From contig NZ_JARWSK010000001.1 of NCBI RefSeq assembly GCF_031081985.1, forward strand, positions 496,001 to 560,000: a DNA stretch of 64,000 nt, written 5' to 3'. A program made the position numbers and the translations under genes. The notes beneath the pieces are model-generated. The model had not been told where the DNA came from, did no database searches, and worked only from the letters and a program-made list of their open reading frames with translations. Below are positions 1-64,000 of the stretch, piece after piece (positions within the stretch are counted from its first letter, which is position 1; each line of letters begins with the position of its first letter). The stretch comes from Komagataeibacter xylinus. GTDB lineage: Bacteria > Pseudomonadota > Alphaproteobacteria > Acetobacterales > Acetobacteraceae.

Positions 1-421
1 CGTCAGCGTCGAGACCGCACAGGGTGCCGACCAGCAGCCGTGCCGTGCCGCCTTCGGGCGTCTGGGTGAGGGAGACGGTCTCGTCATCGACCGCGTAAAC
101 CGGCTTGTCGAAGTCGGCCCAGGTGGGAGCCACATCGAACGGCAGCGCCCATGTGCCCTTGCGGCAGCGCACCGTGCCGCCGCCATAGAAGGCATCGGTG
201 CCCGGCGCGCCTGCCGTATTGATCTGCTGGTGCTGGGCAATGCCCAGAATGCCGACCATGGGCGAAGGGGGTGCCGCAGCACCTGCCTGCACCAGCGTGC
301 CGTCCTGGCACACGGCGGTGATTGACCCACGGAACACGCTGCAACCGGCCGCCACGGGCTGGGCGAACTCGACCGCAACAGGCCCCATCTTGTATTTGAG
401 AACGCGATCAGCACTCAGCAT
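1..421 (-). CDS. Partial phage capsid decoration-like protein
   Basis: An open frame starts at ATG 421-419, overlaps the stop of the protease gene (TGATG) and runs without a stop to the window edge, giving at least 140 residues. It begins MLSADRVLKYKMGPVAVEF and contains short Gly/Ala-rich beta-type stretches. It directly follows a Mu I-type protease, the place of the scaffold, decoration and major head genes in Mu-like phages. I infer a small head-decoration protein of the DUF2190-like kind, but the family was not verified and the C-terminus is missing. Confidence 0.6.
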   Translation of the reverse strand, partial: MLSADRVLKYKMGPVAVEFAQPVAAGCSVFRGSITAVCQDGTLVQAGAAAPPSPMVGILGIAQHQQINTAGAPGTDAFYGGGTVRCRKGTWALPFDVAPTWADFDKPVYAVDDETVSLTQTPEGGTARLLVGTLCGLDAD

Positions 422-1407
422 CAGGCGGCTCCCTGCTTGCGGATCATGTCCTTCACCGCCTTGGGGTCATTGCCGAAGGCGGCGGACATGCTGTCCACCT
501 CACCACCACCGGCATCAGGTTCCTGCGTGTGCAGGGTGGGCGTCTTGCCCATGCGGGGCAGCCCGGTGATCAGCTCCTGCGCCAGTTCGGGGCTGGTGGA
601 ATGCAGCGTGATGAACTTGTCGCGCATCGGCTGCGTGATCACGGCACCCTCGGCGGCCGCCCTGTTCATCAGGTCTTCCACGTCACGGCGCGACAGCTGC
701 GCCGTCAGCGCCGCCACCTGTCCCTCCAGTGTGACGACCTGCGGCAGGGCGGAATGGGTGCTGGCCTCGATCCGTGCGCGCAGGCCGGTCACCAGTTCGG
801 CAGCCGGGGCCGCAGCCTCCAGCCCGAGCACCTGGGCAACCTGCGTGTGCAGCGTGATATTCTCGCGTGCTGTGGCGAGTGCGCGATTGACATCGTCGGA
901 CGACGCGGTCGGAGACAGACCGAGCGCCTGACGGAGTTCTTCAGGCGTCATGCCCGGCTCCTGACTGTGAATGTGGGTAAGGGTGAGGTTTGGCGTGTTG
1001 GTGAGCGATGCGCGCACCAGCTGCGTCACGGTGCCATCCGGTCCGACCGTGAAAGCGGGCGACAGCCCCCGATAGGCCCGGTCCTGCATCAGGGCAGCGC
1101 CCAAGCGGTTCCAGTCCACGCGGCCCCAGATGCCGTCTGCGCGGCTCTGTAGCTCGACAATGTAGCCGGCGGCCGGAGCCGGGCCGCCCATCATCATCGC
1201 GCGGTCGGTGGCGTGGTTCTCATCCAGCGGCAGCTTGCCGTCAGCAGCCTGCATGCTGTGCAGGATCAGGGCTTTCGGGTCTGCCACATGATACGGCCCG
1301 CGCCCGTCAGTTCCCTTGAAGGTTCCGGCGGGCAGCAGGTGCAGCCATTCGGGTAGTTTGTCCTTGGCGTCTTCCGGCAGTGCGGTATGGCAATGGAGCA
1401 GTGTCAT
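421..1407 (-). CDS. Mu gpI-like prohead protease/scaffold
   Basis: About 328 residues. The N-terminal half resembles Mu-type phage proteases (LPEWLHLLPAGTFKGTDGRG at the start, then FNHATDRA-like and GVDWN-like segments). The C-terminal half is an Ala/Gln-rich helical region like the overlapping scaffold (Z) of Mu gene I. It should process the prohead during capsid assembly. A GTG at 1416 is three codons further upstream in frame, but I prefer ATG 1407: it lies 45.5 bases from the centre of the upstream dyad, exactly as the lysozyme ATG does from its copy. No Shine-Dalgarno sequence is visible. The stop overlaps the next start. Confidence 0.85.
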   Translation of the reverse strand: MTLLHCHTALPEDAKDKLPEWLHLLPAGTFKGTDGRGPYHVADPKALILHSMQAADGKLPLDENHATDRAMMMGGPAPAAGYIVELQSRADGIWGRVDWNRLGAALMQDRAYRGLSPAFTVGPDGTVTQLVRASLTNTPNLTLTHIHSQEPGMTPEELRQALGLSPTASSDDVNRALATARENITLHTQVAQVLGLEAAAPAAELVTGLRARIEASTHSALPQVVTLEGQVAALTAQLSRRDVEDLMNRAAAEGAVITQPMRDKFITLHSTSPELAQELITGLPRMGKTPTLHTQEPDAGGGEVDSMSAAFGNDPKAVKDMIRKQGAA

Positions 1408-1438
1408 CCCCGGCACGATGCCGGATCAGGGCTGCCGG

Positions 1439-1465
1439 TTTCAGGGAGAACGATTTCCCCCTAAC
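1439..1465 (-). promoter_or_regulatory. Putative late-promoter operator (Mu PI equivalent)
   Basis: A 27-bp sequence with an imperfect dyad (GGGAGAA at 1444-1450, 4-base loop, TTCCCCC at 1455-1461) lies just upstream of the protease gene. It matches 26 of 27 bases with a second copy before the lysozyme gene. Mu has C-activated promoters at both positions. I infer a binding site for the Mor-like activator encoded at 10149-10535. The -10 region here is poor, as expected for an activator-dependent promoter. Confidence 0.65.
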
Positions 1466-1562
1466 CGGCCGGGCGGGGCCTTCCCGATTTTTACGCCGCA
1501 GGAGGGCCGCAGGGTCATCATGCGCATGATCGGACGCGAGCGCGCCAAAAACGCCTGTGCCC

Positions 1563-1591
1563 CCCTCTTAAACCCTCTTACGGCCCTCTTA
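1563..1591. repeat. Three CCCTCTTA direct repeats at helical spacing
   Basis: CCCTCTTA occurs at 1563-1570, 1573-1580 and 1584-1591, spaced 10 and 11 bases, so all three face the same side of the helix. They lie in the gap between gpG and the PI-like operator. A protein-binding or transcript-end role is possible; none is shown. Confidence 0.4.
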
Positions 1592-1615
1592 AAAATCAGC
1601 GGGGCCTTGCAGATG

Positions 1616-2137
1616 TCATCCGCGCATGGCGCGGGCGAGAAATGCCTCCAGTTCGCCCACGACCAGGTCGCGCTCCTTCGGCCCGAAACCAAGGTAGGGC
1701 CGTGCGGGTATCTTCACGCTGGCAAGGTGCCACAACCTGCCGCCCATCATGAACGACAGCTGGCCTGCCTCACGCGGCACGATGGTCGCCCCGCTCTGGT
1801 GGACCCCGGCATATTTCAGGTCAGAACCCACCCATGCCTCCTGATCTGTAGCCCCGCCACGGATCGAACTGGCCAGCCCGTAGCTGAAGCCACCCCGGCC
1901 GATCAGGATGGATGGCCCTTCCTTGTCCTGGGCATAGAGGGGGTTGAGCGGGGCGTAAGAGTCCCATTTGACGCCCTGTGGGTCTTCCCCGTTGCGGAAG
2001 CGGTCGCGCACAAGGTCAACCATGCCATCGGCCACGGCGGCAAGGATCGGCCCCGGCCTGCGACCGATGGCGGCAATGGCCGAGAGCGCGCCCTGCATGC
2101 GTTCGGAATCAAATTCGATGCTGAACATGGATGACAT
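1616..2137 (-). CDS. Mu gpG-like virion morphogenesis protein
   Basis: 173 residues, matching the phage virion morphogenesis (tail S / Mu gpG) family in length and pattern. An N-terminal helix region is followed by WDSYAPLNPLYAQDKEG, then a GRGGFSYGLASSI segment, and PARPYLGFGPKERD near the C-terminus, the typical 'RPFLGLS' region. It sits after gpF and before the protease, as in Mu. The role is in head/tail assembly. The start ATG 2137 is followed by a second possible Met at residue 4. Confidence 0.85.
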   Translation of the reverse strand: MSSMFSIEFDSERMQGALSAIAAIGRRPGPILAAVADGMVDLVRDRFRNGEDPQGVKWDSYAPLNPLYAQDKEGPSILIGRGGFSYGLASSIRGGATDQEAWVGSDLKYAGVHQSGATIVPREAGQLSFMMGGRLWHLASVKIPARPYLGFGPKERDLVVGELEAFLARAMRG

Positions 2138-2235
2138 AGTGGAAATACTCGCTGGTCTGTCTTATAATGCCGATGCGACGCGCCGCGACACGGTGCTATT
2201 CTCCCAGCCGTAGGACCGCCCTTGTGGCGGGATCG

Positions 2236-3522
2236 CTATGGGGGGTTGTCGGGAGGCCCCTCCGGCGCGTCGTCTTCCAGATCAGCCAGACTGCCCTTGA
2301 CGAACGTCAGCTTCGAGGCTGCGGCCCGTGCCTTGCCGGGTTCCGTGCGATGGAAGGATTGCAGCCAGATTTCCTTCCCGTCTCCCGTCACCTTGATCAC
2401 TGCACGGTAAAGTCGCCCCGCCCATGAGAACATCATGAGGTGCCGCGTGCGACTGCGGGCAATGACGACCGGATGGGCCAGAACCTCTGGCACCGCACGG
2501 TAATCTGCCTCGGTCAGGTCGGGATGATTCCTGATCTGCTTTTCCATGGTGGCGCCAGACAGCAGCACGCTGCTGGTTGTGGTGCCCAGCTCCCTGCTAA
2601 TTTCAGCAGATACCGTGCCCGCTTCCACCGTGCCGACCGGCTTGTGCAGCAGCTGCACGACATTGCGCTGCTGGACCTTCTGGCGCGCGACAGCCGCGAT
2701 GGATGTGGTGGTGGCCGTGGTTTTTTCGGCCGGTGCAACCGGAGCACGGGCAGGTCGGTGCGCCGCTCCCGCATCCTGCGCGGGCGGCAGCACCGGGCCA
2801 AAGCGTTCGCCCGGCAGGCCCACCTGTGCCGCCTGCCCACGCGCCCATGCCTGTCCGGGGTTGTAGGCGAAGCCGGGGTCGATGCCTTTGGGCACGTCCA
2901 CCACTTCGCCCGTCCGCCTGTTCCGCCAGGGCCGTGTCTCGACAGGCGGGGCTTCCGACACCGTCCAGCCGTTCTGGCGCAGCATCCGCTCGGACACCAG
3001 CCGCACGGTGCAGTGGCAGTGCCAGCCATTGGGCGGGAAATGCGTGTTCCACCACGGGTCATCCGCCCGCAGCACCTTGCCGCTCCACGCCACATGCTCT
3101 GCGCGCGGGTGCTGGCAGGCGTTATGCTCGTACATCCAGTACGGGAACATCTCGCGCGCTTCGGGCGTGGTCATGCGCCGGTAGCGCCCGGCGCTGTTCG
3201 CCATGGCGATGTTGGTGGAATAGATGATTTCCGACCGCCAGCCCGGCGTGCCGGTATGCTGCCAGCCGTAACGGGCCACGATGCCGTCAAAGTCCTGGCG
3301 GAAGTCCTTCAGCGTGGACCCGCCCGATATGGCCCTGTCCACTGCCTTGCGGAAATCCGCCAGCATCGCATCAGATGCCGCACCGGCCACGGTAAAGGCG
3401 CGGGCGTGGGTCTCCTGCCACAGCTCGTCCCACGTGGCGGATGGCACGTTGGTCTTCTGGCGGAAGTATTGCAGGGCCTCGCTGGGCGGCAGGGCTGCCG
3501 CCTGGGCGATGGTGTCAGCCAT
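2236..3522 (-). CDS. Mu gpF-like head morphogenesis protein with C-terminal PBECR-type nuclease domain
   Basis: 428 residues. Residues about 1-240 are the Mu F / SPP1 gp7 minor head domain: TNIAMANSAGRYRRM, then PNGWHCHCTVRLVSERML with its typical Cys/His cluster. After a Pro/Ala linker (about 255-300), residues about 330-420 look like a phage-barnase-EndoU-ColicinE5/D-RelE (PBECR2) nuclease fold: KQIRNHPDLTEADYRAVPEVL, then YRAVIKVTGDGKEIWLQSF and a basic helix. Such fusions put a nuclease in the virion head, perhaps injected with the DNA. The gene overlaps portal by 8 bases. The nuclease assignment is by motif only. Confidence 0.85.
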   Translation of the reverse strand: MADTIAQAAALPPSEALQYFRQKTNVPSATWDELWQETHARAFTVAGAASDAMLADFRKAVDRAISGGSTLKDFRQDFDGIVARYGWQHTGTPGWRSEIIYSTNIAMANSAGRYRRMTTPEAREMFPYWMYEHNACQHPRAEHVAWSGKVLRADDPWWNTHFPPNGWHCHCTVRLVSERMLRQNGWTVSEAPPVETRPWRNRRTGEVVDVPKGIDPGFAYNPGQAWARGQAAQVGLPGERFGPVLPPAQDAGAAHRPARAPVAPAEKTTATTTSIAAVARQKVQQRNVVQLLHKPVGTVEAGTVSAEISRELGTTTSSVLLSGATMEKQIRNHPDLTEADYRAVPEVLAHPVVIARSRTRHLMMFSWAGRLYRAVIKVTGDGKEIWLQSFHRTEPGKARAAASKLTFVKGSLADLEDDAPEGPPDNPP

Positions 3523-5245
3523 TATGCTGCCCGGCCTGGACCTGCTCCATCATGGCCGCATCGCCCGCAAGGTTCGCCACCAGCATGGCCTGTGCCATGG
3601 CATTGGCAAACTCGGCATGCGGCAGGTCCAGTTTTTCAAGCCGGGCGCGGAAGTCCGGCAGGTCATGGGCCTGCATCATGGCCTGACGCACCGGCTCGCT
3701 CATCTGGCCCAGTGCGCGGGCGGCATGCTGTGCCGTTGCATCCGTCATGATGCTGATGATGTCCGCCCCGCCATCCGCCTTCGCCACATGCTGGAGCACG
3801 CGGCCAAGCTGCGTGTGCAGGGTCAGCGTGGCGGACTGGGGCACGGCCGCCGGATCGGGCGGCGTGTGGATGGTCGCCCCCGGCGCATGGCCCGGCAAGG
3901 TCTCGGGCGGCTGGGTGCGCGCGGGCAGTTCGTGGGGTGGTGAGGCGACCGGCGGTGGCGCGATCACGCCGCCCACCACCTCATCACCCGGTTCCGGCTC
4001 GGACAGGTTCAGGCGCTGGCGCAGTTCGGTTGCCTTCGCCTTCAGTCCCTGCGGCCCCAGCCACTGCAATGCCTGCGTGACTTCCTGATTGCTGGCCTCA
4101 TCCGGCCGGCCGATGGAAATGACGGGATAATTCTGCTGTGGCCCGAAGGTGTAGGCGACCATCGGCATGATGACCTGCTCGTTGCACGTCACCCCCAGCA
4201 GGGAGCAGTCCGCGCGCTCGATGTCATCTTGCACCATGCGATGGATCGCGCCCGAGGCATGGGCACCCGCCTTGCTGTCGGTCGTGCCGGTCTGGCCCAG
4301 CACCAGCTTGCTGATCTGTTCGTCCAGATAGCGCAGGCGCTGTTCATGCAGCTCGGCCGATCCGCTGAACTTCGGCTCGATGAACTCGATGCCCATGCCC
4401 ACAGGAATGATGCATGCCAGGCCGCCCGCGATGTCGTTCACCGCGCTCCACAGCACATCCTTGTCTTCCTCGCTGGCGCCGGGTCCATACCGGCCCACGC
4501 GCATGGGCAGCCCATAGTTCTGCACGAAGATCGCCCAGTCACGCATGGTGAACATCTTGAACATGACCAGGAACGCCAGCGTGCGCATCAGGCCGGACTC
4601 AATGGTCAGGCCCGACCAGCTGGGGTGGCGATGGATCACGAATTTTTCCGCCGGGATATTGACCAGCCCGGCCAGCGGCGGCGCGTCCGATACCGCAGAC
4701 GTGGCGGGCGGGCCTTCCAGCGAGCGCATGAGGATCTGTTCACCGTCGCGGTAATCGACCTCGAACCACTTGCGGGGCCTGAAATTCAGGGCGCGCGGGC
4801 GGTTGTTGCCCGGCTCCAGCTGCCAGTCGATTTCATGCACTGAAAAGCCGCTGGTGATGGCATCGAGCATGTCATACAGGCTGCGGGCAAGGATGCCCTT
4901 GCGCAGCCAGTCGCGCACGAACTGCCCGGCCGCCTTTTCGGCCGGGCTGTCACCGCCGTCATCAACCGTGATGGGGTTCTGGGCCACGACGCGCTTGCGG
5001 GTGTTCAGCACCGACAGCACATGGGGATCGCGGCGTTCCAGTTCCTTGGACAGGATCGCCCAGTAGTAGCTGTTCCCCTGATCAGCCTCGCGGATCATCA
5101 TGCCCATGCGCGCCGGGTCCATGCCCGGCAGCATGGACAGCGGGGTAACGGCGGGGCGCATGCCCACGATATCGGCCGTGGCGACCGGGGTAGTCAGTGT
5201 CTTGGCGCGCAGGGGATTGCCCCACTGGTCGATCAGTCCGGCCAT
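3515..5245 (-). CDS. Portal protein (Mu gp29-like, DUF935)
   Basis: 576 residues. Typical DUF935 features are the N-terminal GLIDQWGNPL, ILSKELERRDPHVLSVLNTRK, the IDWQLEPGNNRP region and LGQTGTTDSKAGAHASGAIHR. It forms the dodecameric DNA channel at the head vertex and serves as the docking site for the terminase. The C-terminal 170 residues are Pro/Ala-rich and then helical. It abuts the ACP-like gene (overlap of one base) and overlaps gpF, consistent with one late head operon. Confidence 0.93.
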   Translation of the reverse strand: MAGLIDQWGNPLRAKTLTTPVATADIVGMRPAVTPLSMLPGMDPARMGMMIREADQGNSYYWAILSKELERRDPHVLSVLNTRKRVVAQNPITVDDGGDSPAEKAAGQFVRDWLRKGILARSLYDMLDAITSGFSVHEIDWQLEPGNNRPRALNFRPRKWFEVDYRDGEQILMRSLEGPPATSAVSDAPPLAGLVNIPAEKFVIHRHPSWSGLTIESGLMRTLAFLVMFKMFTMRDWAIFVQNYGLPMRVGRYGPGASEEDKDVLWSAVNDIAGGLACIIPVGMGIEFIEPKFSGSAELHEQRLRYLDEQISKLVLGQTGTTDSKAGAHASGAIHRMVQDDIERADCSLLGVTCNEQVIMPMVAYTFGPQQNYPVISIGRPDEASNQEVTQALQWLGPQGLKAKATELRQRLNLSEPEPGDEVVGGVIAPPPVASPPHELPARTQPPETLPGHAPGATIHTPPDPAAVPQSATLTLHTQLGRVLQHVAKADGGADIISIMTDATAQHAARALGQMSEPVRQAMMQAHDLPDFRARLEKLDLPHAEFANAMAQAMLVANLAGDAAMMEQVQAGQHNG

Positions 5246-5490
5246 CAGGGCACATCCCCATACATCACGGCGGTACGGCAGGCGGCGACAATGTCGGCCA
5301 CCGTGCGCCAGTCGTCTTCGCCCGCCACGCGGGCATCGGTCGCCTTTTCACACGCGACCACGATCTCGATCCGGTCGATCCTGTCCAGGCACAGGTCATC
5401 CTCCAGCCGCATGTTCGGCTGGACTGCCCTGCGGGGGATTGCGCCCACTTCCGCCACGATCCGCCGCACCTTGCGCGAAATGCGGCTCAT
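5245..5490 (-). CDS. Acyl-carrier-protein-like small phage protein lacking the carrier serine
   Basis: 81 residues. From residue 5 it aligns by eye with acyl carrier proteins: VRRIVAEVGAIPRRAV, then LEDDLCLDRIDRIEIVVACE and WRTVADIVAAC, matching ACP helix I, the DSLDxVEL helix II and the TV..I helix IV. The serine that carries phosphopantetheine (DSLD) is Arg here (DRID), so it should not be modified. Function unknown: a fold reused in the virion or a decoy are both possible. The start ATG overlaps the upstream stop (ATGA) and the stop touches portal. Confidence 0.65.
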   Translation of the reverse strand: MSRISRKVRRIVAEVGAIPRRAVQPNMRLEDDLCLDRIDRIEIVVACEKATDARVAGEDDWRTVADIVAACRTAVMYGDVP

Positions 5491-5657
5491 GACCGGCGCG
5501 CGCCTTTTTTCTTCTTCCGGCGGCCGGTCTTTTTCTTGAACAGGATGCGCGGGTCTGCCGGATTTGGCTGGGGGTAGTGCGCAGGTTCACGCCTAACCAT
5601 GGACAGCATCAAGCCGTAGTGCCGCGCACTCATGCTCTGAATGATGCCGAAGATCAT
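5487..5657 (-). CDS. Small basic hypothetical phage protein
   Basis: 56 residues, starting MIFGIIQSMSARHYGLM and ending in a run of Lys/Arg. The start (ATG 5657-5655) overlaps the stop of the outer-spanin gene and its stop overlaps the next start, both as ATGA, so translation is probably coupled. The basic tail suggests DNA or envelope contact. No family was recognised. An in-frame start seven codons upstream is less likely because of the overlap. Confidence 0.5.
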   Translation of the reverse strand: MIFGIIQSMSARHYGLMLSMVRREPAHYPQPNPADPRILFKKKTGRRKKKKGARRS

Positions 5658-5989
5658 GACTGCGCCGCCTTGAGGCACACCCGGTCCGCATCACGCATGC
5701 CCATGTAATCGCCCACCACACGGTGCGTGACCGGCGTATCGGTATGCGCGTCCAGTTCGGTCCTGAGCGCCGTCTGATCGGCCGCTGAGTAGGTCTTGAG
5801 CGGCAGGCAGACCGGACGCACGGGCGGCGTGGCGCAGCCGGACAGGCACAGCACGGCGGCAGCGGTCAGGGCCAGCGCCAGCAGGGCTGCGGCAATGCGC
5901 GGGCCACGCGGTGGCTCGGGGGCCTGCGGGCAGCTTACGTCACGGTGGAACAGGTCCGTGACGGAGCGTAGGGAAAGCCAGTTCATCAC
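5654..5989 (-). CDS. Outer-membrane spanin-like lipoprotein (Rz1-like)
   Basis: 111 residues with a long hydrophobic stretch (about 32-50) ending in the lipobox LSGC, then a Pro-rich segment (CATPPVRPVCLPLKTYS) and the pattern DYMGMRDADRVCL common in Rz1/o-spanins. It overlaps the upstream inner-spanin-like gene by 4 bases. With that partner it should fuse inner and outer membranes at lysis. It is unusually far from the lysozyme gene (4 kb). Confidence 0.65.
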   Translation of the reverse strand: MMNWLSLRSVTDLFHRDVSCPQAPEPPRGPRIAAALLALALTAAAVLCLSGCATPPVRPVCLPLKTYSAADQTALRTELDAHTDTPVTHRVVGDYMGMRDADRVCLKAAQS

Positions 5990-6216
5990 AGGCCCCCCGC
6001 TGCCAGGCGCGCATCAATGGCGGCATCGGTTGCCGGAGCATCAGCCTCGGCCTGCGCCATGGCGGTTTCCGTCCTGGTCACGGCATTGGCCTCAGCCACC
6101 TGCGTGCTGTCATCCTTGGCGGTCTGCGCCTTGGCCGACAGGCGGCTGACATAGTAGGCACCGCCCAGCAGGCCACCAAAAACAAGCACGGTTGCAATCG
6201 GGATGATGTAATCCAT
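5986..6216 (-). CDS. Inner-membrane spanin-like protein (Rz-like)
   Basis: 76 residues: an N-terminal membrane segment (about 4-25, IIPIATVLVFGGLLGGAYYV), then a charged Ala-rich coil with the ending DAAIDARLAAGGL seen in small Rz-type proteins of alphaproteobacterial phages. Paired with the lipoprotein gene just downstream it makes a two-component spanin. It abuts the large terminase gene. Confidence 0.6.
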   Translation of the reverse strand: MDYIIPIATVLVFGGLLGGAYYVSRLSAKAQTAKDDSTQVAEANAVTRTETAMAQAEADAPATDAAIDARLAAGGL

Positions 6217-7790
6217 CAGTATAGTTTTCCTCTGATACCAAAATTGTCGGGGTTGATGCCGGAGCGCTCGGCCGCGATTTCCTGTTCAATCGACCAGCCG
6301 CCCGCACTGGACGGCGCGCCACCGGCTGAAAGGGATGTGTCAGCCGAGCGGTATTCGTAGATTTCCGGGTCGGACCTGCTGGCGGCATAGGCCAGCGCAC
6401 CGGCTATGGCGGCATCGCCATGGCGTTTCGCGCCGCCCTTCTGGGTGACACGCTGTTCCGGCACGCGGATCACGCCGCGCACGATCTTCAGAGACCGGAT
6501 ATCGTCCTGCACGCCGCTATCGGCTGGCACGGTGATGTTGCCATCCTCGAACGCCGCCTTGAACGGCGGCATGTTGTCCCGATACCAGGCTTCGGACAGC
6601 ATGACCGCCTCGATCCGGCTGCCGTATTTCTGGACGGTTACTTCGGCCAGCCACTGGCCATTGCCGCGCGCATCCAGCTTGCCCGCACGGAAGCAGGGCA
6701 GCCGGTCAATGATGTACCAGAGGATCTGGCGCTGCTGGTCGAACGGGATGTTGTGCAGTTCGACAATGAACGGCGTGCGGCGCAGCAGGGAGCGTTCAAT
6801 GGCAAGTGGCCAGATCACGCTAAGGTCGCCATTGCGGGCAAAGTCCTGCCCCAGCGCATGGGGAGCCTTCGGGTCCAGTTCTTCCAGCAACGGCAGCAGT
6901 TCGGTTTCACAGAACCGCAGTGCCTCGCTTTTACGCACATGCTCGTCCAGCAGTGTGAATTCCGTCGTCTGCGCCCAGCGGACAACCGGAGTGCCCCGAA
7001 CCTGCCGCGCCTCGATCAGCGCCAGCGGGATCGCGCTGCCGGTGCTGGGTGATGGAATGCAGAACAGTTCCTCGTCCGCCGCATCGCCATAGGCATCAAT
7101 GATTTCCTGACGCCATGTCGCTTCTTTCGCGGCGGTCCATTCCTCGCCCTTGCGTTCGCATATCTTGCGGTAAAGGCCAGCCTTCAGCGCATCGTCGAAC
7201 GTGACGCGCAGCAGCTTGTATGGCTTGCGCCCGGCGCGGATGTCCTGCACCAGCTTGTTGAACGGGTTGGTGTCGCCATCATGCGTGCTGATGACCAGGA
7301 CGCGGCCACCCCACATCAGCAGGGCCAGCGCCGCTTTCAGCAGTTCTTCCAGATCATCGTGGAAGGCCGCTTCATCAATGATGACCAGCCCCTGCATGCC
7401 GCGCAGGGCGCGCGGGACGGACGGCAGGGCCAGTATCTTGAACCCGGATGCCAGATCAATGCGGAAGACTTTGCAGTCCTTGTCCGGGTTGTCAGGATCG
7501 CGGAATACGCTTTCCTGAACCGTGGCGACAATACCGTCGATCTGTTTCAGGTGTTCGGCGCAGTAATCAATGAACTCCCGCGCCATTTCCAGATTATAGC
7601 CGACATAGAACACGTCCATGCCGCCAGCATCCGCGCCTGCTGCCGCCGTAAGGGCCGCGCGATAGGATGCTGCCCAGGAGTAACCGATACGGCGCGATTT
7701 TTCGGCAACCGTGACGGCCTCGATAGCCGTGGTGGCCATCAGTTCCGTCTGGTAGGACAGGAACAGGGCGGAGAATTCCTCCTTGTTCAT
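6216..7790 (-). CDS. Terminase large subunit (Mu gp28-like)
   Basis: 524 residues. The ATPase part shows the Mu-type motif KSRRIGYSW (31-39) in place of a classical Walker A, and GLVIIDEAAFH (about 134-144) as Walker B. The nuclease part starts near GQDFARNGDLSVIW (about 313). It cuts and packages phage DNA into the prohead. The gene overlaps the small-subunit gene by 4 bases. Length and motifs are as expected, with no sign of damage. Confidence 0.93.
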   Translation of the reverse strand: MNKEEFSALFLSYQTELMATTAIEAVTVAEKSRRIGYSWAASYRAALTAAAGADAGGMDVFYVGYNLEMAREFIDYCAEHLKQIDGIVATVQESVFRDPDNPDKDCKVFRIDLASGFKILALPSVPRALRGMQGLVIIDEAAFHDDLEELLKAALALLMWGGRVLVISTHDGDTNPFNKLVQDIRAGRKPYKLLRVTFDDALKAGLYRKICERKGEEWTAAKEATWRQEIIDAYGDAADEELFCIPSPSTGSAIPLALIEARQVRGTPVVRWAQTTEFTLLDEHVRKSEALRFCETELLPLLEELDPKAPHALGQDFARNGDLSVIWPLAIERSLLRRTPFIVELHNIPFDQQRQILWYIIDRLPCFRAGKLDARGNGQWLAEVTVQKYGSRIEAVMLSEAWYRDNMPPFKAAFEDGNITVPADSGVQDDIRSLKIVRGVIRVPEQRVTQKGGAKRHGDAAIAGALAYAASRSDPEIYEYRSADTSLSAGGAPSSAGGWSIEQEIAAERSGINPDNFGIRGKLY

Positions 7791-8362
7791 TTCTTGACCC
7801 CGAACATCCCGGCGGATAGCGCTGCGACCTGTTCAGCCGTCAGGCCCTGTTTTTTGCCTTCACGACGGATGTTGGTTTCGGCCTCGCGGCGCAGGCGCGC
7901 TTCCGTGCGTTCCTCGATCTGCGCCACGAAATCGGCGTCCGTCTTGCTCGCCTTGGTCAGGTGATCCAGCGCCTTTGACAGCAGCATCAGCCCTTCCGGG
8001 TTGCCCTGAAGGGCTGCCAGACCATCGGAATTGATCTTTCCGTCTTCATCCTCGCCCGCCATGAACAGGTCGAGAATGGCCGTGTGCATCATCTCCACGT
8101 TCGCGCGCAGCATACGCGATACCGATGCATCACCCATCTGACGCGCCAGCGCCTCGGCCACCATGCGCGAACGGCGGGCCTTCTGCCCCAGCTTGTCCAG
8201 CTTCTGGCAGTGACGGCCCATTGCCGACCGGCTGAAATCCTTGCCGTAGCCTTCCCGCAGGAGGGCAAGGATTTCATCAATCGTCATGCCGTGCGCGCGG
8301 GCTTTCGCGATTTCCTCGCGGATTTCCTCGTCTTCGCGCTCGATGGATGAAGGGCGCGCCAT
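7787..8362 (-). CDS. Terminase small subunit (Mu gp27-like, DUF3486)
   Basis: 191 residues. It begins MARPSSIEREDEEIREEIAK and carries an N-terminal helix-turn-helix (MTIDEILALLREGYGKDFSRSAMGRH), then a long helical part (MLRANVEMMHTAILDLF), the layout of DUF3486 proteins. It recognises the DNA for packaging and works with the large subunit just downstream, whose start overlaps its stop. Confidence 0.88.
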   Translation of the reverse strand: MARPSSIEREDEEIREEIAKARAHGMTIDEILALLREGYGKDFSRSAMGRHCQKLDKLGQKARRSRMVAEALARQMGDASVSRMLRANVEMMHTAILDLFMAGEDEDGKINSDGLAALQGNPEGLMLLSKALDHLTKASKTDADFVAQIEERTEARLRREAETNIRREGKKQGLTAEQVAALSAGMFGVKK

Positions 8363-8365
8363 CGG

Positions 8366-8674
8366 TCAGAACATCAGCCCATGGGCAACGCCCGCAATCT
8401 TTTGCAGGCCATCTGCCGCGCGGACACCGGCATCGGTCAGGTGGGCGAGCCACATATCGGTGCTGGGCGTGCGGGGCATCTTCTCGATGCGCACGCATCC
8501 GGCGTGCTCAAGGAATGCGAGGTCCGCGCGCATGGTGTCGAAATCGGTGGCGCGACCGGATGCCACGACGACGCGCAGCAGCACTTCCTCGTTCAGCATG
8601 CGGTTTCCCATCTCGTTGATGGATTTCAGGACACGCAGGCGGCGGTCTTCAATAATGGCGGCAGCGGCGCTCAT
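8366..8674 (-). CDS. Mu gp26-like small protein, winged-helix type
   Basis: 102 residues lying between the DUF2730 and small terminase genes, as gp26 does in Mu. The sequence RLRVLKSINEMGNRMLNEEVLLRVV followed by DFDTMRADLAFLEHAGCVRIE has the pattern of a winged helix-turn-helix. The role is unknown, possibly DNA binding during packaging. Confidence 0.7.
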   Translation of the reverse strand: MSAAAAIIEDRRLRVLKSINEMGNRMLNEEVLLRVVVASGRATDFDTMRADLAFLEHAGCVRIEKMPRTPSTDMWLAHLTDAGVRAADGLQKIAGVAHGLMF

Positions 8675-8676
8675 GA

Positions 8677-9000
8677 TTACTTCCCGGTGGCGGACGCGAT
8701 TGTTCCGCGAATGATTGTGTGGAGCAGTTCGTTATTGTTCTTGCCGTCCTTGCGTATCTCGCTCAGTTCGGCGTGGATGCTGGTCATGCTGGCGCGGATC
8801 ACGTTCACGTCCGACGCCAGCCCCTCATGCTTCACCGCCAGTGCCTCGTGCCGGATGACCAGACTGTCATGCCGGGCGGCAAGGTTGCGCTGGCGGCTGA
8901 CCAGGAGGGCAAAGCCCAGCACGATGATGACCCCGACCAGCGCCAGACAGAGCAGCATCAGCGGCGACATGACCGGCGCGGCCGGGGTCATCATCAGCAC
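8677..9000 (-). CDS. DUF2730-like membrane/coiled-coil protein (Mu gp25-like)
   Basis: 107 residues: one membrane helix (about 12-36, MLLCLALVGVIIVLGFALLV), then a heptad-like coil with repeated RHDSLVIRHEALAVKHEGLASDV. This is the DUF2730 architecture found beside terminase genes in Mu-like phages. The function is not known; a part in lysis or envelope contact is possible. Start ATG 9000, with a second Met at residue 3. Confidence 0.75.
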   Translation of the reverse strand: MLMMTPAAPVMSPLMLLCLALVGVIIVLGFALLVSRQRNLAARHDSLVIRHEALAVKHEGLASDVNVIRASMTSIHAELSEIRKDGKNNNELLHTIIRGTIASATGK

Positions 9001-9002
9001 GG

Positions 9003-9389
9003 TCAGGCGGTCGCGGCTGCGGGGGTTGCAGTCGCGGCGGAAGCCGTGGCCGTGGTGCTGTCCGGCGTGACATAGATGCCCGCCAGATCGGCAATCGCCG
9101 CCTGCACGTGGGTCACCACGCTATCCTCGGTCGGAACCGTGAAGCCGAGGTTGCGCAGCATGGACACGGTGCCTGCAATGGCTTCCTGCGCCAGCGGGTT
9201 GGCCGCATCCCACGTGTCGAACAGGGACTGAAGGTGGGTCACACCCCCATCCACCTTGGTCAGGGCGGATTTCACGGCCGTCTGGGCCGTGGCGTTGTAG
9301 GTGGCAAGGGTGCCACCGGTTGCCGTTGCAATAACGGTCCCCACCAGCGGGAACACGGTCGCAAGAAGGCTTTTCCAGTTGACTGCCAT
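9003..9389 (-). CDS. Hypothetical phage protein with hydrophobic N-terminus (holin candidate)
   Basis: 128 residues. The first 30 residues (WKSLLATVFPLVGTVIATATGG) are hydrophobic, the middle is helical, and the last 20 are Thr/Ala-rich and probably disordered. It sits directly after the lysozyme gene, where a holin is often found, but only one membrane segment is clear, so a holin role is a guess. No family recognised. Confidence 0.6.
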   Translation of the reverse strand: MAVNWKSLLATVFPLVGTVIATATGGTLATYNATAQTAVKSALTKVDGGVTHLQSLFDTWDAANPLAQEAIAGTVSMLRNLGFTVPTEDSVVTHVQAAIADLAGIYVTPDSTTATASAATATPAAATA

Positions 9390-9464
9390 CAGGCTCTCTC
9401 TGGTTGTGGCGCTGCGTCCTCGCCATGATGAAAACGGCCATGCGCGCCCGCATGACCGTATGGG

Positions 9465-10085
9465 TCATGCGGCGGCCGGAGCCACTGCATCGATCAGGGC
9501 AAGGGCGGCGCTGGTGCGCCACTCAAGGCGTCTGAGCCAGCCCGCGCCAAACGCGTCAAAACCTTCAAAAGAGCGATAGGCTGTCTCTTGCAGGGTATTG
9601 AGCCTGCGCACGATGGCGCGGGCAGCGTTGGCCTCGCTGCTGTGCGGGGGGAACGTCAGTTCCTTCTCCAGCGCATCCAGCGTGACGGGGCCGATATCGC
9701 CATCCACCTGCCTGCCGGTCAGGCCGATGGCCTGCTGCAACAGCCAGATGGAACGGCCGTTGCCGCTGTTGAAACCGAAGTCGAACACCATCTGGTCCAC
9801 GCCTGCGGGCAGGGCCGCGCAGTCCATGGCGTTCCAGTAATAGGCGCGGGCAATCGCGGCAAAGGTGGGCACGTCAATGGCCTGCATCACGGCCCTGGTC
9901 ACCCGCGCGGGGTTGCCGCCCAGCCAGCGCACCATTGTGGGCGCGGAAATGCCGCGCATGGTGCCTACGAGAAAGCCGTGGCCGACTGCACCGCCGGTCC
10001 AGTTGCCCCCGTCATCCCGTAGGCACTGGTACAGACCCTCCTGTCCAGCGGTTCCGTTTATGATTGTGTGGAAGTTGGTCTGCAT
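9465..10085 (-). CDS. Phage lysozyme, glycoside hydrolase family 108 type
   Basis: 206 residues. The N-terminal GH108 pattern is visible: GQEGLYQCLRDDGGNWTGG with the catalytic Glu at about 15, then VGTMRGIS. The C-terminal part (VDQMVFDFGFNSGNGRSIWLLQQAIG and VDGDIGPVTLDAL) is the peptidoglycan-binding segment usually joined to it. It degrades peptidoglycan for release. No signal peptide, so a holin is needed. It is preceded by the dyad operator at 10117-10143 and no other gene lies between it and mor. Confidence 0.9.
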   Translation of the reverse strand: MQTNFHTIINGTAGQEGLYQCLRDDGGNWTGGAVGHGFLVGTMRGISAPTMVRWLGGNPARVTRAVMQAIDVPTFAAIARAYYWNAMDCAALPAGVDQMVFDFGFNSGNGRSIWLLQQAIGLTGRQVDGDIGPVTLDALEKELTFPPHSSEANAARAIVRRLNTLQETAYRSFEGFDAFGAGWLRRLEWRTSAALALIDAVAPAAA

Positions 10086-10116
10086 GTCCGCAACATTAAG
10101 CGGACGGGAAACAGCA

Positions 10117-10143
10117 TTTCAGGGAGAAGGATTTCCCCCTAAC
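10117..10143 (-). promoter_or_regulatory. Putative late-promoter operator (Mu Plys equivalent)
   Basis: Second copy of the 27-bp sequence: GGGAGAA at 10122-10128, 4-base loop, TTCCCCC at 10133-10139. Its centre is 45.5 bases from the lysozyme ATG, the same distance as at the protease gene. A CTTAAT hexamer ends 10 bases before the ATG on the minus strand and could be a -10 box, which would give an almost leaderless mRNA. Confidence 0.7.
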
Positions 10144-10148
10144 GCGCT

Positions 10149-10535
10149 TCAGAACATGGAGAGCTGGCTGGGGTCGTTGCGCCGGGTCCGCGTGCGTGGC
10201 TGCGGTGCCGGGTCATCATGCGTGGCCATGATCTGGACCACGCGCCTGCGCGACACACCGGCGCGGCGTGCGCTGTCATCAAGGGACAGGCCCATCTGGC
10301 GGTAGCGCCGCACGCGCCAGTGGCGGCAGACGGGCACATCGTAATACGTGCCGCCGTGCTGTTCCTGTAGGGCTGTGGCCACTTCGGGGCCGAATGTCTG
10401 CTCCAGCCTGCTGCCTGCCGTCTTGCATGGTACGCTCAGGCGTGACCCACCCGCAGTCTCTATGAACTGGAGCGCCGCGTCTTCGCCTATGGCGGCGACA
10501 AGCCAGTCGATCTGTGCGGGTGGGTGAATGGTCAT
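10149..10535 (-). CDS. mor: Mor-like transcriptional activator
   Basis: 128 residues with the Mor/C layout: an N-terminal dimerisation part (IDWLVAAIGEDAALQFIETAGG), GGTYYDVPVCRHWRVRRYRQM and a C-terminal helix-turn-helix LSLDDSARRAGVSRRRVVQIM. In Mu, Mor activates the middle promoter and its homologue C activates the late ones. No second family member is seen in this window, so this protein may do both jobs. It lies directly upstream of the Plys-like operator and overlaps the preceding small gene by 4 bases. Confidence 0.88.
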   Translation of the reverse strand: MTIHPPAQIDWLVAAIGEDAALQFIETAGGSRLSVPCKTAGSRLEQTFGPEVATALQEQHGGTYYDVPVCRHWRVRRYRQMGLSLDDSARRAGVSRRRVVQIMATHDDPAPQPRTRTRRNDPSQLSMF

Positions 10536-10732
10536 TTCACGTCTTTACCATATTTTTCCAGCAGGGCGGTAATATCGCGCATGAGATTACCTTCGCTGGC
10601 CGCGACCATTTGGTCCTGAATACGCGCGGCATCCTCGCTACTGGTGGCATGCCGCCCGGCAATGACGGCCTGGCGGACCATAGACCGGATTTTATCGCGC
10701 AGCGGTGTCAGGTCGTCAGTAATCATCAACAT
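10532..10732 (-). CDS. Small helical hypothetical phage protein
   Basis: 66 residues, mostly helical and charged (DDLTPLRDKIRSMVRQAVIAGRH), with no membrane segment. The stop overlaps the start of mor (4 bases) and its beginning overlaps the previous gene by 17 bases, so it belongs to the same short operon. No family recognised. Confidence 0.55.
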   Translation of the reverse strand: MLMITDDLTPLRDKIRSMVRQAVIAGRHATSSEDAARIQDQMVAASEGNLMRDITALLEKYGKDVK

Positions 10733-10901
10733 TTTCCTCGGTGTCCGTGGGATAGAAAATCCTTTTTACGAACAGACAGGCACAGATAGTGCCCGCAATC
10801 TCGAGAATATCGGTTTTGAAGCAATACCCGATCCCGAACAGGACAAGTTCTATGATGGCAAACGCCACGGCTTTCTGAATGGTCACGGCATGTCTTTCCA
10901 A
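10716..10901 (-). CDS. Small membrane protein
   Basis: 61 residues with one or two hydrophobic segments (AVAFAIIELVLFGIGYCF and ILEIAGTICACLFV) and an acidic tail. First gene after the terminator at 10906-10940, in front of the mor operon. A holin or a superinfection-exclusion protein are both possible; no family was recognised. Confidence 0.5.
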   Translation of the reverse strand: MERHAVTIQKAVAFAIIELVLFGIGYCFKTDILEIAGTICACLFVKRIFYPTDTEENVDDY

Positions 10902-10905
10902 AAAT

Positions 10906-10940
10906 AAAGGCCACTAATGCGCTAAACATTGGTGGCCTTT
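10906..10940 (-). terminator. Rho-independent terminator (second of a pair)
   Basis: Perfect arms AAAGGCCAC (10906-10914) and GTGGCCTTT (10932-10940), with ATG/CAT pairs possible inside the loop, followed on the minus strand by a T-rich stretch. It ends leftward transcription just before the small membrane gene at 10901. Confidence 0.7.
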
Positions 10941-11028
10941 GACTTCAGCCCCCGAGCGCTCAAAAGCGGCACGGGACACGTATAGGGCAAGGTTGCCCTG
11001 CACGTACAGGAGAACATGCAGAAACAAA

Positions 11029-11053
11029 AAACCGCCCCGGATAGGGGCGGTTT
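11029..11053 (-). terminator. Rho-independent terminator of the early operon
   Basis: Arms AAACCGCCCC (11029-11038) and GGGGCGGTTT (11044-11053) with a 5-base loop, followed on the minus strand by six T. It lies 22 bases after the stop of the 53-residue membrane protein gene, so it ends the ner-A-B-gemA transcript. Confidence 0.85.
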
Positions 11054-11074
11054 CTGTAGTGGCCGCATGTGAGG

Positions 11075-11236
11075 TTAATAGAACGCCCGCAAGCCGAATA
11101 GGAGAACCATCGCAATGATGCTCACCAATACTGCGCACATCATCAGCGTAAAATTGCGACTGAGAAGCGCACATACTGTGAAAGTCACTGCAACGGTTGA
11201 TATCGACGCGGGCAGCCAAGGATGTAGCTTCATCAT
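11075..11236 (-). CDS. Small two-helix membrane protein
   Basis: 53 residues, MMKLHPWLPASISTVAV at the start, with two hydrophobic helices (about 8-26 and 30-49). ATG 11236 overlaps the gemA stop as ATGA, which supports it as a real, translationally coupled gene. It is the last gene before the strong terminator at 11029-11053. No family recognised; a holin-like role is possible. Confidence 0.6.
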   Translation of the reverse strand: MMKLHPWLPASISTVAVTFTVCALLSRNFTLMMCAVLVSIIAMVLLFGLRAFY

Positions 11237-11691
11237 TTCAAACCTTTCTCAAGGCGCGATTTCCAGCGCTTCAGTCCTTCAATCACCTTCCGTCCCTGCA
11301 CGCCGTCCAGGAATTCGGGTGCGGTGATGCCAGCGGGATGGTCTGCCGTCATGGTCTGGCGCTGGACGTAGGCGCGCAGGGCTTCACGGGTGCCCCCGCT
11401 GGTCAGCATCGGGGCCATGTCCTTCCAGATGGCATAGATCATGCGCACATGCGGCTTGTCGCTGCTGGACAGGCTGCCTTTCTTCGGCTTCCAGCCCAGC
11501 GTGCGGAAATGGGCCAGAACCTTCTCCAGCGCGGGTGTGGTGGCGTCCTTCGCGCTGGTGTGGCCGGTGATGCGGTGCAGGATGTCGCGGTATGCTTCAT
11601 CCGGCAGCGCCAGTTCCTTGCGGGCGATGTGCAGCTTGGCGTAGATCGCGCCGCGTGCCGGGTTGGCCCTGCGGGCCTGTGTGGTGGTCAT
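11233..11691 (-). CDS. gemA: GemA regulatory protein (Mu gp16-like, DUF1018)
   Basis: 152 residues. Typical GemA core: RGAIYAKLHIARKELALPDEAYRDILHRITGHTSA, then LEKVLAHFRTLGWKP and the MIYAIWKDM segment. In Mu, GemA modulates host gene expression and DNA gyrase/replication functions. It overlaps both neighbours by 4 bases within the early operon. Confidence 0.9.
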   Translation of the reverse strand: MTTTQARRANPARGAIYAKLHIARKELALPDEAYRDILHRITGHTSAKDATTPALEKVLAHFRTLGWKPKKGSLSSSDKPHVRMIYAIWKDMAPMLTSGGTREALRAYVQRQTMTADHPAGITAPEFLDGVQGRKVIEGLKRWKSRLEKGLK

Positions 11692-11873
11692 GTCGCTTTT
11701 CCTGTGCCGAGGATGTGCATCTTGCAGTCGTATCGGGCGTGCCCACGCCTGATGCAGGCGGCATAGCCGGGGTTATCGAAATCGGGGTCGCGGGGCAGGC
11801 CGAAATACAGCAGCCCCGCGAACGAAAGGACCAGAAGGGCAAGCATGCCGACCATGGCCCACACATCTCTCAT
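11688..11873 (-). CDS. Small membrane-anchored hypothetical phage protein
   Basis: 61 residues with one membrane helix (about 6-24, MVGMLALLVLSFAGLLYFGL), then PRDPDFDNPGYAACIRRGHARYDC with two Cys. I chose ATG 11873 because it overlaps the stop of the DUF3164 gene (ATGA); an upstream in-frame ATG at 11906 would overlap that gene by 37 bases. No family recognised. Confidence 0.55.
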   Translation of the reverse strand: MRDVWAMVGMLALLVLSFAGLLYFGLPRDPDFDNPGYAACIRRGHARYDCKMHILGTGKAT

Positions 11874-12535
11874 AGTGCCGAGAATTGCAGGCTGATCGCG
11901 CGCCATTCCTTGTCGCGGCTCTCACGCTCGTAAAAGCGCAGGTAGGACCGTGACCCGGCGATGCGGATACTGTCGGCAATGGCGTCGCAGGCATCGGGCC
12001 ATTTGGAATGGGGAATATCCACCTTCCGCAGCTTTTGCAGGTGATCCACATTGATTTTTCCGGTCTTTTCATCCCGGTTGAATGCATTGTTCAGCAAATC
12101 ACGCACCCATGGCTCAAGCTGATCTGTCAGGTCGTTCAGCACCTCGCTGACCAGCGCCTGTGCCGCGACCACCGCCCCGTCCACCGCGCGGTAATCCGTC
12201 ACGCTGAATTCCACCTTCATCAGGTCGTCGAACGACACGATGTTGAAGCCGCCCCGCTTTCCGGTCGGGTTGGCGTTATACAGCGCGAGCATGGACCGGA
12301 CGTAGAGATCGGCATCAGCCATGAACTGCCGCTTCTGTTCGGCAATCAGGTCACGCAGGGCGCGTGCCCCTTCAACCATCTTCACCGTAATATCGTTCTG
12401 AAGCAGGCAGCGCACCTGCACATGCTGGCGCATGCTTTCGGTCCCGATCACGTTGCGCACCGTCCCTTCACGGGACGGCTGGTACACGTCCTGTCCTGCG
12501 TCCAGGGCGGCGGCGATGCGTGTGGTGGCGTTCAT
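11870..12535 (-). CDS. DUF3164 family phage protein
   Basis: 221 residues. The central part (ITVKMVEGARALRDLIAEQKRQFMADADLYVRSML, GFNIVSFDDLMKVEFSVTDYRAV) and the C-terminal SRSYLRFYERES with repeated helical segments match DUF3164, a family found in the early region of many Mu-like phages, function unknown. Start ATG 12535 overlaps the stop of the upstream gene. An in-frame extension upstream is not supported. Confidence 0.8.
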   Translation of the reverse strand: MNATTRIAAALDAGQDVYQPSREGTVRNVIGTESMRQHVQVRCLLQNDITVKMVEGARALRDLIAEQKRQFMADADLYVRSMLALYNANPTGKRGGFNIVSFDDLMKVEFSVTDYRAVDGAVVAAQALVSEVLNDLTDQLEPWVRDLLNNAFNRDEKTGKINVDHLQKLRKVDIPHSKWPDACDAIADSIRIAGSRSYLRFYERESRDKEWRAISLQFSAL

Positions 12536-12828
12536 GAGCGGGTTCCTTTCGGGGATTTCATCGGCCAGCGGCGCAGGCTGGCGTTGCGGGTGAGGACTGT
12601 GGCGGTGAAGTGCATGAGCGCGGAGAATGCTTCGTGGTCGCTGGTGGCTTCGGGAATACCGGGCACCAACAGACGTTTGCCTTTGCGGGAATGACGGGCG
12701 AGGACTTCCACCACGCCCCGGATCACGCCGGGCTTGCCGTAGGCGATGGGCAGTGTGCCGTTGGGGAAATGGAGACCATCGGCAAAGCCGATGATCCCGT
12801 TCCTGTCGCAATGTGCGGTGCAGGTCAT
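12532..12828 (-). CDS. Hypothetical early phage protein
   Basis: 98 residues beginning MTCTAHCDRNGIIGFADG. ATG 12828 has GGGAG nine bases upstream and lies right after the previous stop at 12830; an ATG at 12849 would overlap that gene. The sequence has alternating beta-like segments (TLPIAYGKPGVIRGVVEVL) and a basic C-terminus. No family recognised. Confidence 0.6.
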   Translation of the reverse strand: MTCTAHCDRNGIIGFADGLHFPNGTLPIAYGKPGVIRGVVEVLARHSRKGKRLLVPGIPEATSDHEAFSALMHFTATVLTRNASLRRWPMKSPKGTRS

Positions 12829-12829
12829 A

Positions 12830-13108
12830 TCAGTGGACTCCCGGCGCATGGGGCCGGCAGGCAGTGGCGCATGAAGCCGTTGCGAGCATCAGGGCATATG
12901 CCGCCGCGCGGATCGTCTGATAGTTGGCCTCATGCACCTGCATGGTATTCGCTGCATTGACAGCACTTGTCAGGGCTTCATGGATCGCATCCAACAGATC
13001 GTTTGGTCCCTTTCCAACCCATTTTTCCTGTTCCGTGGTAATGAATTCGATGGCTGTAGCCGCAGTCGTGGCAAGGGCTGGGGCAGTAACAACCATTCCC
13101 CCGCTCAT
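12830..13108 (-). CDS. Hypothetical early phage protein, helical
   Basis: 92 residues from ATG 13108, whose ATG overlaps the stop of the upstream gene. It reads MSGGMVVTAPALATTAATAIEF, then acidic and Ala-rich helices (NDLLDAIHEALTSAVNAANTM) and a Cys-containing end. Unknown function; position is in the early operon between MuB and gemA. Confidence 0.5.
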   Translation of the reverse strand: MSGGMVVTAPALATTAATAIEFITTEQEKWVGKGPNDLLDAIHEALTSAVNAANTMQVHEANYQTIRAAAYALMLATASCATACRPHAPGVH

Positions 13109-13350
13109 GCCCCGATCTCCCGGCATTCGCCTTCGACCACCACGCTGCCCAGGTGCGGCAGGTGCCCGGCAAGGGCTGCGGTGCCGATGGCTCCGTCGAT
13201 CTCGATGCACCGGCGCATGAGCCAGTCGCCCAGGTCATGCAGTTCGGCTGCGGTCAGGGTGCGGTCGCCCGTGGTTTCCTTCATGCGGATCGCTGTTTCC
13301 CGCATGCTGCAGGTGTTGTGGCGAAGCTGTGCAAGTGGTGTCTGGTGCAT
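13105..13350 (-). CDS. Hypothetical early phage protein
   Basis: 81 residues, MHQTPLAQLRHNTCSM at the start, with a helical middle (TAAELHDLGDWLMRRC) and a final beta-like VVVEGECREIGA. It follows the next upstream gene without a gap and overlaps the downstream start by 4 bases. No family recognised. Confidence 0.6.
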   Translation of the reverse strand: MHQTPLAQLRHNTCSMRETAIRMKETTGDRTLTAAELHDLGDWLMRRCIEIDGAIGTAALAGHLPHLGSVVVEGECREIGA

Positions 13351-13689
13351 CTATCGGCCCTCCAGGCCAGAGAGAATTTGCCGCACACGCATATGCGGCG
13401 GCAGGGATCGGAAGAACGCCACAACGATTTTCTGACGATCGCCCGCGCCGCGCTGTGCTGGGGTATCCAAGGAATCAGCGATGGAAGGTGCACACGCGCC
13501 CGAAAGGTCGCGCGCCGTGGAGCGCAGCCACAGGATCAGGTCTTCCAGCAGTGGATCGAAGCGATCCGGGTGGTCAAACGGAGTGCCTGCCGTGACTTCG
13601 TGCAGGGCGTCCATGACGACGACAGGAGCAATGACCGGATCAATGCACCGGACGCGCGCCGGGAACTGGGGGTTCAGGCAGACGCTCAT
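13351..13689 (-). CDS. Hypothetical early phage protein
   Basis: 112 residues, with PFDHPDRFDPLLEDLILWLRSTARD and RQKIVVAFFRSLPPHMRVRQIL as the most ordered-looking parts. The start overlaps the stop of the upstream gene by 4 bases. No family recognised. Confidence 0.6.
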   Translation of the reverse strand: MSVCLNPQFPARVRCIDPVIAPVVVMDALHEVTAGTPFDHPDRFDPLLEDLILWLRSTARDLSGACAPSIADSLDTPAQRGAGDRQKIVVAFFRSLPPHMRVRQILSGLEGR

Positions 13690-14117
13690 GATGCCGCGCC
13701 TTCGTTGACGGCTGCGCGGGCTTCGTCGTCGCCATCTACCAAGGCATCGAATTGCGCCGCCGTTAAAGAGCGTCCCTCAAGTTTGGCATCTTGAAGGAAG
13801 CGCCAGCGAATGCGTTCATAGCGCTGCCGCCATGCAGCAACCTGCACCTCCATTTCATCCCTGAAGACAAGCTGCCAGATGCGCTGCTCTCCGCTTTCGT
13901 TGGTAGTAATTTTGATGCCGTGGTCGCTCGCATTTCCGGTAAAAACAACCGGCTGGCCCATCGCCATGAGTATGCGCATCAGCATGGCGGCCGGTTCCTC
14001 GCCAGTCGCCTCGGACGCAATTTCATAGCCAAGGGCCGCGCAGGCATCTTCGATATGCTCCGCCGTAATGGTGGCCGGGAGCCAGTATCCGACTAGGACG
14101 CCACTATTGTCTGACAT
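13686..14117 (-). CDS. Hypothetical early phage protein
   Basis: 143 residues: a likely alpha/beta N-terminal half (GYWLPATITAEHIEDACAALGYEI), then a helical basic part with several Trp/Arg (VAAWRQRYERIRWRFLQDAKLEGR). It begins just two bases after the MuB stop. No family recognised; part of the early operon. Confidence 0.6.
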   Translation of the reverse strand: MSDNSGVLVGYWLPATITAEHIEDACAALGYEIASEATGEEPAAMLMRILMAMGQPVVFTGNASDHGIKITTNESGEQRIWQLVFRDEMEVQVAAWRQRYERIRWRFLQDAKLEGRSLTAAQFDALVDGDDEARAAVNEGAAS

Positions 14118-14119
14118 TT

Positions 14120-15100
14120 TCAGCCTCCCACGCGCCGGAACTTCGGCAGTTCGCCGGTCATGTGTTCCGCCCAGGCGCGCTTCATGTCGTCGGTAGTGAT
14201 GTGATCGTTGCCGCTGATGCGGGCCATGCGCATGGCGTTGCGCAGCACCTTGCTCATGGAGCGCAGGCCGCCGGGCTTCTGCGCGATGCCCTTGGCTGCG
14301 ATCTTCACGTCATCATCCTGAATGTTCCATTCCGCGATGATGGCGCACATGTCGCGCTCCAGCGGACGCTGGATGTAGCGACGCAGGCCGATGCGGCTGA
14401 AGAGCTGCGCATGTTCCTTGCTGCGGCCCAGCCCGTCGATCTTGTCGTTCAGCGGGGCATTGCCCGCGATCACGACGCCGATTTCCGCCAGATCGTGCAG
14501 GGAGCGGATTTCCTCCAGCGCCTGAATGCTCAGGTGATGGGCCTCGTCCACGATCAGTAGGCCGCCGGTATCGGTCAGGCGTTCGATGATGGCTTCATCC
14601 AGACCATTCCCGCGTTCACGCAGGCCCAGTTCCTTGGCGATGCGCGTCAGGATCGCGGTGGGGGAGCGCATGGCCGGACGGCCCGTGACCAGCCAGACGT
14701 TGTTGTTCTGGCGGGCATAGGCTTTCAGCGCCACGGTCTTGCCCACACCGGCATCGCCCGCGATCATGGCCATGTCCGGCCCGAACTTCGCACCATCCAG
14801 CATGGCGAAGATACGCGACGCGGTGGCCGTCATGATGAACCCCGGAATGATCGGGGTCATCTCCCGCTCTTTTTCCTTGGTCGCCAAGGATTTCAGCCAC
14901 TTTTCCATGACCTCATCAATGCGGGCGTTATTGCCCGCATAGGTGTTGTTCAGCCAGGCGCTGTAGGTGGTGTAGGCAATGCCTGTGGCATCAGATACCT
15001 GCCGGTTCGACAGGCCCTGCTTTTCCTGTGCCAGGCGCGCGCGGTTGCGCAGGCTGCTGGCGTCAGGCATGGGGGTAGCGTTCGTGGTTTCTTTAACCAT
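14120..15100 (-). CDS. MuB-like transposition ATPase
   Basis: 326 residues. An N-terminal Cro/C1-type helix-turn-helix (LSNRQVSDATGIAYTTYSAWLNN) is followed by an AAA+ domain with Walker A GDAGVGKT (about 117-124) and Walker B LLIVDEAHH (about 180-188). The C-terminal part holds the arginine-rich DNA-binding region. MuB binds target DNA in an ATP-dependent way and activates MuA. It follows the transposase gene after a 49-base gap. Confidence 0.93.
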   Translation of the reverse strand: MVKETTNATPMPDASSLRNRARLAQEKQGLSNRQVSDATGIAYTTYSAWLNNTYAGNNARIDEVMEKWLKSLATKEKEREMTPIIPGFIMTATASRIFAMLDGAKFGPDMAMIAGDAGVGKTVALKAYARQNNNVWLVTGRPAMRSPTAILTRIAKELGLRERGNGLDEAIIERLTDTGGLLIVDEAHHLSIQALEEIRSLHDLAEIGVVIAGNAPLNDKIDGLGRSKEHAQLFSRIGLRRYIQRPLERDMCAIIAEWNIQDDDVKIAAKGIAQKPGGLRSMSKVLRNAMRMARISGNDHITTDDMKRAWAEHMTGELPKFRRVGG

Positions 15101-15149
15101 CGTTCCGTGTTCTTTTCTGTTGTGTCAGTCGGTTAATTCTTGCGGACGG

Positions 15150-17135
15150 TCAGTAATCGTCCGGGTCAACAAGGCGTAGGCCGGGTCGCTGGGCACGTTC
15201 CATTTCCATGGCTCGCACCAGATAGTCGTCTTCTTCTTCATCCGGCTGGATGGCGATGGCGGCATTACCGGACGTGGCGGCAGCAGGGCGGAACGGGCGC
15301 ACCACCTTGGCCTCCATGGGCGTTTCTTCCGCCGCATCGGGATCGGGGGCGTAAATGTCCTGCAATTCCGCGATGGACATGCGGTTCTGCGCCTTTTCCA
15401 TATCCTTCTGCGCCTTGATCCACGCCTTGCGTGCCCGGTTGTGGGACTGGGCAGCCCCCTTGTCGGCGAAGCCTGCCGCAGCAAGGCACGGCGCTTCACA
15501 CACGAAGGTGCCGTCCAGGCGGTAAACGAACACCGATCCCTGCAATGCCTGCGGGTCAAACCGCACCACAAGTTGCTGCCCGCGCAACGCGGTCAGTTCT
15601 TCCGCCCAGAAGCGGTTGCCTTCCAGCTTGAATTCACCCGTGGTCTTGTCCGCGCGGATCGCTTCCGCCGCCAGCAGCCACAGCCGACGCTGTTCCGGCG
15701 TGGCCTTGGTGATGGGAGCGGTGGCATAAGATGCTTCGAAAGCCTGTTTGAAGCTGAGTTTTCCGCCGCATACCTTGCTGCGCCGCCCTATACGCTCGTT
15801 GTGCTCCTGAATGCCTTCCGCCACTACCTTGATGAACAACTCCAGTGGCACGGACCGGCTGCCGTAGTTCTCTGGCTTGTTCATCGGGTTATTCCCGGCA
15901 TACGCTCCCTCGAACAGCGGATGCTTGGCCAGCCCCTGCGCCAGATCGCGCCACGCACGCTCGATCGGCTTTGACTGCCCGCTATAGGGATTAACAAACC
16001 GCACATCCACGCCAAGCTGGGGCATGATGCCCTGCGGTTCATCATCCCGAAGCTTGAAGCGGTAGCGGTTTTCGACCCCGCCGGTCAGCCACTTGCTAGC
16101 GAAGGCGCGCCCGTTATCCAGATAGCATTTATGGGGGATACCATAGCGTTCCACCATGTCACCAAACGCCAGACGAACCATCTCCTTGTTTTCGGAAATA
16201 TCCAGACGCCATGACAGGATCATGCCGGTAAACAGATCCTGAAAGGCCACTAAAACGGGCCTTACAGGCTTCTGAATGCCCGGATAATCAACGAACACGT
16301 CAAAGACATGACCATCGACATTTACCGCCTCCATGGCATGGAAGATGGAGCGGTCACGCTCCTGCGCGGGGAACATGCGGTGCAGGGCATCGTTACCTTC
16401 CCGGCACAGGGTCAGCAGCGCCGGTCCCAGCGCGTCCATGCGCCGCTTGAGCGTCTTTGCTGATGGCAACTTCCATCCCTCCTTTTTGGCTTGTCCCTGC
16501 AAGCGCCGGTAGCAGTCATTGAAGGTCGGACCAGACAGGCGCAGGTAATCGGCTTTCAGGATTTCCCATGCCTCACGCGGACACTCCGCGCGCGACTTGG
16601 CCGTGGCGTAATGCGGTGCCAGGGCGGCCAGCCAGTCGCACCGGTTCAGCCCGCGCACATCCCGATACCAGTTGTATATCGTGGTCGTGCCCACGCCGCG
16701 CAGCGCTGCAATCTGTATGATCGCGTAATTCTTGCGCACGCCATGTTGGATCAGCGTCTCCACCGCATCCAGTATCTGGTATGCCCGGCGGGCTTCCTCC
16801 TTTCTGTTCTCCGGCATGGCGTCAAAGCGCCACCACAGGTCTTCACGTTCACGCCGGGCGCGGTCTTCATCCGGCTTCTGTGCTGCCTCGGCAGCCTGCA
16901 TCCGCATGACCAGGGCAGCCTGTGCAGGGAGCGGAAGGGAATACATGGTGAATTCGTATCCGCCCCCCCGGCCATTACGCTCACGCCATGTCTGACCCTT
17001 AAGTTCAGGGTTCATCCAGCCTTCTGCGTTGCACCTTTCGCGCATGTTTCGTTCGGTGGCAGGCAAAGTGGGGAGCGCCATAGCCGCCAGTTCGGTTAGC
17101 GAAAACCAGTGCTGCTGTGCAGTAACCGCCATCAC
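15150..17135 (-). CDS. MuA-like DDE transposase
   Basis: 661 residues, very close to Mu A (663). N-terminal Mu-type DNA-binding domain (WFSLTELAAMALPTLPATER), an Ibeta/gamma helix-turn-helix (YAIIQIAALRGVGTTTIYNWYRDV) and the RNase-H-fold core. The likely catalytic residues are D in VNVDGHVFD (about 272), D in YLDNGRAF (about 339) and E in PIERAWRD (about 391), spaced as in Mu A (269, 336, 392). It joins the phage ends to target DNA for integration and replicative transposition. It overlaps the gene before it by 4 bases. Confidence 0.96.
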   Translation of the reverse strand: MMAVTAQQHWFSLTELAAMALPTLPATERNMRERCNAEGWMNPELKGQTWRERNGRGGGYEFTMYSLPLPAQAALVMRMQAAEAAQKPDEDRARREREDLWWRFDAMPENRKEEARRAYQILDAVETLIQHGVRKNYAIIQIAALRGVGTTTIYNWYRDVRGLNRCDWLAALAPHYATAKSRAECPREAWEILKADYLRLSGPTFNDCYRRLQGQAKKEGWKLPSAKTLKRRMDALGPALLTLCREGNDALHRMFPAQERDRSIFHAMEAVNVDGHVFDVFVDYPGIQKPVRPVLVAFQDLFTGMILSWRLDISENKEMVRLAFGDMVERYGIPHKCYLDNGRAFASKWLTGGVENRYRFKLRDDEPQGIMPQLGVDVRFVNPYSGQSKPIERAWRDLAQGLAKHPLFEGAYAGNNPMNKPENYGSRSVPLELFIKVVAEGIQEHNERIGRRSKVCGGKLSFKQAFEASYATAPITKATPEQRRLWLLAAEAIRADKTTGEFKLEGNRFWAEELTALRGQQLVVRFDPQALQGSVFVYRLDGTFVCEAPCLAAAGFADKGAAQSHNRARKAWIKAQKDMEKAQNRMSIAELQDIYAPDPDAAEETPMEAKVVRPFRPAAATSGNAAIAIQPDEEEDDYLVRAMEMERAQRPGLRLVDPDDY

Positions 17136-17590
17136 CAGTCACCCCCACGCATAGCCTGACGGCGCAGGGCATTTTCACGACGTGCCAGCTCTTTCTTGTG
17201 CTCACTAACCGCGGCAAGCTCGATCATAGGCAGGTAGCGGCGCTCGATCACAGCCCAGCCGAGCGGCTCCGCCATGAACTCCAGCAGCCTGCGGTCCCGC
17301 GTAACAGATAGAAGGGCATCGAATCTCGGCACGCTGATCTGATGCCCTTCACGCTGCACGCTGGCGTACGCATTGATCATGTTTATCGACACCGGCTTTT
17401 CCAGCAGGTCGGACATCGCCGCCGCAATCTGCTCACGCGACCGCCCGCAGGTGTCCAGCGAGACGGAAATGGCGCGCGACAGGCGCGATGTGAACTGGTT
17501 GGCGCGGATCAGGCGCGGGTCAAACCGCACCACCGGATTGGGCGGAACCCAGTCCAGCAGGGAAAGCTGTTCAGGTGCATTCCGGGTCAT
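17132..17590 (-). CDS. Hypothetical phage protein between ParB-like and transposase genes
   Basis: 152 residues. It starts MTRNAPEQLSLLDWVPPNP and has helical segments (SREQIAAAMSDLLEKPVSINMINAYAS) resembling a helix-turn-helix, then a basic C-terminus. It overlaps both neighbours by 4 bases, so it is translated together with the ParB-like protein and the transposase and may help regulate transposition. No family recognised. Confidence 0.65.
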   Translation of the reverse strand: MTRNAPEQLSLLDWVPPNPVVRFDPRLIRANQFTSRLSRAISVSLDTCGRSREQIAAAMSDLLEKPVSINMINAYASVQREGHQISVPRFDALLSVTRDRRLLEFMAEPLGWAVIERRYLPMIELAAVSEHKKELARRENALRRQAMRGGDW

Positions 17591-18399
17591 GCCGCTGCCC
17601 TTTCTTCTGCCTGATAGCCGGGAAGATGTGGCGCGAAGAACTCAATGATCTGCTTGCGCTCCGCAGGGGATGCCTTGCGCCAGATGGCAGCCGTCTTTTC
17701 CAGTGCACCTGGCGGCGTAGGCTTCGGGCGACCAGCAAGCTGGCGCACGATCTCGGACACCTTCCGCACGCCCGGCCATTGGGCCACGAAATCCGCGATC
17801 TGGCGCTGCATGTCCGGCTCCTGCTTGGCCAGTTCATCAAGCTGTGCGCCGCTATCGGCCAGCCAGGTGCCCGTGATTTTTTCGCGGACATCCGGCATGA
17901 TGTGAGTGTAACGGGCAATGGACCGGCGGATGGTGCTGGCATCAATGCCCAGCTTTTCACCCGTGCTTTTAGTGAAGGAAGGGATCAAGTGTGCAAGGTT
18001 GCACTCTTGATCTGACTTCCGGTCGCCACCGTGCTTCGTTTCCGGGTGCAGTTCCTCATAAACCGCCTTGCGTTCGGCCAGAAACGTAGCCTTGTCCAAC
18101 GGGCTCAACTCCCGGCGGCACAGGTTTTCGTCAATTTCCAGCAGCTTCGCTTCCAGATCGGAAGCCTTCACGATGATGGCAGCGGCATGGTCGATGCCCG
18201 CCAGCTTCATCGCAGCCAGACGGTGGCCGCCAGAAATCAGCGCATACTTGCCAGACCGGCCAAGCTTGCGGACCTCAATGGGTGCTCGCTGGCCGTTCTC
18301 CTGCATGGAAGCGGCAATCAGCGCTGCCCAGTCTGGGTCAACCGCCCGCAGGCGCTCGCCAACCTCGATATCGGCTACAGGGATTTGTTCGATGTTCAT
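17587..18399 (-). CDS. ParB/Spo0J-like N-terminal-domain protein
   Basis: 270 residues. The ParB N-terminal fold is clear: IPVADIEVGERLRAVDPDWAALIAAS, QRAPIEVRK, and SGGHRLAAMKLAG, which holds the GxxR signature (GGHR) of the CTP/nucleotide pocket. The rest is helical, with a helix-turn-helix-like KLGIDASTIRRSIARY. No parA gene lies beside it. Plausible roles are DNA-end binding or control of early transcription. The ends overlap ner and the next gene by 4 bases each. Confidence 0.8.
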   Translation of the reverse strand: MNIEQIPVADIEVGERLRAVDPDWAALIAASMQENGQRAPIEVRKLGRSGKYALISGGHRLAAMKLAGIDHAAAIIVKASDLEAKLLEIDENLCRRELSPLDKATFLAERKAVYEELHPETKHGGDRKSDQECNLAHLIPSFTKSTGEKLGIDASTIRRSIARYTHIMPDVREKITGTWLADSGAQLDELAKQEPDMQRQIADFVAQWPGVRKVSEIVRQLAGRPKPTPPGALEKTAAIWRKASPAERKQIIEFFAPHLPGYQAEERAAA

Positions 18400-18701
18400 G
18401 CCGCCACTCCGTTTTGACGGTGCGCGTCATGCGGCAGGGCGGTAGGTGTCCTGATAACGGTCATGGAAACAGGAGACCCGTCATGATGATAGCGACCCGG
18501 CCAGATGTTCTGCGGCTCACGCCCCAGCACCTTGGCAATCTCGCGTTCAATCGGAACCGAATATCCCACGGTTCCGATGGTTTTGCTCACGGCACGGCTA
18601 TCGCGGCCAATCATGGTGGAGAACTTCGCAAGCGAGCCGTATCGCTTCCGAAGCTCCGCCTTGATGTCCTCGGCGTGCATTCCTCTAGGCTTCTGTGCCA
18701 T
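18396..18701 (-). CDS. ner: Ner-like DNA-binding protein
   Basis: 101 residues. The Ner/Nlp pattern is clear: IKAELRKRYGSLAKFSTMIGRDSRAVSKTI, VPIEREIAKVLG and the diagnostic IWPGRYHHDG. In Mu, Ner turns down early transcription and repressor synthesis. It is the first leftward gene, facing the repressor gene across about 195 bases, and carries an extra 25-residue C-terminal tail. Confidence 0.88.
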   Translation of the reverse strand: MAQKPRGMHAEDIKAELRKRYGSLAKFSTMIGRDSRAVSKTIGTVGYSVPIEREIAKVLGREPQNIWPGRYHHDGSPVSMTVIRTPTALPHDAHRQNGVAA

Positions 18702-18896
18702 ATATATAGCTCCTGAGATTCGGGGCGGTGCCAGCCGCCCTTTTCTTCAACCCCGTTTCAGCGACTTTACGCCGCTGTTGTTCGTCGCGAGGTGTGCCGT
18801 GAGAATATCTAATCCGCAGTGCAGGGCAAGCGCAAAAGTGCGCATCCGACTTCTTATCTGTGGAAATCATGTTGATAAGTGCGGTTACGCATTAGT
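18702..18896. promoter_or_regulatory. Repressor/ner divergent control region
   Basis: Noncoding region between ner (leftward) and the repressor gene (rightward). It holds an inverted repeat CTTATC (18853-18858) / GATAAG (18874-18879) just before the repressor start, a candidate operator. Divergent early and repressor promoters must lie here by analogy with Mu, but I cannot assign the hexamers with confidence. Confidence 0.5.
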
Positions 18897-19652
18897 ATGA
18901 CTGAAGAAATCTCAGGGAAAGACGTTCGGAAGCGTGACATCCAAGTTCCGGACCCGAACTTGGATGCGATCCATCTCGTGGAGCGCCTACGCAGTGCCAT
19001 CAAAAGTGCTGGTGGGAATAAGCACGTATCCGCACTATCTGGCGTTCCTAACGGCTCGATTAATCACTATCTCACGGGCCGATCTATGTCGGCAGAAGCC
19101 GCATCCCGCATAGCCCGTGCATGTGGGGTATCCCTAGACTGGCTTCTTCTCGGTGATGAAGTCTCGCATGCGCGTTCAGAAGTGAGTATCTGCGGTCTAG
19201 AACCATCAGATGATTTGACTCACATCGACTATTATAATGTCGCCGCGTCCGCAGGCTTTGGCCTGTGCGCTGATGAGGCGGAAAAGCCCGAGAAAGTCGC
19301 TATTTCTAAGCGTTTCTTGCGGCAGGACTTGGGGCTTGAGCCCAACCGCGCCATCATGCTGGAAACCCGTGGCGACAGCATGGAGCCCGCCCTACGGGCT
19401 GGGGACCTCCTCGTGGTCGATACCCGCCAGCAGCATATCCTTGATGGCGTCCATGTCCTGGTCGTAAACGGCGGTCTGCTCGTCAAGCGCGTGTCAGCCG
19501 AACCAGACGGCAAGGTCCGCATAGCCTCGGATAACCCGCTTTATCCGCCATTTTTCACGGATATATCCCGCGTGCGCTGGGGGAAACCCGATGGCGACAA
19601 CACAATCACCGTAATCGGCCGCGTAGCCTACAGACTGCAGGCGATGTCGTGA
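18897..19652 (+). CDS. Phage repressor, HTH plus S24 peptidase (LexA/CI-like)
   Basis: 251 residues from ATG 18897. An N-terminal helix-turn-helix (HVSALSGVPNGSINHYLTGRSMS) is followed by an S24 autopeptidase domain with the catalytic Ser in RGDSMEPALRAGDLLVVD (about 162) and the Lys in GGLLVKRV (about 197). It should hold the lysogen and be cleaved on SOS induction, unlike the classical Mu c repressor. The gene reads away from ner. Confidence 0.92.
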   Translation: MTEEISGKDVRKRDIQVPDPNLDAIHLVERLRSAIKSAGGNKHVSALSGVPNGSINHYLTGRSMSAEAASRIARACGVSLDWLLLGDEVSHARSEVSICGLEPSDDLTHIDYYNVAASAGFGLCADEAEKPEKVAISKRFLRQDLGLEPNRAIMLETRGDSMEPALRAGDLLVVDTRQQHILDGVHVLVVNGGLLVKRVSAEPDGKVRIASDNPLYPPFFTDISRVRWGKPDGDNTITVIGRVAYRLQAMS

Positions 19653-19693
19653 TTGAATCATATAAAAATTGCTCTACTTTGGAGAAAGAAGAT

Positions 19694-20059
19694 ATGAATA
19701 ATGCAATTTTATCTGAAGGAAATATCTATATTGACAAAAGCCTTATAAAGATTGGAGAAAGCACTTTTTCTGTATCATCAATTGGAAGTATATCTATTAA
19801 AAAGGAAAAAACTGGTCTATTTAATTTCTTGGCATTTATGGTGGCAGCAATAAGCTTAGCTTTGATAGCATCCTCTGCTTATGCTGCTATCGCTTTTTTT
19901 GTGGTTTCATGCTTTATAATTGGAAAGTTAGGGTTAGATAAATACATAATAATTGTAAAAAATTCATCTGGCGATCAGCCTTTGCTGACTGTTAAGAAAA
20001 AAGACCAGGCTGACCGGATAAAACAGGCAGTGGAAGAGGCGCTTCGCCTGCGCAGCTAG
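19694..20059 (+). CDS. AT-rich membrane protein (DUF6232-like), moron candidate
   Basis: 121 residues from ATG 19694, preceded by GGAGAAAG. A beta-rich N-terminal part (NIYIDKSLIKIGESTFSV) leads into two membrane helices (about 48-88, LAFMVAAISLALIASSAYAAIAFFVVSCFII) and a charged tail. The arrangement recalls DUF6232 proteins, but I am not certain. Base composition is much richer in A/T than all neighbouring phage genes, a sign of separate origin. It is expressed on the repressor strand, so may be made in the lysogen. A GTG at 19649 overlapping the repressor stop is an alternative start. Confidence 0.6.
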   Translation: MNNAILSEGNIYIDKSLIKIGESTFSVSSIGSISIKKEKTGLFNFLAFMVAAISLALIASSAYAAIAFFVVSCFIIGKLGLDKYIIIVKNSSGDQPLLTVKKKDQADRIKQAVEEALRLRS

Positions 20060-20456
20060 AGGATAAGCTCGACCTCTTGATTGAAGCCAGCGTCATCAGC
20101 GTCTGTGGGCGTTATCGTGGCGATCTTAACGTGGCTTCAGGGCTTCCATCACTAGCGCCCTAAGAGGCCATTAAGATTGTTCAGAGCGCGCCGCCATCTG
20201 AACATGCCACGGTTCCAAAGGGTATGTCCCATATGCCTGAAACGCCATTTGCTTCCAGACATTTCCAAATGGCGATTTCATCTTGTGGATAACTCTCCAC
20301 CAGACTAGCCTGCGCCTAGAGAAACCGGTATTTCTCGATCCCATCAGATCCCCGCATATCTCACGAAATCCCGGTTACCTTCTGCTTCCATTCCCACTGT
20401 CCCCTTTCAACGGTAGCGTGCCTGCTTTATGTCACCCTATGTAGTTTTGTACTACA
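20060..20456. other. Noncoding putative left end of the Mu-like prophage
   Basis: No gene is seen here. Arms CGCCATTTG (20243-20251) and CAAATGGCG (20266-20274) face each other, each inside a GAAA(T)CGCCATTTG sequence, and a similar GAAACCGGTATTTC lies at 20321-20334. These may be transposase-binding sites. TGTAGT...ACTACA (20440-20456) would give the prophage a TGT... end, so 20456 is my best guess for the boundary. The other end lies outside the window. Confidence 0.45.
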
Positions 20457-20467
20457 GAGGAAAATTG

Positions 20468-20509
20468 TTGCCTGCACGGTTTTTAGGTATAAGAAACATA
20501 TCCTGACAG
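20468..20509 (+). repeat. 42-bp imperfect repeat, copy 1
   Basis: Matches the copy at 20680-20721 in 33 of 42 positions, sharing CGGTTTTT, ATAA and TATCCTGACAG. No gene lies between the copies. Possibly a promoter or operator of the phage remnant. Confidence 0.5.
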
Positions 20510-20679
20510 TTCTGTATCTGACACGGCCACATAATGCCCATAGGGGAACGGCTTAATTACAGAAAAGCATCAGCGGAAATCATCAAACGCAGAATATACA
20601 GATATGCCTTATGCATAAAATGTGCACGAAGTCGCACGCCAAACCATTCTGGCAGGATGGAGCATGGAAACTGTATTTG

Positions 20680-20721
20680 CTGCCTGCGCGGTTTTTCAGC
20701 ATAAAGAGCCTATCCTGACAG
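20680..20721 (+). repeat. 42-bp imperfect repeat, copy 2, upstream of small terminase
   Basis: Second copy, 60 bases before the small terminase gene. It could carry the promoter of that gene. The 170 bases between the two copies show nothing else I can name. Confidence 0.5.
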
Positions 20722-20781
20722 ACCCACGCCCGGCACCGCTTCCGCGGTTTCCGGGCGTCATGCCTTTTATGGAGAAACAGC

Positions 20782-21180
20782 ATGCCCGAACAGGCCGCCA
20801 CGGGCACGCGGCGCAGCGCCTATAGCCGCAGACTGGCCGATGATATCTGCCTGCGCCTGGCTGATGGGCAGAGCCTGCGCGCCATCTGTGCTGATCCGGC
20901 GCTGCCACACCGCGCCACCATATTGCGCTGGCTGCGCGATAATCCGGCCTTTCGTGCGCTCTATGATACCGCGCGCGAAGCCGCGGCCGACACGCTGGCC
21001 GAAGAGATCATAGCCATTGCCGACCGCGCCACGGGCCGCGAGGATGTACCAGCCATAAAACTGCGCATGGAGGCCCGCATGTGGGTTGCAACGCGCCTGC
21101 GTCCACCGGCTTCCGCCACGCGGGGCGAGGGGGCAGGCAGCATTTCCATTACCATCACCACTGATGACGCAGCCCTTTAG
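20782..21180 (+). CDS. Phage terminase small subunit
   Basis: 132 residues. The N-terminal helix-turn-helix (SYSRRLADDICLRLADGQSLRAI... ATILRWLRDN) and following helix AFRALYDTAREAAADTLAEEIIAIADRA are typical of small terminases. The last 25 residues are Gly/Ser/Thr-rich. It should recognise phage DNA, but with its partner gene damaged it is probably without function. It overlaps the following gene by 17 bases. Confidence 0.85.
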   Translation: MPEQAATGTRRSAYSRRLADDICLRLADGQSLRAICADPALPHRATILRWLRDNPAFRALYDTAREAAADTLAEEIIAIADRATGREDVPAIKLRMEARMWVATRLRPPASATRGEGAGSISITITTDDAAL

Positions 21181-22960
21181 CCTCACGCCCGACCAGCATG
21201 CCGCCAACCGGCTTCTGGGGGGAAATGCCACCCATATCCTGCTGCGGGGTGGGGCGCGTTCGGGCAAGACATTCGTGCTGGTGCGCGCGCTGGTCGTTCG
21301 GGCACTCCGGGCGGCGGGCACGCGGCATGGCATATTTCGCCACAGGTTCAACGCTTTGCGGGCCACCATTGTGGTCGATACGTTTCCCACCGTCATGCGC
21401 CGGTGCTTTCCCTCCGTGCCGTGGCAGCTTTCGCGCACCGACTGGAGCGTGACACTGCCCAATGGCTCGCTCATCATGTTTGGCGGGCTGGATGACGAAG
21501 AACGGACTGAAAAGATACTGGGGCTGGAATTCGCCACCGTCTACCTTAACGAAGCAAGCCAGGTCACTTACGGCGCGCGCAACATGCTGCTTACAAGGCT
21601 GGCGCAGAAATCGCCCCTGGCACTGAAGGAATATATCGATGCCAACCCCCCAACCACCGCGCACTGGCTTTACCGCGTGTTTGAATCCGGTATCGAGCCT
21701 TCATCGGGCCAGCCTTTGCCAGACCCCGCGTGCTACGCCACCATGCAGCTTAATCCGGAGGGCAACCGGGCCAATCTCTCGGCGGAGTATCTGGCCCAGC
21801 TCGCGGCCCTGCCAGAGCGTGAACGCAGGCGCTTTGTGCAAGGCGAATACCAGCAGGCTGTCGATGGTGCTTTGTGGCGCCTGGAGGATTTTCGCCGCGC
21901 CGCAGCAATAACACCCGCCACCAGCCGCCATGTGGGCACGCAGATGCGGCGCATCGTGGTGGCGGTTGACCCGTCAGGCTGCGCCGGGCCGGAAGATACC
22001 CGCTCCGATGAAATCGGCATCATTGTGTGCGGGGTGGATGGCGCGGGCGCGCTTGCCACGGTGACCGAGTGCTTCAAGGTGACAGGTGCCATGCTGGCAA
22101 CCCAGGGCTGGCCCATCGCCGCAGATGATGCCACCACCATTTTCTGGTGGCTGCGCGTGTGGGACCGGGCGGACTGTCACGTTTATGTGCCCCAGCGCGT
22201 GGATGCCGGCCTGCCCACCCGCCTTGATGGCACGCGCAGCACCCATCACGGCCTTGGCTTCGTGCCGTGGGTGTGGATGGCCAATCTGGCGGCACCAGGT
22301 ACGGTGGATGGTCCCTGCACCTTTGCCCCGGCCATCGATACGGTCATCGAATGCGATTATCTGCTCTCGCAATCGGGGCGGGGGCTTAAATACAGTGCGG
22401 ACCCCAGGCTTGTCATCCGCGCGGGGCCGGACCCTTATGCCGATGGCACGCCCGCCAGTACCGGTGGTGCATCCGCTGCCCTGACCCTGCCGCTTGATGG
22501 CGATGCCAAGCTGCTCGAAATCAACGGTGACGCGGCAGGGGCCATGCGCGACCATTACCGTGAACTGCGTGCCAGCGTGATGGAGCAGATCCATGGCAAC
22601 CGCGCACAGGCCGATTGCCTTGCCGCCCCCACATCGGGCCGGGCGATGGAAATGCTCTATCAGCCTCTTTTGTGGCTTGTGGACCGCATGGTGTGCGCGT
22701 TTTCGCATATGCTTGAAGGCGGCGTGCATATTGGCGGACAGGATTACACCAGGCTCGATGCAACGGGGCTTGCGCTGCAATGGCCCCCCTATTTTGCCGA
22801 TACGGAAGCCGAACTGGCGCAACTGGCCCAAGGACTTGGCGCTGCGGTGCAGGGGGGCTTCCTGTCGCGGCAGACTGCCTGCGCCATATTTGCCACCCGC
22901 GCGGGTGGCCCGGCCCCGCATGCCGAGTGGGCACGGCTGAATGCAGCCGACCCGACCTGA
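21164..22960 (+). CDS. Terminase large subunit fused in frame to a portal C-terminal part
   Basis: 598 residues from ATG 21164 (MTQPFSLTPDQHAANRLL). Residues 1 to about 300 are a large terminase: Walker A GGARSGKT, Walker B ATVYLNEAS, and the start of the nuclease domain VVAVDPSG. From about 330 the sequence looks like a phage portal protein instead: GLGFVPWVWMANL, IDTVIECDYLLS, VIRAGPD, then GDAAGAMRDHYRELRASVMEQIHG and SGRAMEMLYQPLLWLVDRM. An in-frame deletion of the terminase end and the portal start explains this. The product could hardly package DNA. The reading frame is intact, so the deletion may be recent. Confidence 0.8.
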   Translation: MTQPFSLTPDQHAANRLLGGNATHILLRGGARSGKTFVLVRALVVRALRAAGTRHGIFRHRFNALRATIVVDTFPTVMRRCFPSVPWQLSRTDWSVTLPNGSLIMFGGLDDEERTEKILGLEFATVYLNEASQVTYGARNMLLTRLAQKSPLALKEYIDANPPTTAHWLYRVFESGIEPSSGQPLPDPACYATMQLNPEGNRANLSAEYLAQLAALPERERRRFVQGEYQQAVDGALWRLEDFRRAAAITPATSRHVGTQMRRIVVAVDPSGCAGPEDTRSDEIGIIVCGVDGAGALATVTECFKVTGAMLATQGWPIAADDATTIFWWLRVWDRADCHVYVPQRVDAGLPTRLDGTRSTHHGLGFVPWVWMANLAAPGTVDGPCTFAPAIDTVIECDYLLSQSGRGLKYSADPRLVIRAGPDPYADGTPASTGGASAALTLPLDGDAKLLEINGDAAGAMRDHYRELRASVMEQIHGNRAQADCLAAPTSGRAMEMLYQPLLWLVDRMVCAFSHMLEGGVHIGGQDYTRLDATGLALQWPPYFADTEAELAQLAQGLGAAVQGGFLSRQTACAIFATRAGGPAPHAEWARLNAADPT

Positions 22961-22983
22961 TTTTTTTTCGTTGATGGAGAGAT

Positions 22984-23487
22984 ATGATGACCCGTGCAAG
23001 CGTGCCCCAGACCCCCGACATTGAAACCCTGCACCGCGAGATGGAAACCCTGCGTGCCGAGCTTGATGCGGCCGTGAATGCCCGCACGACGCTGGAGGGC
23101 GACCTTGCCCGCGCTACCGAGCAGGTCAGCACGGCCCGCACCCGCGCGGACCGCGCCATCATCCGCGCCGAGGCCCGTGCCCTTGCCGCCCGCATGGGAG
23201 CGGTGGAACCTGCCGATGTGGTCCGCCTTGTTGACCTGAGCGCTGTAACGCTCGGCGAAGATGGCGCCCCGCAGGGACTGGACACGATCATGACCGCCGC
23301 GCGTGAAAGCCGGGCCTACCTGTTCGCGTCGCCACAGGGGGCATCGGGCGCTGCGCGTGGCACTACTGCAGCAGGCCCCGCACCCCGCGCAGACGATCCG
23401 GCCCCGTTCGATGCCCGCACGGCAGGAACGCGCGATGTAAAAGCCGCAGCCATGGCGGCAGGGCTGCGCTGGCCGGTGGCGAATTAG
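22984..23487 (+). CDS. Phage scaffold-like protein
   Basis: 167 residues: an N-terminal coiled coil (IETLHREMETLRAELDAAVNARTTLEGDLARA), then ALAARMGAVEPADVVRLVDLSAVTLGEDGAPQGLD and ESRAYLFASP, the pattern of small capsid scaffold proteins that precede the major capsid gene. It follows the portal part by 23 bases. The C-terminal 50 residues are Ala/Gly-rich. ATG 22984 or 22987 can start it, after GGAGA. Confidence 0.7.
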   Translation: MMTRASVPQTPDIETLHREMETLRAELDAAVNARTTLEGDLARATEQVSTARTRADRAIIRAEARALAARMGAVEPADVVRLVDLSAVTLGEDGAPQGLDTIMTAARESRAYLFASPQGASGAARGTTAAGPAPRADDPAPFDARTAGTRDVKAAAMAAGLRWPVAN

Positions 23488-23618
23488 GGCCTGAGCCGAC
23501 AGACCACAGGGCGGTTCATTACCTGAACGTGACGACCAGAAGACTGTTTGAAAATAATTCCCTGATTTGCTTTTTTAAAAATATAAAAGTAAAGAATATA
23601 TAGAAATAATGTAAATTT

Positions 23619-23828
23619 ATGGAACAAAAAATGGTTGTGATAAAAAGAGGCATCATCAGGGAAGGTGAGTATAAAGGTTGGAGAGTAGAGGTTGATTTTG
23701 ATGAATCAGATACTGGTGGATATTACATATACATAATAAAATCTCCAACAGAGGGATATGATTTGTGGTGCAAAGATATGCCATTGGTAAATGGCGAGTT
23801 GGAAGAGTTTGATGTCAAATGGGAGTAA
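23619..23828 (+). CDS. AT-rich small hypothetical protein
   Basis: 69 residues starting MEQKMVVIKRGIIREGEYKGWRVEVDFDES, with beta-like segments, acidic stretches and a final DVKWE. The size and composition recall small immunity-type proteins, but no family was recognised. It lies in AT-rich DNA inserted between phage remnant genes. No Shine-Dalgarno sequence is visible. Confidence 0.55.
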   Translation: MEQKMVVIKRGIIREGEYKGWRVEVDFDESDTGGYYIYIIKSPTEGYDLWCKDMPLVNGELEEFDVKWE

Positions 23829-24151
23829 ATAATTAAATCAATTAAAATAAAAACATAATTTATTCGCAACATCATTTTTATGATGGCAGGATATTGCCTG
23901 GATAGATTTTGCAAATAGCGTTCAGGTAAAATATACGCCTGTCTGTCATGGATATAAACAGGAAGATGGCATAATATGCCAATAGTCGCACCCAGCTTGC
24001 AGGGATGTACCGTGGCAGGGAGGCAAAACGTACATCCTGCTCACCCATTGCGGTTAAAATAGGCGATCATCCACTATCTGGAGCAGGGTGGATGCCGGTC
24101 GCGCGCAACCCCAGCACACGTACCGGCCCCGCCTGCCGCAAGGACCTGTTC
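23829..24151. other. Noncoding AT-rich stretch before the cupin gene
   Basis: The first 100 bases are very AT-rich and become GC-rich from about 24000. I see no hairpin, repeat or coding frame worth naming. The upstream in-frame extension of the cupin gene (from 24005) reads unlike protein and lacks a ribosome-binding site. Confidence 0.6.
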
Positions 24152-24847
24152 ATGAGCCAGACCAACGTCACCACACGCAGCTTTATCGACCTGCGCGCCT
24201 TTGCCGCCGCATCGGCACCCCAGCCCGGTGACTTCCTGCACGCGCGCACGCTGCTTGCCGGACAGGAAGGCGGTCTTTCCATTGCCGCCTGTGCACCTGA
24301 AGGCGCGGGCATCATCACCGCCATGGCGGAAGATGAATTCGTGATCGTGCTGGCGGGCGAACTCAACATCGGTGCGAATGTGCTTGGTCCCGATGCCAGC
24401 ATCGTGCTGCCCAGGGGGAGCAGTTTCAGTTGGGCTGCGGCACCGGGCACGCGCGCCATCATCATGGGCAGCAAAACCAGCACGCCGGGCGCACAGACGC
24501 CGGTGGCGATCAATCCCGCGCCCGTGCTTGCACCTTCCAAGTCGCCTTCGGCCGATCTGCTGCTTGGTCCCGCACCGACATGCCATAGCTTCAATGACTA
24601 TAAATCCGCCAATGGCGAACTGGTGTGCGGCACATGGGACTCTACGCCTTATGCCCGCCGTGCCATGCATTATGGCCATGCCGAACTGATGTACCTGATT
24701 GAAGGCAGTGTGACGTTCGTGGATGGGGCAGGCCGGGAAAAGACGTTCGTTAAAGGTGATATCTTCTTTGTCGAGCAGGGGGCTGACTGTGCATGGGATA
24801 GCCGGGAATATGTCAAGAAAGTCTATGCCATTTTCCGCCCGGCCTGA
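24152..24847 (+). CDS. Bicupin protein, EutQ/DUF861-like
   Basis: 231 residues from ATG 24152, preceded by AAGGA at the right distance. Two cupin domains: residues about 20-105 (GIITAMAEDEFVIVLAGELNIGA, then IVLPRGSSFSW) and about 140-230 (CGTWDSTPYARRAMHYGHAELMYLIEGSVTFVDGAG, then KGDIFFVEQGADCAWDS). The second looks like the (S)-ureidoglycine aminohydrolase/EutQ type fold. Substrate unknown; no pathway genes are near. It sits among phage remnants and appears to be a passenger gene, followed by a hairpin repeat. Confidence 0.8.
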   Translation: MSQTNVTTRSFIDLRAFAAASAPQPGDFLHARTLLAGQEGGLSIAACAPEGAGIITAMAEDEFVIVLAGELNIGANVLGPDASIVLPRGSSFSWAAAPGTRAIIMGSKTSTPGAQTPVAINPAPVLAPSKSPSADLLLGPAPTCHSFNDYKSANGELVCGTWDSTPYARRAMHYGHAELMYLIEGSVTFVDGAGREKTFVKGDIFFVEQGADCAWDSREYVKKVYAIFRPA

Positions 24848-25195
24848 AGCGCAGGGTATTTATTGCCTGCCATAAAATGGTCCATGCGGAATAATAAAAG
24901 TTTTTGGGTGCCGCCTTTTTTTTAAAGGCGGCATTCTTTTGAAGATTTTCAGAAAATATTCAAATCATAATTAAAAATCATATCCGCCCGTTACCTGTTC
25001 CGCCCACGGTCAAGGCCGCCTGCGGAACAGGCAAGGGGCGCATGATCGCTTACGCATCATGATGGCGCGCCTTACGCCACGCCCCCTTGACCACCCACCC
25101 CAGCCATAGATGGCACCTCGCTGCCATAGCCCGTTACCCGCCGCCACTGCATTACGCATGGCGGCTTTTTTCGTTTTTTCAAGGAAATGAAATTC
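24848..25195. other. Noncoding stretch between cupin gene and capsid fragment
   Basis: Contains the dispersed hairpin repeat (24890-24945), an inverted repeat CCTGTTCCGC (24994-25003) / GCGGAACAGG (25022-25031), and a hairpin with T-run CCGCCA (25141-25146) / TGGCGG (25159-25164) then TTTTTT. The last has terminator form and lies just before the capsid fragment. No gene is seen. Confidence 0.6.
24890..24945 (+). terminator. Dispersed hairpin repeat / terminator after cupin gene
   Basis: Arms GCCGCCTTT and AAAGGCGGC (24910-24932), flanked by AATAATAAAAGTT on the left and ATTCTTTTGAAG on the right. The same unit with the same flanks occurs at 32241-32292. It fits a terminator for the cupin gene and belongs to a repeat family seen four times in this window. 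Confidence 0.75.
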
Positions 25196-25429
25196 ATGGC
25201 GATCGCCAATTTCCCCGCTGCCCTCCAGCCCGTCATCCAGCAGGGGTTCCTGTCGCGTGCGTTCCAGGATGCATTGCAGTCGCGCCTGGGTTTCCGTTCC
25301 ATTGACGACCAGATGGAGTTTCCCGCCCGCATCGGCCAGACCATTACCGATACCCGCGCAGGCCTGCTGCCGCCATCATCCCGCCGCCGCATGCAGGCAG
25401 CCGGTGGGCCGTGGCCTACCAGTTCATGA
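25196..25429 (+). pseudogene. Truncated phage major capsid protein (N-terminal fragment)
   Basis: From ATG 25196 (AAGGA ten bases upstream) the frame reads MAIANFPAALQPVIQQGFLS, RAFQDALQSRLGFRSIDD and FPARIGQTITDTRAGLLPP, the start of a capsid family seen after scaffold genes in tailed phages. It stops at about 77 residues, whereas capsids have about 300-400. The sequence after LLPP no longer looks like capsid, so a deletion joined other DNA here. Confidence 0.7.
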
Positions 25430-25593
25430 CCACCATCGGGCTGAACATCGGCTGGGCGGAAAATCACTTCAAGCCGGGACAGTCGGGCGTGCGGGTGCCG
25501 CTGGCCGACAAGCCTGCGGCCAAGCAGGCCGTGACCGCAGCGGGTATTCCCGTTCTGAACAGGAAGGGCAGGCCCGAAATACCGCAAGAATAG
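25411..25593 (+). pseudogene. Fragment of an unrecognised phage gene
   Basis: 60 residues, MAYQFMTTIGLNIGWAENHF, then KPGQSGVRVPLADKPAAKQA and a tail ending PEIPQE. It is in another frame than the capsid fragment, and the same frame is open further upstream (PPPHAGSRWAVAYQF), so the part after the capsid fragment is probably the end of another gene joined by the deletion. No family recognised. Confidence 0.4.
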
Positions 25594-25689
25594 GGGTGCA
25601 GCTTCGGCGCTAGGTGGATGGCCGATGTGAGCCGAAGCTGCATGCTCCATTCTGCCCTTCATTACGGCAAAAATAAGTCACGTATGTTT

Positions 25690-26103
25690 CACCGCCATCA
25701 GTCTTTCATGTGTTACAGCGGCCATGGGCCCCGCAAACGTGGCGCTGGCCAATACGGTAATAACTGCACTCAAGGAGGCTCTCGATACGTTCAGGAATGC
25801 CGCCGGGGCGAGCACATCGTCAGTTATGACAGTACCAGCATTCGCACGGCGTTTGACGGTATTATAGCTGATATCGAGCAGATCAATACACTTGTTATCG
25901 CAGTCATTACCGGCATGGCGTCTGACCTGTCGGGCACTGTGGTCTCGGAGGTAAAAACGGCAGCGAATGCCGCGTCAACGCTGATCTCGCTGCTCAAGGC
26001 CATGGTGGACATGACTGCACGGCGCAGCACAGTTGGCACGACACTGACGGCGCAGGAGGCAATCGGGCGGATTACGGTTTTCGTGGCAACACATGGTGCA
26101 TGA
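25690..26103 (+). pseudogene. Probable frameshifted gene with signal-like N-terminus
   Basis: Two frames look coding one after the other. The first (to about 25865) reads VCFTAISLSCVTAAMGPANV, then ALANTVITALKEALDTFRNA, signal-peptide-like followed by helices. The second (to 26103) reads SIRTAFDGIIADIEQINTLV, then IAVITGMASDLSGTVVSEVK and AANAASTLISLLKAMVDM. The long second frame extended upstream gives unlikely Cys/Arg-rich protein. I infer one helical protein broken by a frameshift near 25830-25865. No family recognised. Confidence 0.4.
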
Positions 26104-26127
26104 ATGATCATGAGCAGGGGAAGCAAT

Positions 26128-26274
26128 ATGGAACATGCCACAAATGTATTTGCCTTCCTTTACGGCATTGTGGTGGGAAATGCCGTCAGCCTGCTGGCCG
26201 GGGGGCTTTTTATGTTACGGCACTGGCGGCGGCAACGGATGATGCGCGAACGCCTTGGGCCGCCGGTGACCTGA
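26128..26274 (+). CDS. Small single-pass membrane protein
   Basis: 48 residues, MEHATNVFAFLYGIVVGNAV followed by SLLAGGLFMLRHWRRQRMM: one membrane helix (about 8-29) then a strongly basic segment. ATG 26128 has AGGGGA six bases upstream, which supports it over the longer frame in the same region. No family recognised; it closes the phage remnant. Confidence 0.55.
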   Translation: MEHATNVFAFLYGIVVGNAVSLLAGGLFMLRHWRRQRMMRERLGPPVT

Positions 26275-26303
26275 GAAAAGTCAGTTGAAAACCTCACGCA
26301 ATA

Positions 26304-26323
26304 CCGCCTTTTTATAAAGGCGG
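26304..26323. terminator. Hairpin of the GCCGCCTTT family
   Basis: Arms CCGCCTTT (26304-26311) and AAAGGCGG (26316-26323) with a 4-base loop, between two convergent genes. It can end transcription from both sides. Short version of the family at 24890, 32241 and 50129. Confidence 0.7.
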
Positions 26324-26332
26324 CATTCAAAA

Positions 26333-27229
26333 TCACTTTCCGGGTTGTGAGCGTGCAGGCACCCTGATCTCACTTGCCAGCACGCCTGCCACAATACAGC
26401 ACGCGCCCAGAATCGAGGTGGCTGGCATCAGGTCACCGGCCACGCGCCCGACAATACCCCCCCATACCGGCTCACCCGCGTAGATAATGGTGGCCCGCGT
26501 GGGCGAGACGGCTTTCTGCGCCCAGTTCATGGCCAGTTGCACAAGCATGCTGCCAACGCCCAGACCCACGCTCCCGGCAACCCATATCCATGAAAATGTG
26601 GGCAGGCGCTCGCCCGCAACCGGCATGGCCAGCAGGGCTAGGATCCCGGCCACGAGCAACTGCACCACGGTGATGCGCCTGCTGTCTCCCACCAACGCAC
26701 AACGGCTGATCAGTATGATCTCGCCTGCTGCCGATACGGCACACAGCACGGTCGCCCATTCACCCCGGCCAAATCCACCTTTGGTTGCATCCTTACCTGC
26801 CAGCAGCACCAGGCCACCAAAAGCCATTCCAATGCCTACCCAGTTCATGATGCGTGGCGGCCTGCGCAGCACGATCCATTGCACAAGAGGCACGATCGGC
26901 ACGTAAAGTGCAGTCAGAAAAGCGGAACGGCTGCTGCTGATGGTTTGCAGACCGTAGGTCTGCAGGGTGTAACAGCCCCATATTGCAATGCCGATCGCCA
27001 TACCCGCGCCCATCTCGGCCAGGGTCATCCGGCGCAGGACGCGATGAAAAACGGTGCAGCCGATCAACCCTGCTGTCATGAAGCGCAACCCGACGAAGAA
27101 CAGGGGGCCGCAATGTCGTAGCGTGACATGCACGATCAGGAACGTGCCCCCCCAGAACAGCGTTACGGCCATCAGGGCCAGTTCCTGCCGTGAGGGAAGG
27201 TTCATGATCGCCATGCGCGCGCCCGCCAT
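26333..27229 (-). CDS. DMT superfamily transporter (EamA)
   Basis: 298 residues with about ten membrane helices in two EamA halves. The N-terminal half shows LMAVTLFWGGTFLIVHVTL and FVGLRFMTAGLIG; the second half starts near WATVLCAVSAAGEIILISR and includes PTRATIIYAGEPVWGGIVG, the typical 'P v f a a l l a' motif. It is an inner-membrane exporter for an unknown metabolite or amino acid. It is convergent with the phage remnant and divergent from mgtC. Confidence 0.88.
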   Translation of the reverse strand: MAGARMAIMNLPSRQELALMAVTLFWGGTFLIVHVTLRHCGPLFFVGLRFMTAGLIGCTVFHRVLRRMTLAEMGAGMAIGIAIWGCYTLQTYGLQTISSSRSAFLTALYVPIVPLVQWIVLRRPPRIMNWVGIGMAFGGLVLLAGKDATKGGFGRGEWATVLCAVSAAGEIILISRCALVGDSRRITVVQLLVAGILALLAMPVAGERLPTFSWIWVAGSVGLGVGSMLVQLAMNWAQKAVSPTRATIIYAGEPVWGGIVGRVAGDLMPATSILGACCIVAGVLASEIRVPARSQPGK

Positions 27230-27298
27230 TGTTTTATTTTGATCCGCACCTCTTCCTCCAGATAACCAAAAATAAAGTGGGGCTTACCCTGCGCGAAG

Positions 27299-27324
27299 GC
27301 ACGCAACCCGGCCTTCTTGCGTGC
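27299..27324. repeat. Hairpin upstream of mgtC-like gene
   Basis: Arms GCACGCAA (27299-27306) and TTGCGTGC (27317-27324) with a 10-base loop, in the region between the divergent transporter and MgtC-like genes, 45 bases before the latter start. It may be a leader structure or an operator. No run of T follows. Confidence 0.4.
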
Positions 27325-27368
27325 TGTTTAACACCCGGGCGCATGGCTTGAAGCAGAGGAGGGCCGTC

Positions 27369-28169
27369 TTGTCACTTTTTGCCAATATGTCATCGGGGGA
27401 AGGCTGGCTCCAGCTTGGTGAACTCGTGCTTGCTTTCATCCTGTCGGCCCTGGTGGGGATGGAACGGGAGTTCAGGCAGAAAAGTGCTGGCCTGCGCACT
27501 TACACGCTGGTCGGGGTGGCGTCCGCGCTATTCATGCTGGTATCAAAATACGGTTTCAACAACATTCTTGATGCGGGGCGGGTGGTGCTGGACCCCTCAC
27601 GCATCGCGGCACAGGAGGTATCGGGCATCGGGTTCATTGGCGGTGGCGTGATCTTCATGCGGCGCGACATCGTGCGGGGGTTGACCACGGCGGCATCAGT
27701 CTGGCTGACTGCGGCCCTTGGCATGGCCTGTGGGGCAGGGCTGATTACGCTGGCGGTAGCGACAACCATTGGCCATTTCATCATCATGCTCGGCTTTCCG
27801 CGCATCAGCCACCTTGTTCCACGCGATCATGCCGCCCGCCCGGTCGGGCTGTTCGTGTCCTACCCCGATGGGCGGGGGCTGCTGCGCACGATCCTGATCC
27901 GCTGCACCAGGCTGCGTTTCACCATTACCCGCGTCAAGCTCGAGCCGCCTGATCAATCCCTGCACGACCCCGAGGCCCTGCAGGATCTGCGCGACCGACA
28001 GCACGATGCCGAACTGTCACGACCTGATGAGAGACCGGGCCACGGCACGGTCACGCTCTTCCTCAAGGTGCGCGGCAAGCGGCCTGTCTCGCACCTTGTT
28101 GCCGCGTTATCGGATCTTGATGGCATTATCAGCGTGGAAACCGATGAAGGCGATCATGACCCCGAATAG
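27369..28169 (+). CDS. MgtC/SapB family membrane protein
   Basis: 266 residues. Typical MgtC features: LGELVLAFILSALVGMEREF, RTYTLVGVASALFMLVSKYG, SGIGFIGGGVIFM and VRGLTTAASVWLTAALGMACG, followed by a membrane helix and a cytoplasmic C-terminal ACT-like domain (about 160-266). The family acts in acid or magnesium-limited conditions and modulates F-type ATPase or other partners. I chose TTG 27369, which has GAGGAGGG five bases upstream; GTG 27321 and ATG 27387 are less good. Confidence 0.9.
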   Translation: MSLFANMSSGEGWLQLGELVLAFILSALVGMEREFRQKSAGLRTYTLVGVASALFMLVSKYGFNNILDAGRVVLDPSRIAAQEVSGIGFIGGGVIFMRRDIVRGLTTAASVWLTAALGMACGAGLITLAVATTIGHFIIMLGFPRISHLVPRDHAARPVGLFVSYPDGRGLLRTILIRCTRLRFTITRVKLEPPDQSLHDPEALQDLRDRQHDAELSRPDERPGHGTVTLFLKVRGKRPVSHLVAALSDLDGIISVETDEGDHDPE

Positions 28170-28200
28170 ACAGCCTGCACCGCGCCGCTCAGGGGGCCGC

Positions 28201-28545
28201 TCAGACCGGTAGCTGCACACGGCCCTGTGCATCATGAGTTACGGCAGTGGTGGCGACAACCGCACCAACAGGCAGGGCGGCATAGAGATGCGGAAAAAGC
28301 TGCCCTCCACGTGAGGGTTCCCAGCGCACGGCCGCCGGGTCAAGCAGGGCCAGATCGACCGCAAGCAGCACAAGACCACTCTGGCCTGCAAAATGCTTTT
28401 CAAGCGTGCCCTGCACCTGTGGCCCGGTGGAGAAATGGATGAAGCCATCCGCCACATCAGCCGGCGAGCCTTTGAACAGGCCCACGCGGACTAATGCTTC
28501 ATGTTCGGGGGCAGTCAGGATTTTATAGACGATATGCTCTGTCAT
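28201..28545 (-). CDS. DUF952 family protein
   Basis: 114 residues. DUF952 pattern: MTEHIVYKILTAPEHEAL, DGFIHFSTGPQVQGTLEKHFAG and LVLLAVDLALLDPAAVRWEPS, with the His residues of the fold (HFST, HLYAAL). Often found next to toxin or dehydrogenase genes; function not known. It overlaps the upstream gene by 4 bases (ATGA), suggesting cotranslation. Confidence 0.85.
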   Translation of the reverse strand: MTEHIVYKILTAPEHEALVRVGLFKGSPADVADGFIHFSTGPQVQGTLEKHFAGQSGLVLLAVDLALLDPAAVRWEPSRGGQLFPHLYAALPVGAVVATTAVTHDAQGRVQLPV

Positions 28546-28883
28546 GACGTTCTGGTCCGGTCAGGGGAGGGCACAGCATAGGGCAGCGCACCAGCAGGGG
28601 AAACATGCTGGTCACCATAGCGTCTCACTGCATGCGATGCGAGCAGGCCCATCCGGGCCATGAGTGTGCGCGGGTCCGGCCCCGAGACCAGCCACGTGAG
28701 CGGGATGGCCGTCAGGGCCACCAGCGAGGCATAGCCCGTGACCAGACAAACCCGATGTAACCGGGCATGACAATACGCATCATAGCTTCCGGCATGTCGG
28801 CCGCCTGCAAATCCGGCAAAACCGGGCCGCTTTAATGGCATATCCGGAGTGAGAAAAGGGGGAAGGCGCACAATTACGGTCAT
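28542..28883 (-). CDS. Hypothetical protein with one membrane segment
   Basis: 113 residues, MTVIVRLPPFLTPDMPLKRP at the start, and a hydrophobic stretch near 45-68 (VCLVTGYASLVALTAIPLTWLVSG). The stop overlaps the DUF952 start as ATGA, the main reason to accept it. Amino acid use is otherwise odd, so it may be a spurious frame. No family recognised. Confidence 0.4.
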   Translation of the reverse strand: MTVIVRLPPFLTPDMPLKRPGFAGFAGGRHAGSYDAYCHARLHRVCLVTGYASLVALTAIPLTWLVSGPDPRTLMARMGLLASHAVRRYGDQHVSPAGALPYAVPSPDRTRTS

Positions 28884-28973
28884 GATGTAAAATCAGTCTG
28901 GCCATTGCGGCGCCATGGGCGCACCGTGGAGTTACTCAACCACTACTGTGCATGAAGAGACGGAAAGGTTCGC

Positions 28974-29381
28974 ATGATGATGCCCCTCCCTGGCAATGAT
29001 ACGGAACCAGCCGTGCTGCATTTTCCACGCCGGGCCATTCTGCCTGCAGGAGAAGCATCGGATTACCTGGGCATCCACCCGCGCCACCTGCGCGCCATGC
29101 GCCTGCTGCGTTGCGGGCCGAAAACCATCACCATCAATCGCGAGACACTTTATACCGAAGAAGACCTGCGCAGCTTCCGCCAAGGATTGCTCAATATGGT
29201 CGGCGTTACGGAAAACGGGGGGTTTTACCGGGAGCTCAAGCCCGGTGAACGAACCGCCGCAACTGAGGGTGACCCGCTGATCAGGCTCCTGTCGCGCCAT
29301 ATCATTCGCCGCAAGGCCATGCTGGTGGGCCTGTGGAGCATGATGGCGCTGGGCATTGGCATCGACCTGATCCTGTTCTGA
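28974..29381 (+). CDS. Hypothetical protein with MerR-like HTH and C-terminal membrane helix
   Basis: 135 residues. The first part (LPAGEASDYLGIHPRHLRAMRLLRCGPKTITINRETLYTEEDLRSFRQGL) reads like a helix-turn-helix of the excisionase/MerR type. The last 25 residues form a membrane helix (AMLVGLWSMMALGIGIDLILF). A membrane-tethered DNA binder is a possible reading. AAGG lies upstream of the start. The terminator at 29418-29451 follows. Confidence 0.65.
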   Translation: MMMPLPGNDTEPAVLHFPRRAILPAGEASDYLGIHPRHLRAMRLLRCGPKTITINRETLYTEEDLRSFRQGLLNMVGVTENGGFYRELKPGERTAATEGDPLIRLLSRHIIRRKAMLVGLWSMMALGIGIDLILF

Positions 29382-29417
29382 ACAGGAGTGCTTACGGAGC
29401 ACAGTCTATCGAGAACA

Positions 29418-29451
29418 AAAAAAGGGGGCTCCATCAGGAGCCCCCTTTTTT
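29418..29451. terminator. Bidirectional terminator
   Basis: Perfect 15-base arms AAAAAAGGGGGCTCC (29418-29432) and GGAGCCCCCTTTTTT (29437-29451) with a 4-base loop, lying between two convergent genes. A and T runs on the outsides allow it to work in both directions. Confidence 0.95.
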
Positions 29452-29475
29452 GACACATGGTGTCAGGCGCGCAGA

Positions 29476-29751
29476 TTACTGCTGGCCGTGATCGCCGTGC
29501 TCATGGTCGCCATGCTCACCACCGTGGTCACGGTCGCCGTGCTCGCCACCATGATCGCGATCGCCATGCTCGTCACCACCGTGGTCACGGTCGCCATGCT
29601 CGCCGCCCTGACCGTTCTGGTCATGACCGCCGCGATGGCCGCCATGGTGGCCACGGTGCTCACCGTGGTGCTGGTCGTTGTTGTCATCCGCATGGGCAGC
29701 GACGGGCAGGGCCAGGCCGAGGGCAGCAGCAAAAAGCAGTGCTTTTTTCAT
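29476..29751 (-). CDS. His/Asp/Gly-rich secreted protein with tandem repeats
   Basis: 91 residues. Signal peptide MKKALLFAAALGLALPVAAHA, then a mature part made almost only of His, Gly, Asp, Glu and Arg. Units of the type HGDRDHGG(D)E recur four times or more. No hydrophobic core is possible, so it should be disordered and bind metal ions in the periplasm (zinc, nickel, copper or iron). The DNA repeats are near-identical, so copy number may vary between strains. Confidence 0.75.
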   Translation of the reverse strand: MKKALLFAAALGLALPVAAHADDNNDQHHGEHRGHHGGHRGGHDQNGQGGEHGDRDHGGDEHGDRDHGGEHGDRDHGGEHGDHEHGDHGQQ

Positions 29752-29917
29752 GTAATCTATTCCTTCCTAACGAACTGATTTTTTCAAATCAGATATTGCC
29801 TTATAAAATAACGGCCCGATGATATAAAGAGCATACCGCTATTTCATTTGTAACCGAATGCATCACTTATATCCCTGAAGGTCAATACCTGAATTTTGCG
29901 TAACGCTGCCATGCATT

Positions 29918-30079
29918 TCAGGCATCATCATACAGGAAACCTTCATCGGATACCGTATGTGCGGCATCCTGCTGGCGGGCATAACCGCGCCTGCTGCGCC
30001 ACGCGCGCAGCAGGGCTTCACGCCACTCTTCATGCGGCTCTTTGCGGGGTTTTGGAGTGGAATCGGACTGTACGTTCAT
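29918..30079 (-). CDS. Small hypothetical protein
   Basis: 53 residues from ATG 30079: MNVQSDSTPKPRKEPHEEWR, then EALLRAWRSRRGYARQQDAA. Charged, with a helical middle rich in Arg/Trp and an acidic end. AAGG lies about 11 bases upstream. No family recognised; the longer upstream frame looks unlike protein. Confidence 0.45.
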   Translation of the reverse strand: MNVQSDSTPKPRKEPHEEWREALLRAWRSRRGYARQQDAAHTVSDEGFLYDDA

Positions 30080-30424
30080 GATCCGGAAACCTTTGAAAAA
30101 GCCCGCCAAAGCGCAGGCAGGGATGCTTAACAAATATGGAACATCACAAGTGTGACGATTGTATGAATCCTGTTTCGCGGCACCCTGGCTTTTTCCCTCT
30201 GCAGAGGCTAAGGATCGACCTGATGGTGGTATTGTTAGGAATCTATTCTTCTTGCGCCACAGGTAATCAGGGTCGTCCCGCCGAAATAAACGTGATGGTG
30301 AAAAATTGCCGGAACCGGGCGAAACAGCATGGCCATGCCCCTCTGGCCCTTGTGGAGCATCCATGGTCTTGTGAAGCCAAAGGCGCGTGCGCGCGTTCCA
30401 CCCGCAAAGAAAGGAAGACCGACC
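30080..30424. other. Noncoding stretch before the SDR gene
   Basis: Between divergent genes, so likely holding promoters for the 53-residue protein and the dehydrogenase. I find no clear hexamers, hairpins or repeats. The in-frame extension of the dehydrogenase from 30329 lacks conserved sequence. Confidence 0.55.
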
Positions 30425-31213
30425 ATGCAGATTGATCTGACCGGCCGCACGGCCATTGTAACAGGCTCAACCGGCGGGATCGGCCTGGCCATTGCCAGGG
30501 GTCTGGCTGCAAGCGGTGCGCATGTCATCATCAACGGGCGCCGCCCGGCAGCGGTAGCGGAGGCGGTCAAGGCTCTCGGTGCATTGGGCAAGGGCAGCGT
30601 AGCTGGCTTTACGGGCGATCTGGGCATGGCGGAAGGCTGTGCTGCGCTGGTCGCAGCCCACCCGCATTGTGATATCCTGATCAACAATCTGGGCATTTTC
30701 GAGCAGAAAGATTTTTTTGAAACTCCGGATGCCGACTGGACCCGGTTTTTCGAGGTCAATGTCATGTCTGGCGTGCGGCTTGCACGTGCCTATCTGCCGG
30801 GCATGCAGGCGCGCAACTGGGGGCGTGTGGTATTCATTTCATCGGAATCGGCGTTCAACGTTCCGGTCGAGATGATTCATTACGGCTTCAGCAAGACCGC
30901 GCAGGTCACCATCGCCCGCGGCCTGGCAGAGCGAATGGCAGGCACCAATGTCACCGTCAATTCCGTGCTGCCGGGGCCAACCCTGTCGGAAGGGCTGGCG
31001 GAAATGCTCAGGCCCGAGCAGGAAAAAACCGGCAGGACAATGGAGGAAGTGGCGGCCGAATTCGTGATGCAGCATCGCCCGTCTTCCATCATCCGCCGCG
31101 CCGCGAGCGTGGATGAAGTGGCGAACATGGTGGTTTACCTGTCCTCGCCGCAGGCTTCGGCCACCACGGGGGCGGCGGTACGCGTTGACGGCGGCGTGCT
31201 GAGCACGATCTGA
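30425..31213 (+). CDS. Short-chain dehydrogenase/reductase
   Basis: 262 residues from ATG 30425, after AAGGA. Classical SDR: cofactor motif TGSTGGIG (about 12-19), NNLG, catalytic Ser in VVFISSES (about 139) and Tyr/Lys in YGFSK (about 152-156), and the C-terminal GAAVRVDGGV. It oxidises or reduces an unknown alcohol/ketone substrate with NAD(P)H in the cytoplasm. Start 30329 would add a non-conserved tail. It precedes the rhodanese gene by 125 bases on the same strand. Confidence 0.9.
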   Translation: MQIDLTGRTAIVTGSTGGIGLAIARGLAASGAHVIINGRRPAAVAEAVKALGALGKGSVAGFTGDLGMAEGCAALVAAHPHCDILINNLGIFEQKDFFETPDADWTRFFEVNVMSGVRLARAYLPGMQARNWGRVVFISSESAFNVPVEMIHYGFSKTAQVTIARGLAERMAGTNVTVNSVLPGPTLSEGLAEMLRPEQEKTGRTMEEVAAEFVMQHRPSSIIRRAASVDEVANMVVYLSSPQASATTGAAVRVDGGVLSTI

Positions 31214-31338
31214 CCTGGCCGCCCTGTGCGTGCGTCCCGCGCCGATCATGGCCGGGGCGTGGCGCAGACCCTGCATGACACTGCGGATTGCTGGTAGGAG
31301 AACAGGGTCTGTTCATCATCATGCCGCAGGGATGTTTC

Positions 31339-32220
31339 ATGTCCACCACCGTTCTTTATTCGCCAGACGACGTGCGTGCCGCAGGGAGCGGCGTGCTCCT
31401 GATTGACGTGCGCGACCCCAAGGATTTCGCGGCAGGCCACATTCCCGGTGCCGTCAACATGCCGGACATCTTTACCTATCTGGCCGAAACCTCGCATGAG
31501 GGGCTGCACAAGCTGCAGCAGACCTTCGCCACCCTGTTTGCCGATTACGGGCTTGATGGCACCAGAACCGCCATCGTGTATGAAGACGCGCTGCACACCC
31601 GCTATGGCGCATCCTGCCGGGGCTACTGGATCCTGCGTTATCTGGGTTACCCCAAGGTGGGCATTCTTGATGGCGGGCTGAGCGCGTGGCGCAGGGAAGG
31701 GGGCATGCTGACCACTGATGTCATCACCCCTGCCCGCACGGACTTCCCCCTGCGGCCCGATGCCAGCCTCATGGCAACGCAGGCCGAGGTGCGGGCAGCG
31801 CTGGGTTCTTCCACCATCAAGCTGCTCGACAACCGCGACAGGGTGGAATGGCTGGCGGAAAGTTCATCGCCCTACGGGATCGATTTCGCGCCGCGCAAGG
31901 GCCGTATTCCCGGTGCCGTGTGGATCGAGTGGTATGACTTCATGAAGGTGACCGACAACCACGCCGCCTTCCGCACGCCTGATGAAATCCGCGCGCTGGC
32001 CGCCACGCGCAACCTGCACCCTGATGATGACATCATCATCTACTGCTTCAAGGGTGCGCGTGCTGCCAATACCTATGTGGCGCTGGCCTCGGCCGGGTTC
32101 AGCAGGCTGCGCATCTACATGGGTTCGTGGAACGAGTGGTCGCGTAACCCGGCATTGCCGATTGAAGGCGGACTGCCGAAAGCTGCCGCACCTTATAACG
32201 GCGACCAGGAAACTGTTTAA
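31339..32220 (+). CDS. Thiosulfate/3-mercaptopyruvate sulfurtransferase (two rhodanese domains)
   Basis: 293 residues from ATG 31339 (AGGGA upstream). Residues 1-140 form an inactive rhodanese domain (VLLIDVRDPKDFAAGHIPGAVNM) and 155-285 an active one with the catalytic Cys in IIYCFKGARAANTY (about 236). It passes sulfur from thiosulfate or mercaptopyruvate to cyanide or thiol acceptors. The loop CFKGAR has Lys, as in many thiosulfate-type enzymes. The repeat hairpin at 32241-32292 follows. Confidence 0.9.
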   Translation: MSTTVLYSPDDVRAAGSGVLLIDVRDPKDFAAGHIPGAVNMPDIFTYLAETSHEGLHKLQQTFATLFADYGLDGTRTAIVYEDALHTRYGASCRGYWILRYLGYPKVGILDGGLSAWRREGGMLTTDVITPARTDFPLRPDASLMATQAEVRAALGSSTIKLLDNRDRVEWLAESSSPYGIDFAPRKGRIPGAVWIEWYDFMKVTDNHAAFRTPDEIRALAATRNLHPDDDIIIYCFKGARAANTYVALASAGFSRLRIYMGSWNEWSRNPALPIEGGLPKAAAPYNGDQETV

Positions 32221-32240
32221 AAACAATGCATTGATAAAAA

Positions 32241-32292
32241 AATAATAAAAGTTCTTGGATGCCGCCTTTTTTCAAGAAGGCGGCGTTCTTCA
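32241..32292. terminator. Dispersed hairpin repeat / terminator after sulfurtransferase
   Basis: Arms GCCGCCTT (32261-32268) and AAGGCGGC (32277-32284) with the same AATAATAAAAGTT flank as the unit at 24890-24945, and TTCTT after. It separates the sulfurtransferase from the convergent LysR gene and should end both transcripts. Confidence 0.75.
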
Positions 32293-32327
32293 AAGCTTTT
32301 TGAAAAAATCTCCACGAAAAATCTTCA

Positions 32328-33260
32328 TCATTTCAGGGTGTTGTCTGGTTCACCCTGCCGGGCATGGCTGGCCATGATGTCTCTGGTCATGGTCTCGACA
32401 TGCTGCGTCAGGCGAGAAAGCTGCCGGGTGCGGTCATGTACCAGAGCAAGCGTGAGGTGGGGCACCTGTACGCCCGCAAGCGGCACGAAGGCCAGTTCCC
32501 CGCGCATGACCTCTGCCATGACATCGAGCGAACTGAGAAAACAGATCCCGATCCCTGCCGTCACCAACGAAAGCATCATTTGCACATTGTTTGCCCGAGC
32601 AGCCACCGGCGGGTTGACGCACCCGCCTTGCAGCAGCCTGTCGAACACGCTGGCAATGGCAAGCGGTTGTTCAGGCATGATGACGGGATGGTCCATGCAC
32701 TGCGCCAGCCTGACCGACCCTTCCCGTGCCAGCGGGTGCGCGGGTAGGCACACGAAGCCGAGGGGGAAGGTCATGCGGTGCAGTACCACGATGTCGCGCA
32801 TGTCATCGGGGTCGAGCACGAGGGCCAGGTCGCCTTCACCCGACACAAGGGCCTGGCAGATCCGTTTATTGTCACGGATGTTCACATTCAGCACCACGCC
32901 CGGATGGCTGGCCTTCATGTCTGCCACGAGTTGCGGCACGAAGGCGCGTGACAGGGCCTCGGGTGCGAGCAGGTCAACCTGCCCGCGGCGGATGCCCTTC
33001 AGGTCATCGATCTGGCGGGTCAGGTCATCAAGATCCTTAACCCAGCGCCGGGCGCAGGCATAAAGCAGCTCGCCCACCGCTGTCAGGCGCATGCCGGTGG
33101 GCAGGCGCTCGAACAGGGGGGTCTGCAATTCCTTTTCACCCAGCAGGATATGCCGGTTGATGGCCGAACCCGCAATGTGCAGTTCCTCCGCTGCACGGCG
33201 GATGGATTTATGGCGTGCAACCGCCAGAAAATAGACCAGAAAGCGCGAAAAAGGGTTCAT
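32328..33260 (-). CDS. LysR-family transcriptional regulator
   Basis: 310 residues. N-terminal winged helix (FLVYFLAVARHKSIRRAAEELHIAGSAINRHI) followed by a substrate-binding domain (RGQVDLLAPEALSRAFVPQLVADMKASHPGVVLNVNIRD and so on). Divergent from the Rieske oxygenase and its reductase across about 100 bases, so it probably controls that pair, with an aromatic compound as signal. Autoregulation is expected for the family. Confidence 0.92.
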   Translation of the reverse strand: MNPFSRFLVYFLAVARHKSIRRAAEELHIAGSAINRHILLGEKELQTPLFERLPTGMRLTAVGELLYACARRWVKDLDDLTRQIDDLKGIRRGQVDLLAPEALSRAFVPQLVADMKASHPGVVLNVNIRDNKRICQALVSGEGDLALVLDPDDMRDIVVLHRMTFPLGFVCLPAHPLAREGSVRLAQCMDHPVIMPEQPLAIASVFDRLLQGGCVNPPVAARANNVQMMLSLVTAGIGICFLSSLDVMAEVMRGELAFVPLAGVQVPHLTLALVHDRTRQLSRLTQHVETMTRDIMASHARQGEPDNTLK

Positions 33261-33272
33261 GCGTTCTTATTT

Positions 33273-33300
33273 TGAGAATGAATAAGGATCAATTATGATA
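33273..33300 (+). promoter_or_regulatory. Putative promoter of the Rieske oxygenase operon
   Basis: TTGAGA (33273-33278), 16-base spacer, TATGAT (33295-33300). Transcription would begin about 55 bases before the start codon at 33362. It is the best sigma70-type match in the divergent region next to the LysR gene. Confidence 0.5.
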
Positions 33301-33361
33301 TATCTGAGAGCATGAAGCATGTGAAATGATCTTTCTGAAAGCCCGTTCAGGAGACGACACC

Positions 33362-34402
33362 ATGCCCGCCGCCGCCACTGCCCCTTCCTTGCCCCGCAAC
33401 ATGACATTCGATGCCGATGACTGGCTGATCCTGGCCCGTTGCTGGCACCCGGTCGCCCTGGTGCGCGATCTGGGCACGCAACCGATGGGCGTGACCCTGC
33501 TTGATGCCCCGCTGGTGCTTTACCGCGCGGGCGATACGATTGTGGTCGCCGATGACCTGTGCCCGCATCGGGGCGTACCGCTGAGCATGGGCAAGGGCGA
33601 TGGACAGACGGTGGCCTGCGCCTATCATGGCTTCCGCTTTGGGCAACAGGGGCGGTGTGTAAAAGTGCCCGCCCACCCCGACAGCGCCATTCCCGGCAAG
33701 CTGAAGCTGCGCACCTACCCGGCGGTGGAGCGGTATGGCCTGATCTGGACCTGCCTGCGCCCTGATGAGGCGCCGCCCGTCATTCCGCCCATGCCGCACT
33801 GGGATGATCCGGCCTATCAGCAGATCAACTGCCCCTTTATTGACATTGCCGGTTTTGCCGGGCGGCAGGTCGAAGGCTTCATTGATGTGGCCCATTTCGC
33901 CTTCGTGCATACCGACACCTTCGCCGACCCCGAAAACCCTGTAGTGCCGCCCTACAAAACGCATGTCACGCCCGATGGGTTCGAGGCCGAATATCGCAGC
34001 AGCGTAGGCAACTACCCCATTGGCAAGACGGATCGGGGGCGGCCAGGCTTTGAATGGCTGCGCCACTTCCGGGTGCATGTGCCCTTTACCGCCACGCTGG
34101 AAATTTATTTCCCCGATAACGGGCGGCTGGTCATCATGAATACGGCTTCACCTGTATCGGCGCGGAAGACACGTATGTTCGCGCCGATGTGCCGCAACTT
34201 TGACAAGGACCTGCCGCTGCAGGATGTCTATGACTTCAACCTGCGCGTATTCGAGGAAGACCGCGCGCTTGTCGAGGCCCAGAAGCCCGAGAACCTGCCG
34301 CTCGACCCCACGCTTGAAGCCCATGTCATGGCCGACCGCAGTTCGATTGCCTATCGCCGTGCCCTGCGCACGATGGGCCTGAGCCAGTTTTTTACGGCAT
34401 AA
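33362..34402 (+). CDS. vanA: Rieske non-haem iron oxygenase, VanA-like (vanillate O-demethylase type)
   Basis: 346 residues, the usual VanA length, from ATG 33362 (AGGAG eight bases upstream). Rieske ligands: C and H in CPHRG (about 67, 69) and in CAYHGF (about 86, 89). The mononuclear iron site is the D-H-H set in FIDVAHFAFVH (about 174-182). With the reductase gene that follows it would demethylate vanillate or a similar methoxylated aromatic acid. The substrate is inferred from the family, not shown. Confidence 0.85.
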   Translation: MPAAATAPSLPRNMTFDADDWLILARCWHPVALVRDLGTQPMGVTLLDAPLVLYRAGDTIVVADDLCPHRGVPLSMGKGDGQTVACAYHGFRFGQQGRCVKVPAHPDSAIPGKLKLRTYPAVERYGLIWTCLRPDEAPPVIPPMPHWDDPAYQQINCPFIDIAGFAGRQVEGFIDVAHFAFVHTDTFADPENPVVPPYKTHVTPDGFEAEYRSSVGNYPIGKTDRGRPGFEWLRHFRVHVPFTATLEIYFPDNGRLVIMNTASPVSARKTRMFAPMCRNFDKDLPLQDVYDFNLRVFEEDRALVEAQKPENLPLDPTLEAHVMADRSSIAYRRALRTMGLSQFFTA

Positions 34403-34406
34403 CGTC

Positions 34407-35351
34407 ATGTCAGCTCTTTTTCCTGTTATCGTGCATGATGTCATGCCGGAGGGGGCGGACTGTGTCCGCCTGCGGCTTGCGGTAGCGCCAGGGCAGGGGG
34501 CACTGCCCCGCTTCGCGCCCGGCGCGCATGTGGATGTCCTGACCCCTGCGGGGCTGGTACGCCAGTATTCGCTGTGTAACGATGCGGATGATCCCGGTTT
34601 TTATGAACTGTGCATCAGGCGCGAAGCGGCCTCACGCGGGGGATCGGCCTCCCTGTGCCGCAGCGTGGAGAAGGGGATGGAACTGCACATCTCACCACCC
34701 CGCAATGCCTTCGCGCTGCCGAGTGCGCAACGCCATATACTGATTGCCGGCGGAATCGGGATTACGCCGCTCCTGCCCATGATGGCTCGGCTGCAGCATC
34801 AGGGTGCTGATTGGACGCTGTACTATTACACACGTAAGCCCGATCAGGCACCGTTCAGGGACCGGTTGCTTACCGCTCCCTATGGGCACCACGTGCATAT
34901 GGCCACGAGCCTCAGGCAGGGCTACCCCGCTGCACTGGCCTGTCCTGAAGCGGATACGGCCATCATGCTGTGTGGACCGGATGGCTTCATGCAGGCCGTC
35001 TCGTCCCATGCCATCGCTACGGGCTGGGAGGCTGCGCAGATCCATACGGAACATTTCCGCCCTGCGGAAATGGCACCTGCTGATGGGGAGCAGGCGTTTG
35101 AAGTCGTGCTGGCCCGTTCCGGGCGGCTCATAACCGTGCCGCCCGACCAGAGCATTGCCGGTGCCCTGATGGCGGCAGGCATTGCGGTCAGCCTCTCATG
35201 TGAACAGGGCATGTGCGGCGCCTGTGTCGTGCCGCTTCTGGCCGGGGAAGGCACACATCGTGACATGGTGCTGACCGAGGCGGAACAGGCCAGCAGCATT
35301 GCCCTCTGCTGCTCACGCGCCCGCACGCCCTCCATCACTGTGGACCTGTAA
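34407..35351 (+). CDS. vanB: Ferredoxin-type oxygenase reductase, VanB-like
   Basis: 314 residues: FAD/FMN domain (APGAHVDVLTPAGLVRQYSLCND), NAD domain (HILIAGGIGITPLLPMMARL), and C-terminal plant-type [2Fe-2S] domain with Cys in SCEQGMCGACVV (about 265, 270, 273) and in CCSRA (about 303). It passes electrons from NAD(P)H to the Rieske oxygenase 4 bases upstream, in the same operon. Confidence 0.88.
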   Translation: MSALFPVIVHDVMPEGADCVRLRLAVAPGQGALPRFAPGAHVDVLTPAGLVRQYSLCNDADDPGFYELCIRREAASRGGSASLCRSVEKGMELHISPPRNAFALPSAQRHILIAGGIGITPLLPMMARLQHQGADWTLYYYTRKPDQAPFRDRLLTAPYGHHVHMATSLRQGYPAALACPEADTAIMLCGPDGFMQAVSSHAIATGWEAAQIHTEHFRPAEMAPADGEQAFEVVLARSGRLITVPPDQSIAGALMAAGIAVSLSCEQGMCGACVVPLLAGEGTHRDMVLTEAEQASSIALCCSRARTPSITVDL

Positions 35352-35627
35352 CAGTTATGCTCCTGACAATGCATATCTGGCGCATGCAATGATCGGTGGC
35401 ACGGTAATCCGGGTTCAGATTCAGGACAGGAAGCACAAAATGCCATCCAGACCCCTCGGAAGGGGACAGAAAACAAACGGTCCATAGGAAAATCAGAAAG
35501 GCTGGCCTGAATTTGGGAATTTTGTAATTACTGACAACATGGGCTGTTGGAGGGCATTACCTCAACAACATTGACATCATACATGCTCTCATGACAAAGC
35601 CGTTTTATAAAGTCAGGGGAATGACAT

Positions 35628-36215
35628 ATGCCGAGCGACAAAGCTGCCGCACAGACCCGGCAACGCATTATTGAAAGCTTTGTCGCCCTTATCGAAGAGC
35701 GCGATGATGTCACGGTTTCCACTGCCCATATTGCAGAACGCGCCAACCTTTCCGTAAGGACTATCTATAAGTATTTTTCCTGCCGTGATGCCCTGTTGCG
35801 GGCGACGGGTGAATGGCTGAATACGCAGGTATTCGGCTTTGCGTTGGGCACGGATCCGGATGATCTGGTGCAGGGCTTCCGCATCGCGGCAGCGCGGTTT
35901 GACGAGCACCCGAATCTTTCCCGCATTCTTGCCCTGACGCGGGTCGGGCGTTCAATGCGGATCAAGTTTCGCAATGAACTTCTCGTCCGTCGGCGCAGAA
36001 CGCTATGGCGCGATACGCCAGACGTGCCCCCCGCCGATCGACGCCGGGCAGAAGCCGTGATTGCCTGCCTGGACAATGTCCTGTCGTGGCTGACGCTCCG
36101 CGAAGAGTTCGATATGAACGGCAGCGAGGCAGGCGCCGCCATAAGCTGGGCCATAGAAGTGATTCTGCGTGAAACGCGTGCCATGGCCCCTTCGGATCCG
36201 CCTTCCCAACCCTGA
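35628..36215 (+). CDS. TetR-family regulator
   Basis: 195 residues from ATG 35628, after AGGGGA. N-terminal HTH: RQRIIESFVALIEERDDVTVSTAHIAERANLSVRTIYKYFSCRDALL, ending in the typical 'YKYF.....L' segment. The C-terminal ligand domain is unassigned. Convergent with the next TetR gene; no obvious target gene beside it. Confidence 0.85.
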   Translation: MPSDKAAAQTRQRIIESFVALIEERDDVTVSTAHIAERANLSVRTIYKYFSCRDALLRATGEWLNTQVFGFALGTDPDDLVQGFRIAAARFDEHPNLSRILALTRVGRSMRIKFRNELLVRRRRTLWRDTPDVPPADRRRAEAVIACLDNVLSWLTLREEFDMNGSEAGAAISWAIEVILRETRAMAPSDPPSQP

Positions 36216-36272
36216 TTCCCATCCCGCTCCAATCCGCAACTGATGGGGCAGGGCGTGGATCAATCCTTCGGG

Positions 36273-36976
36273 CTATTTTCCTGCTTCGTCCGGTTTGGCA
36301 TCGAGCGCGCGGGCCAGATCGCCCCTGATGAAGGCATCGAGAATATCACCGAGAAAAGCGGCCATGCTTTCACGCGGGTTATCACCATCAAAAAGAGGCC
36401 CGGTGGGCGCTTTTATGACGAACAGGTTCGCTAAACCGCAGAGCATGGCGTACATGCCATAACCAGCCTGCACTTTCCGGCGCAGGATTTCCATATCATT
36501 GGGGCCGAAGTCATCGGTTAACGTAAAAACCCGCTTGCCATATATCAGTTCCATCAGATCTTCGAACGCGGCACCGACGATGATGCGATAGCGCGGATAG
36601 GCATAGGCATCCGGTATGTAACCGAACATGAGCCGGTAGAGTTGGGGATGGGTGCAACCAAAATCCACGCAGTAAAATACAATACGCTTGAGCGCATCGG
36701 CGCGATTGGCGCAAGTGCGGTTGATATGGGCGATCTGCTTGCGGAAAATCTGAAAATATTCCACGGCAATTTCTAGCAGGAGATCATTCAGACTCCCATA
36801 ATGATTATAGAAATTGGCCGGTGCGACTTTGACTTCCTTGGCGAGGCGACGCACCGAAAGGGCTTCGAGCCGTTCAGATTCAAGTATTCTGACAGTTGCG
36901 ATGCGCAGGTCTTCGGGAACATTTCCTTTATGATAGCGTCTTGAAATGGGAAGGCATCCTTCTGAAAAGGCGGCAT
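36273..36976 (-). pseudogene. TetR-family regulator with a probable frameshift near the start
   Basis: The main frame runs from 36854 (GTG) to 36273 and holds RRLAKEVKVAPANFYNHYGSL, the second half of a TetR HTH. Upstream in the same frame the first HTH helix is plainly coded (RRYHKGNVPEDLRIATVRIL ahead of ESERLEALSVRRL) but no ATG, GTG or TTG opens it before a stop. A start MPPFQKDAFPF exists at 36976 in another frame. A one-base change near 36930-36940 would join them. Either the gene is broken or the start is unusual. The C-terminal domain is intact. Confidence 0.6.
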
Positions 36977-37579
36977 AAGCGTATGAACGTGGGATTATAA
37001 TCAGAAATTATGTTGCGATTGAGTATGATAAAAAAATGATAGATTTTATACAATGTATGAAATAATTCCTATTTATCCAGCCAATTGTCACAAAACCCTT
37101 ACATACAAAACATTTTGTCCTGAAATTCCTAACAACATCTTATCGGGCCAGCAGGGACCAAGCGTACGCGCCTACACATGCAACGTGTCATTTTAACTGA
37201 CTTCAGGATGCATGGCATTGATATAAGAACGGATTTTTTTCTTGACAGGGATTTCAGCCATTGCGCGACAGCGTTGGCCCTGCCTGTTACCAGAGGAAAA
37301 AATCATACCTTCTTTTGAACGTCCCTCCAGTGACAAGGTAGATGCAAGTAATAGGATTTATTTCCTAAACACCAACATGCGCCATTATGAACGATGTTAA
37401 TATAAGGCCCATTAAAAACAGACGCTGCCACAAGCAGTTACGCATCATATTAGGGTGTTTCGTTTAAAAAATAGATGCATATCTTCCTGATATGTATATT
37501 AAAAAATATAGTAGCAAAAATTTTTTCTTTACTGAAAAAATGGAATAATTACCCGCTATGCAAAGGATTAGATTTTCCC

Positions 37580-37608
37580 TTGACAGAAAATTAATCAGAA
37601 ATTAATAC
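37580..37608 (+). promoter_or_regulatory. Putative sigma70 promoter of the bcs2 operon
   Basis: TTGACA at 37580-37585, 17-base spacer, TAATAC at 37603-37608. This is the best promoter match in the window and would give a leader of about 200 bases before bcsAB. The spacer holds ATTAAT twice, which may be an operator. Confidence 0.6.
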
Positions 37609-37704
37609 CACTATGAGCCAAAGCGAAAGTCTCGTGTCCACATAGCCGATTACGCTCTCGCCCTATTTGTATCATAGTGACCACTCAACCCAGGTGGAGA
37701 TCTG

Positions 37705-37731
37705 ACTTTAGGCCTAAAGTGAACATTGTTC
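37705..37731. promoter_or_regulatory. Palindromes in the bcs2 leader
   Basis: A perfect 16-base palindrome ACTTTAGGCCTAAAGT (37705-37720) followed directly by GAACATTGTTC (37721-37731), arms GAACA/TGTTC. It lies about 90-115 bases after the predicted start of transcription and 90 before the bcsAB ATG, so it may be an operator or an RNA hairpin. Confidence 0.5.
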
Positions 37732-37820
37732 ATATTTGATTACCGCTTTCCCCATAGGATGACGTAACACCTTGGGGAGGCTCGATTATTAACGATAGCA
37801 AGGCAGCGATATAGCTGAAC

Positions 37821-40800
37821 ATGGCAGCGGCAAAACGCATAACGGACAAAATCGCGGTCCTGATGAAAAAGACACCGCTGAGCCGGATGCCCCCATGGGT
37901 GCCGGTTGTTGTTGGTGCATCCATCATGGGGTTCGCGGGGTCCATAACACTCAGCCTGTATTCCCAGGGGCTGCTGTGCATCGGCACGGTCACGCTCCTG
38001 CTGGTGCTCAACCGCAGGCCGGGGCGGGGCATCACCATATTCCTGATGATGCTGTCGCTGCTTGTTTCGCTGCGCTATATCGTGTGGCGGCTGACCACCA
38101 CGCTGGAATTCCATGGGTGGATACAGGGTGCCCTGTCCATCCTGCTCCTGCTGGCCGAGGCCTATGCCTTGGCCACGCTGTGCCTGAGTTACTTCCAGAT
38201 GTCGTGGCCGCTGGGGCGCAGGGAGCACGCCCTGCCAGAAGATCCTGCCGACTGGCCGAGCGTGGATGTCTATGTGCCATCCTATAATGAAGAACTGTCT
38301 CTCGTGCGCTCGACGGTTCTGGGCGCGCTGGAGCTTGACTGGCCTGAAGACAAGCTGAATGTCTATATTCTTGACGACGGCAGGCGGGTCGCTTTCCGCG
38401 ATTTTGCGATAGAGTCTGGCGCGGGTTATATTATCCGCTCGGAAAACAACCATGCAAAGGCTGGCAACCTCAACCATGCCCTTAAGGTAACGGACGGAAA
38501 ATTCGCGGTCATTTTTGATTGTGACCATGTGCCCACCCGTGGCTTCCTTAAAAGAACCATCGGCTGGATGATTGCCGACCCCAACCTCGCCCTTTTGCAG
38601 ACCCCGCATCATTTCTATGCGCCCGATCCGTTCCAGCGCAATCTGGCCGCGGGCATACATGTGCCGCCTGAAGGCAACATGTTCTATGGTCTGGTGCAGG
38701 ATGGAAATGATTTCTGGGATGCAACATTCTTCTGCGGCTCGTGCGCCGTCATCCGCCGCTCCGCCGTTATGGGGATCGGCGGCTTTGCCACCGAAACCGT
38801 CACCGAAGATGCCCATACAGCGCTCAAGATGCAGCGCAGGGGCTGGGGCACCGGCTATCTGCGCGAACCACTGGCAGGCGGGCTGGCGACCGAGCGCCTG
38901 ATCCTGCATATCGGCCAGCGCGTGCGCTGGGCGCGCGGCATGCTCCAGATCATGCGGCTTGACAACCCCATGCTTGGCCCCGGCCTGCGGTGGGAGCAGC
39001 GGCTCTGCTACCTTTCCGCCATGTCGCACTTCCTGTTCGCCATACCACGGGTGACCTTTCTGGTTTCGCCGCTGGCGTATCTTTTCCTTGGTGAAAACAT
39101 CATCGCGGCATCACCACTGGCCATCAGCGCCTATGCGCTACCCCATATCTTCCATTCCATCATGACCCTTTCGCGTGTTGAAGGGCGCTGGCGCTATTCC
39201 TTCTGGAGCGAGATCTATGAAACCTCACTCGCGCTGTTCCTGGTGCGCATTACCATCGTAACCCTGCTCCAGCCCCACAAGGGCAAGTTCAACGTAACCG
39301 ACAAAGGCGGCCTACTGGAGCGCGGCTATTTTGATTTCAGCGCGGTCTATCCCAACATCATCCTGGCACTGATCCTGTTTGCTGCCCTTGGGCGCGGCAT
39401 ATTCGGCATCATCTGGCAATATCACGACCGCCTCGCACTCCAGTCCTTCGTGCTCAATACCCTGTGGGTGGTCATAAGCCTCATTATCGTGCTGGCCGCC
39501 ATCGCCGTGGGGCGCGAAACGCGCCAGACCCGCGCGGCGCCGCGCATTACCGTGCGCCTGCCCGTAACCATTACCGATGCGCAGGGCAGGGCGTTCCATG
39601 CCCATACGCATGACATCTCGCTTGGCGGACTGTCAGTTGACATGGACTGGCCACACAATGTCGAGGCGCCACAGACCGTCATGGTCAGCTACGACAACGA
39701 GCGTGACGGCATTCATACCCATGTGCCAGCCGAGGTCATGGCCATGCACCCGGGCAACCTGCGCCTGCAATGGATGCGCCGCGACCTTGGCGATGAACGC
39801 CAGGTGGTCGACATGGTGTTCGGGCGCAATGATGCCTGGGCCAACTGGGCCGATTTTCCCCCCGACCGCCCGCTCCGCAGCATCGCCATGGTGTTCAGAA
39901 GCATTGGCGACCTCTTTAAATGGCGTAAGCCTGAAAAACCGCGCCCCATTGCGCAGGCAGAGGAAATCACCGTGTCCATGGTGGAAGAAAAACTGGAGAA
40001 ACAGAGCCTCGTGCTGAAACCTGCCCAACGCAGCGCCCGCAGGGGGGCTGCCCTATCCGCGACTTTCCTCCTGGCCTTCACGGCCCTCGCGCCGGCGGGC
40101 CTGGCCCAGGGGCTGCCGCCTGCGCCCGCCACCGCCACGGTGGACAAGACCGGAATCAGCGCCCAGACCCCGTTCGGTGATAGCAATACCGGCATCGTGC
40201 CCGATGTCGCCCCTGCGGTCGACCCGCTGGCGGCAGCCCGGATCAGCGATACGGAGGTGACGCGCACCCTGTCATTCCGCGACCTTGGCGCCACGACCGG
40301 CCCGCTGACATTGCGCGGCTATTCTCCGCTACAGGGGCTTGATGTGGTCGTGCCCGCCAACCGGGTGGTCACGCATGCGCAACTCACCCTTTCTGGCGCG
40401 CTCTCGCCCTCGCTGCTGCCTGAGGCGAGCGCTGTCACGGTCACGCTCAACGAGCAGTATATCGGCACGATCAAGGTCAACCCTGACCACCCCGAGTTCG
40501 GCCCCGTCACGTTCGATGTCGATCCGCTGTATTTTACCGGCGATAACAAGCTCAATTTCCGTTTTGCCGGTGAATACAGGCGTGATTGCAACGATCTCTT
40601 CAACGAGATTCTGTGGGCACGCATTTCCGACAGTTCGCGCATTACCCTGACCACGGTGCGGATCGCGCCCGAACGCAAGCTCTCGCGCCTGCCCGCGCCC
40701 TTTTTCGACCCCAACCTGCGCGCGGCACTCCGGGTTCCGTTCGTCATGCCATCTCCCGAGAGCCGGGATGACCTGAAGGCCGCGGGCGTGATCGCCTCAT

Positions 40801-42392
40801 GGTTTGGCAAGATCGCCGATTTCCGCGCGCTGTCCTTTCCCGTTTCCACAACCGTGCCCGCATCGGGCAACGCGGTTGAAGTGGGCCGGAACATTCCCCT
40901 TGACGCCAATGGCACGCTGCCCACCGGCCCCACCTTTGCCGAGGTGGCCAACCCCAACGACCCGTGGGGCATTGTCCTGATCGTAACCGGACGCACCGCG
41001 CAGGAAGTCGAGGCGGCTGCGCGGAACCTCGCTTTCTCACACGATACGCTTGGCGGCGTTGCATCGAAAGTGGTGGAGGACGTAACCCTCGACCCCCGCC
41101 AGGCTTATGATGCGCCTGCCTTCGTGCCAACCGACCGGCCCGTGCGCTTTGGTGAACTCGTGGGGGCGGCCGACCTGCAGGGCGGGGGCTATACGCCTGC
41201 GGGCATGACGCTGCCCTTCCACCTGCCGCCTGACCTTTATACCTGGCGGGGGCGGCCATACCTCATGAACATGTGGGTGCGCGCGCCCGGTGGCCCGGTG
41301 GTGGACCTCGAGACATCACGCGTCGATGTCAGCCTGAATAACAACTACCTGCAGAGCTATTCGCTCTCGCCGCCGGGCGTGTGGCAGAAATGGTCTGAAA
41401 GGCTGGTCAACCAGCATGCAGGGGCCACGGGTCACATGACCGCCCTGCCGCCGTGGCTGCTGTTTGGCCAGAACCAGTTGCAGTTCAATTTTGACGCCCG
41501 CCCCATTGACCGCGGTGCATGCCGCCGCACGCCGGGTGATATCCGCATGAGCGTGGATTCAGATTCCACCCTCGATTTCCGCCGGGGCTACCATTACGCC
41601 GAACTGCCCAACCTGTCCTATTTCGCCGAGGCGGCCTTTCCGTTCTCCCGCATGGCCGATCTGTCCGAGACGACAATCATCCTGCCGCAAAGCCCCGATG
41701 CGGGCACGGCGGGCTCGTTCCTTGACCTCATGGGCTTCTTTGGCGCGACAACGTGGTACCCCGCCGCAGGCGTGCATGTCATGACGGCGGACCAGATGAA
41801 AAATACCACCCCGCAGGGCGATATCATCCTGCTTTCCACCGCCGACCGGCTGAATTCGGCCTCTGACCTGCTGTCACGCTCGCCTTACGTGATCAAGGAC
41901 GGGCACGTGCGGGTTGGCCAGCACATGGGGCTGGAAGGGATCTGGTATCTTTTTCAGGATCACGACCATGCCGGCCTGCTCAACGGCGTGAGTGCCCACC
42001 TCAATGCGCCGATTGCCGAGGCAGGCGTCATGATCGGCGCGCAGTCGCCCTATGACAGCCAGCGCTCGGTCATTGCCTTTGTGGGTGATACGCCGCAGCG
42101 CATTCATGATCTGGTGCTCAGCTTGCGCAACACCAAGGATCTATCCTCCATCCAGGGGGATCTGGTGCTCAAGAACGCCGAACAGTTTACCAGTTACCGC
42201 ACCGCGCCGACCTATAAAGTTGGCTCATTACCCCTGTGGCTGCAACTCGACCGGTATCTGAGTTATCATCCTTTCATTCTTTATCTGGCCGGTCTATCAG
42301 GGGCGGGACTGACCGCTTTCGGGGCGTGGAGCTGGCTGCGCGCCAAATCACGCAGGCGCGTGCTGGATGATGACAGGACCGGCGAGGCATAA
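37821..42392 (+). CDS. bcsAB: Fused cellulose synthase BcsA-BcsB (type II)
   Basis: 1523 residues. BcsA part: membrane helices, GT2 domain with DDG (about 183-185), DCD (about 232-234), TED (about 328-330) and QRVRW (about 365-369), then more helices and a PilZ domain with RAAPR (about 571-575) and DISLGG (about 597-602), so c-di-GMP-regulated. From about 735 a signal-like stretch (SATFLLAFTALAPAGLAQ) begins the periplasmic BcsB part with its C-terminal membrane helix (about 1485-1510). It polymerises UDP-glucose and guides the chain outward. Fused AB is usual in Komagataeibacter. No strong Shine-Dalgarno sequence at ATG 37821; a later Met (residue 15) is possible. Confidence 0.95.
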   Translation: MAAAKRITDKIAVLMKKTPLSRMPPWVPVVVGASIMGFAGSITLSLYSQGLLCIGTVTLLLVLNRRPGRGITIFLMMLSLLVSLRYIVWRLTTTLEFHGWIQGALSILLLLAEAYALATLCLSYFQMSWPLGRREHALPEDPADWPSVDVYVPSYNEELSLVRSTVLGALELDWPEDKLNVYILDDGRRVAFRDFAIESGAGYIIRSENNHAKAGNLNHALKVTDGKFAVIFDCDHVPTRGFLKRTIGWMIADPNLALLQTPHHFYAPDPFQRNLAAGIHVPPEGNMFYGLVQDGNDFWDATFFCGSCAVIRRSAVMGIGGFATETVTEDAHTALKMQRRGWGTGYLREPLAGGLATERLILHIGQRVRWARGMLQIMRLDNPMLGPGLRWEQRLCYLSAMSHFLFAIPRVTFLVSPLAYLFLGENIIAASPLAISAYALPHIFHSIMTLSRVEGRWRYSFWSEIYETSLALFLVRITIVTLLQPHKGKFNVTDKGGLLERGYFDFSAVYPNIILALILFAALGRGIFGIIWQYHDRLALQSFVLNTLWVVISLIIVLAAIAVGRETRQTRAAPRITVRLPVTITDAQGRAFHAHTHDISLGGLSVDMDWPHNVEAPQTVMVSYDNERDGIHTHVPAEVMAMHPGNLRLQWMRRDLGDERQVVDMVFGRNDAWANWADFPPDRPLRSIAMVFRSIGDLFKWRKPEKPRPIAQAEEITVSMVEEKLEKQSLVLKPAQRSARRGAALSATFLLAFTALAPAGLAQGLPPAPATATVDKTGISAQTPFGDSNTGIVPDVAPAVDPLAAARISDTEVTRTLSFRDLGATTGPLTLRGYSPLQGLDVVVPANRVVTHAQLTLSGALSPSLLPEASAVTVTLNEQYIGTIKVNPDHPEFGPVTFDVDPLYFTGDNKLNFRFAGEYRRDCNDLFNEILWARISDSSRITLTTVRIAPERKLSRLPAPFFDPNLRAALRVPFVMPSPESRDDLKAAGVIASWFGKIADFRALSFPVSTTVPASGNAVEVGRNIPLDANGTLPTGPTFAEVANPNDPWGIVLIVTGRTAQEVEAAARNLAFSHDTLGGVASKVVEDVTLDPRQAYDAPAFVPTDRPVRFGELVGAADLQGGGYTPAGMTLPFHLPPDLYTWRGRPYLMNMWVRAPGGPVVDLETSRVDVSLNNNYLQSYSLSPPGVWQKWSERLVNQHAGATGHMTALPPWLLFGQNQLQFNFDARPIDRGACRRTPGDIRMSVDSDSTLDFRRGYHYAELPNLSYFAEAAFPFSRMADLSETTIILPQSPDAGTAGSFLDLMGFFGATTWYPAAGVHVMTADQMKNTTPQGDIILLSTADRLNSASDLLSRSPYVIKDGHVRVGQHMGLEGIWYLFQDHDHAGLLNGVSAHLNAPIAEAGVMIGAQSPYDSQRSVIAFVGDTPQRIHDLVLSLRNTKDLSSIQGDLVLKNAEQFTSYRTAPTYKVGSLPLWLQLDRYLSYHPFILYLAGLSGAGLTAFGAWSWLRAKSRRRVLDDDRTGEA

Positions 42393-42504
42393 GGTAAACG
42401 TCCCTGCATGCTGACCGTGCCCCGCAAGGTGCGGCCTGCATGGGCGGCAATGTCTATCGCACCGCCCCGGTCCATAAATAAATTCTTATACGGAGAAGTA
42501 ATTC

Positions 42505-43176
42505 ATGAGTGCTCTTCTTGCTGGCCTCACGCTGCTGATCATCGGTGACAGTCACGTGACGTTCAAGGACTCCCTCCTGTCCGTACTGCCGGATGAATTC
42601 AGCCGCCAGGGCGCGAAGGTGGTAACATACGGTGTGTGTTCCTCCACCGCGGCAGACTGGGTCGTGCCCAACCCCAACAATGGCTGCGGCGCCGCCGAAC
42701 GCGTTGGCGATGCCCCGATTGGCGCGCCCAACATGAAGCCCGCATCGCCCCCGCCCATCAGCGACCTCGTGGCCAAGTGGCATCCCAACGTGGTAATGGT
42801 GATTCTTGGCGATACTATGGCAGCCTATGGTCAGGCCTCGGTCTCGAAAGACTGGGTGGACGAGCAGGTCAAGACCCTGACCTATGCCATTGGCAAGACC
42901 GCGTGCATCTGGGTCGGGCCGACCTGGGGCCAGTTCAGCCCGCGCTATGGCAAGACCGACCAGCGCGCAACAGAAATGGCCACCTTCCTCAAGGGGGAAG
43001 TCGCACCCTGCACCTATGTTGATGGCACGGCACTGCTCAAGCAGGGCAGCGTGAACACCATTGATGGCATTCATGCAACACCTGAAAGCTACAAGGTATG
43101 GGGCAACGCGATCGTGCAGGCAACGCTGCCTGAACTCGAAAAGCTGAAAGACGCCCCGCCTGCCACCGGCCAGTAA
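42505..43176 (+). CDS. bcsX: BcsX, SGNH-fold hydrolase of the bcs2 operon
   Basis: 223 residues, ATG 42505 after GGAGAAG. SGNH motifs: GDSH with Ser 16, FSRQG-like helices, the GDTMA and WVGPTWGQ blocks, and the DGIHATPE catalytic Asp/His (about 187, 190). No signal peptide, since the nucleophile is at residue 16; the hydrophobic start is the first beta strand. It lies between bcsAB and the acyltransferase bcsY, so acting on acyl groups of the polymer or of an acyl donor is likely. Not biochemically established from the sequence. Confidence 0.88.
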   Translation: MSALLAGLTLLIIGDSHVTFKDSLLSVLPDEFSRQGAKVVTYGVCSSTAADWVVPNPNNGCGAAERVGDAPIGAPNMKPASPPPISDLVAKWHPNVVMVILGDTMAAYGQASVSKDWVDEQVKTLTYAIGKTACIWVGPTWGQFSPRYGKTDQRATEMATFLKGEVAPCTYVDGTALLKQGSVNTIDGIHATPESYKVWGNAIVQATLPELEKLKDAPPATGQ

Positions 43177-43260
43177 GGTCGCCCCTTACGGAAGCACGGC
43201 CGACACCGCGCGGCGTGCTTCCGTATCTGCCCCCTGACGGGCACAAGACGTGGAAAACTG

Positions 43261-44424
43261 TTGATGCTGCACCTGAATGAACCTGCCCCCACCACAAGCA
43301 GGTGGCGTGAAATACTTGAGAAAGACTTTTTCCCCCTCAACCGTCGGCGCGATATCGATGGGCTGCGTGGCCTTGCCATTGCCCTTGTGGTCCTGTTCCA
43401 TGCAGGCTGGCTGCAGGGCGGCTTTATCGGCGTCGATATTTTTGTGGTGATCTCGGGCTATTTCATGGGGCGCTCGGCGCTCATGCAGCATCCGTTCCAG
43501 CCCCTGCGGTTTGTCTGCCGCAGGCTCTACCGCCTGCTGCCAGCGCTGGTGTGCATGATTGGCCTTGTCTCGGCGGGCATGCTGTGGTGGGTCCTGCAGA
43601 GTGACCGGGCCGATATTGCCATCAACGGGGCCTATGCGCTGGTATATCTGTCCAACATATGGGCTTCGGGGCATGTCGGGTATTTCCAGGGGCAGAGCAT
43701 TGCCTACCCGTTCCTGCACACATGGTCGCTCTCACTGGAAATGCAGTTCTATACCATCATCTTCCTGATGGCGCTGCTGCTGCCGCTGACAAATCACCGC
43801 AAGCTGATGCTCTCGGGCATTTTCACCGCCTCGATGGCATTTTGCGCATGGAGCTACGTCAAGGGCGATACGCAGGCCTATTACAATATATTCGACCGGC
43901 TGTGGCAGTTTTCACTTGGCGCCATGATCTGGGTATTTCCGCGCCCGCGCCTTTCCCCGGTTGTTGCCAATATTGTCTATGCGGTGGCGCTGGCAGTCAT
44001 CGTGGGGGCAGGGCTGTTCTATACCCTTCAGTTCGCCTGCCCGTCCTACATGACCATTTTCCCCTGCGTTGCCGTAGCCATCATCATCATGCTGCCCGAA
44101 ACGCAGGTGGGCAGACTGTGCCTCGTGCCCATTTCACCGCTCGGGGTCATTTCGTATTCGGTCTATCTGTGGCACTGGCCGGGCATCGTGGTGGCGAATT
44201 ACCTGTTCTTCTTCCAGGTGCATGGATGGATGATGGCGGCCGTGCTGGGCATCGTTCTTGTCATCAGTGTGCTGAGCTACGTGTTCGTTGAGCGGACCGG
44301 GCTTGATTATGAGGACCGGGTTGCGGTTTCCGCGCGCAACCGTGGCGCCGTGCTGCTTGTGGGCGCGTGCATGACGCTGGCCGCGATCCTGTTCTATATC
44401 TCTTATGTGTCCCGTGTTCATTAG
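43261..44424 (+). CDS. bcsY: BcsY, membrane acyltransferase (acyltransferase-3 family)
   Basis: 387 residues, about ten membrane helices. Family motifs: RRRDIDGLRGLAIALVVLFHAGW, GGFIGVDIFVVISGYFMG, RRLYRLLPALVCM and the C-terminal YSVYLWHWPGIV. Membrane acyltransferases of this type acetylate sugars or glycans across the membrane. Together with bcsX it suggests that the type II glucan is acylated, which would change crystallinity. It overlaps the next gene by 20 bases if that gene uses its first start. Confidence 0.92.
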   Translation: MMLHLNEPAPTTSRWREILEKDFFPLNRRRDIDGLRGLAIALVVLFHAGWLQGGFIGVDIFVVISGYFMGRSALMQHPFQPLRFVCRRLYRLLPALVCMIGLVSAGMLWWVLQSDRADIAINGAYALVYLSNIWASGHVGYFQGQSIAYPFLHTWSLSLEMQFYTIIFLMALLLPLTNHRKLMLSGIFTASMAFCAWSYVKGDTQAYYNIFDRLWQFSLGAMIWVFPRPRLSPVVANIVYAVALAVIVGAGLFYTLQFACPSYMTIFPCVAVAIIIMLPETQVGRLCLVPISPLGVISYSVYLWHWPGIVVANYLFFFQVHGWMMAAVLGIVLVISVLSYVFVERTGLDYEDRVAVSARNRGAVLLVGACMTLAAILFYISYVSRVH

Positions 44425-47400
44425 ACACGACATAAAGGGACGATACCAGATCGCCAGCACGCTGCGTGCGGGGCGTGGGTGGCGGCGCGCGCCTGCTGCC
44501 TGGGTCATGGCGCCGCAGTCCATGCGCCCGGCAGGCAGCACGATGCGGTTCATCTGCGGCATGATGGCAGGGGTCATCCTGTCTGGCGAAATCATGCAGT
44601 CCGCCAACGCGCAGGCCCCGCAGACCGGTCCCGCCACCGATGGCACAGCCATCACGGTCACGCCCACGCAGGATCAGGATGCCGAACGCGCGCACATGGC
44701 GCATGCTGCCGCCGTGCTCGAGCTGCTGCTCAACCAGGGCTATTACTGGCTGGGCCGGCATAACCTTGAAAAGGCGCATGAAACGATAGAACGCTCGCTT
44801 TCGCTCGAGCCCAATAACCCTGAAGCCCTCTACCTGCAGGGCCGCCTGCTCATGGCGCAGGGCAATGCGGCGCAGGCTTCGGCCGCGCTGGCCCGGCTGG
44901 AGCGCAATGGCGCGGCGCCGGGTCTGGTGGCTGACCTCAAGGCACAGATACAGGCTGGCCCCATAGACCCCCAGGGCTTGGCCGAGGCCCGCGCCCTTGC
45001 AGCAGCGGGCAAGATGATGCCGGCCATGTTCAAATACAAGGCGCTGTTCAAGAATGGCGATCCGCCACCCGATCTGGCGCTGGAATATTACCGCGTGCTG
45101 GGGGCCACCATTCTGGGCCGTCAGGAGGCCCAGACCAAGCTGACCGCCTGGGTGCAGCGCAACCCGCGCGATCTCGACGCCCGGCTGCTGCTGGACCGGA
45201 TCCTGACCTATCGTGTCACGTCGCGCCCCGAAGGGCTGGATGGCCTGCGCGAACTCGTCCGCTCCAACGCCCCTGCGCCAATTCGGGAAGGGGCGGTTGC
45301 CGCATGGCGCGAGGCGCTGTTGTGGGAGCCGATCACAGGCCCCACCATTCCGCTTTACAATGAATGGCTCGGCCTGCACCCCGATGATGCGGAGGTGACC
45401 GAACTGCTGCACAAGGCGCAGGAAACACAGAACGGCATTGATGCCGCTACCGCCCACCAGGAGGGTTATGCACTGCTGGCCCACCATAACCTGGAAGGCG
45501 CATCGCAACGCTTCCACCATGCCCTTGCCCTCAATGCCCATGATGCCGATGCTCTGGGCGGGCTGGGGCTGGTGGCGCAGGCCCGGCAGCAGCCCGCGCA
45601 GGCCATACAGTATTTCCTGCAGGCGATACAGGCAGACCCGGACTCCGCCCCCCACTGGCGGGCTGCCATCAAGGCACTGCAATCTGGCGCGGGCGGCGGG
45701 GGCGTGGACCCGCTGGTGGTGCGGATACTGCAGGCCATCAATGACGGGCACTATGATACCGCGCGCACCACACTCGTAGCTCTGGGTCGCCGCCCCGGCA
45801 GCAGGCTTACTTTCCTGTCGCTGGAAGGCATGCTTGAGCGCAAGCAGGGGCATGACGCGGAAGCCGAGCGCATCTACCGTGAAATCCTGGCCCAGGCGCC
45901 AGGCAATGCCGATGCGCTGTTCAATCTGGGCGGCATCCTGATCCAGACCGGGCGCGGAGCGGAAGCGCAGGATATCATCGCCCGCCTCAAACCCCTGCGC
46001 CCGGCGCTGGCAACCTACCTGCAGGCCGCCGACCTGTCCGCCCGCGCCGACAGCACACGCGACCCTGATGAACGCGTAGCCCTGCTGCGCGAGGCCGCGG
46101 CCCTTGAACCCACGGACCCGTGGCTCCGCCTCAAGCTTGCCCATGCCCTTGATGATGCAGGCGGCCATGTTCAGGCGCAGAGCCTGATGGATGACCTGAC
46201 AAACGCAAAATCCGTCACGCCAGATGACCTGCAGGCCGGGATCATCTACGCCATGGGCCAGCATGACCTGAATACGGCCGAGCGCCTGATGGCGCGCCTG
46301 CCTTCTGGCGGGCGGAGCACTGGCATGGCCAGCATTGCCAGCCAGATTGATCTTGCCCACCGCATACAGGCGCTCAACCGCGCGCCGCGCGCGGATAATG
46401 CCGCCCTCGTGGCGCTGGCCGACCAGCCCGACCCCACGGGCGACCGGGGCGTGCAGATTGCTGGCGCCCTGCTTGACCGCCATGCCACGCGGGAGGCCCA
46501 GCAGGTGCTGGCCGAGGAAGAGCGCCTGACCCAGCCACCCAAGCCTGCGCAGATGCTGGCCTATGCCGGGCTGTACCTGCGCCTGCATGCCACGTTCGAC
46601 ACCACGCGCTGCCTCAGCGCCTTTGATGCGATGGCACGCGACTACCCCGGCTCGGTCACGCCAGAACAGTTGCATATAAGAAACGACATTGCCATCGGCC
46701 TCACCATCATGACCGCCGATGAATTTGACCGTTATGGCCAGACCACGAAGGCCTATCAGGTACTCGCCCCCATACTGCGCGCCCACCCGGACTCAGCCGA
46801 GGCCCATCTGGCCATGGGCCGGATATACCAGGCACGCAACATGCCCGCCCGCGCGCTCGAGGAAGACCAGATTGCGCTCCGCCTCAAGCCGCACAATATT
46901 TACGGCCTTGCCGCCGCCGCGCGTGATGCGGGCGGTACGAACCAGGTAGCGCTCGCACGCGGCTATGCCGACCGCCTGGCGCATGAAGACCCCGATGGCC
47001 CGATGAGCTGGGAAGTGCGCTCCGATGTCGATCGCGTGGCGGGCAATACGCGCGCGCAGCTCGCCGATGTGGAACACGCCCGCCGCGCCCAGCGCACGCT
47101 TGATGGCGAAGGCACCTATGCAGGCCATGAAAGCTTCCTGCCGGATTATCGCTGGCCATTCATCGACAGCAATTATATCGACCTGCAGGGCGCGACACTG
47201 CCTGCAACCTATCATTACATCCCCGAAGATGACGGGGCCGAGGCCATGGATCGGCAGATCGTCTACCTGCGTGATTCCATCTCGCCACAGCTCGACGCCA
47301 ACAGCTTCGTGCGCAGCCGCACAGGCGTTGCAGGGCTGGGGCAACTGACGGAATTCGCCATTCCCATCACCGGCACGCTGCCGTTTGAATCATGGGAGCA

Positions 47401-48358
47401 CCGGCTGTCCTTCTCGGTCACGCCCACGCTGCTGTTTACCGGTGATGCGCTGAACAATGCCTATTCAGCCCACCAGTTTGGCACCTATTCCGTCAATGGC
47501 GCCCTGCCGGGGGCATACCATCATTACTACACGCAGGGCGTGGGGCTGAGCCTGAACTACGTCAATCACTGGTTCTCGGCCGATGTGGGGTCTTCGCCGC
47601 TGGGCTTTCCCATCACCAACGTGGTGGGGGGCGTGGAATTCGCGCCGCGCCTGACCCGTAACCTTGGCCTGCGCATAAGCGGGGGCCGCCGCATGGTCAC
47701 GGATAGCGAACTGTCCTATGCGGGCATGCATGATCCCGGCACGAACCGGGTGTGGGGCGGGGTGACACGCATGTTCGGCCACGGCGCGCTGGAATGGTCT
47801 GCGCCGGGGTGGAACATCTATGCCGGTGGCGGCTTTGCCTATCTGGATGGCACGCATGTGCAGAGCAATACAGAGGTGGAGGCTGGCGCCGGCGGCACCG
47901 CCACGGTATGGCAGGCCCACAACCGGCAGTGGCTGCGCGTGGGGCTCGACCTCATGTATTTCGGCTACAAGCGTGACAGTTACTTCTTTACATGGGGGCA
48001 GGGCGGCTACTTCTCACCACAGCAGTATTACGGCGCGATGGTACCGGTTGAATGGTCGGGACATAACAAGCGATGGACGTGGTTCCTGCGCGGTGAGGCG
48101 GGCTTCCAGCATTATCACAGCAATGGAGCGCCCTATTACCCGACAAGTGCAGGCCTGCAGCAGCTTGCGGCCTCGAACCCGCCTGACGAATATTCAAGCA
48201 GTGGCGCGAGCGGTCTTGCGGGCAACATACGCGGGCGCATTGTCTATCAGTTTACCCATCGGCTGCGGGTGGGCATGGAAGGCGGCTACAGCCGGGCAGG
48301 CAACTGGTCTGAAACCAGTGGCATGTGGATGGCGCATTACGCATTTGACGGTCAGTAA
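44405..48358 (+). CDS. bcsC: BcsC, cellulose export outer-membrane protein (TPR plus barrel)
   Basis: 1317 residues in the longest frame. A signal sequence is clear at MRFICGMMAGVILSGEIMQSANAQA, which begins at ATG 44543, so that may be the real start. TPR repeats cover about 70-860 (for example HNLEKAHETIERSLSLEPNNPEALYL). The last 350 residues form the BcsC C-terminal beta-barrel (FGTYSVNGALPGAYHHYY, and so on, to a final aromatic strand). It carries the glucan across the peptidoglycan and outer membrane. Last core gene of the operon. Confidence 0.94.
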   Translation: MCPVFIRHDIKGRYQIASTLRAGRGWRRAPAAWVMAPQSMRPAGSTMRFICGMMAGVILSGEIMQSANAQAPQTGPATDGTAITVTPTQDQDAERAHMAHAAAVLELLLNQGYYWLGRHNLEKAHETIERSLSLEPNNPEALYLQGRLLMAQGNAAQASAALARLERNGAAPGLVADLKAQIQAGPIDPQGLAEARALAAAGKMMPAMFKYKALFKNGDPPPDLALEYYRVLGATILGRQEAQTKLTAWVQRNPRDLDARLLLDRILTYRVTSRPEGLDGLRELVRSNAPAPIREGAVAAWREALLWEPITGPTIPLYNEWLGLHPDDAEVTELLHKAQETQNGIDAATAHQEGYALLAHHNLEGASQRFHHALALNAHDADALGGLGLVAQARQQPAQAIQYFLQAIQADPDSAPHWRAAIKALQSGAGGGGVDPLVVRILQAINDGHYDTARTTLVALGRRPGSRLTFLSLEGMLERKQGHDAEAERIYREILAQAPGNADALFNLGGILIQTGRGAEAQDIIARLKPLRPALATYLQAADLSARADSTRDPDERVALLREAAALEPTDPWLRLKLAHALDDAGGHVQAQSLMDDLTNAKSVTPDDLQAGIIYAMGQHDLNTAERLMARLPSGGRSTGMASIASQIDLAHRIQALNRAPRADNAALVALADQPDPTGDRGVQIAGALLDRHATREAQQVLAEEERLTQPPKPAQMLAYAGLYLRLHATFDTTRCLSAFDAMARDYPGSVTPEQLHIRNDIAIGLTIMTADEFDRYGQTTKAYQVLAPILRAHPDSAEAHLAMGRIYQARNMPARALEEDQIALRLKPHNIYGLAAAARDAGGTNQVALARGYADRLAHEDPDGPMSWEVRSDVDRVAGNTRAQLADVEHARRAQRTLDGEGTYAGHESFLPDYRWPFIDSNYIDLQGATLPATYHYIPEDDGAEAMDRQIVYLRDSISPQLDANSFVRSRTGVAGLGQLTEFAIPITGTLPFESWEHRLSFSVTPTLLFTGDALNNAYSAHQFGTYSVNGALPGAYHHYYTQGVGLSLNYVNHWFSADVGSSPLGFPITNVVGGVEFAPRLTRNLGLRISGGRRMVTDSELSYAGMHDPGTNRVWGGVTRMFGHGALEWSAPGWNIYAGGGFAYLDGTHVQSNTEVEAGAGGTATVWQAHNRQWLRVGLDLMYFGYKRDSYFFTWGQGGYFSPQQYYGAMVPVEWSGHNKRWTWFLRGEAGFQHYHSNGAPYYPTSAGLQQLAASNPPDEYSSSGASGLAGNIRGRIVYQFTHRLRVGMEGGYSRAGNWSETSGMWMAHYAFDGQ

Positions 48359-48415
48359 TACACTCAAACCGGGGCAGGTTCATGCCCTACACTTCATATC
48401 CGGGAACAGCATTAC

Positions 48416-50095
48416 ATGGAAACGCGCGGAAGAGTTCTGGCCTGCATCACCGCCATGGCAACCCTTGGCCTGCCTGCCCTTGGGGTAGTGGCACAATGCC
48501 CGGCTGATGACCATAAAGGTGGAGAAACCTGCATTCCGGCCAATAGCGCCGTCAATACAGGGCTGAACCGCCCGCCCGGTGCGAATGACGACGTGAGCAG
48601 CGGTTACGCGCCAGGCGACCTGTGGCAGGCGGCAGGCCACGTGTGGCGCGCAACCACGCTTACGCCAGGGGCCGCGCAGTGGACGGCCGTGCCCACATCG
48701 CATGCCCCAGCGGATACCTTTGGCCCGCATGCCGTTTTTGCCGGTGGGCCTACGCGGATGGTCAGCACCTATTCCGGCCCCGCCGTGGATATCGAGACGA
48801 CAGCAGGCGGCCAGACGGTTGCCACCACGCTGAACATACGCCCTGATGGCACGCTTGATACGGCCTCCCTCAATCGCGTTCTTGCCGCGCGGGATGCGGG
48901 CACCTTCGCCACAGTAACCCGCGTGTATGACCAGACCGGGCACGGCAACCACCTTGTGGCGACGCCGGGGCGCCATGTGGTGCATATCGGCGCGGTGCAG
49001 GTTTCGGGGCAGGAGACCCTGTCCTGGGGTGAAATTAACGGGCCGGGCGGTCTTGTACTGCCGCAGACGCTCAAGGTACCCACCAACAGCTTCTTTTTTG
49101 GCACCACGGGCACCTATGCCTCGTCCAATTCCGGTTATTCGGCCTTTCCCGTGCCGCTCATGCTGGGGCAGCAGGGGCAGGAGTTCAAGGTATTCATGGG
49201 CAGCTACACGCTCGATGGCTTCGTGCATGTGGCTGACATGCGCAGCCCGGACCAGCGCACGGACCTTATCATCAGCAATGATCCCGCCGCCTTTGGCCTG
49301 AGCGCAACACCGGCGGGCTACCGGCTTGAAAACGGCAACAACCACGTCGTGCTTGGCGGGGCGCTGCCCGAGGGGTCGTTTTCTGGCGGGTATATCGGGT
49401 ATAATGCCGATGGCGGCGACTGGTTTGAACAGGGGCGCAACACCGGGCAGTGGACTGGTATCGTCATTGCAGATCAGGCCGCCACGGCCAGGCAGGAGCA
49501 GGACTTTGAAGCCGCTGCCGCCGTGGCGGGCAACCACATGCCGCAGCTACGGGATACGTTCGTCGCCATTGGCGATAGCCGGACGGAAGGCTTCGGCCTG
49601 AGCGATGGCACGAACTGGCCCTATCTCATGCAGCGTTACGCCCGCTACAAAAGCTACAATTTTGCCGTATCAGGCGCCACGACCAAGCAGATGCTGGACA
49701 TGGTGCCCGCAGCAGAAGCGCTGGCCCGCCATCCCGGCCGCAAGGTTGCGGTCGTGTTTGGCGGCTTCAATGACCACCTGCACCAGATCGGCACCGGCGA
49801 GACGGTGCGTAACCTCGGGCAGATCACCAGACGCCTGAAAAAGGCCGGCTATCACGTTGCGCTCCTTGATGAGACCATGACACAGGGCGCACCGCGCACC
49901 GCGGTGCACAATGCGGTCGAGGATGGCAAGATCCCTGCTGATATCGAACTCGATCTTTTCTCCACCGGCGAACCTCTTTCCGATGTGCTTGACCAGACAA
50001 AATGGCTTGCCGATACCACACACCCCAACCAGGCCGGGCATGACATCATCGCCCGCAACGTGTGGCAGAATATCGCCAATTCTCTTGGCCAGTAA
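48416..50095 (+). CDS. Secreted SGNH hydrolase at the end of the bcs2 operon
   Basis: 559 residues with a signal peptide (METRGRVLACITAMATLGLPALGVVA). Residues about 140-360 look like a concanavalin-type beta sandwich (RVYDQTGHGNHLVATPGRHVV). The C-terminal 180 residues are an SGNH hydrolase: GDSRTEGFG (Ser about 388), GGFNDH (Asn about 449) and DTTHPNQAGH (Asp/His about 533, 536). It lies 57 bases after bcsC. A periplasmic or surface deacylase of the glucan is a good guess. From memory, a similar open reading frame of about 569 codons follows bcsC2 in K. xylinus. Confidence 0.88.
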   Translation: METRGRVLACITAMATLGLPALGVVAQCPADDHKGGETCIPANSAVNTGLNRPPGANDDVSSGYAPGDLWQAAGHVWRATTLTPGAAQWTAVPTSHAPADTFGPHAVFAGGPTRMVSTYSGPAVDIETTAGGQTVATTLNIRPDGTLDTASLNRVLAARDAGTFATVTRVYDQTGHGNHLVATPGRHVVHIGAVQVSGQETLSWGEINGPGGLVLPQTLKVPTNSFFFGTTGTYASSNSGYSAFPVPLMLGQQGQEFKVFMGSYTLDGFVHVADMRSPDQRTDLIISNDPAAFGLSATPAGYRLENGNNHVVLGGALPEGSFSGGYIGYNADGGDWFEQGRNTGQWTGIVIADQAATARQEQDFEAAAAVAGNHMPQLRDTFVAIGDSRTEGFGLSDGTNWPYLMQRYARYKSYNFAVSGATTKQMLDMVPAAEALARHPGRKVAVVFGGFNDHLHQIGTGETVRNLGQITRRLKKAGYHVALLDETMTQGAPRTAVHNAVEDGKIPADIELDLFSTGEPLSDVLDQTKWLADTTHPNQAGHDIIARNVWQNIANSLGQ

Positions 50096-50128
50096 AAACG
50101 CCATACGCCTGTAGGGAACAGTTTTCAC

Positions 50129-50156
50129 ATGCCGCCTTTTACCAAAAAGGCGGCAT
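50129..50156 (+). terminator. Terminator of the bcs2 operon (hairpin family member)
   Basis: Perfect 12-base arms ATGCCGCCTTTT (50129-50140) and AAAAGGCGGCAT (50145-50156) with a 4-base loop, then TTTTT. Same GCCGCCTTTT core as the elements at 24910, 26304 and 32261. Confidence 0.9.
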
Positions 50157-50333
50157 TTTTCATAAACGGCCCGAAAAGGCCGCCCTGAACAGTGCTGATG
50201 ATGCTGTTCCCGACAGGGCCGGGCCACCACAACGCCACGCCATCATTTTATAAATATTCCATAAAATTACTTGCCGTAGGGTGATATTCTCACCGCAATC
50301 ATTAAGGGCAGCCCTGCTTTTCAGGACAGGAAT

Positions 50334-51644
50334 TTGATGCAGTCTTTGGAAATGACGAACAGGTTTGGCTGGGGAACACGCGGTACGGAAACAGTATCGG
50401 ACAAGCCACAAGACTGGCTGGCGCGTCAACTGCGCGGCCCTGATGCCGCCCGCTTTACCGGCGTGGGCACCACGGCGGATGGGCTGGTTGCGCTGCGCAC
50501 GCAACGCATGAACCGGATGCAGGGCAACCTGCTCGTCAAACCGATCTTTCAGGCCGAGGTGGCAACTCAGCTCGACAACCTGCTCCTGACCCGCCAGCCT
50601 TTTCGTGAGCGGCTGGCATGTTTCTGGTTCAACCATTTTACCGTCAGCCTGCGCCAGGGCGGCACGCGCGCGATCATTGGCGCCTATATGCGCGAAGCCA
50701 TAAGGCCGCATGTAACCGGCCGGTTCGTGGACATGCTGCTCGCCGTCATGCGCCATCCGGCCATGCTGATGTATCTTGATAACACCTCCTCCATCGGGCC
50801 GGACAGCCCGGCGGGGCGCAGGGGGCATCGCGGCCTGAACGAGAACCTGGCGCGCGAATGCCTCGAACTCCACACCCTCTCGCCACAGGGTGGCTACACG
50901 CAGGCCGATGTCACGGCCTTTGCCGCCATCCTGACCGGGTGGGGCGTGGACCTCAAGACGGACCGGCCCGGCTTTGTCTTCCGGGAAAAGGCGCATCAGC
51001 CCGGCACCAAGACCCTGATGGGCCACCGCTTTGGAGAAGGCGAGGAAGGCGGCCTGCAGGCGCTGCATTTTCTGGGCACGCACCCGGCCACCTACCACCA
51101 TATTGCCACCCGGATGGTTACCCATTTCATAACCGACACGCCTGATGAGCATGATGTCATGCAGGTCAGCCGGGTATTGCAGCAGACGGGGGGCGACCTG
51201 ACTGCCGCCGCCCTGGTGTTGCCCACGCTGGTTGATGCGACACCGGAGGGCGGCAAATTCCGCTCGCCCATGGATTATGCCACGGCAGTGATGCGCGCGC
51301 TCTCGATGGGGGGCACGCCAAGCCCGCCGGATGATCCCCATTCGCCCGCGCATACACTGTTTGCGGCCTTTGCCGCGCTGGGCCAGCCATTATGGACCGC
51401 ACCGCTGCCCAATGGCTGGAGCGACCGCGCTGCTGACTGGGGGGCACCTGCCGACATGCTGGCCCGCAGCGACTGGGCCTGGCAGATGGCAGGACAGGTG
51501 CGCGACGGTGACCCGCTGGATATTGCCCATGCCGTGCTTGGCCCCGCACTCCGGCCACAGACGGTAACCGCCATGCAGCATGCAGGCTCAAGGCAGGATG
51601 CGCTGACGCTTCTGTTCTCCTCACCCGAATTCCAGAGGCGTTAA
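50334..51644 (+). CDS. DUF1800 family protein
   Basis: 436 residues. DUF1800 features: RERLACFWFNHFTVSLRQGG, YLDNTSSIGPDS, GLNENLARECLELHTLSPQGGYTQADVTAFAAILTGW, HFITDTP and the C-terminal SPEFQRR. The family pairs with DUF1501 in many secreted two-gene operons, here 3 bases apart. Function unknown. No N-terminal signal was recognised. Confidence 0.9.
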   Translation: MMQSLEMTNRFGWGTRGTETVSDKPQDWLARQLRGPDAARFTGVGTTADGLVALRTQRMNRMQGNLLVKPIFQAEVATQLDNLLLTRQPFRERLACFWFNHFTVSLRQGGTRAIIGAYMREAIRPHVTGRFVDMLLAVMRHPAMLMYLDNTSSIGPDSPAGRRGHRGLNENLARECLELHTLSPQGGYTQADVTAFAAILTGWGVDLKTDRPGFVFREKAHQPGTKTLMGHRFGEGEEGGLQALHFLGTHPATYHHIATRMVTHFITDTPDEHDVMQVSRVLQQTGGDLTAAALVLPTLVDATPEGGKFRSPMDYATAVMRALSMGGTPSPPDDPHSPAHTLFAAFAALGQPLWTAPLPNGWSDRAADWGAPADMLARSDWAWQMAGQVRDGDPLDIAHAVLGPALRPQTVTAMQHAGSRQDALTLLFSSPEFQRR

Positions 51645-51647
51645 TTC

Positions 51648-52859
51648 ATGTTGATCCCTCGTCGCACGGCCCTGCTGGGCCTTGCCACAGGCTGGGCGCT
51701 GGGGCGTGCCGCGCTGGCCATGGCAGCCCCGTCCAGCCATGAAGATGATCCGCGCCTTGTTGTCATTGTCATGCGCGGGGCGCTTGATGGCATGTCCGCC
51801 GTCACCCCCTATGGCGACCCGAGCCTTGCCAGCCATCGCCGCGCGCTTGTCCTGCCCGAGCCGGGAGCAGCTAAGGGGCTGCTCGATTTAGGCGGTTTTT
51901 ACGGGCTGCACCCGGCACTGCAGAACATGCATGCGCTTTATGCTGCAGGCCAGTTGCTGCCGGTGCATGCCGTGGCGGGAAATTATCGCAGCCGTTCGCA
52001 CTTCGAGGCGCAGGACTACCTTGAAAGTGGCGCGGATGCACGCATGGATAGCGGCTGGCTCAACCGGGCCGTATCGCTCATGCCCCAGCACGATGCGGGG
52101 CCGGATGGCTACGGCCTGGCCATGGGGCTGACCGTGCCACTGCTGCTGCGTGGCCCGGCCGAGGTGGGCTGTTACGCGCCTGCGGCCAGCCATCACCCTG
52201 ACCCTGATCTGTACCGCCAGATCGCGGCCCTCAACGCTGATGATCCGGTCACGGGCCCCGCGCTTCGCAATGCCCTGCAGGCCCGAGGTTTTTCCGATAC
52301 CGTGATGGAAAGCAGCGCGCCCGCTTCTACCGCCGCGCGCAAGGGCAGCAGGCCCGATGCGTTCCTCACCCTTTCAACCGCGGCAGGCCGCATGCTGGCC
52401 AACCGGCGCGGCCCGCGCATCGCCGCGCTTGAAATTGGGGGATGGGACACCCATGCGCGGCAGGTTGAACGCCTTGGCCGCCCCCTGACGCAGCTCGACC
52501 GGGGGCTTGCCGCCCTGCGTAATGGCCTTGGCCCGGCATGGTCGCGCACCGTCGTGCTGGCCATGACCGAGTTCGGCCGCACCGTGCGGATCAATGGCAC
52601 GGGCGGCACGGATCATGGCACGGGCACGGTTGCCTTTATTGCGGGTGGCGCCGTGGCAGGGGGGCGGGTAGCAGGCACATGGCCCGGCCTGCGCCCGGAG
52701 CAACTGTTTGAAAACCGCGACCTTGCCCCCACGACCGACCTGCGTTGTGTTGCAGCAGGGCTGTTGTGCGATCATTTGCGGCTGAAGCCTGCGGGCATGG
52801 CCACGGTCTTTCCCGGTGCGGCCGTAACGCCGATGCATGGATTAATCCGTCAGGCATGA
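51648..52859 (+). CDS. DUF1501 family secreted protein, Tat-type signal
   Basis: 403 residues. N-terminal twin-arginine signal (MLIPRRTALLGLATGWALGR, then AALAMAAP). The domain shows VIVMRGALDGMSAV, YGLHPALQNMHALYAAGQLLPVHAV, GGWDTHARQVERLG and TEFGRTVRINGTGGTDHGTGT, the alkaline-phosphatase-like metal-site pattern of DUF1501. Possibly a periplasmic phosphatase or sulfatase-fold protein, partner of DUF1800. The hairpin at 52872-52910 follows. Confidence 0.9.
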   Translation: MLIPRRTALLGLATGWALGRAALAMAAPSSHEDDPRLVVIVMRGALDGMSAVTPYGDPSLASHRRALVLPEPGAAKGLLDLGGFYGLHPALQNMHALYAAGQLLPVHAVAGNYRSRSHFEAQDYLESGADARMDSGWLNRAVSLMPQHDAGPDGYGLAMGLTVPLLLRGPAEVGCYAPAASHHPDPDLYRQIAALNADDPVTGPALRNALQARGFSDTVMESSAPASTAARKGSRPDAFLTLSTAAGRMLANRRGPRIAALEIGGWDTHARQVERLGRPLTQLDRGLAALRNGLGPAWSRTVVLAMTEFGRTVRINGTGGTDHGTGTVAFIAGGAVAGGRVAGTWPGLRPEQLFENRDLAPTTDLRCVAAGLLCDHLRLKPAGMATVFPGAAVTPMHGLIRQA

Positions 52860-52871
52860 AGGACGAGGCGC

Positions 52872-52910
52872 ATTTTTGGTGAATCTTGTTTCAAAAGCTT
52901 CACCAAAAAT
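52872..52910. terminator. Bidirectional hairpin terminator
   Basis: Perfect 12-base arms ATTTTTGGTGAA (52872-52883) and TTCACCAAAAAT (52899-52910), 15-base loop, between convergent genes. Confidence 0.75.
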
Positions 52911-53054
52911 ATCTCATGTTTCCCACTCACGCGCCATGCCGCCATCGCGCGGGCGATGCCGGCGCTTGAGAGGGGGATCTGATGATATCGAGCCGTATGT
53001 CGCAATTCATCTCCTGACCCTGCATGTTTTCACGGTACGGGCAGGGCAGGCCAG

Positions 53055-55550
53055 TCAGACCGGATGGGTCGCCCCCATGGCCGGGTCCGTGCGCCCTGGC
53101 AGCCCGGTCTCGATGCGCCCTGCGAACTGATACAGCAGTTCCGGTTCATCGGCACTCGACATGGTGAGATCATACCACAGCATGCCCTGCGTCAGGTCGA
53201 ACGCCACGTTCACGCTGCCGCCAGAGGCCACATGCACCCTGCGCGTGATGCCGGAGGGCGCCATGGAGCAGGTCAGCTTCGCGTGTCTCGTGCCATGATT
53301 GCTTATGGTCACGACCAGATCCTGCCCCGGCCCACGCAGGTAGGTGCAGGCCGCCTGTAGCCGCAGGCCGCCCTTCCTGCCGCTATAGCGCCGGTAAAAG
53401 CCGTTGGGGGCATGCACGTCCACATCATAGACTTCGTTGTGGAAGGTGGACTGGGCAAACGCCACGTCAAGCGCATCGCCTGCCGCCACGGCGTAAGTGC
53501 CTGCCTGCATGCCGCTTTCCGATGCGATGCCGTGGCGATGGATATTGAACGGCACGCCAGCAGCACGGGCGCCAAAGCGGGTCCTGCCCGCGCGCAGGTG
53601 CACGCTCACCTGCCTGCCATCAGCCGAGACCCCGCCATCGCAATACGGCTCATAGGGCAGGGGGGAGGCGACCCGCGTGCCGGTTTCCTGCGCCACGCTT
53701 TCGCGCATTTTGGCCGGATCGGTGCGCAGGGTGGCAATCGTAGCCGCATCGAGGGCCTGATAGCCACCGGGCAGGGGCCGGTTGCGCGCGCTCTCGATGG
53801 TGTGCAGATACGCATTACGCTCAAGAAAGGGCAGGTGCGGCACGCTGCCATCATAGGGGCGGAAGCATGAGGTAAGGTCGCCACTGATGGCCCGCCGCCA
53901 CGGCGAGATATTGGTCTCGGTCACATCCTTGCCGAATTTGCCCCGCACGAAGGTCTCAAGGAAACGCAGCGTGGAGGTATGCTCGAACAGTTGCGAATTG
54001 ACCCATCCGCCCCGGCTCCAGGGCGAGGCGATGACCATCGGCACGCGAAAGCCCAGCCCGATCGGCCCGCTGCGCGCCAGGCGCTCGGGCACGCCGCGAT
54101 CGATTTCATCCTGCGCGCTCGTATATTCCAGCCCCTTCTGGCCAATGCTGCGCGATGATGCGCCGGTTTCGGGCCGGGCGGGATCAGGCGCGGCGTAGGA
54201 ACAGCAATGGTCAAAATACCCGTCATTTTCATCATAGGTCATGATGAAGATGGTTTTTTTCCATACCTCGGGGTTTTCGGTCAGGATATCCATGATTTCA
54301 GACACGTACCACGCCCCGTACCACGGCGAGGTCGGATGATCGGAGAAATGCTCGGGCGCTGCCAGCCATGACACGGTGGGCAGCCTGCCTGTTCTGACAT
54401 CCTCGCGAAACTGATGCAGCACATCGCCCTTGGGCGCCTGCATGTGGATGGCTTTTCTGCCATCGTGGAATTTCAGTTTTTCGAGCTTGCGGTAGTGCCT
54501 GTCGCCCGTGTTGGTCACGAACGCCTTCTCGAACAGGGCGCGTTCCGCCGGTGTCAGTTTTTCAGGCGTCTCGCCCGCAACAGCACGGCGGCGCGTGAGC
54601 ACGGCCAGCAGGCTGCGCGCTTCGGCCAACTGTTCGGCATGCGTGCCAGACACAAGCATTTCATGCGTGTTCAGCCGATCGATATGGGACTGGCACTCGC
54701 TGATGCGCTCCTCAAGCCACGTGCCAAAACCGGGATTGGCCGTGACATGGTACTGATCGAAACATTCCAGTACATTGCACCCGAAATTGGACAGCCATGC
54801 CCGCTCGGGCGCACTCATGCCACCAGCCTGCGAGAGTTCGTTCTGGTAGAATTTCCACGAAACGCCTGCCTGTTCCAGCCGCTCGGGGAAGGTCCGCCAC
54901 GTCATGCCACCTTCAAGGATTTCACCATTACGCATGTACACATTCGACGTGGGATCCTGCCGGTCGCGCACCGTGCCGGTCCAGAACAGCAGCCGGTTGG
55001 GGGTGGTGCTGGTCATGGCGCCACAGTAATTCTGGTCACATACGGTAAAGGCATCGGCCAGGGCATAGTAAAAGGGCAGATCCTCGCGGGTATAATGACC
55101 CATGGTCAACGGATAATGGGCATAGTCCTTGTGGTGCGACTTCTTGGCGTCGATCCATCGGTCATGGCCGCCATTGTTCCATGCATCGACCTGGCTGTCG
55201 CGGGAATGGGGGATGGAACCCATCCATGTCACGCGGGTATCACGAATGTTGAGCCGCCACGGCAGGTAGGTCTCGCCTGACTGGCTGGACTGCACAAAAG
55301 CCGGATTACCGTTGGGCAGGCGCATGGCACGCGGGTCATTGAATCCGCGCACGCCCTGCAGGGTGCCAAATACATGATCAAAAGAGCGATTTTCCTGCAT
55401 CAGGATCACGACATGCTCGGCATCCTGCCAGGTGGACCCCACCTCGGGCGCAATGGCAAAGGCCCGCCCGATGGAAGCGGGCAGGCGGGAAGATGCACCC
55501 GCAGCACCCGTGAGGAGGGCATATTTCAGGAAATCTCTACGTGTCGTCAT
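53055..55550 (-). CDS. Phosphocholine-specific phospholipase C, Tat-exported
   Basis: 831 residues from ATG 55550. Tat signal TTRRDFLKYALLTGAAGASS, then the family motif ENRSFDHVFGTLQGVRGF, a catalytic-type Thr/metal region, DENDGYFDHCCSYAAPD and the C-terminal beta-rich domains. It cleaves phosphatidylcholine and similar lipids in the periplasm or outside. ATG 55565 is also possible; the longest frame (55652) adds a non-conserved tail. Convergent with the DUF1501 gene. Confidence 0.92.
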   Translation of the reverse strand: MTTRRDFLKYALLTGAAGASSRLPASIGRAFAIAPEVGSTWQDAEHVVILMQENRSFDHVFGTLQGVRGFNDPRAMRLPNGNPAFVQSSQSGETYLPWRLNIRDTRVTWMGSIPHSRDSQVDAWNNGGHDRWIDAKKSHHKDYAHYPLTMGHYTREDLPFYYALADAFTVCDQNYCGAMTSTTPNRLLFWTGTVRDRQDPTSNVYMRNGEILEGGMTWRTFPERLEQAGVSWKFYQNELSQAGGMSAPERAWLSNFGCNVLECFDQYHVTANPGFGTWLEERISECQSHIDRLNTHEMLVSGTHAEQLAEARSLLAVLTRRRAVAGETPEKLTPAERALFEKAFVTNTGDRHYRKLEKLKFHDGRKAIHMQAPKGDVLHQFREDVRTGRLPTVSWLAAPEHFSDHPTSPWYGAWYVSEIMDILTENPEVWKKTIFIMTYDENDGYFDHCCSYAAPDPARPETGASSRSIGQKGLEYTSAQDEIDRGVPERLARSGPIGLGFRVPMVIASPWSRGGWVNSQLFEHTSTLRFLETFVRGKFGKDVTETNISPWRRAISGDLTSCFRPYDGSVPHLPFLERNAYLHTIESARNRPLPGGYQALDAATIATLRTDPAKMRESVAQETGTRVASPLPYEPYCDGGVSADGRQVSVHLRAGRTRFGARAAGVPFNIHRHGIASESGMQAGTYAVAAGDALDVAFAQSTFHNEVYDVDVHAPNGFYRRYSGRKGGLRLQAACTYLRGPGQDLVVTISNHGTRHAKLTCSMAPSGITRRVHVASGGSVNVAFDLTQGMLWYDLTMSSADEPELLYQFAGRIETGLPGRTDPAMGATHPV

Positions 55551-55694
55551 GATTGGCTCGTGCATGAAGGAATCTTGTTTCGGTGCCCTCTGACCATGGC
55601 TTGAACAGGGGGCCAGCCGTGAAGGCAAGCGATTGCATGCTGATATGGTCATGCGTCAGCGTACCGACAGTGCCGGGCATGGCGTGAGAGACCA

Positions 55695-55862
55695 TCATTG
55701 CGCGTGAAGTAAAGCTCTTTGCATTGCCCTGGGGTGTTCCGGCACAAGTCTCAACGGGGTTTCTCTAACAAATTCATTATCCGGTTTATATACTGCTCCA
55801 TTCCATTTCATTTTAACTTCATTCAATATTCTTAAAAAATTCATATCTGGATATGTGCTCAT
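55695..55862 (-). CDS. Possible small protein in AT-rich DNA
   Basis: 55 residues from ATG 55862: MSTYPDMNFLRILNEVKMKW, then NGAVYKPDNEFVRETPLRL. Codon use is A/T-rich, unlike the neighbours, and no Shine-Dalgarno sequence is visible. It may be a gene fragment. No family recognised. Confidence 0.3.
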   Translation of the reverse strand: MSTYPDMNFLRILNEVKMKWNGAVYKPDNEFVRETPLRLVPEHPRAMQRALLHAQ

Positions 55863-56019
55863 GGCAGCAACGAAAAAGAGAGGGAGAGGCATCGGGCAAT
55901 GCCATGCGTCATTTGCCTGAAAAGGTGAGAACCGGGCCGTAATCCTCTTCCGATTCAGATACGACAATATCGAATTCCTTGCCCGGAAATCCTGCATGCA
56001 GGGCCAATATACAGCATCT

Positions 56020-56349
56020 TTACAATAAATGGGCAGAAAGGCGGACATCATGACCTAACATTTTATTGTCATGATCAATAATATCATAAACGTGTACATG
56101 ATTGATCATGCTCTCCACGCCCTTCATGTTTCTCAGCACACTCATCCATCGGGCAAAACTGTCTTTTGTAAACTGGATGCCCAGAAACACGCTGCCCTCG
56201 TAATCCATGAATTCTGGCAAAAGCAGCCTGCCTATGGCCAGCACGTCAACGCCGGTGCTGTTAGAAGCGATATGGGGCAGCCATGGCTGGCTCAAGGGCG
56301 CCTGTCGCTTCTGTTTGCCTGTATAGGCGGATTTGTCACCACGCGGCAT
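56020..56349 (-). CDS. Hypothetical protein with a KGG-type N-terminus
   Basis: 109 residues from ATG 56349, with GGGAG nine bases upstream. The first residues MPRGDKSAYTGKQKRQA match the beginning of small 'MPRGDKSxYTxKQxRKA' proteins (stress/plasmid-stabilisation type) but the rest differs: LAIGRLLLPEFMDYEGSVFL, then GIQFTKDSFARWMSVLRNMK and a charged end. It could be a chimera. The longer frame upstream to 56628 looks unlike protein. Confidence 0.5.
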   Translation of the reverse strand: MPRGDKSAYTGKQKRQAPLSQPWLPHIASNSTGVDVLAIGRLLLPEFMDYEGSVFLGIQFTKDSFARWMSVLRNMKGVESMINHVHVYDIIDHDNKMLGHDVRLSAHLL

Positions 56350-56694
56350 GATCCATGCTCCCGTCCATGCGTTTGCCAGGGCTCTGGTGCGGTGGCGCAT
56401 GCAAGCCCCACCTGCATGACAATGCGGGATCAGGGCAAAAGTTTTTACAGGGCCACCTGCCGGGCTGTTACACTTTGAGAGGGGCATATCAGGTATTGCA
56501 GAGGCTCTTTTCTCGCTATTGCGCGGCAGGGGGTGTAGAAGCAGGCCCTCATCCTGATGGAAGATCTCTATGACGACCGTGTGCCGGACTATCGCCATTT
56601 CACCACAGCAGGATCCTCCCGTTCCCATGTGCCCCAGCCCCGATCGGGGAGGCCGTTGCGATCATGCGAAGGAGGCACGCCAAAGGATTTCATC

Positions 56695-58296
56695 ATGATG
56701 ACCGATGCCTGCAAGGTCCTGATGATCTTCCCGCTTTTCAATGCCAATTCATTCTGGAACTACAAGGAGGCCTGCGATCTGGCGGGCGCGCGCTACCCTG
56801 CGGCCCCGCTTGGCCTGGTCACGGTCGCGGCCCTGCTGCCCCAGCACTGGCAGATACGGCTGGTCAACCGCAATACCGAAGACCTGACCGACGCCGATCT
56901 TGACTGGGCCGACATGGTCATGACCGGCGGCATGCTGCCGCAGCGCAATGATGCGCTGCACATCATCGCGCAATGCCATGCGCGCGGCAAGCCGGTGGTG
57001 GTGGGCGGCCCCGATGTGACGTCGAGCCCGCCGCTTTACAGCGCCGCCAATTTTCAGGTTCTGGGCGAGGCCGAGGAGATCATGGATGATTTCGTTGCGG
57101 CCTGGCGCAGCGGCGCGCGGCAGGGCGTGTTTGAAGCGCCAATGGGCAAGACGGATGTTACAAAAAGTCCGTTGCCGCGCTTTGATCTGCTCAAGCTTGA
57201 CCAGTACCTGCATGTGGGCGTCCAGTTTTCACGCGGGTGCCCGTTCAGTTGCGAGTTCTGCGATATTATCGAACTCTATGGCCGGGTGCCGCGCACCAAG
57301 ACCAATGCACAGGTCACGGCTGAACTTGATGCCCTGTACGCGCTTGGCTACCGCGGCCATGTCGATTTTGTTGATGACAACCTGATCGGCAATAAAAAGG
57401 CGCTCAAGAAATTCCTGCCCGACCTGAAGCGCTGGCAGGAGAAAAAGAAATTTCCCTTCGAATTTTCAACCGAGGCCTCCATCAACCTCGCTGATGACGC
57501 GGATCTGCTGCGCAGCCTGGCCGATACGAATTTCTTCGCCGTGTTCGTGGGCATCGAAAGCCCGGATACGGACTCCCTGGTGCTGATGCAGAAAAAGCAG
57601 AACACACGGCGCAGCCTGCAACAGAGCATCGACACGATCCATAAGGCCGGGATTTTCGTCAATGCGGGCTTCATCGTAGGGTTTGACAGCGAGAAGGGCA
57701 GTGTCGCCGCGGGCATGATCGAATGCATTGAGGATACCTCGATCCCGGTCTGCATGGTCGGCCTGCTTTACGCGCTGCCCACAACCCAGTTGACGCGCCG
57801 CCTGCTGGCCGAAGGGCGGCTGTTTTCGGGTAGTGAACAGACCCAGTCGGGCGATCAGTGCACCGCGGGCCTCAATTTCGAGACCAAACGGCCACGCCGC
57901 GACGTGCTGAGCGATTACAGGACGGTGCTCAAAACGATTTATGATCCGGTCGCCTATTTTGGCCGCGTGCGCAGGCTCGGCCGCATGCTCGGGCGCAAGC
58001 GCAGCCACCGGATGATCAAGGGCGACCTGCGCAGCTTCATGCGGCTTGTGCTGCGCATTCACCGCGCGGGGCCGGGCACGACAGGGCCATTTTGGCGGAT
58101 GATGCTCGACTGCGCGCTGCATAACCCCAAAGCATTGCCCTATGTGGTCATGACCAGCGCGCTCTACCTGCATCTCGGGCCGTTTGCGCGGCAGGTTGTT
58201 GGCGAGATTGACGGTGAGATCGAGAATGTTGACACCGGCCACTGGCAGGCGCCGCCAATGCTCAAGCCTGTTCCGGCAGCGCTCGTGCCTGCCTGA
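56695..58296 (+). CDS. B12-binding radical SAM protein (DUF4070 type)
   Basis: 533 residues from ATG 56695 (AAGGA eight bases upstream). B12-binding domain first (VLMIFPLFNANSFW, PPLGLVTVAALLP, GGMLPQRND, GGPDVTSSP), then the radical SAM domain with the cluster CPFSCEFC (Cys about 182, 186, 189) and a C-terminal DUF4070 part. Such enzymes include hopanoid methylases (HpnP/HpnR type) and other C-methylases. Acetic acid bacteria make methylated hopanoids, but this gene could equally belong to another pathway; no hpn gene is near. Confidence 0.85.
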   Translation: MMTDACKVLMIFPLFNANSFWNYKEACDLAGARYPAAPLGLVTVAALLPQHWQIRLVNRNTEDLTDADLDWADMVMTGGMLPQRNDALHIIAQCHARGKPVVVGGPDVTSSPPLYSAANFQVLGEAEEIMDDFVAAWRSGARQGVFEAPMGKTDVTKSPLPRFDLLKLDQYLHVGVQFSRGCPFSCEFCDIIELYGRVPRTKTNAQVTAELDALYALGYRGHVDFVDDNLIGNKKALKKFLPDLKRWQEKKKFPFEFSTEASINLADDADLLRSLADTNFFAVFVGIESPDTDSLVLMQKKQNTRRSLQQSIDTIHKAGIFVNAGFIVGFDSEKGSVAAGMIECIEDTSIPVCMVGLLYALPTTQLTRRLLAEGRLFSGSEQTQSGDQCTAGLNFETKRPRRDVLSDYRTVLKTIYDPVAYFGRVRRLGRMLGRKRSHRMIKGDLRSFMRLVLRIHRAGPGTTGPFWRMMLDCALHNPKALPYVVMTSALYLHLGPFARQVVGEIDGEIENVDTGHWQAPPMLKPVPAALVPA

Positions 58297-58366
58297 GCAG
58301 GGCATGGGGTAAAAAGCTTCCGGTGACTGGCGCGGTGGCTGGCAGCACCGCCGCGCCAACGCATCA

Positions 58367-59662
58367 TCAGGCTTTTGCAGCCTTCGCTGCGGCAGCCGCC
58401 GCGCGGGCCGCGTTCTTCTCTTCCTCGGTCCAGACCTTGCGCTCGCGTATTTTCGGCGGCTTGACCTGCTTGGCCGGGCCGCCACCCAGCACGGGGGGGC
58501 GCATGGTGGAGTTGCGCGCGGCCTCCGAATGCCAGGGGTGGTCGGCCTGCACGTCAAGCGGGCGGCCAATTTCACGTTCCACGCCATGCAGCCAGGCGCG
58601 CTGCTCGGCATCGCACAGCGTTATGGCAAAGCCCGTGCGGCCCGCGCGGCCGGTGCGGCCAATGCGGTGCACATAGCTTTCGGGCAGGCTGGGCAGGTCA
58701 TGGTTGAACACATGCGTCACCGTATCGACATCAATGCCACGCGCCGCGATGTCGGTTGCCACCAGCACCTGTGCCGCGCCACACCGAAACGCCTCGAGCG
58801 CGCGCTCACGCTGCCCCTGTGACTTGTTGCCGTGCAGGGCCTCGGCTGTAATGCCCGCCTCGGTAATGAAGGCGCAGACCTCGTTGGCGATGTTCTTCTG
58901 CAGGGTAAAGACCACGGCCTGCCCCATGCCCGGCGTGCGCAGCAGTTCCAGCAGGGCGGCCTTCTTGTCTGCTGCATCGACAAACATGACCGACTGCTCG
59001 ATCCGCTCCACTGTGGTGGAGGGCGGCGTAATCTCGACCCGGGCCGGATCGCGCAGCAGGCTCTCGGCCAGGGCCGTGATGGATTTGGGCATGGTGGCTG
59101 AAAACAGCACGGTCTGCCGGTCTGCGGGCAGGGTTGCGACAATACGCTCGATGGGCTTGGCAAAGCCCATGTCGAGCATCTGGTCGGCCTCATCAAGCAC
59201 CAGTGCCTCAAGCTGCGACAGGTCGCATGCGCCTTGGGTGATCAGATCCAGCAGCCGCCCCGGTGTGGCTACGATGATGTCCACCCCCTCCCTGAGCGCA
59301 TTGATCTGGTGGAACGGGCTGACGCCGCCAAAAATCGTCGTAATGCTGGGCTTGAGGTGCCGCCCGAAGCCTGTGAAGCCATCGGCGATCTGGGATACCA
59401 GTTCACGCGTGGGAGCCAGCACCAGCACGCGCGCGCCCCCTTTGGGGGCAGGGCGGGGGTTCATGGCAAGGCGATGGAGCAGCGGCAGCGCAAACGAGGC
59501 CGTCTTGCCCGTGCCGGTCTGGGCCATGCCCAGCAGGTCGCGGCCTGCGAGCAGCATGGGGATGGAGCCCGCCTGGATCGGGGTGGGGGTGGCGTAGCCC
59601 TCCTCGGCCAGGGCGCTGAGGAGTTCGGGCGCCAGGGCAAGATCGGCAAAGGTCATGGACAT
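58367..59662 (-). CDS. DEAD-box RNA helicase, RhlE type
   Basis: 431 residues from ATG 59662 (GGAGG about 12 bases upstream). Q motif (GYATPTPIQAGSIP), Walker A AQTGTGKT (about 48-55), PTRELVSQ, DEAD in VLDEADQMLDMGF (about 157), SAT, and in domain 2 ATDIAARGIDV and HRIGRTGRAG. The tail is Ala/Lys-rich. It unwinds RNA duplexes in ribosome or degradosome work. Convergent with the radical SAM gene. Confidence 0.95.
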   Translation of the reverse strand: MSMTFADLALAPELLSALAEEGYATPTPIQAGSIPMLLAGRDLLGMAQTGTGKTASFALPLLHRLAMNPRPAPKGGARVLVLAPTRELVSQIADGFTGFGRHLKPSITTIFGGVSPFHQINALREGVDIIVATPGRLLDLITQGACDLSQLEALVLDEADQMLDMGFAKPIERIVATLPADRQTVLFSATMPKSITALAESLLRDPARVEITPPSTTVERIEQSVMFVDAADKKAALLELLRTPGMGQAVVFTLQKNIANEVCAFITEAGITAEALHGNKSQGQRERALEAFRCGAAQVLVATDIAARGIDVDTVTHVFNHDLPSLPESYVHRIGRTGRAGRTGFAITLCDAEQRAWLHGVEREIGRPLDVQADHPWHSEAARNSTMRPPVLGGGPAKQVKPPKIRERKVWTEEEKNAARAAAAAAKAAKA

Positions 59663-59985
59663 GGTCAAGCAGCGCCTCCGGCGCTCTGTAAAGGCTACGC
59701 CTGTTCGGGCTTCGCTGGTGCGGGAGGGCGGACTATTACGGGGGGCACCGTGCCACGTCAACGCAGCGCGGCAGGCCCGATGATGGTTTTTGCCCCCGCC
59801 CTGCACCATAACCCTCATGTTTTGGATGATGACCTGAAATGTGCTCCCGTCATGCCGCTTGCATGGAGTATCGATCTCATCACATGCAGGATAAGTGCAC
59901 TCATGGTTCCTCCCATTCTTTCAGAAGCCGCATTGCTGCGGGGGCTGGCCCTTGCCCTGACAAGCGGAACGATACGCCGGAAGTC
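59663..59985. other. Noncoding stretch before a small helical gene
   Basis: Divergent promoter region between the helicase and the small gene. I find no clear promoter, hairpin or repeat. In-frame starts upstream of 59986 give unlikely protein. Confidence 0.5.
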
Positions 59986-60198
59986 ATGGCTGATGACCTG
60001 ATCCCCCTGCTCGAGCAGGCCGCCGGGAAGGGCGATTGCGCGGCACGGGCGGCGTGGTTCCTCAAGGCCGCGCAGGCGGGTAATCGTGAAGCCATGTTTG
60101 AAACCGGCAAATGCTACCCTGACAGCCTGGAACTGGCCTTCTGTCAGCATGAACGCAACATGCGCACGGGGCAGGATGCTGGCAAAGACGATTTCTGA
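59986..60198 (+). CDS. Small Sel1/TPR-like protein
   Basis: 70 residues, MADDLIPLLEQAAGKGDCAA, then RAAWFLKAAQAGNREAMFET, one Sel1-like repeat (the 'A..W..KAA..G...A' pattern) followed by a charged end. Probably a fragment or a short adaptor. Start ATG 59986 has GGAAG close upstream. Confidence 0.45.
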   Translation: MADDLIPLLEQAAGKGDCAARAAWFLKAAQAGNREAMFETGKCYPDSLELAFCQHERNMRTGQDAGKDDF

Positions 60199-60280
60199 GC
60201 CTGCTTTTGCAAATTCGGCCTGCCGGGCAGAACTGTAACTTCAATATGCAAGACCTGGCGGGCGGGCAGGGCCAGTCACA

Positions 60281-60601
60281 TTATCGACCAGCCTGCCAAT
60301 CAGGAGCACGGAGTGCGTCCTGTGTCATGTTTTCAACAGGCGCGTCGGGCGCAGGGAACAGGGCGCGACAGGCCGGGCGAAGCTGTTCACGATTGGCCTG
60401 CAGGCAGGCGGCAATTTTCTTCTTGTTGGGGATGTCGTTTCCGCAGAATTTGAAAGCATCCCTTTCGCAGGCATGCGCTTCGCGCGCGCGGGTGGTTTCG
60501 GCTGCCTGGCATATGTTCATGCCAGACAGCACAAAAGCCGCGCCTGCCATCATGTTTATGAACGCCTTCGCGTTTCCGCATTTTTTCATTCTGGCACTCA
60601 T
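60281..60601 (-). CDS. Cys-rich secreted protein
   Basis: 106 residues from ATG 60601, AAGGGA upstream. Signal segment KKCGNAKAFINMMAGAAFVLSG MNICQAA, then the Cys-rich repeat pattern ACERDAFKFCGNDIPNKKKIAACLQANREQLRPACRALF, found in periplasmic proteins of Rhodospirillales. Function unknown. Confidence 0.65.
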   Translation of the reverse strand: MSARMKKCGNAKAFINMMAGAAFVLSGMNICQAAETTRAREAHACERDAFKFCGNDIPNKKKIAACLQANREQLRPACRALFPAPDAPVENMTQDALRAPDWQAGR

Positions 60602-61191
60602 AAACCGTTCCCTTCATTCCCATAAGAACCAAAGCCACCCTGCACATGGTCAGGCAGCCTGTTGCCGTTCACATAAACGATACGGTACCGTTTCTCAACA
60701 GCATGTACGAAACAGCCCGTCACGGTCCCGGTCAGGGGCATATGCCAGCAGGGGAGGGCAGTGCGGTTAACCGGTGCCAGAACTGCAAAAGGGCTTCTAT
60801 CGCACCCTCTGCCACAAAGCCGGATTACCCCATTCGATCTGGCAGCTTTTCAACTGGTGGATGCGCAGGCACAATATTCACTCGATGCCGTAGCCCCACG
60901 GTTGAAGGGCATGCTGTTTCAGGTCACGGCCCGGAACCTGCTCAACCAGCGCACCATCCCAACTGCGCGGGGTCGATACCAGCTGTGCCCTATCGGCGCG
61001 AACCGTAATATGATCGGCAAGGCGACGTATAGATGGTAACGGATGCAAATTTTACCATGCGCGACACGTCCCGGTTGTGCGTGCCATGCAGAGGCAGAGT
61101 GAATGCAATCCAGTCAGCCTTTTTTACGCGCTGCTGCTTCGGTGTGACATGGCGTATTGTGTTCACGGGTAATTGAGACCGGAGGAAAGAC
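60602..61191. other. Region with TonB-receptor remnant and little else
   Basis: Apart from the receptor fragment (60830-61039) I see no gene. The frame 60646-61008 has unlikely protein. The bases around 61040-61150 show a GC-rich stretch with no obvious hairpin. Confidence 0.5.
60830..61039 (+). pseudogene. C-terminal fragment of a TonB-dependent receptor
   Basis: The frame reads FDLAAFQLVDAQAQYSLDAV, then APRLKGMLFQVTARNLLNQR and a last part ending NMIGKATYRW. That is the final two strands of a TonB-dependent siderophore receptor with the terminal Trp. About 70 of some 700 residues remain, without start or plug, so it is a remnant left by deletion. Confidence 0.7.
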
Positions 61192-61737
61192 GTGAGCCAG
61201 ACGTGGGGTGATTTTCAGGCCGTCGTGCAGTTGTCAGCGGCCCTTAACGTGGCAATTCTCAGTTTTGTCGATATCAGCCTGCCGGCGATCAAGGAGCGGC
61301 GACGGGTCTTTGCCAAGGCACAGCAGGAACTGGGCATGTACCGCACGGCCCCGGCAAAGCTGGTCAGCGCGCAGCAACTCGAACGTGACTGCCAGATAGA
61401 GGAGGTGAACGAGAAGCTCTATCTGCTCTGGCAGGAAAGTGCCGACTACAGTAAAGAGGAAGACACGCTGGTCCATTATACCGGCGTGCTTGGCTTTCTG
61501 GGCGCGGTGCTCAGCCTCATCCTGTTGTGGTATTCGGCGGAGTGTTATGACACTGTTATTGGTGGGCTGGGACAGGCCGTGATCGCGCTGTCGTTCTGTT
61601 CGCTGGTGGTGGCGTTCATCATCAATTTCATGACGGCTTCGCAATCCAGTGTGTTTACCAAAAAATGCAATGACATCCGCGAACAGGCGCGGAAGAATCT
61701 GGGACAGCCGGCCAGTCCGCCAGCCAAGACATCCTGA
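61192..61737 (+). CDS. Hypothetical membrane protein
   Basis: 181 residues from GTG 61192, with GGAGGAAA upstream. N-terminal hydrophobic stretch (VQLSAALNVAILSFVDI), a central charged helix with coiled-coil character (AQQLERDCQIEEVNEKLYLLW), and two more membrane helices (about 100-145, VLGFLGAVLSLILLWY and AVIALSFCSLVVAFIINFM). No family recognised. Confidence 0.7.
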   Translation: MSQTWGDFQAVVQLSAALNVAILSFVDISLPAIKERRRVFAKAQQELGMYRTAPAKLVSAQQLERDCQIEEVNEKLYLLWQESADYSKEEDTLVHYTGVLGFLGAVLSLILLWYSAECYDTVIGGLGQAVIALSFCSLVVAFIINFMTASQSSVFTKKCNDIREQARKNLGQPASPPAKTS

Positions 61738-62152
61738 TGCGCGCGGCTACCATGACCAGGAGCCGGATGTAGTATCTGCATATAAATAGGCTCTCATTGT
61801 AAAAATTATATAATTATTGATATGAAATCTGTTCGTTTGTTCTTGAATCAGGGGAATGAAAGAATTGATCCTTTTTGTTACATAATATTACCCTCATCCG
61901 TCCCGGTCTGTCGCAATATATGTCGGGCGATCAGGGAAGGGATCATGCAACGTTCAATCTTTCTGCCCCTTGCGCAGCGTGCCCGGAATTATTTGGGCAG
62001 CCGTCCGGTCACGCAGCAACCGGGGCACTGCGCAACGACGATATGAGGATAGTATAGCACCTGACTATCAGACGTATCGGGCGCGTCATGCCGCACGACC
62101 ATGCCCGAAGACCGTATCTTAGCCGTAACGTCCCAAAACAGGGAAAAACTTC
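61738..62152. other. Noncoding stretch before the propeller protein
   Basis: About 415 bases, AT-rich at first. A frame of 74 codons (61822-62046) reads unlike protein and has no ribosome-binding site. I see no hairpin or repeat. Confidence 0.5.
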
Positions 62153-63997
62153 ATGAATCGTCGAAATGTGTTGAAGATACTGGGGGCGGCCCTCCTCCTG
62201 CCCGCCGGTGCCGTGGCGGCCCCGCGCAGGAAGGGCGTGATGCTGATGAACCGTATCGGGCCATCAGTGTCACAGCTTTACCTTGCCAACGCTGACGGGC
62301 GTGACGAGAGGCCATTCATGCCGGGAAATGGCCTTGATTATCATGCGTCTTTTGCCCCGGACGGGCAGTCCATCCTCTTTACATCGGAACGGAACAGGCT
62401 GGGGCAGGCGGACATATTCCGCGCCCGCCTGGACGGCACCGGTATCAGCCCCCTGGTCAGCCATCCATCCGTGGACGATGCGGCCGCCCTGTCACCCGAT
62501 GGCACGCGCCTGGCCTTCGTTTCCACGCGCGATGGATACCGTGCGAATATCTGGGTCATGGACCTGCGCACGGGCAGGCTGCGCAACCTGACCGGGTCGG
62601 CCCGCGTGCAGGGCGACAAGGCAGGACCAGACTGTTTCTTCCGCCCCGCATGGTCGCCCGATGGCCGGTGGCTGGCATTTTCCTCCGATCGCAACACTCC
62701 GTGGCGCGGGCATGACAATGGCCGGGGCTGGGAACATACGCAGGCACTCAGCATTTACATAATCGGTGCGGATGGACAGGGTTTCCGCCGTATTGCGACC
62801 CGCCCCGACTACTGCCTTGGCTCCCCCAAATGGTCGCCAGATGGCCGACGGGTGGTGTTTTATGAAATGCTGACCGAAAGCACATGGGGGGCCAGACGGC
62901 CCGAAGGGGTGGCATCTGTCGTCTCCCAGATCGTGTCCGTCGATATCACCAGCGGGGAACGGGTCCAGCATACGTCCGGCCCGGGGCTGAAGGTCTTTCC
63001 CCAGTTCGTTACGGCGGAAATCATCGGGTATCACCGTAAAGGGGGGCCGGATGAGGGGCTGGCCTATACCACAGGCATTGCCAGCGTGCGCCGGACGCTG
63101 CGTTCCCCCGCATGGTCCCCCGATGGCCGGACGGTCATCTATGAAAAGGTCAGTTTCCGCCCGTTTGCCCAGAACCAGCCCCTGTATAGCTGGGATCCGC
63201 AGCGGGACTACCGGCATACGGATGTCTTTCCCGGCCTGTCACGAGATGGCAGGCTGGTGCTGACGGAAAAGGCGTTCAATTCCTCCATCGCCACCATGAA
63301 CCCGGATGGATCGGACCGGAAACGGATCTTTGATGTCTCCAGCACGAACCTCAACCCGGCACAGGTGGACCATGGCATGGCCGGGGCGTTTGCCCCCGCA
63401 TGGTCACCCGACGGGCAGTGGATCGCCTTCGGGCTGGGCCAGTGGTTCCAGGCGCGCCGCACGGGCAAGGCAACGGTCATGCGCATGCGCCGCGACGGCA
63501 GCGCGGTCGAAGCCCTGACCGATGGCACCATACATTCCGGTTTCCCCAGCTATTCCGCTGATGGCCAGCAGGTCGTGTACCGGGTGTGGGGCGAAAACAA
63601 CATGGGCCTGCGCATACTGGACCTGCAAACCCGGCAGACACGCGTGCTGACCACCGCATATGACAACCTGCCCGGCTGGTCGCCCGATGGTGGCCGGATC
63701 GTATTCACGCGCCGGGTCGATGACGAAAATTATGATATTTTCACCATCCGGCCCGATGGAACCGGGCTGAAACGGCTGACCACCAGCGGCGCAAATGATG
63801 GCCATGCCGTATGGACTGCCGATGGCCACATCATGTGGTCAAGCGGCATATATGGCTTCCGTGACGAGGCGGCGCTGTATGACAATACGTTCCAGCCTTA
63901 CGGGCAGATCTTCATCATGAACGCCGATGGCAGCCACAAGCGGATCCTGACGGACAGCCTGTGGGAGGATTCCATGCCCCTTTATGTTCCGGCATGA
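62153..63997 (+). CDS. TolB-like beta-propeller protein (PD40 repeats), secreted
   Basis: 614 residues from ATG 62153. N-terminal signal MNRRNVLKILGAALLLPAGA, with twin Arg. Then repeated WD40-like PD40 units ending in SPDG/SxDG (FAPDGQSILFTSERN, SPDGTRLAFVSTRD, SPDGRWLAFSSDRN, and so on, about ten copies). The periplasmic propeller may bind protein or glycan partners, as in TolB. No neighbour of the tol system is seen. The gene ends just inside the window. Confidence 0.9.
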   Translation: MNRRNVLKILGAALLLPAGAVAAPRRKGVMLMNRIGPSVSQLYLANADGRDERPFMPGNGLDYHASFAPDGQSILFTSERNRLGQADIFRARLDGTGISPLVSHPSVDDAAALSPDGTRLAFVSTRDGYRANIWVMDLRTGRLRNLTGSARVQGDKAGPDCFFRPAWSPDGRWLAFSSDRNTPWRGHDNGRGWEHTQALSIYIIGADGQGFRRIATRPDYCLGSPKWSPDGRRVVFYEMLTESTWGARRPEGVASVVSQIVSVDITSGERVQHTSGPGLKVFPQFVTAEIIGYHRKGGPDEGLAYTTGIASVRRTLRSPAWSPDGRTVIYEKVSFRPFAQNQPLYSWDPQRDYRHTDVFPGLSRDGRLVLTEKAFNSSIATMNPDGSDRKRIFDVSSTNLNPAQVDHGMAGAFAPAWSPDGQWIAFGLGQWFQARRTGKATVMRMRRDGSAVEALTDGTIHSGFPSYSADGQQVVYRVWGENNMGLRILDLQTRQTRVLTTAYDNLPGWSPDGGRIVFTRRVDDENYDIFTIRPDGTGLKRLTTSGANDGHAVWTADGHIMWSSGIYGFRDEAALYDNTFQPYGQIFIMNADGSHKRILTDSLWEDSMPLYVPA

Positions 63998-64000
63998 TGT

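Follow-up and report, generated by a model that had tools for sequence, protein, structure and literature searches.

Three late genes of a Mu-like prophage of Komagataeibacter xylinus, two of them in the 64,000-nucleotide stretch analysed here (the window), are preceded by copies of one 27-base putative operator at a constant distance from their start codons. Very probably, these are C-type late promoters that are activated by a Mor/C protein and yield leaderless mRNAs. In the proposed mechanism, a dimeric activator of the Mor/C type (10149–10535, the counterpart of Mu C) would bind the 27-mers at three target late promoters: Plys, PI, and that of a baseplate-wedge gene at the gp46 position. 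Placed on a dyad that overlaps a weak -35 element, it would activate the host sigma-70 RNA polymerase at a weak -10 element. The late mRNAs would be leaderless because the -10 hexamer, ending 7–8 nt before the AUG, would set the transcription start at, or 1–2 bases from, its A, and in every late operon it is the opening gene whose translation would use such a message. The mor/C gene, without a site of its own, would presumably be read from an early transcript. The features concerned are as follows:

421–1407, minus strand: protease I gene, AUG at 1407, predicted leaderless (Pfam Mu-like_Pro, E 8e-41; start compared with relatives)
1415–1420, minus strand: -10-like hexamer CATCGT of PI, 7 nt to the AUG and 18 nt from the -35-like hexamer
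1439–1444, minus strand: weak -35-like hexamer CTGAAA of PI, at the right end of the operator
1439–1465, minus strand: late operator of PI, GTTAGGGGGAAATCGTTCTCCCTGAAA, dyad centre 1452.5 (pattern scans of window and genome)
9465–10085, minus strand: lysozyme gene, AUG at 10085, predicted leaderless (Glyco_hydro_108, E 8e-12)
10093–10098, minus strand: -10-like hexamer TAATGT of Plys, 7 nt to the AUG
10117–10122, minus strand: weak -35-like hexamer of Plys, at the right end of the operator
10117–10143, minus strand: late operator of Plys, GTTAGGGGGAAATCCTTCTCCCTGAAA, dyad centre 10130.5 (pattern scans of window and genome)
10149–10535, minus strand: gene of the putative Mor/C-type late activator, 128 aa, C-terminal HTH, ending in QLSMF (PHROG 836, E 8e-22)
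11233–11691, minus strand: gemA (Pfam GemA, E 3e-25)

The preliminary description had placed matching dyads at 1439–1465 and 10117–10143, at the PI and Plys positions and equally far from both start codons, with a Mor-like gene adjoining the lysozyme copy; each of these points is confirmed by the genes and matches listed above. On the minus strand, which is the phage coding strand, the window 27-mers read GTTAGGGGGAAATC[G/C]TTCTCCCTGAAA, and the distance from dyad centre to ATG is 45.5 bases in both, measured from 1452.5 to ATG 1407 and from 10130.5 to ATG 10085. Without mismatches, GGGAGAA-N4-TTCCCCC occurs in the window only at 1444–1461 and 10122–10139. Allowing up to three mismatches gives nine window matches against a mean of 5.5 in shuffled sequence, so the looser ones are regarded as noise. 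The 3.53 Mb host genome contains three copies of the 27-mer at up to three mismatches, all within the Mu-like prophage, and none of the pattern read backwards. The third copy (contig C9, 485383–485409) was missed earlier because it lies beyond the window; it precedes the baseplate-wedge gene, and its dyad centre is again 45.5 bases from the ATG. At the same threshold, no further site was found in the genome, and the region preceding the Dam-like gene, which lies at the far end, has none either. The 27-mer is thus not common outside the late genes, and since the operator set has a third member, the earlier picture of a two-site late switch does not hold.

Among 397 genomes of the family, including that of the window, the pattern was found once in a single congener and otherwise only in the window's own genome. 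The congener (G135, L015) carries a 24-base copy; the ATG there is preceded by GAGG, the reading frame spans 11 codons, and tblastn placed none of 15 proteins of the window phage within the surrounding 40 kb. A 15-mer scan of viral contigs returned 32 stretches, which were set aside because so short a match is expected by chance in a large collection. Within the window, the lysozyme frame has no additional in-frame ATG, GTG or TTG upstream of AUG 10085, and the protease I frame has an in-frame GTG at 1416, 9 nt upstream of ATG 1407.

The promoter geometry was examined in a panel of 56 sites from 21 of 47 Mor/C regions, which were chosen for showing the geometry; four of the sites precede genes of no assigned identity. 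A -10-like hexamer (A2 and T6) ends 7–8 nt before the AUG at 49 of the 56 sites, the signature being absent at seven, compared with 28 of 395 control genes. A Shine-Dalgarno (SD) core was detected at 1/56 sites against 190/395 controls, using a strict pattern by which Mu lys and Mu I also score as lacking an SD and which detects one in 4 of the 15 start regions taken from other phages; because of this strictness, SD absence alone is weak evidence. Restricting the panel to one prophage for each of 19 Mor/C clusters at 85% identity left the proportions similar (hexamer 45/52, SD 1/52). Every panel site has an ATG start, which was itself a criterion when the panel was assembled. The best -35 match averages only 2.4/6 across the panel. 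The dyads are imperfect, with a mean best arm match of 5.3/8 compared with 4.6 at random places, and symmetry alone puts the dyad centre at 44–46.5 in 39/56 sites in a scan confined to 40.5–50.

Leaderless genes are described as being marked by a TANNNT signal roughly 12 bp upstream of their start codon (PMC3160421). The panel combines a signal of this kind (49/56) with near absence of SD (1/56) and ATG starts throughout. Gluconobacter oxydans belongs to the same family as the window's organism. Leaders of at most 3 nt are reported for 62 of 1344 mapped mRNAs of that species (PMC5756330). The earlier suggestion that late transcripts may be leaderless is supported as a prediction from the DNA, based on the hexamer 7–8 nt before the AUG, the low SD rate and a distance that is conserved although the operator letters change. 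The open literature searched yielded no report joining leaderless mRNA to Mu-like late genes, and, judged by titles and the openings of abstracts, none describing such promoters for leaderless phage mRNA in Alphaproteobacteria or for Mu-like prophages of Acetobacter.

Should the operators act as proposed on transcripts that carry a short ordinary leader, the arrangement would resemble that of Mu, whose late start points were mapped upstream of lys and I and whose record marks ribosome-binding sites there. Among 10 lys starts that do not belong to the panel, four have an SD, and the failure of the SD pattern at the two Mu genes also favors this reading. The hexamer and SD frequencies relative to control genes point the other way, and a leader would provide no obvious reason for keeping the distance to the AUG within 2 nt. 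Short-leadered transcripts are accordingly considered improbable.

Because the panel was picked for its geometry, a search blind to position and a separate test of distance are less circular. In the position-blind search, which used 20 or 40 shuffles per prophage, 26 prophages possessing two or more of the regions were compared; a shared motif beat all shuffles in 20 of them and failed to do so in six. The distance from motif to in-frame ATG varies by no more than 2 nt in 17 of the 20 motif-positive prophages, compared with 0.5% for random placement; in the other three, an in-frame ATG is missing within range for some gene. The 20 prophages include near relatives, namely G281a and G281b, which share two of three regions, and G131a and G054. 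Pattern-based scans contributed few loci to the collection of Mor/C relatives, and whole-genome searches did better.

The operator letters change together with the activator. In relatives whose Mor/C proteins share 48–53% identity, the same three genes are preceded by dyads of another sequence, particular to each relative; the letters differ from phage to phage and recur within one phage before the same genes. Operator similarity averages 0.75 within phages and 0.44 between them, and the between-phage values track Mor/C identity (r 0.61, Mantel p 0.0002), a correlation that may reflect shared descent. This joint change bears on the idea that the dyads act in RNA, as terminator hairpins or translational operators upstream of the late genes. 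The window dyads could indeed pair around a 4-nt loop, and one of them directly follows the mor/C stop codon. However, no T run follows the dyads in the window, relatives vary the paired bases and possible loops while the position relative to the AUG and the -10 hexamer stays, and the operators change along with the HTH protein. A role in RNA is very unlikely, and the Mor/C protein would probably bind the dyads as DNA.

The Mor/C assignment of the window protein is derived mainly from profile comparisons. Against 12 Mu-type Mor/C proteins, hhalign gave a probability of 96.6 (E 6.7e-10). The score against Pfam Mor was 19.1, below the curated cut-off of 24.9, while 21 of 27 chosen relatives matched that family at E<=0.01, and BLASTP to Mu C alone was weak (E 0.009). 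The AlphaFold model (pLDDT 90.7) shows a helical N-terminal part with short strands and a C-terminal HTH, and an alignment of Mor/C relatives (A2) matched HTH families. A Foldseek search with the model returned nothing at E<=0.001 and no Mor entry among the 50 matches listed of 288, and a profile search of PDB sequences returned no entry named Mor among 15 matches.

The preliminary description had envisaged a minimal switch in which one Mor/C protein serves both the middle and the late stage. The genome does hold a single clear Mor/C gene, the next match to PHROG 836 being at E 0.003. However, the best operator score in the 1.2 kb upstream of mor/C is 6.3, and the next best in the rest of the prophage is 12.5, compared with 41.6–42.3 at the three sites. 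The panel gives a similar picture. Two or more sites are present in 20 of its prophages, and there they score higher than anything else (the narrowest gap, in G281a, being 23.6 against 32.7–34.2 for its three sites), and the 1.2 kb before mor/C offers nothing comparable (highest 14.1, against sites of at least 28.5). A two-stage role thus has little probability. Since the gene immediately precedes lys, the place that C occupies in Mu, its product looks like a late activator only, and no second activator step is visible. The least probable reading, operators of a phage repressor or host regulator, can appeal to the dyad binding of repressors and to a CI/S24-type repressor gene at 18879–19652 of the window, but no copy lies near that gene, all three precede late genes only, and they change jointly with Mor/C.

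The window protein ends in QLSMF, which resembles the sliding-clamp-binding motif QL(S/D)LF, and Mor/C tails, including that of Mu, often appear similar to this peptide. A loose form of the motif occurs in 33/43 and 15/21 Mor/C tails (together 48/64) against 46/1391 control ORF tails, although the pattern was partly fitted, having been first written after about 20 tails were known and loosened later. Of 53 tails, 16 match the strict and 24 the first relaxed version. A fresh alphaproteobacterial sample was weaker (relaxed 4/28, loose 7/28), and it includes two copies from one genome whose tails are identical. The tail Q is present in 36/43 collected rows and in 20/21 rows from other phages, four of which are close to Mu C; its invariance in alignment A2 is partly due to selection, as 27 collected sequences were taken in and seven lacking the Q were left out. 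Tentatively, and with somewhat less confidence than doubt, we propose that Mor/C activators of Mu-like phages, Mu C and Mor included, bind host DnaN through a C-terminal peptide, so that late promoters would fire on replicating phage DNA and, in this group of phages of acetic-acid bacteria, one switch would also deliver the three leaderless mRNAs. If the clamp-binding tail is real, late transcription would be coupled to replication. In the open literature searched, clamp and late transcription together led only to T4 and clamp papers, and clamp and Mu C only to a review.

These results describe a phage late regulon in which promoters keep a fixed geometry relative to the start codon throughout a phage group while the operator letters drift; leaderless late-gene expression should therefore be predictable from DNA. 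They also yield some 20 sets of activator and operators from which the recognition code of Mor/C could be read. A genuine clamp-binding tail would give a molecular reason for Mu-like late genes to await replication. It would also parallel the late transcription of T4, with the host clamp in place of a phage clamp and with replication, promoter firing and leaderless translation joined in one minimal switch.

In Mu, the C-activated late promoters are Plys, PI, PP and Pmom; as predicted for the window prophage, promoters precede lys and I, and in both a Mor/C-family gene lies directly before lys. The activator dyad of Mu is reported at or upstream of -35 (PMC4461284, PMC4287176). The third promoter precedes the wedge gene in the window prophage, whereas PP of Mu lies inside gene N, upstream of P, and Mu has further promoters for P and mom, with no fourth site in the present genome at up to three mismatches. 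The start points of Mu lys and I, reckoned from published oligos, lie about 20–25 nt before the AUG, compared with the predicted start at the AUG here. Mu has a separate Mor, none being found in the window prophage, and the dyad bound by Mor at Pm is reported to be centred at -43.5 (PMC4287176). The window dyads would be centred at -45.5 if +1 is the AUG, and the activators are related; Pm drives the C operon, whereas no site precedes the activator gene here. gemA precedes the Mor/C gene in Mu and in Pseudomonas phage D3112 as well. The annotated late activator of D3112 directly follows gemA, a likeness to the window, in which two small genes lie between them. D3112 has SD-like sequences at orf20 and the following endolysin and none at orf33 (I).

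Most middle and late mRNAs of Thermus phage phiYS40 are reported to be leaderless (PMC3594737). Altered IF2/IF3 levels are reported there, whereas in the window prophage leaderlessness would be built into activator-dependent promoters of the sigma-70 type. In T4, late transcription involves gp45 as the sliding clamp together with gp33 and gp55, and the phage is described as using a clamp of its own and a phage sigma factor (PMC9690074). Should the QLSMF tail prove to bind the clamp, the likeness to T4 would be late transcription coupled to replication, and the difference would be that the clamp comes from the host and the partner is an activator binding DNA at specific sites.

The two 27-mers of the window, at 1439–1465 before protease I and 10117–10143 before the lysozyme gene (lys), are identical except at one base; both are on the minus strand, the coding strand of the Mu-like prophage. 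As the preliminary description had proposed, each dyad is centred 45.5 bases from the ATG of its gene, and Pfam and PHROGs agree on the protease, the lysozyme and the Mor/C-like neighbour. A search of the host genome (3.53 Mb, up to 3 mismatches) revealed three copies, all inside the prophage, which extends leftward past the window edge. The third precedes a baseplate-wedge gene (PHROG 180; gp46-type by position), 45.5 bases from an ATG. Since the wedge gene has further ATGs at dyad distances of 33.5 and 36.5 bases (positions 9363 and 9360 of stretch L004) and the protease I frame includes a GTG 9 nt before its ATG, the start codons are uncertain from the K. xylinus prophage alone. The wedge genes of the three closest prophages examined each have one in-frame start only, aligned with the start at 45.5.

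Gene order of the prophage in the direction of transcription (small genes omitted)
Early part: transposase, DNA transposition protein, DUF3164, gemA, two small genes, Mor/C (window 10149–10535, minus strand)
After Mor/C: operator (10117–10143), lys, terminase large subunit, portal, minor head protein
Then: operator (1439–1465), protease I, major head protein, head-tail adaptor, tail sheath, tape measure, baseplate hub
Then: gene at the gp45 position, operator, wedge gene, more baseplate genes, tail fibre
Prophage end: Dam-like (adenine) methyltransferase (L004:3502–4299)

The genome contains one clear Mor/C gene, the next PHROG 836 match having an E value of 0.003. A ParB-like gene (window 17587–18399) belongs to the early region, immediately ahead of the transposase side, and Pelagibaca phage P1 also has an annotated ParB-like gene. 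The congener G135 carries a lone, identical 24-bp copy of the operator core (L015; L066:117–143), followed by GAGG and an 11-codon reading frame; its surroundings showed no matches to 15 proteins of the K. xylinus prophage.

A Mor/C match (E 1e-4) was found in 39 of the 397 family genomes searched. The closest relatives share 48–53% of Mor/C and approximately 42–71% of the late proteins compared; they lack the 27-mer of the window, and each has its own dyad at the same position. In K. rhaeticus, lys is preceded by ACAGGGGAACAACACCCCCCTGAA and the wedge gene by ACAGGGGAAGAACCTCCCCCTGAA; in the relative G066, GGTGAACAGTGGCACCCTGAA precedes all three genes. Operator similarity averages 0.75 within a phage versus 0.44 between phages (highest 0.79), and the between-phage similarity tracks Mor/C identity (r 0.61; Mantel p 0.0002), a correlation to which shared descent contributes. 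One genome (G281 C1; L059–L062) holds two Mu-like prophages with identical upstream regions of protease and wedge gene; their lys operators and Mor/C proteins differ, and the lys dyad of the second fits the other two less well. In L111 (G375) and L118 (G316), two adjoining Mor/C-like matches lie near the protease I match; most other regions have one.

The shared motif was also recovered when position was ignored. In the 26 prophages that carry two or more of the three homologous genes, the best common 24-mer within the span −150 to +45 relative to the homologous start scored above all shuffles (20 or 40 each) in 20, a set that includes the near relatives G281a/G281b, whose protease and wedge regions are common, and G131a/G054. 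The distance from motif centre to in-frame ATG could be matched between genes within 2 nt in 17 of these 20, compared with 0.5% for random placement; in the other three (G348, G049 and G392), at least one gene has no in-frame ATG in range. Three of the six prophages below threshold (v3300028491, G131b and G201) yet gave the expected motif and place in the same test. The motif is visible in a separate comparison for v2895588199 and G372, and none was seen in G127a.

Each of the 20 panel prophages with two or more sites was scanned with a matrix built from its own sites. These sites ranked first, followed by a drop in score, the smallest being in G281a (32.7 versus 23.6); because the matrix derives from those very sites, this gap is the informative part. 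No comparable site was found within 1.2 kb before mor/C (best 14.1, against at least 28.5 for the sites), the sequence scanned in most relatives reaching approximately 3 kb upstream of mor/C. The proposal that one Mor/C protein serves both stages is thus not supported. The three sites are, judged from sequence, the putative late regulon of a C-type activator, with three members in place of the two originally envisaged.

The leaderless late transcripts suggested at the outset are predicted by the promoter anatomy. Of 47 regions with a Mor/C match, 21 contributed to the panel of 56 sites, which was chosen by geometry with an ATG required; four of the sites precede genes to which no identity was assigned. 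In 49 of 56 sites, a −10-like hexamer (A at place 2, T at place 6) terminates 7 or 8 nt upstream of the AUG; the same holds for 28 of 395 operon-like control ORFs from the same prophages. A Shine-Dalgarno (SD) core occurs in 1 of 56 sites versus 190 of 395 control ORFs. Reduction to a single prophage for each 85% Mor/C cluster (19) leaves 52 sites, 45 with the hexamer and 1 with an SD core. Since the SD pattern is strict, missing Mu lys and Mu I and finding an SD at only 4 of 15 other-phage starts, the −10 position weighs more than SD absence. In sigma-70 promoters the last T of the −10 element lies at −7, which would place +1 at the AUG or one to two bases upstream of it. G is scarcer just after the AUG (0.149 versus 0.247). 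At its right end the dyad is overlapped by a weak −35-like signal (best mean match 2.4/6), which lies 18 nt from the −10. Dyad symmetry is modest (best arm match 5.3/8 on average versus 4.6 at random places); symmetry alone puts the centre at 44–46.5 in 39 of 56 sites, in a scan confined to 40.5–50. TANNNT approximately 12 bp before the start codon is described as a mark of leaderless genes (PMC3160421).

Outside the panel, lys homologues of 10 prophages have an SD at the expected start in four (G207a, G207b, G183 and G208) and a −10-like hexamer in three. For the protease gene, several start options were tried; 8 of 18 cases combine the hexamer with an ATG at the same distance. In Pelagibaca phage P1, a CCCCGAAACTGC-TCCCCGGGCA dyad, identified by eye, is repeated at L056:12123–12192 and L056:20042–20111, upstream of the amidase gene, which has an SD, and of I, which has none. 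Given these SD-bearing starts, the predicted leaderlessness marks a group rather than every Mor/C phage.

Both the PHROG match and a profile comparison against 12 Mu-type proteins (probability 96.6) place the window protein in the Mor/C family; its Pfam score is below the cut-off, and direct BLASTP to Mu C is weak (E 0.009). The predicted model (pLDDT 90.7) is confident except for approximately the last 20 residues, and Foldseek gave no significant match to it. The tail resembles a sliding-clamp-binding sequence.

Mor/C proteins with tails resembling a clamp-binding peptide
Window 10149–10535, minus strand: Mor/C, at the C-terminus
L157:764–1186: Mor/C
L162:482–871: Mor/C

The window protein ends in QLSMF, that of K. 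rhaeticus in QLNLF and others in QLSLF, QLDLF or QPDLF; a review gives QL(S/D)LF as the bacterial C-terminal clamp-binding consensus (PMC9690074). In the two sets of tails, a loose motif was present in 33 of 43 and 15 of 21, against 2.8 and 1.7 in tail shuffles; of 1391 control ORF tails, 46 contained it. The tail Q occurs in 36 of 43 and 20 of 21. The pattern was fitted while viewing the tails, and a fresh sample of alphaproteobacterial homologues contained it in only 7 of 28, several others ending in xxLF-like sequences without Q. We therefore treat clamp binding by the tail as a hypothesis only, one made slightly less probable by a recount of the selected alignment.

Mu C carries QPDLF near its end and starts with QHDLF, several relatives having similar N-termini, and Mu Mor ends in QPSLL. 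Mu late genes are reported to be expressed once phage replication has begun (PMC4461284). No late operator precedes the Dam-like gene at up to 3 mismatches; this gene occupies the far end of the prophage, the place of mom in Mu. In Mu, C likewise lies directly before lys, with Mor further upstream, adjoining gemA. At Mu Pm, Mor is described as binding a dyad centred at −43.5 (PMC4287176). In contrast to the starts predicted here, those mapped in Mu lie approximately 20–25 nt before the lys and I start codons, as reckoned from oligonucleotides stated to include 20 nt downstream of the transcription start (PMC4461284).
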